From Xanthomonas translucens pv. translucens DSM 18974 (GTDB lineage: Bacteria > Pseudomonadota > Gammaproteobacteria > Xanthomonadales > Xanthomonadaceae), in contig NZ_CAPJ01000457.1 of assembly GCF_000331775.1 (NCBI RefSeq), forward strand, positions 1 to 10,087: 10,087 nt of DNA, written 5' to 3'. The position numbers and the translations under genes are program-made. Below are positions 1 to 10,087 of this stretch, one piece after another. How positions within the stretch are numbered: position 1 is the first letter of the stretch; every line of letters starts with the position of its first letter. The notes beneath the pieces are model-generated. The model was given only the letters and a program-made list of their open reading frames with translations. It had not been told where the DNA came from and searched no databases.

Positions 1-2
1 GG

Positions 3-568
3 TGTCCGCATTGGGCGCCGCTGTGCAGCGGCATCGCTATGAAGGTCCGGAGTCTACGCGCTACCGGGACGCATCACTCCGCCGGCACCGCACCGTCGGC
101 ATCGTCCAGAGCGTGGTGGACATACAAGTGCTTGACCAGCACATAGAGCACCACGGTCAGCGGCGCTGCCAACACCACGCCCATCGGCCCGAACAGCACG
201 CCGATGCCGAACAGCGAGAACAGCAGCAAGGCCGGCGGCAGGTCCACCGCACGCGCCTGGATCAGCGGTTGCAACACATGGCCCTCGAGCTGCTGCAGGA
301 CCACGAATACCAGCAGCGCCCCCAGCGCCACCTGCGGGCTGACGGTGAAGCCGAGCAGCACCGCCGGGACCGCGGCCACGATCGGGCCGACGATCGGAAT
401 GAAGTCCAGCAGCGCGGTCAGCAGGCCGATGCCGAGCGCCACCGGAACGCCGAGCAGCCACAGTCCCAACCCGGTCAGACTGCCGATCACCAGCATCGCC
501 AGGAACTGACCGCCCAGCCAGGCGCGCAACACCTGGCCGCTGGCGCTCAATGCCTCGTCGGCGACATC
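3..568. repeat. Direct repeat copy A (duplicate of the AI-2E transporter gene 3' end)
   Basis: This segment matches 6396-6962 in the same orientation. By eye there are 12 substitutions and one 1-nt indel (near position 37) over about 566 bp, and half of the substitutions fall in the last 40 bp (530-568). The match starts at position 3 (bases 1-2 differ), but the left window edge prevents a firm boundary, so the repeat may continue further left. The match ends abruptly at about 568, after which the sequence belongs to the accessory operon. The repeat carries the last ~165 codons of an AI-2E family transporter, plus downstream sequence with a small GCCGCT/AGCGGC hairpin (17-32). Confidence 0.95.
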
Positions 569-610
569 AAGCACGTCAGCAGCGCGAAAAGCACGTTGCT
601 TGCCGAGCAT
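74..610 (-). pseudogene. AI-2E family transporter, 3' fragment (truncated duplicate, chimeric 5' end)
   Basis: This open frame of 178 codons encodes the C-terminal half of an AI-2E/PerM transporter. It is nearly identical to the end of the intact gene at 6468-7520, including the DFIPIVGP and LFGPMGVVLAAPLTVV motifs. The first ~14 codons (MLGKQRAFRAADVL) do not match the transporter. They come from operon DNA across the repeat junction near 568, so the apparent ATG at 610 is accidental. The N-terminal transmembrane helices and about 185 residues are missing, and no convincing ribosome binding site or promoter is seen. I infer a non-functional relic of the duplication that brought in or bounded the island. 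If translated, it would yield a short hydrophobic membrane peptide. Confidence 0.88.
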
Positions 611-639
611 CGCCGCTCACTGTTCATGTGTGCGCGCAT
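547..639 (-). CDS. Truncated start of an unidentified gene downstream of the kinase (possible membrane protein)
   Basis: Beginning 19 nt after the kinase stop codon, an ATG at 639 (or a second in-frame ATG at 627) opens a frame that stays open in operon-specific DNA for 24 codons. It then crosses the repeat junction at about 568, and a TGA follows at 547. The operon-derived residues begin MRAHMNSERRCSAS and continue into NVLFALLTCL. The hydrophobic stretch resembles the first transmembrane helix of an exporter or other membrane protein, but it is too short to assign to a family. The same strand and close spacing suggest a sixth operon gene whose remainder was lost at the repeat boundary. No strong Shine-Dalgarno is visible, so translation could rely on coupling. 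It could also be a chance open frame. Confidence 0.3.
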   Translation of the reverse strand: MRAHMNSERRCSASNVLFALLTCLMSPTRH

Positions 640-658
640 CAAGCCGCTTGCTTTGGCG

Positions 659-1228
659 CTACATTTTCGAGGATGCTCTGCCACTCCATGTCACAATCGC
701 AATGGCGGCGTCGTGTGGCAACAGCTCAGACGTATCGATGCAGAGAGGGTTATCCGACCCGACCGGAACCGTATATGCGAATTCCTGCAGAATGGCAGCA
801 AGATTGGCACGGCTGTTGACTTTCCCGAATGCGCGCCGGTAGGCGTTTTCCACCCTGTCGATTAGGTGATGGTTGGGTGCCCTTAGTTGAACAAAGAATG
901 GCGTCGTCCGGTGGTCTGCGCAGAGGGCTTGGAGCGCATCGACATACCAATCGTCCTCGGGACCGCTATAGCAGAAAGTGGTAACTACGTCGCGAGGATC
1001 GGACTCGAGCAGTAACGCCATCGCAATGAGCCTCAGCCGGCATGCGAAGCGCCTGCGCATCTCAAAACTGCTATCGGCGGCCAGCAACTCGGTGGCGAGA
1101 TCGTAAGTCAGATGGTTATGGAAAAGACTCGCGGATAGCTGCTTCGCGAGTTCTTTCCCGACGGTCAATTTTCCGACGGCGGGCGGACCGTAAAGCATCA
1201 CGAGCTTTCTCCCGCGGTACAAGGTCAT
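659..1228 (-). CDS. P-loop small-molecule kinase / AAA-family ATPase (chloramphenicol phosphotransferase-like fold)
   Basis: A predicted 189-residue nucleoside-triphosphate-dependent kinase. The Walker A motif GPPAVGKLT is at residues 14-22, followed by the FHNHLT segment (36-41) typical of a family of small stand-alone P-loop kinases often annotated as AAA ATPase or shikimate/chloramphenicol-kinase-like. The start at 1228 is preferred over an in-frame ATG at 1267. It has a GAGG ribosome binding site at 1234-1237 with 5-nt spacing, and it lies 7 nt after the preceding stop, whereas the 1267 start would overlap the upstream oxygenase by 32 nt. It is the last complete gene of the operon. The substrate is unknown. 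It may phosphorylate the pathway product or an intermediate, as tailoring or self-protection; both roles are inference. Base composition looks less GC-rich than the flanking core genes. Confidence 0.75.
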   Translation of the reverse strand: MTLYRGRKLVMLYGPPAVGKLTVGKELAKQLSASLFHNHLTYDLATELLAADSSFEMRRRFACRLRLIAMALLLESDPRDVVTTFCYSGPEDDWYVDALQALCADHRTTPFFVQLRAPNHHLIDRVENAYRRAFGKVNSRANLAAILQEFAYTVPVGSDNPLCIDTSELLPHDAAIAIVTWSGRASSKM

Positions 1229-1233
1229 CGTCG

Positions 1234-1237
1234 CCTC
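1234..1237 (-). promoter_or_regulatory. Ribosome binding site that fixes the kinase start
   Basis: On the minus strand GAGG overlaps the TGA stop of the upstream oxygenase gene and lies 5 nt before the ATG at 1228. This stop/Shine-Dalgarno overlap suggests translational coupling and argues against the longer ORF starting at 1267. Confidence 0.6.
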
Positions 1238-1895
1238 ACTGGGCTGTGCTTGTCGTTCCGGGTTCATAGTAGGTGACGTTGAGCGTATTGCGAGTGATGC
1301 CCCCGGTTGCGGACAATCGCGTCACTTCATGCCACGTGTCTTGGTAGTGGCCATCGCGAATGATCACAGTGGCGTTTCCGACAGTTGGCATCATGACATG
1401 GCGGGCTTCGCAATGATTACGAGGGTCAAGAATGCGCAGCAATCCGCCCCATTCGCGCTGCCAATGGGCATTGAAATAAACAATCAAGCGAAAACCTCGG
1501 CGCAGCGACGCATCGACATGTGGCAGGTAGTGCGCGTCCTGTCCTCCGCGAAATGCTACGGCCTCCATCGGAAATTCCGTCAGGTCCGTTCTGCAAAAGG
1601 TGGCCATGGCCGCCCTGAATGTGTCCGATGCGAGCTCTTCGCACATCGCCCGCCATGCATCCGATAGCGTCGCTGGCGCGTCGATGCCGAGCGAGCCCAG
1701 CGGGACAATGGTACGTCGATAAAAGTGTCCTCCGTTGCGTTGCCGAAAGTTGAATCCTTCTGTCGGGAATTCAATCGCAAGTCTGTGTGCCAGCGCGTCG
1801 TTGCGCCATATTTCGCGCAATTCCCCCCAGTCGAACGGCACATCATGGCGCGTCCCTGCCGAAATCTGCTCGAGCGCGAAGTATCCAGCGGTCAT
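1236..1895 (-). CDS. Fe(II)/2-oxoglutarate-dependent oxygenase, prolyl-4-hydroxylase-like
   Basis: A 219-residue enzyme expected to hydroxylate a substrate using Fe(II), O2 and 2-oxoglutarate in the cytoplasm. The metal triad is visible as H126-x-D128 (in YLPHVDAS) and H189 (in DTWHEVTRL). R202, 13 residues later in TRNTLNVTYY, fits the residue that binds the 2-oxoglutarate carboxylate. Between them, a YFNAHWQREWGG segment fits the strand-turn pattern of the 2OG-FeII_Oxy_3 / P4H family. The length is normal for small bacterial members. The start at 1895 has AAGGAA 4 nt upstream. It begins 26 nt after the aminotransferase stop and is followed 7 nt later by the kinase, so it is internal to the operon. 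This is a different oxygenase class from the TauD-like enzyme at 4198-5076, so the pathway probably has two separate oxidation steps. The substrate is not predictable; free amino acid, peptide or small acid are all possible. Confidence 0.85.
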   Translation of the reverse strand: MTAGYFALEQISAGTRHDVPFDWGELREIWRNDALAHRLAIEFPTEGFNFRQRNGGHFYRRTIVPLGSLGIDAPATLSDAWRAMCEELASDTFRAAMATFCRTDLTEFPMEAVAFRGGQDAHYLPHVDASLRRGFRLIVYFNAHWQREWGGLLRILDPRNHCEARHVMMPTVGNATVIIRDGHYQDTWHEVTRLSATGGITRNTLNVTYYEPGTTSTAQ

Positions 1896-1921
1896 GTGTT
1901 TCCTTGTCCGAAAAGAAAGAG

Positions 1922-3178
1922 TCAGTGTTGCGACGCGCTGTCTATCGCATGGACAAGCCGTTGCGTCAGCTCGTCAATTTCATTGTCATCCATGGTGAAA
2001 GGCGGCGCGAGCTTGAGATGTCGATCCGCAGCGCCGATGATCAACCCATGCCGCCGCGCGTCGAGTTGGACGCGGTTGCATGCCTCTGGCGAATCGAATG
2101 TGATCGAAAGCATTAACCCTTTTCCTTGCGCACTCACGACATTGCCCGTCGCCGGCAACTTCTCGCGAATTGCCTGCAGCAAACGCTCGCCCTTCGTTCT
2201 GACGCTTTCATAGCAGTGCTGGACATGCAGGTAGTCGAGAATGAACAATGCGGCGCGGCAGCCCAACAGGTTGCCGGACTGTGTGTGTCCATGCCGGAAA
2301 AATGGGATGGAGTGCGCGGCGAAGCTATCGGCGATCTTGGGTGTCGTCATCACGGCAGTGATCGGGAAGCCGCCGCCGAGGCATTTACTGAAAATAACGA
2401 TGTCCGGATTCGCGCCCTGAGAGACCGACTCGCACAGCGTGCCGGCGCGTCCGATTCCACAATAGACCTCATCGCAAATTAAAGGAATGTCGTATGTCCT
2501 GGCGAGCGATGACAGGGCCTGCAGAAAGCCGTCCGGAAACTGATATGTCCCCGCCATCGCCATAATGGGCTCTATGATGATCGCCGCCACGGTCGATCCA
2601 TGTTCTGCAAGAAGCGCTTCCCATGTTTGCAAGTCGTCGAGGCTCTGCGGTGGTGGCACCGTCATCGAGCAGGTGGCGACAAATGGCAATGCACCTTCGT
2701 TGATGAAGGGGCGTCGCGTGGCGACCATCGCGCCGAGCGTGCAGCCATGGTAGGCGCCATCGATGGCTACCACCAGCGTTCGCTGCGGATGATTGCGACT
2801 GATTTGATACTGCCACGCCATCTTCAGTGCGGCTTCGACGCCCTCGCTGCCGCTACCTGCCAGGAATGTATGTGCGAGTCCCGATGCTGCCAGCTCATCG
2901 CCGAGCCGCTCTGCAAGCGCCTCCGGCAGCACCGTGCTCAAACCGATGTTGCACGCGTGGACAAGCGTATCCATTTGCCGTTTGACGGCATCGAGAAGTG
3001 CTGGGTGAGAATGGCCGAGGCAGTGGTTATAGCTGCCCGATATTCCGTCCAGATAACGTCGGTCCGCATCGTCATACAGATGAATGCCTTCGCCCCTGAC
3101 GATTCTGGGTCTGCCATCCTCCGCATTCAAGGACGTGTACGGTGGCCAATAGCGGCGCGACCTAGAGATAGCATTCAT
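1922..3178 (-). CDS. Class III PLP-dependent aminotransferase
   Basis: A complete 418-residue fold-type I aminotransferase of the class III (ornithine / DAPA / omega-amino acid) family, at the family's usual length. Visible landmarks are the PLP-phosphate loop GSGSEG (residues 108-113), GAYHG (141-145), the cofactor aspartate in ICDEVYCGIGR (D236), the Schiff-base lysine in FSKCLGGGFP (K265), and the HGHTQSGN segment near residue 297. It should move an amino group, often from a terminal amine, to a keto acid or aldehyde. The start ATG at 3178 has AAGGGG at 3186-3191 with 7-nt spacing and overlaps the end of the sulfotransferase gene by 17 nt, indicating coupled translation. It sits between the sulfotransferase and the second oxygenase. 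Its sequence does not point to a specific primary-metabolism enzyme such as ArgD or BioA, and the operon context suggests specialised metabolism. Amino donor and acceptor are unknown. Confidence 0.93.
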   Translation of the reverse strand: MNAISRSRRYWPPYTSLNAEDGRPRIVRGEGIHLYDDADRRYLDGISGSYNHCLGHSHPALLDAVKRQMDTLVHACNIGLSTVLPEALAERLGDELAASGLAHTFLAGSGSEGVEAALKMAWQYQISRNHPQRTLVVAIDGAYHGCTLGAMVATRRPFINEGALPFVATCSMTVPPPQSLDDLQTWEALLAEHGSTVAAIIIEPIMAMAGTYQFPDGFLQALSSLARTYDIPLICDEVYCGIGRAGTLCESVSQGANPDIVIFSKCLGGGFPITAVMTTPKIADSFAAHSIPFFRHGHTQSGNLLGCRAALFILDYLHVQHCYESVRTKGERLLQAIREKLPATGNVVSAQGKGLMLSITFDSPEACNRVQLDARRHGLIIGAADRHLKLAPPFTMDDNEIDELTQRLVHAIDSASQH

Positions 3179-4205
3179 ATAGCGTCCCCTTGAGTTCGGA
3201 TCTCAATTGATCGTTGTTATCGACCGTCGATGAAATCAATGATGTCTCCTTTTTTCCTGTTCCCGGCTGAAGTCGCGCGGACGACACGCCCAGGAAGGCG
3301 AGCAATTTGGCATGCGTGGATGCCGGTTTGGTGAGCAAATCATCGTATTCGATCGGGAAGATCGCGTGGCGATCGAAGCGTTCAAGGAATTCGGCGCGGT
3401 TGGCAAGATCGCGATCTATGAAATCGACGAGTTCGTCGCGCGAAATGGACAGGTTGATCTGTTGCCGCCACCTCTTGTCGTCGCGGCCGACGTACCAGAC
3501 GTGATCGAGAAGACTTTTTTTGAGCGACAGCAGTTGCGCCATGCGGTTGCGTCAATCCAGCAGGATGATCTTCAGGTCCCGCATTTCGGCCAGCGTCTCC
3601 CACACATTGACGCCTGCCCACTCGGTGTCTAGATCGCGAAAGAGCACAAAGCCTACCGCTTCTACATACTCGAAATACGGTCGAAATAGATGCCGCGCGA
3701 GAATTTGCTCTGCTGTAGTGGTCTGTACACAATACGGCAGAAGGTGTTGGCCGAAGCGATTGAATGCTTCGCCATGCATCTCGATGCATGGATGCGAGCC
3801 GAGCAGCGTGCGCAACAGGTGGGTGCCGGAGCGTGGCGTGGATACGATGACGAATTTTTTGTACTGCATCTGCGCCGAGGCGATCTCATCGTGCAGGCTG
3901 CCGCCCACCCATTTTTTTTGCTCGGCTTGCGCGATCTGCGCGCGGATGAGTTCGAACATATCTGGCGAGCTATCGGCCAGGCCGAGCAACGGTGCCATTA
4001 CTTCGTCGCCTCGCAATCCCTTGTTGCTCCAGCGTCTTCCGCCGTTGTGATATTCGCGCACGAATTCCACGATGGACGACGCCATGTCGTCGTCGATGGC
4101 GTATGTCGCAAGATCACTCCGAATCCGCGCGGCAAGCCCGCTCGCGGGGTGCGACATCCATAAGGACCATTGGGATGCAAGCAGCGGCGACGATGCCTCA
4201 GCCAT
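3162..4205 (-). pseudogene. PAPS-dependent sulfotransferase, interrupted by an in-frame TGA
   Basis: This frame runs for 347 codons with one internal TGA (3552-3554). Residues 122-131 read STPRSGTHLL, the 5'-phosphosulfate loop of PAPS sulfotransferases. The 3'-phosphate-binding segment reads KIILLD, stop, RNRMAQLLSL. A downstream region (IEYDDLLTKP, LLAFLGVS) matches the family's C-terminal part. TGA stands where Stf0-type enzymes carry an arginine, so a CGA to TGA transition is the simplest origin. Everything after the stop remains open in the same frame, and an ATG occurs at 3542, 9 nt past the TGA. An N-terminal extension of about 110 residues precedes the catalytic domain, which is unusual. 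The start ATG at 4205 overlaps the preceding gene's TGA (ATGGCTGA). It would transfer sulfate to a hydroxyl or amine of the pathway product. Alternatives to a true pseudogene are a sequencing error, readthrough, or a reinitiated two-part protein. Confidence 0.85.
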
Positions 4206-5076
4206 CTGTGCGTACTCTGATGTCTGCTTGGGGAGCCAACGCGCGAGCGGGAGTTTCCTGCATGGCGTACGCGCGCGGAGCGCATAGAAAGAGGCCTCGC
4301 AGTAGAATGCGCGGGTTGGCGGGATCGTCGGCGTAGGCGCTTCGTCCGTGTGAAAGCTGGTCGTTGCGCATGATCAATGCCTGTCCTTTTTGAAGTGCGA
4401 AGCTCAGTGCGTAGCCGCTATCAGGATCGGTGAGGCGCGTCAGGTACGCCACCGCATCAAGCACTCGGGGATCCATGCGGCGCGAATAGTCCCAATCCGC
4501 GGTCACGTCGAGGGTGAAGCCAGCAACGATCGCGCCGTCTTCTGCGGCGAGGAACACCGGGCCGATGTGCTCATATTGTCTGTCCAAGCGTGGATCGGTC
4601 GATCTGCGCCGGAACGCGTTCGGGGCTAGCAGGCATTGGGCAAGCTCTGGATGATCTCGGGAAAGTGCCGCAAATGCCGACAGGCTGTCGAACAGGATCG
4701 ATTCGCCGCCGTTAGATGCATGCTGCTTGCAAAGCAGCACCGACGTCTTGATCGTGCCAATGGGCAGGTAGGAACCGTCGGTATGCAACGCCACGCTCGA
4801 CGTGCCGTTGAATACATCATGCCGGCCGCTGGTTAAACCGCCGACCTTGTTCATGCCGGATGGCGACATGCCTTCCGTGTGCAATCGGCGGTTGAAATCG
4901 GACTGATACATCGGTCCGAGGTGATAGAGTGCTGCCAGGCGCTCGAAGTCGTGCGCATCGAACCGCCATTTGTCGCAGACGATCGCGAATCCGTACCTGC
5001 CGACATCCCGTACGACGGATTTTACATCGTTCACATCGAGCACCTGTGCAGGCCAATCGTCGAAACGGGTTCGCAT
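4198..5076 (-). CDS. TauD/TfdA-family Fe(II)/2-oxoglutarate dioxygenase (clavaminate-synthase-like)
   Basis: A 292-residue double-stranded beta-helix oxygenase of the TauD/clavaminate synthase superfamily. The iron ligands are H98-x-D100 in ALHTDGSY and the distal H243 in NDQLSHGRSAY. R256 or R260 in NPRILLRGLF is the candidate 2-oxoglutarate-binding arginine. The N-terminal GRYGFAIVCD segment is also typical of the family. The length matches (280-330). It should hydroxylate, desaturate or otherwise oxidise a small polar substrate in the cytoplasm. The start at 5076 has AGAGG at 5083-5087 with 6-nt spacing. It is the first complete gene of the minus-strand operon, and its TGA overlaps the sulfotransferase ATG. 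No clear sigma-70 promoter could be picked out in the 136 nt upstream. A decayed dehydrogenase on the same strand lies just beyond, so the original promoter may have been further upstream and lost. Confidence 0.86.
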   Translation of the reverse strand: MRTRFDDWPAQVLDVNDVKSVVRDVGRYGFAIVCDKWRFDAHDFERLAALYHLGPMYQSDFNRRLHTEGMSPSGMNKVGGLTSGRHDVFNGTSSVALHTDGSYLPIGTIKTSVLLCKQHASNGGESILFDSLSAFAALSRDHPELAQCLLAPNAFRRRSTDPRLDRQYEHIGPVFLAAEDGAIVAGFTLDVTADWDYSRRMDPRVLDAVAYLTRLTDPDSGYALSFALQKGQALIMRNDQLSHGRSAYADDPANPRILLRGLFLCAPRAYAMQETPARALAPQADIRVRTDG

Positions 5077-5161
5077 ACAATGCCTCTGATGAAAATAAAA
5101 ATTCTGGTGCTGAAGCGTTTTCGGGCGGGTAGCGCATACGGCCGGCCTTCATTGAGCACCA

Positions 5162-5181
5162 AGCGGCGATTGCTCGCCGCT
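5162..5181. other. Perfect 8-bp stem-loop upstream of the oxygenase operon
   Basis: AGCGGCGA (5162-5169), loop TTGC, TCGCCGCT (5174-5181). It lies 86 nt upstream of the operon's first ATG and downstream of the dehydrogenase remnant. On the plus strand it is followed by GATTTT; on the minus (operon) strand no T-run follows. It could be a leader hairpin, an operator, or a weak terminator for plus-strand transcription. A second imperfect hairpin (CTTCATCGG against CCGTATGAAG, 5202-5225) is adjacent. Confidence 0.4.
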
Positions 5182-5212
5182 GATTTTATGAAGTTCATCC
5201 ACTTCATCGGAT

Positions 5213-5460
5213 TTACCGTATGAAGATGGCGAGTCGTGATTTCTTGCATGCGGTGCTCGTGCCGCCATCGATCTCGATAATCTGACCGGCAATGTGTTTT
5301 CGAACCGCTATCAAGCGTGCGACCGAAAATTTAATGTTTCCGCCGGCGCACGCAAGACGCAGGAATACATTGGCTAACTGTGTGTTTCGATGATGTTTGC
5401 CAGAAACTGGCGATCATTATGTACGGGAATAACCCGAGTTACCGTGATGTCGTACTCGTC
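5213..5460 (-). pseudogene. Short-chain dehydrogenase/reductase (SDR), decayed C-terminal fragment
   Basis: On the minus strand, the frame ending at TAA 5213 contains RKHIAGQIIEIDGGTS (GQ codons near 5282-5287), the characteristic end of SDR enzymes (ITGQVIxVDGG). Upstream in the same frame is QLANVFLRLA, also SDR-like. A second frame further up reads DEYDITVTRVIPVHNDRQF and then hits TAG; it resembles the YGITVNxVxPG segment that follows the catalytic lysine in SDRs. Stops and at least one frameshift separate these pieces, and the N-terminal Rossmann half with the YxxxK site is absent. It lies on the operon strand, 137 nt upstream of the TauD-like gene, so it may be the former first gene of the operon, destroyed by the mobile debris at 5.5-6.3 kb. 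The SDR assignment is strong for the last 20 codons and tentative before that. Confidence 0.6.
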
Positions 5461-5567
5461 CCATTAAGGTAAAGTATGACGCTATCTACAAACTCGATCA
5501 TGCAAGCTGCGAACAGCAGGCCCTGCTGCGCCGCCGCCATTGATCAACGATCAATCCTTGGGGCCAG

Positions 5568-5612
5568 GCTGTGCGGCGCACCATCGTGGATGCCACGATC
5601 ATTGCCGCGCCC
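5568..5612 (+). mobile_element. IS5-family transposase fragment
   Basis: The plus-strand frame at 5568-5612 reads AVRRTIVDATIIAAP. The TIVDATIIAAP core is the conserved strand carrying the first DDE aspartate of IS5-type transposases. The usual SSTKN continuation is replaced by unrelated sequence, and the frame stops soon after. Nothing else of the element is recognisable, although TTGATC-AAC-GATCAA (5540-5554) and a perfect 8-bp inverted repeat (5621-5641) lie alongside. It is a dead remnant. Confidence 0.55.
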
Positions 5613-5669
5613 TTCCCGGCCAGGCGCCTCGATGGCGCCTGATGGCGTCGTTAGCGGTGAGGCAGCGCA

Positions 5670-5831
5670 ATGCGATTGATGGCATGGTGTCCGCTGAGCG
5701 GGACGTGGATGTCGCGACGGGGCGAGATCGTCGTGCGCCATGGCAGGGACGGCAAGGATCATCGCACGACGCTGCCGCTGCGCGACGCGTTGCTGGCGCA
5801 GATGGAGCAGACACGCCTAGGGCATGCGTAA
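5670..5831 (+). pseudogene. Degenerate tyrosine recombinase, integron-integrase-like fragment
   Basis: The plus-strand frame from 5721 to the TAA at 5829-5831 reads GEIVVRHGRDGKDHRTTLPL and continues to ALLAQMEQTR. This matches the beta-sheet lysine region (VRxGKGGKDRxTxLP) of IntI and XerC-type integrases. The frame from 5670 reads MRLMAWC, resembling the GMRLME segment with the first catalytic arginine. Between them ERDVDVA, the expected KDVDxA linker, is in a different frame (5696-5719), so at least two small indels have occurred. The catalytic HxxR and tyrosine box is missing. Xanthomonas chromosomes are known to carry decayed integron integrases, which fits. It is not functional. Confidence 0.6.
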
Positions 5832-5842
5832 TGCCAGGACAT

Positions 5843-5874
5843 CATGAAGACCGAGCAAATCCGCGGTCTTCATG
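5843..5874. repeat. Perfect 10-bp inverted repeat at the recombinase/IS4 junction
   Basis: CATGAAGACC (5843-5852) and GGTCTTCATG (5865-5874) are separated by 12 nt. A smaller GGCAT/ATGCC hairpin lies just left (5821-5835). On the minus strand the right arm contains an ATG (5873) preceded by GAGG. It opens an 18-codon frame beginning MKTADLLGLHDVLALRMP, possibly the truncated start of another mobile-element gene. No T-run follows either arm, so it is not an obvious terminator. Confidence 0.5.
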
Positions 5875-5910
5875 GCAACACCTCAACCGTCCAGCATCGC
5901 CTTGTCGCGA

Positions 5911-6273
5911 ATCGCGGAATCCCAACTCGATCTGCATCCGCCAACGATAAATCGCCACCACCTGCCCAGCGCTGACCTTAGATATCTGCTGGCAGACCCT
6001 CAGCAACCAGGGTTCGGCTTCCCGTTGTGCATGCTGCCGGCTTTGCTTGCCGCGGCGGCGCTCGCCCTTGCGGGTCATGTGACGCCGTCCGCGCGCCTGG
6101 TACGCATGCAGGACCAAGCGCGCCTGGATCGGCTCGTTGCGCACCACCTCGCACACGCCCAGATCGCGCGCCTTGCCCACCTGGGTCAACGCGTACAGTG
6201 CGCGACATGGCACCCACTGGTCGACCCGGTCGGGGATCTTGACAGGCTTGACCAGGGTGCGATGCCGCAGGCG
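5911..6273 (-). mobile_element. IS4-family transposase, internal fragment
   Basis: About 120 codons on the minus strand match the central to C-terminal region of IS4-family transposases. LRHRTLVKPVKIPDRVDQW is followed by an RALYAL segment, a basic RGRRHMTRKGERRRGKQSR stretch, then EPWLL, and finally AIYRWRMQIELGFRD. The last is the Y-(2)-R-(3)-E-(6)-K-type signature of IS4 enzymes (YRxRMQIExxFRD). Similarity ends sharply after FRD near 5911, before the usual DxKSHRYG, and at its 5' side it abuts a different gene fragment near 6273. Both DDE aspartates upstream and the element's terminal repeats are missing, so this is an immobile remnant. It truncates the YcxB-like gene and forms the right part of the island's mobile debris. 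Confidence 0.75.
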
Positions 6274-6388
6274 CGTGATCCACCAAGGCCAGGGCGACGA
6301 CATAGCGCCGCCCGACGACGCGCCAGCAGAAGCTCGCCACGGCTTGCCGGATCAGCTTTCTGTCGTAGCGCAGGGTGACGCGGTGCAT
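6274..6388 (-). pseudogene. YcxB-like membrane protein, 5' fragment cut off by IS4 sequence
   Basis: From the ATG at 6388 the minus strand reads MHRVTLRYDRKLIRQAVASF and continues into WRVVGRRYVVALALV. This is an amphipathic start followed by the beginning of a transmembrane helix, resembling the N-terminus of YcxB-family proteins of Xanthomonadaceae. After ~36 codons the sequence changes to transposase in another frame. The fragment lies 80 nt downstream of the AI-2E transporter gene on the same strand, so an intact version may be the normal chromosomal neighbour. No strong ribosome binding site is visible. The family call comes from remembered sequence style and is moderate. Confidence 0.42.
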
Positions 6389-6395
6389 CGTGTAA

Positions 6396-6962
6396 TGTCC
6401 GCATTGGGCGCCGCTGTGCAGCGGCATCGGTTATGAAGGTCCGGAGTCTACGCGCTACCGGGACGCATCACTCCGCCGGCACCGCACCGTCGGCATCGTC
6501 CAGGGCGTGGTGGACATACAAGTGCTTGACCAGCACATAGAGCACCACGGTCAGCGGCGCTGCCAACACCACGCCCATCGGCCCGAACAGCACGCCGATG
6601 CCGAACAGCGAGAACAGCAGCAAGGCCGGCGGCAGGTCCACCGCACGCGCCTGCATCAGCGGTTGCAACACATGGCCCTCGAGCTGCTGCAGGACCACGA
6701 ATACCAGCAGCGCCCCCAGCGCCACCTGCGGGCTGACGGTGAAGCCGAGCAGCACCGCCGGGACCGCCGCCACGATCGGGCCGACGATCGGAATGAAGTC
6801 CAGCAGCGCGGTCAGCAGGCCGATGCCGAGTGCCACCGGAACGCCGAGCAGCCACAGTCCCAACCCGGTCAGGCTGCCGATCACCAGCATCGCCAGGAAC
6901 TGACCGCCCAGCCAGGCGCGCAATACCTTTCCGCTGGCGGTCAAGGCTTCGTCGGCGACATC
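6396..6962. repeat. Direct repeat copy B (inside the intact AI-2E transporter gene)
   Basis: Same-orientation partner of 3-568, with an offset of 6393-6394 bp. It covers the last ~165 codons of the intact transporter gene and about 70 bp downstream. The match ends near 6962, where this copy continues as transporter (RLLPRDRRDVADEAL) while copy A switches to operon DNA. The two copies bracket the whole accessory island. Confidence 0.95.
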
Positions 6963-7520
6963 GCGGCGGTCGCGCGGCAGCAGCCGCAGCAGTCCGCGCC
7001 GATACAGCTTGGGCTGCGCCGCCAGATAGACGCCGCCGACGATCATCAGCACCGCATCGGTGATCCCGCCGCCGGCCGACAGCACGATCGCCCCGGCATG
7101 CGTGGCCAGTGTCGAAGCGCCGTCGCGCAACTGGTCGGGGATGCTCTCGATCTGCGGCCCGAGCGGGCCGGACTGCAACCAGGCATGGAACTTGTTCCAT
7201 GCCGCCGGCAGTGTAGTGCGGAACGCGTCGATCTGGGCGGCGACTTCCGCACCGAACAGCAACACGATCGACGACAGGATCAGCACCAACGACAGGATCA
7301 CCAGGCCCAGTGCGGCCCATTCCGGCACCGGCAGCCGCTTGCGCAACGTCGACGCCAGCCCGTGCAGCAGCACGCCCACCACCACCGCGCCGAACACGAC
7401 CAGCAGCAGTTCGGAGAGTTGCCAGGCCAGCAGGGCCAGACCGCCCAGCGCCATGACGACCAGGACGCGCTCGGCGAATGGCCGCAGCGGGGAGGGAGAG
7501 CGTGGGGCGGAGGAAAGCAT
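6468..7520 (-). CDS. AI-2E family transporter (PerM-like integral membrane protein)
   Basis: A complete ~350-residue multi-pass inner-membrane protein of the AI-2E/PerM superfamily, whose members are proposed exporters or permeases; some act in ion homeostasis and TqsA acts in AI-2 export. Hydrophobic segments include VMALGGLALLAW, VVFGAVVVGVLLHGLA, LVILSLVLILSSIVLLFGA and the long C-terminal block. Family hallmarks are LTALLDFIPIVGPIVAAVP, QLEGHVLQPL and FGPMGVVLAAPLTVV. The frame is open to 7655, but the region before 7529 is low-complexity and un-transporter-like. The ATG at 7520 (MLSSAPRS) has AGGA 8 nt upstream and is preferred; the ATG at 7529 (MSQML) is an alternative. It looks monocistronic in its present state. 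The specific substrate is unknown. Its 3' end is duplicated at the far side of the island. Confidence 0.92.
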   Translation of the reverse strand: MLSSAPRSPSPLRPFAERVLVVMALGGLALLAWQLSELLLVVFGAVVVGVLLHGLASTLRKRLPVPEWAALGLVILSLVLILSSIVLLFGAEVAAQIDAFRTTLPAAWNKFHAWLQSGPLGPQIESIPDQLRDGASTLATHAGAIVLSAGGGITDAVLMIVGGVYLAAQPKLYRRGLLRLLPRDRRDVADEALTASGKVLRAWLGGQFLAMLVIGSLTGLGLWLLGVPVALGIGLLTALLDFIPIVGPIVAAVPAVLLGFTVSPQVALGALLVFVVLQQLEGHVLQPLMQARAVDLPPALLLFSLFGIGVLFGPMGVVLAAPLTVVLYVLVKHLYVHHALDDADGAVPAE

Positions 7521-7714
7521 CTGGGACATCCTGGCAAAACCAAAGTGTGCGGACGATACGGTCAGCGAAGTGCAAAGCAGGCGAAGAGCGCACGGCGGCG
7601 CCGTTGCCGGAACCACCCTGGTCGATCGCCAGGCCGCCCACCCACACTCCGCCAATTCTGCAAGCCCGCATGTGTCAATCCGAAAGGCGAAGTTGCATCG
7701 GCTTGAGCGAAATG

Positions 7715-7943
7715 TCAGGACTGCCCGGCGGCATTACCAGGCTCCGAGAACGCGCCGAGTAGCGTTTTCTCGAAGTCGACAATGCTGACGGTTGTGTAGT
7801 CAATCATTCGGATGCGGGAGACGGCAAGCTCGACCAGTGCTGGGTCCGCATTGACCAGGCGGTCTTTGACGCCGGGATTGAGGTCCAGGAGCGGAAAGGT
7901 CCACCGAGGATCGCCCACCTCCGAGCAACAAGAGCCGGAGCAT
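7715..7943 (-). pseudogene. Short hypothetical gene with a probable one-base frameshift
   Basis: An ATG at 7943 has a good Shine-Dalgarno (AAAGGAA, 6-7 nt spacing) and begins MLRLLLLGGG, but its frame then becomes basic low-complexity sequence and stops at 7800. The alternative frame from a GTG at 7918 reads DPRWTFPLLDLNPGVKDRLV, continues as a well-mixed globular-looking sequence (MIDYTTVSIVDFEKTLLGAF), and ends at 7715. Removing one G from the GGG run near 7914-7916 would join the two into a ~75-residue protein. I do not recognise the family. It could be a recent pseudogene, a sequence error at a G run, or a real GTG-started 67-residue protein. It lies 71 nt downstream of the small membrane protein gene on the same strand, so the two may be co-transcribed. 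Confidence 0.45.
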
Positions 7944-8014
7944 GTGCGGTTCCTTTGGAGGTCTCTTCGAATGGCGTACGCCAGGCCGCACGCGGCTTGC
8001 GCTTGAATGAAGTG

Positions 8015-8236
8015 TCAGGCCGTCGCTGCGTGTCCCGGCCGCCAACCGAGGAGGCGGGCAGGCAGGAACAGGATGGCGTGCAGAAGCGCGAACACAGCGC
8101 AGAACGTGATCCCGACAAGGCGGAACGGCAAGGTCAGCAACCAGAGGATTGGCCACAAGACCAAGGCCAGCACGGCCAGCGGCCAGCACAGAACAAACAG
8201 AAGGCACCAGGCAACTACCGCAATTAGCGCTTTCAC
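8015..8236 (-). CDS. Small membrane protein, Leu/Trp-rich (unknown function)
   Basis: A 73-residue protein starting at GTG 8236, chosen because a strong AAAGGAG ribosome binding site (8244-8250) lies 7 nt upstream; the longer open frame to 8413 is not protein-like. The sequence begins VKALIAVVAWCLLFVLCWPL and contains LAVLALVLWPILWLLTLPF and VFALLHAILFLPARLLGW. This gives two or three closely spaced transmembrane segments with a basic/Gly C-terminal tail. Similar short membrane proteins occur in Xanthomonadaceae genomes without assigned function. The motif PFRLVG between helices suggests a short cytoplasmic loop. It probably inserts into the inner membrane; nothing in the sequence gives a specific role. 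Confidence 0.68.
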   Translation of the reverse strand: MKALIAVVAWCLLFVLCWPLAVLALVLWPILWLLTLPFRLVGITFCAVFALLHAILFLPARLLGWRPGHAATA

Positions 8237-8243
8237 AACGCGA

Positions 8244-8250
8244 CTCCTTT
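8244..8250 (-). promoter_or_regulatory. Strong ribosome binding site deciding the GTG start at 8236
   Basis: AAAGGAG on the minus strand lies 7 nt upstream of GTG. It is one of the best Shine-Dalgarno matches in the window and supports the short GTG-initiated membrane protein over the longer ORF. Confidence 0.65.
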
Positions 8251-8825
8251 GGCCGGTGGGCGGTACCGGAAGCATCGCAGCTGCATGGCAACGCGGCGAC
8301 TGGCGTGCGACGAACGCGCCAAAGCGCCTGATAAAACACCAAATATGGCGACGAACTCGCCCAGTGGGCCAAGGCCTGAGTCCAGCCGATCCGCGAGGCG
8401 AGTTCGGCTGCAATGGTCAGGCAGCATCCACCCCGCGCCATGGCGTGATATCGATGTGACTGAGGTCAAGGGCGCTGACGATCCGAGCAGCTATAGACCT
8501 CCAAGCCCGAAAGATGCTCGTACAGCGCCCAAACGATCAGGCCCGGCTGCTCAACGTGGCGTGCACCACGCACTTGTCGGCGCTGGTCGCCAGCAGTGCA
8601 CACCTCTCCAGCACGGTCGTGACCTTGCGCGGACGTACTTCGATCGGCTTCCCGCGTTGCGCGTCCTGCGCGACGCGGCGGGCGGTTCGGTAGCGTCGAC
8701 CAGCAGGTTGATGCGGCGGTTGGCGAGGTCGATCAGGATCTGTCGCCGTCGCGGGCCAGGCCGACGGAGATCGCACTACCGGACACGTTGCGTTTCACCC
8801 TTATCCGCCGGCCCCGCGCAGGGCA
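8251..8825. other. About 575 bp with no recognisable gene
   Basis: Open frames exist on both strands but are low-complexity, Arg/Pro-rich or overlapping, and none carries a family motif I recognise. The minus frame at 8537-8776 has a short coherent-looking stretch ([20 protein letters not shown]) without a convincing start or homology, and a neighbouring frame reads [18 protein letters not shown]. This may be an old gene or transposase relic disrupted by frameshifts. No tRNA-like structure or clear terminator was seen. Confidence 0.4.
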
Positions 8826-10046
8826 TTATTTCGGCGTGAGCCGGTACAGACCACCGGGTTGCGCATCTTCCAATACCCACAACGACCCATCCGGCGCCTC
8901 TTCGATATCGCGTATGCGTTTGTCCAGGCTCCAGCGCTGGACCGCGCTGGCGCCGCCGTTGCGGTCAACGGTGACACGAATGATTCCCCCGCTGGCAAGG
9001 CCGCTGATCAAGGCGCTGCCCTTCCACTGCGGGAACATGCTGCCCTTGTAGAACATGAGGTTGCCTGGTGCGATCACCGGCACCCAATAGAGCACGGGCT
9101 TGACGAGATCGGGCCGCGTGTCCGGGCTGGGGATTGGCACGCCGTTGTAGTTCATGCCATACGACACCAGCGGCCAGCCGTAGTTCTTGCCACGCTGGAT
9201 CAGGTTTAGTTCGTCGCCGCCCTTGGGGCCGTGCTCAAGCTCCCACAGTCGACCGTCAGGCGCGAAGGCGAGCCCATAAGGTGTGCGATGGCCGATGGAC
9301 CATGTTTCGGCCGGCGTGAGGTTGGGGCCGGGGAACGTATAAGTGCTGACAACCGGAGCAGTCTTGGCGGCTTCGGTATCGGCCGCCGGATCGATCAGTG
9401 GAATGGTGGCGGCACCGACCTTGCCTGCCCATGGATTGCCCGGCGCGGGTTTGCCGTCCAGCGTCAGCCGCAGGATCTTGCCGACCGGTTGATCGGGATC
9501 CTGGGCCGGCGTGAAGCGCTGGCGGTCACCCACGGTGAGGAAGAGCGAGTTGCCGTCCGGCGAGAAGGCGATCTGGGCGCCGGCTTGGCCTCCCTTGCCC
9601 GTGGGCATCTGGCGCCAGAGGACCTGGAAGTTGTTCAGCCGGGCCTGATTGCCTTCCAGAACGAGCTGGCCGCGGCCCATAGCCAGGCCGCCACCATAGT
9701 CGCCGGGGGCGACATAAGTCAGGTAAACACTGTGGTCGATGGCGTAGCGGGGCGAAAGGAAGACGCCCAGCATGCCGTTCTGGCCTTCGACATAGCTGGC
9801 CGGGACGCCCTTGATCTCGGTCTTGGCGCCACCCGGCGTGACAAGCTGGAGGCGGCCGACCTTCTCGGTCACGAGCATGCGGCCATCGGGCAGGAAAGCA
9901 ATGCGCCAGGGCAGGTCGAAGCTGGCGACCTTGGCGACGTTGAAGGGGAGGTCGGGATCGGTTTTCTGATCGCCAGCGTTGCTCTGTGCGTGGGCGGCGC
10001 TTGTGAGCAGAGCGCAAACCAGGAACCCGCTTGCCAGCTTCATCAT
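8826..10046 (-). CDS. PQQ-dependent sugar dehydrogenase family protein (soluble aldose dehydrogenase-like, periplasmic)
   Basis: A complete 406-residue six-bladed beta-propeller protein of the GSDH/YliI family. Residues 1-21 form a Sec signal peptide (MMKLASGFLVCALLTSAAHA, cut before QSN), so it should act in the periplasm. Propeller signatures are DLPWRIAFLPDGRMLVTEK (blade 1), LFLTVGDRQRFTPAQDPDQ, GHRTPYGLAFAPDGRLWELE followed by HGPKGGDELN, and FPQWKGSALISGLA. Family members oxidise aldose sugars with PQQ. Here the segment that normally carries the catalytic His (GNHFGGRL in E. coli Asd, from memory) reads GGQAGAQIAF, and the usual HRNPQGL reads HRTPYGL, so activity may differ. The start at 10046 is supported by AAGGAAA (10054-10060) with 7-nt spacing. 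It is a core-type chromosomal gene with no clear operon partners in this window. Confidence 0.92.
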   Translation of the reverse strand: MMKLASGFLVCALLTSAAHAQSNAGDQKTDPDLPFNVAKVASFDLPWRIAFLPDGRMLVTEKVGRLQLVTPGGAKTEIKGVPASYVEGQNGMLGVFLSPRYAIDHSVYLTYVAPGDYGGGLAMGRGQLVLEGNQARLNNFQVLWRQMPTGKGGQAGAQIAFSPDGNSLFLTVGDRQRFTPAQDPDQPVGKILRLTLDGKPAPGNPWAGKVGAATIPLIDPAADTEAAKTAPVVSTYTFPGPNLTPAETWSIGHRTPYGLAFAPDGRLWELEHGPKGGDELNLIQRGKNYGWPLVSYGMNYNGVPIPSPDTRPDLVKPVLYWVPVIAPGNLMFYKGSMFPQWKGSALISGLASGGIIRVTVDRNGGASAVQRWSLDKRIRDIEEAPDGSLWVLEDAQPGGLYRLTPK

Positions 10047-10087
10047 GTGCGTGTTTCCTTGCCTCCGGGTGACCCGGCAAATCCTAA

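What the first reader, a model, noticed from the sequence alone, without database searches (positions are those of the whole stretch)
569..5460. Compact operon combining two different Fe/2OG oxygenases, a sulfotransferase, a class III aminotransferase and a small kinase
The sequence shows five minus-strand genes with overlapping or near-abutting junctions: TauD-type oxygenase, sulfotransferase, aminotransferase, P4H-type oxygenase, P-loop kinase. Each family is well known, but I know of no characterised pathway with this exact set and order. The set would suit building and decorating a small amino-containing compound (two oxidations, one amination, one sulfation, possibly one phosphorylation). 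No NRPS, PKS or ATP-grasp ligase is visible, so the scaffold is probably supplied by primary metabolism or by genes lost or located elsewhere. This is the best candidate here for an undescribed system.
Basis: partly seen in the sequence, partly recalled or inferred. Interest (0 to 1): 0.75.

Follow-up and report, generated by a model that had tools for sequence, protein, structure and literature searches.

The report
Known orphan virulence operon, partly decayed
The five genes are a Xanthomonas-type copy of a gene set shared by several genera of plant-pathogenic bacteria and already reported in Pseudomonas syringae as supporting virulence; what it makes was not found in print, and in this strain one of the genes is broken.

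Summary
The five minus-strand genes are real and in the order stated (TauD-type oxygenase, sulfotransferase, class III aminotransferase, P4H-type oxygenase, small kinase), but the sulfotransferase is split by an in-frame TGA (3552-3554). The set is not unique: 21 of 21 relatives first examined (19 genomes, 2 plasmids) carry all five in the same order and strand, as do two more genomes. Named hosts are Xanthomonas, Paracidovorax, the Pseudomonas syringae group, Pectobacterium and Erwinia. It matches PSPPH_A0110-A0106, described in 2014 as a HrpL-controlled operon behind avrD; deleting the P4H gene there lowers growth in bean, and the passages read name no product. The core does not need avrD: that family was found in 3 of 21 records or genomes, all P. 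syringae group. New here: 8 of 8 Enterobacterales loci have an SDR gene just upstream, and the window keeps decayed pieces of one. dN/dS of 0.12-0.30 against X. hyacinthi, transfer between beta- and gammaproteobacteria, and a flanking 566-bp repeat fit a mobile, selected metabolic operon. Best reading: it makes a small sulfated amino compound used on plants; in this strain the pathway is probably blocked at sulfation.

The parts
659..1267 (-). Small P-loop kinase (202 aa), gene 5 of the core; by order the counterpart of PSPPH_A0106
   Evidence: AAA_18 3.2e-6, just under cut-off; P-loop GPPAVGKLT invariant in 13 of 13 aligned; AlphaFold model pLDDT 84, best PDB match an uncharacterised kinase (2rhm), then gluconate kinases
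1236..1895 (-). P4H/SM-20-like Fe(II)/2OG oxygenase (219 aa), gene 4; counterpart of PSPPH_A0107 ('SanC')
   Evidence: PF13640 1.3e-8; H126, D128, H189, R202 in 15 of 15 aligned; 68% identical to the P. savastanoi protein
1922..3178 (-). Class III PLP aminotransferase (418 aa), gene 3; counterpart of PSPPH_A0108
   Evidence: PF00202 1e-80; K265, D236, E203 in 14 of 14 aligned; 69% identical to the P. savastanoi protein
3162..3542 (-). Sulfotransferase, C-terminal piece after the in-frame stop
   Evidence: PF13469 3.7e-4; 125/126 identical to intact P0019
3552..3554 (-). In-frame TGA that interrupts the sulfotransferase
   Evidence: 20 of 20 relatives tested there have no internal stop
3552..4205 (-). 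Sulfotransferase, N-terminal piece (217 aa) with a PRSGTHLL stretch at the 5'-phosphosulfate-binding site (motif name recalled), gene 2; counterpart of PSPPH_A0109
   Evidence: PF13469 1.8e-5; 213/217 identical to intact P0019
4198..5076 (-). TauD-type Fe(II)/2OG oxygenase (292 aa), gene 1 of the core; counterpart of PSPPH_A0110
   Evidence: PF02668 5.5e-26; H98, D100, H243, R256 in 14 of 14 aligned
5252..5469 (-). Decayed SDR gene (two colinear pieces in different frames) where Enterobacterales loci have an SDR
   Evidence: Profile hits at SDR positions 241-258 (5.4 bits) and 181-207 (-0.8 bits) of 259. 0 of 500 dinucleotide shuffles reach 5.4 bits (best 2.9); the second piece alone is within shuffle range and counts only by its order and by its better-scoring counterpart in X. 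hyacinthi G023 (4.6 bits). About the same distance from TauD as in Pectobacterium/Erwinia (-212 against -195 to -210)
5842..6303 (-). Transposase remnant (DDE_Tnp_1)
   Evidence: PF01609 1e-5, partial
3..568 (.). Left copy of a 566-bp direct repeat: 3' part of the AI-2E transporter gene
   Evidence: 554/567 identical to 6396-6962
6396..6962 (.). Right copy of the direct repeat, at the 3' end of the full AI-2E transporter gene (6468-7655, minus)

Best explanation
The five genes are a horizontally moving, conserved metabolic operon found in genera of plant pathogens, homologous to PSPPH_A0110-A0106 of the avrD-linked HrpL operon of P. syringae. Shown: gene set, order, strand and catalytic residues are conserved across five named genera; the core occurs without avrD; the window's genes were under purifying selection; the P. 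syringae copy is HrpL-controlled and its P4H gene supports growth in bean (published). Inferred: the enzymes build one small, non-peptide compound from primary metabolism. The two Fe(II)/2OG oxygenases (and, in Enterobacterales, an SDR) install hydroxyl or carbonyl groups, the class III aminotransferase turns a carbonyl into an amine, the sulfotransferase puts a sulfate from PAPS on the product, and the small kinase phosphorylates an intermediate or the product. The product acts on or in the plant. The sixth gene probably varied: an SDR upstream (kept in Pectobacterium/Erwinia, a remnant here), avrD and a phosphatase in P. syringae. In the window's strain the sulfotransferase is interrupted, so the pathway probably stops before sulfation.
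For: Same order and strand in 21 of 21 relatives and in G023 and G057. Identity to the published P. savastanoi operon 56-71% per gene or piece. Published HrpL control and reduced bean growth on deletion of PSPPH_A0107 (passages). avrD family in 3 of 21 searched records or genomes, all P. syringae group. dN/dS 0.12-0.30 for six pieces against X. hyacinthi. Checked catalytic residues invariant in alignments of 13-15 sequences. The 11 PDB matches at E<=0.001 of the sulfotransferase model are all sulfotransferases, at low TM-scores. Paracidovorax (beta) nested among Xanthomonas. SDR in 8 of 8 Enterobacterales loci and a remnant here.
Against: No product, substrate or reaction order is known or was tested. 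No hrp-box or PIP-box on the sense strand within 2.6 kb upstream of TauD in the window, so virulence control is not shown outside P. syringae. The published virulence effect is slight and, for avrD, conflicts with an earlier competition assay. Substrates are not resolved by sequence or fold. Two other relatives (L013, G057) also have a broken sulfotransferase, so sulfation may be dispensable in some lineages. Single sulfotransferase relatives were also listed from a Planctomycetes MAG (P0056, 53% identity over 78%) and a 5-kb Streptomyces-labelled contig (P0033, 63%); their gene surroundings were not seen, so restriction to plant pathogens is not proven.
Confidence: 0.7

Rival explanations
1. 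The operon modifies a plant compound rather than building a bacterial one: it takes up a host hormone or defence metabolite, hydroxylates it with the 2OG oxygenases and inactivates it by sulfation.
For: Two hydroxylases plus a sulfotransferase suit hydroxylation and sulfation of a ready-made molecule; named hosts belong to plant-pathogen genera; no scaffold-making enzyme is seen in the window.
Against: An aminotransferase, a kinase and (in Enterobacterales) an SDR are more than inactivation needs. Beyond the five core genes no gene family is shared by more than 8 of the 22 loci compared, so no uptake or sensor gene goes with the set. The oxygenases are TauD and P4H types, not the plant hormone-oxidase type (recalled).
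Confidence: 0.2
2. It is an accessory part of syringolide synthesis by AvrD.
For: In P. syringae the five genes lie directly behind avrD and a phosphatase on one HrpL-controlled transcript.
Against: avrD family absent from 18 of 21 searched records or genomes that hold the core, including every non-Pseudomonas one. E. coli with avrD makes syringolides, as stated in PMC3879358.
Confidence: 0.04
3. In the window's strain the island is dead: sulfotransferase stop, lost SDR and flanking insertion debris mean no product at all.
For: In-frame TGA; SDR remnant in two frames; transposase remnant and repeat.
Against: The other four genes are open with conserved catalytic residues; dN/dS is low even for the sulfotransferase pieces; a near-identical intact sulfotransferase exists (P0019, 98-99% identical, cluster of 28 sequences), so the lesion looks recent. 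The SDR loss is older and shared with X. hyacinthi, whose operon has an intact sulfotransferase.
Confidence: 0.45
4. The in-frame TGA is a sequencing or assembly error and the operon is intact.
For: Single lesion in an otherwise selected operon; an intact near-identical protein exists.
Against: A stop without a frameshift is less typical of assembly error (general knowledge); reads are not available.
Confidence: 0.2

Closest known systems
avrD-linked HrpL operon PSPPH_A0112-A0106 of Pseudomonas savastanoi pv. phaseolicola 1448A (PMC3879358; passages read)
   Same: The five core genes (A0110, A0109, A0108, A0107, A0106; matched by order) have the same families, order and strand, 56-71% identity per gene or piece
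   Different: Window has no avrD or histidine phosphatase in front, no hrp-box found within 2.6 kb, a broken sulfotransferase, and an AI-2E transporter flank instead of a plasmid
X. hyacinthi copy (G023; its sulfotransferase equals P0020, named X. hyacinthi, 347/347)
   Same: 89% DNA identity over 650-5637, SDR remnant at the same place, an AI-2E transporter gene about 2 kb away
   Different: Intact sulfotransferase
Pectobacterium/Erwinia form (L012-L018, L020)
   Same: Same five genes in the same order, 44-62% identity per gene or piece (7 loci; the eighth, L013, is frameshifted)
   Different: An SDR gene stands directly upstream in 8 of 8 loci; the one scanned (L014) falls in a gluconate 5-dehydrogenase subfamily above its cut-off
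Phevamine (hsv) operon of P. syringae (recalled, not looked up)
   Same: Also a HrpL-controlled small-molecule operon spread among plant pathogens (recalled)
   Different: Different enzymes (recalled)

Membership tests
PSPPH_A0110-A0106 core (avrD-linked operon) | Same five gene families in the same order and strand | tested here: met
PSPPH_A0110-A0106 core (avrD-linked operon) | Homology over nearly the whole of each product | tested here: met
   56.5-70.7% identity to L001 per gene or piece
PSPPH_A0110-A0106 core (avrD-linked operon) | All five reading frames intact | tested here: not met
   In-frame TGA in the sulfotransferase
avrD operon as a whole | avrD and phosphatase directly upstream | tested here: not met
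   Upstream of TauD are an SDR remnant, a transposase remnant and the AI-2E gene; the window's whole genome is not held
avrD operon as a whole | hrp-box promoter | tested here: not met
   None on the sense strand within 2.6 kb in the window; the same scan finds one box at about -2155 in 3 of 4 P. syringae group loci, the fourth (L011) being a contig with 415 bp upstream; that box equals the AvrD1 hrp-box printed in PMC5424326. Scattered single matches in L004, L005, L015, L018 and L020 were taken as chance
avrD operon as a whole | Required for full virulence | not testable with these tools
   Published for deletions of avrD and PSPPH_A0107
Syringolide biosynthesis | An AvrD family protein | tested here: not met
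   Not among the ten window ORFs scanned; 18 of 21 records or genomes with the core lack it
TauD/TfdA Fe(II)/2OG oxygenase | HxD...H metal triad and a distal arginine | tested here: met
   14 of 14 aligned
P4H-type Fe(II)/2OG oxygenase | HxD...H metal triad and a 2OG-binding basic residue | tested here: met
   15 of 15 aligned
Class III aminotransferase | Pfam Aminotran_3 and the PLP lysine | tested here: met
PAPS sulfotransferase | Sulfotransferase domain and fold | tested here: inconclusive
   Both window pieces score under the Pfam cut-off; the model of the intact X. albilineans relative matches only sulfotransferases at E<=0.001, but at TM 0.25-0.36
Nikkomycin 'SanC' | Function of the Streptomyces protein | not tested
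   The name is an old putative label; the link to nikkomycin is recalled

The most novel reading that the evidence does not exclude
The operon makes a new class of small sulfated, hydroxylated amino compound (possibly sugar-acid derived, given an SDR of the gluconate 5-dehydrogenase subfamily and a kinase fold near gluconate kinases) that plant pathogens of several genera have swapped among themselves and use on plants; lineages tune it by gaining or losing a sixth enzyme and perhaps, more than once, the sulfotransferase.
Probability: 0.35. Interest if true: 0.75.

Novelty: new member of a known kind. Interest (0 to 1): 0.42.

Why it matters
A five-enzyme set kept in the same order across Xanthomonas, Paracidovorax, the P. 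syringae group, Pectobacterium and Erwinia, under purifying selection where tested and with a published effect on growth in bean, is a good candidate for a shared small-molecule virulence factor whose product the literature seen here does not name. The extra SDR and the avrD-free hosts separate the core question (what do these enzymes make?) from syringolides and point to single-gene deletions that could answer it.

Tried and rejected
Own-genome search: no genome held. Near-identical plasmid DNA: none. Viral contigs: 22 pattern stretches, none a relative. Promoter boxes: none near TauD in the window; PIP-like matches at -233 in L004 and L005 and far single matches in L015, L018 and L020 were not taken as promoters; sense strand only. 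SanDABC and SanC literature: nothing; 'SanC' is an old putative label. Paper searches. Passages were read in PMC3879358, PMC2856684, PMC3639832, PMC1557829, PMC5357869, PMC5424326, PMC3136466 and PMC8719888; the other listed papers were seen in listings only. None of the passages names a product of the five genes. PMC1557829 and PMC5357869 tell of an avrD-like gene of Ralstonia solanacearum under HrpG, not of the five genes. That no product is in print is claimed only for this much of the held open-access library.

Idea that the roughly 30%-identical P4H relatives in other, unnamed Pseudomonas (18 of 298 genomes, E 4e-33 to 9e-40) and in the Paracidovorax family (2 of 399) share the pathway: rejected; the other four genes lie within 1.5 kb in 0 of 9 such loci checked. 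Ten neighbour proteins of three of these loci were scanned: mostly polysaccharide export and glycosylation genes, also a porin and one without a family; one of the ten is the oxygenase itself. Syringolide accessory role: rejected. Chance neighbours: rejected. Kinase as an APS kinase supplying PAPS: not excluded, but gluconate kinases rank higher in the fold search. SDR remnant by plain tblastn at E 1e-3: not found in the window; a first pattern scan also missed it because the pattern was wrong; it was found by a mended pattern, by profile and by position, so it rests on short pieces.
Full report
What is there. The window carries five minus-strand genes between 659 and 5076. Pfam names them, in order of transcription, TauD oxygenase, Sulfotransfer_3, Aminotran_3, 2OG-FeII_Oxy_3 and an AAA_18-type kinase (the two sulfotransferase pieces and the kinase are under their curated cut-offs). 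The genes overlap or nearly touch. The sulfotransferase is broken: 3552-4205 and 3162-3542 lie in one frame with a TGA between them. In 20 of 20 relatives tested the same frame has no internal stop, and G023 is intact. Two more relatives are frameshifted there: Pectobacterium sp. PL152 (L013, several genes in pieces) and G057. A 98-99% identical, intact protein exists (P0019, cluster of 28 sequences), so the lesion is recent or an error.

Related loci. A protein search with the P4H-type oxygenase found 18 proteins, the window's own included, in about 5.8 billion (sensitivity limited). A scan of species genomes with an alignment of 15 of them gave 19 loci, in Xanthomonas, Paracidovorax, P. syringae and P. 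avellanae, Pectobacterium and Erwinia. With two P. syringae group plasmids, 21 of 21 loci carry all five genes in the same order and strand. Single genes bear Ralstonia names too. Whole-genome searches show patchiness: strong matches (E below 1e-100) in 3 of 20 and 6 of 35 genomes of the two Xanthomonas groups, 2 of 399 of the Paracidovorax family, 2 of 392 of the Pectobacterium family group and 1 of 298 Pseudomonas, 14 of 1144 in all. The last three groups were samples of larger groups, and 12 of the 14 were already known, so these are not unbiased frequencies; G023 and G057 are the new ones. Weaker matches in those calls (1, 11, 2 and 37 genomes) are not counted; 20 of them (18 Pseudomonas, 2 of the Paracidovorax family) match over the whole length, and in 0 of 9 such loci checked do the other four genes lie within 1.5 kb.

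Known operon. The P. savastanoi pv. phaseolicola 1448A locus shows the same five genes behind avrD and a histidine phosphatase. By order these are PSPPH_A0110-A0106. Passages of PMC3879358 report that they are HrpL-regulated from the avrD promoter, that deletion of PSPPH_A0107 or avrD lowers growth in bean, that the authors suspect a small molecule and think the genes not needed for syringolides, and that similar operons occur in Xanthomonas, Acidovorax, Pectobacterium and Ralstonia. The finding is therefore a further copy of a described operon with no product named there.

(1) The core is independent of avrD: the AvrD family was found in 3 of 21 records or genomes, all P. syringae group (for the two plasmids only the plasmid was searched). 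(2) In 8 of 8 Pectobacterium and Erwinia loci an SDR gene stands directly upstream (frameshifted in L013); the one scanned (L014) scores above the curated cut-off of a gluconate 5-dehydrogenase subfamily. The window and X. hyacinthi (G023, identified by an identical 347-aa sulfotransferase) hold decayed pieces of it at about the same distance from TauD. The window's best piece (5.4 bits) is reached by 0 of 500 dinucleotide shuffles, G023's best (4.6 bits) by 0 of the same 500; the window's second piece (-0.8 bits) is within shuffle range and counts by its order only. No such piece was seen in the other Xanthomonas loci (L003-L008, L021). (3) Window against X. hyacinthi gives dN/dS 0.12-0.30 in all six pieces. 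(4) A three-protein tree of 22 copies (L013 and G057 left out) puts Paracidovorax, a betaproteobacterium, among Xanthomonas (support 0.90 for its place beside X. albilineans, 1.00 for the joint group), so the set has moved between classes. (5) Mobility marks: in X. arboricola two 1.2-kb insertion-sequence copies, 99.7% identical, flank the set; here a 566-bp direct repeat of the AI-2E gene and a transposase remnant do. Of three close genomes without a P4H match, G022 and G032 show the AI-2E gene once in the stretch fetched; G020 also has a second partial copy, so the repeat can arise without the island.

How it probably works. Shown: checked metal and 2OG ligands, PLP lysine and P-loop are invariant in the alignments; the sulfotransferase model matches only sulfotransferases at E<=0.001, at low TM-scores; the kinase model is nearest to an uncharacterised kinase and then gluconate kinases. 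Inferred: two oxidations (three with the SDR), one amination, one sulfation and one phosphorylation on a small scaffold from primary metabolism. The order of steps and the substrate are not known. In the window's strain the truncated sulfotransferase lacks about its last 130 residues and is probably inactive.

Limits. The window's own genome is not held, so avrD elsewhere in it cannot be excluded. Control by the type III system outside P. syringae is not shown; no promoter box was found. Sulfotransferase relatives labelled Planctomycetes and Streptomyces (P0056, P0033) could not be seen in context. The literature searched is the held open-access library only.

Noticed in passing
window 3-568 and 6396-6962: The island is bracketed by a 566-bp direct repeat made of the 3' part of the AI-2E transporter gene (554/567 identical); G022 and G032, without the island, show the gene once, while G020 has a second partial copy without the island.
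   Followed up: partly
L005 4633-5841 and 11254-12462: In X. arboricola two 1.2-kb insertion-sequence copies (99.7% identical, rve integrase core) flank the operon like a composite transposon.
   Followed up: partly
L013 7642-11166: Pectobacterium sp. PL152 has several operon genes in frameshifted pieces; decay or a low-quality assembly.
   Followed up: no
L070 (G476:C32) 1-10494: Two adjacent distant P4H-type oxygenase genes sit with EPSP-synthase, radical SAM, class I/II aminotransferase, TruD and weak arginine-deiminase matches: an odd cluster of its own.
   Followed up: no
L063, L064, L067: Roughly 30% identical P4H-type oxygenases in other Pseudomonas and the Paracidovorax family lie near polysaccharide-export genes (ABC transporter with Wzt domain in all three; pyruvyl and glycosyl transferases in L067), a hint that this oxygenase family can act on sugars.
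   Followed up: partly
PMC3639832: PSPPH_A0109, the sulfotransferase, is listed as down-regulated (0.49) in a low-temperature transcriptome of P. syringae pv. phaseolicola NPS3121.
   Followed up: no
PMC1557829, PMC5357869: An avrD-like gene of Ralstonia solanacearum is reported under HrpG and up-regulated in planta; whether the five-gene core is co-regulated there was not looked at.
   Followed up: no
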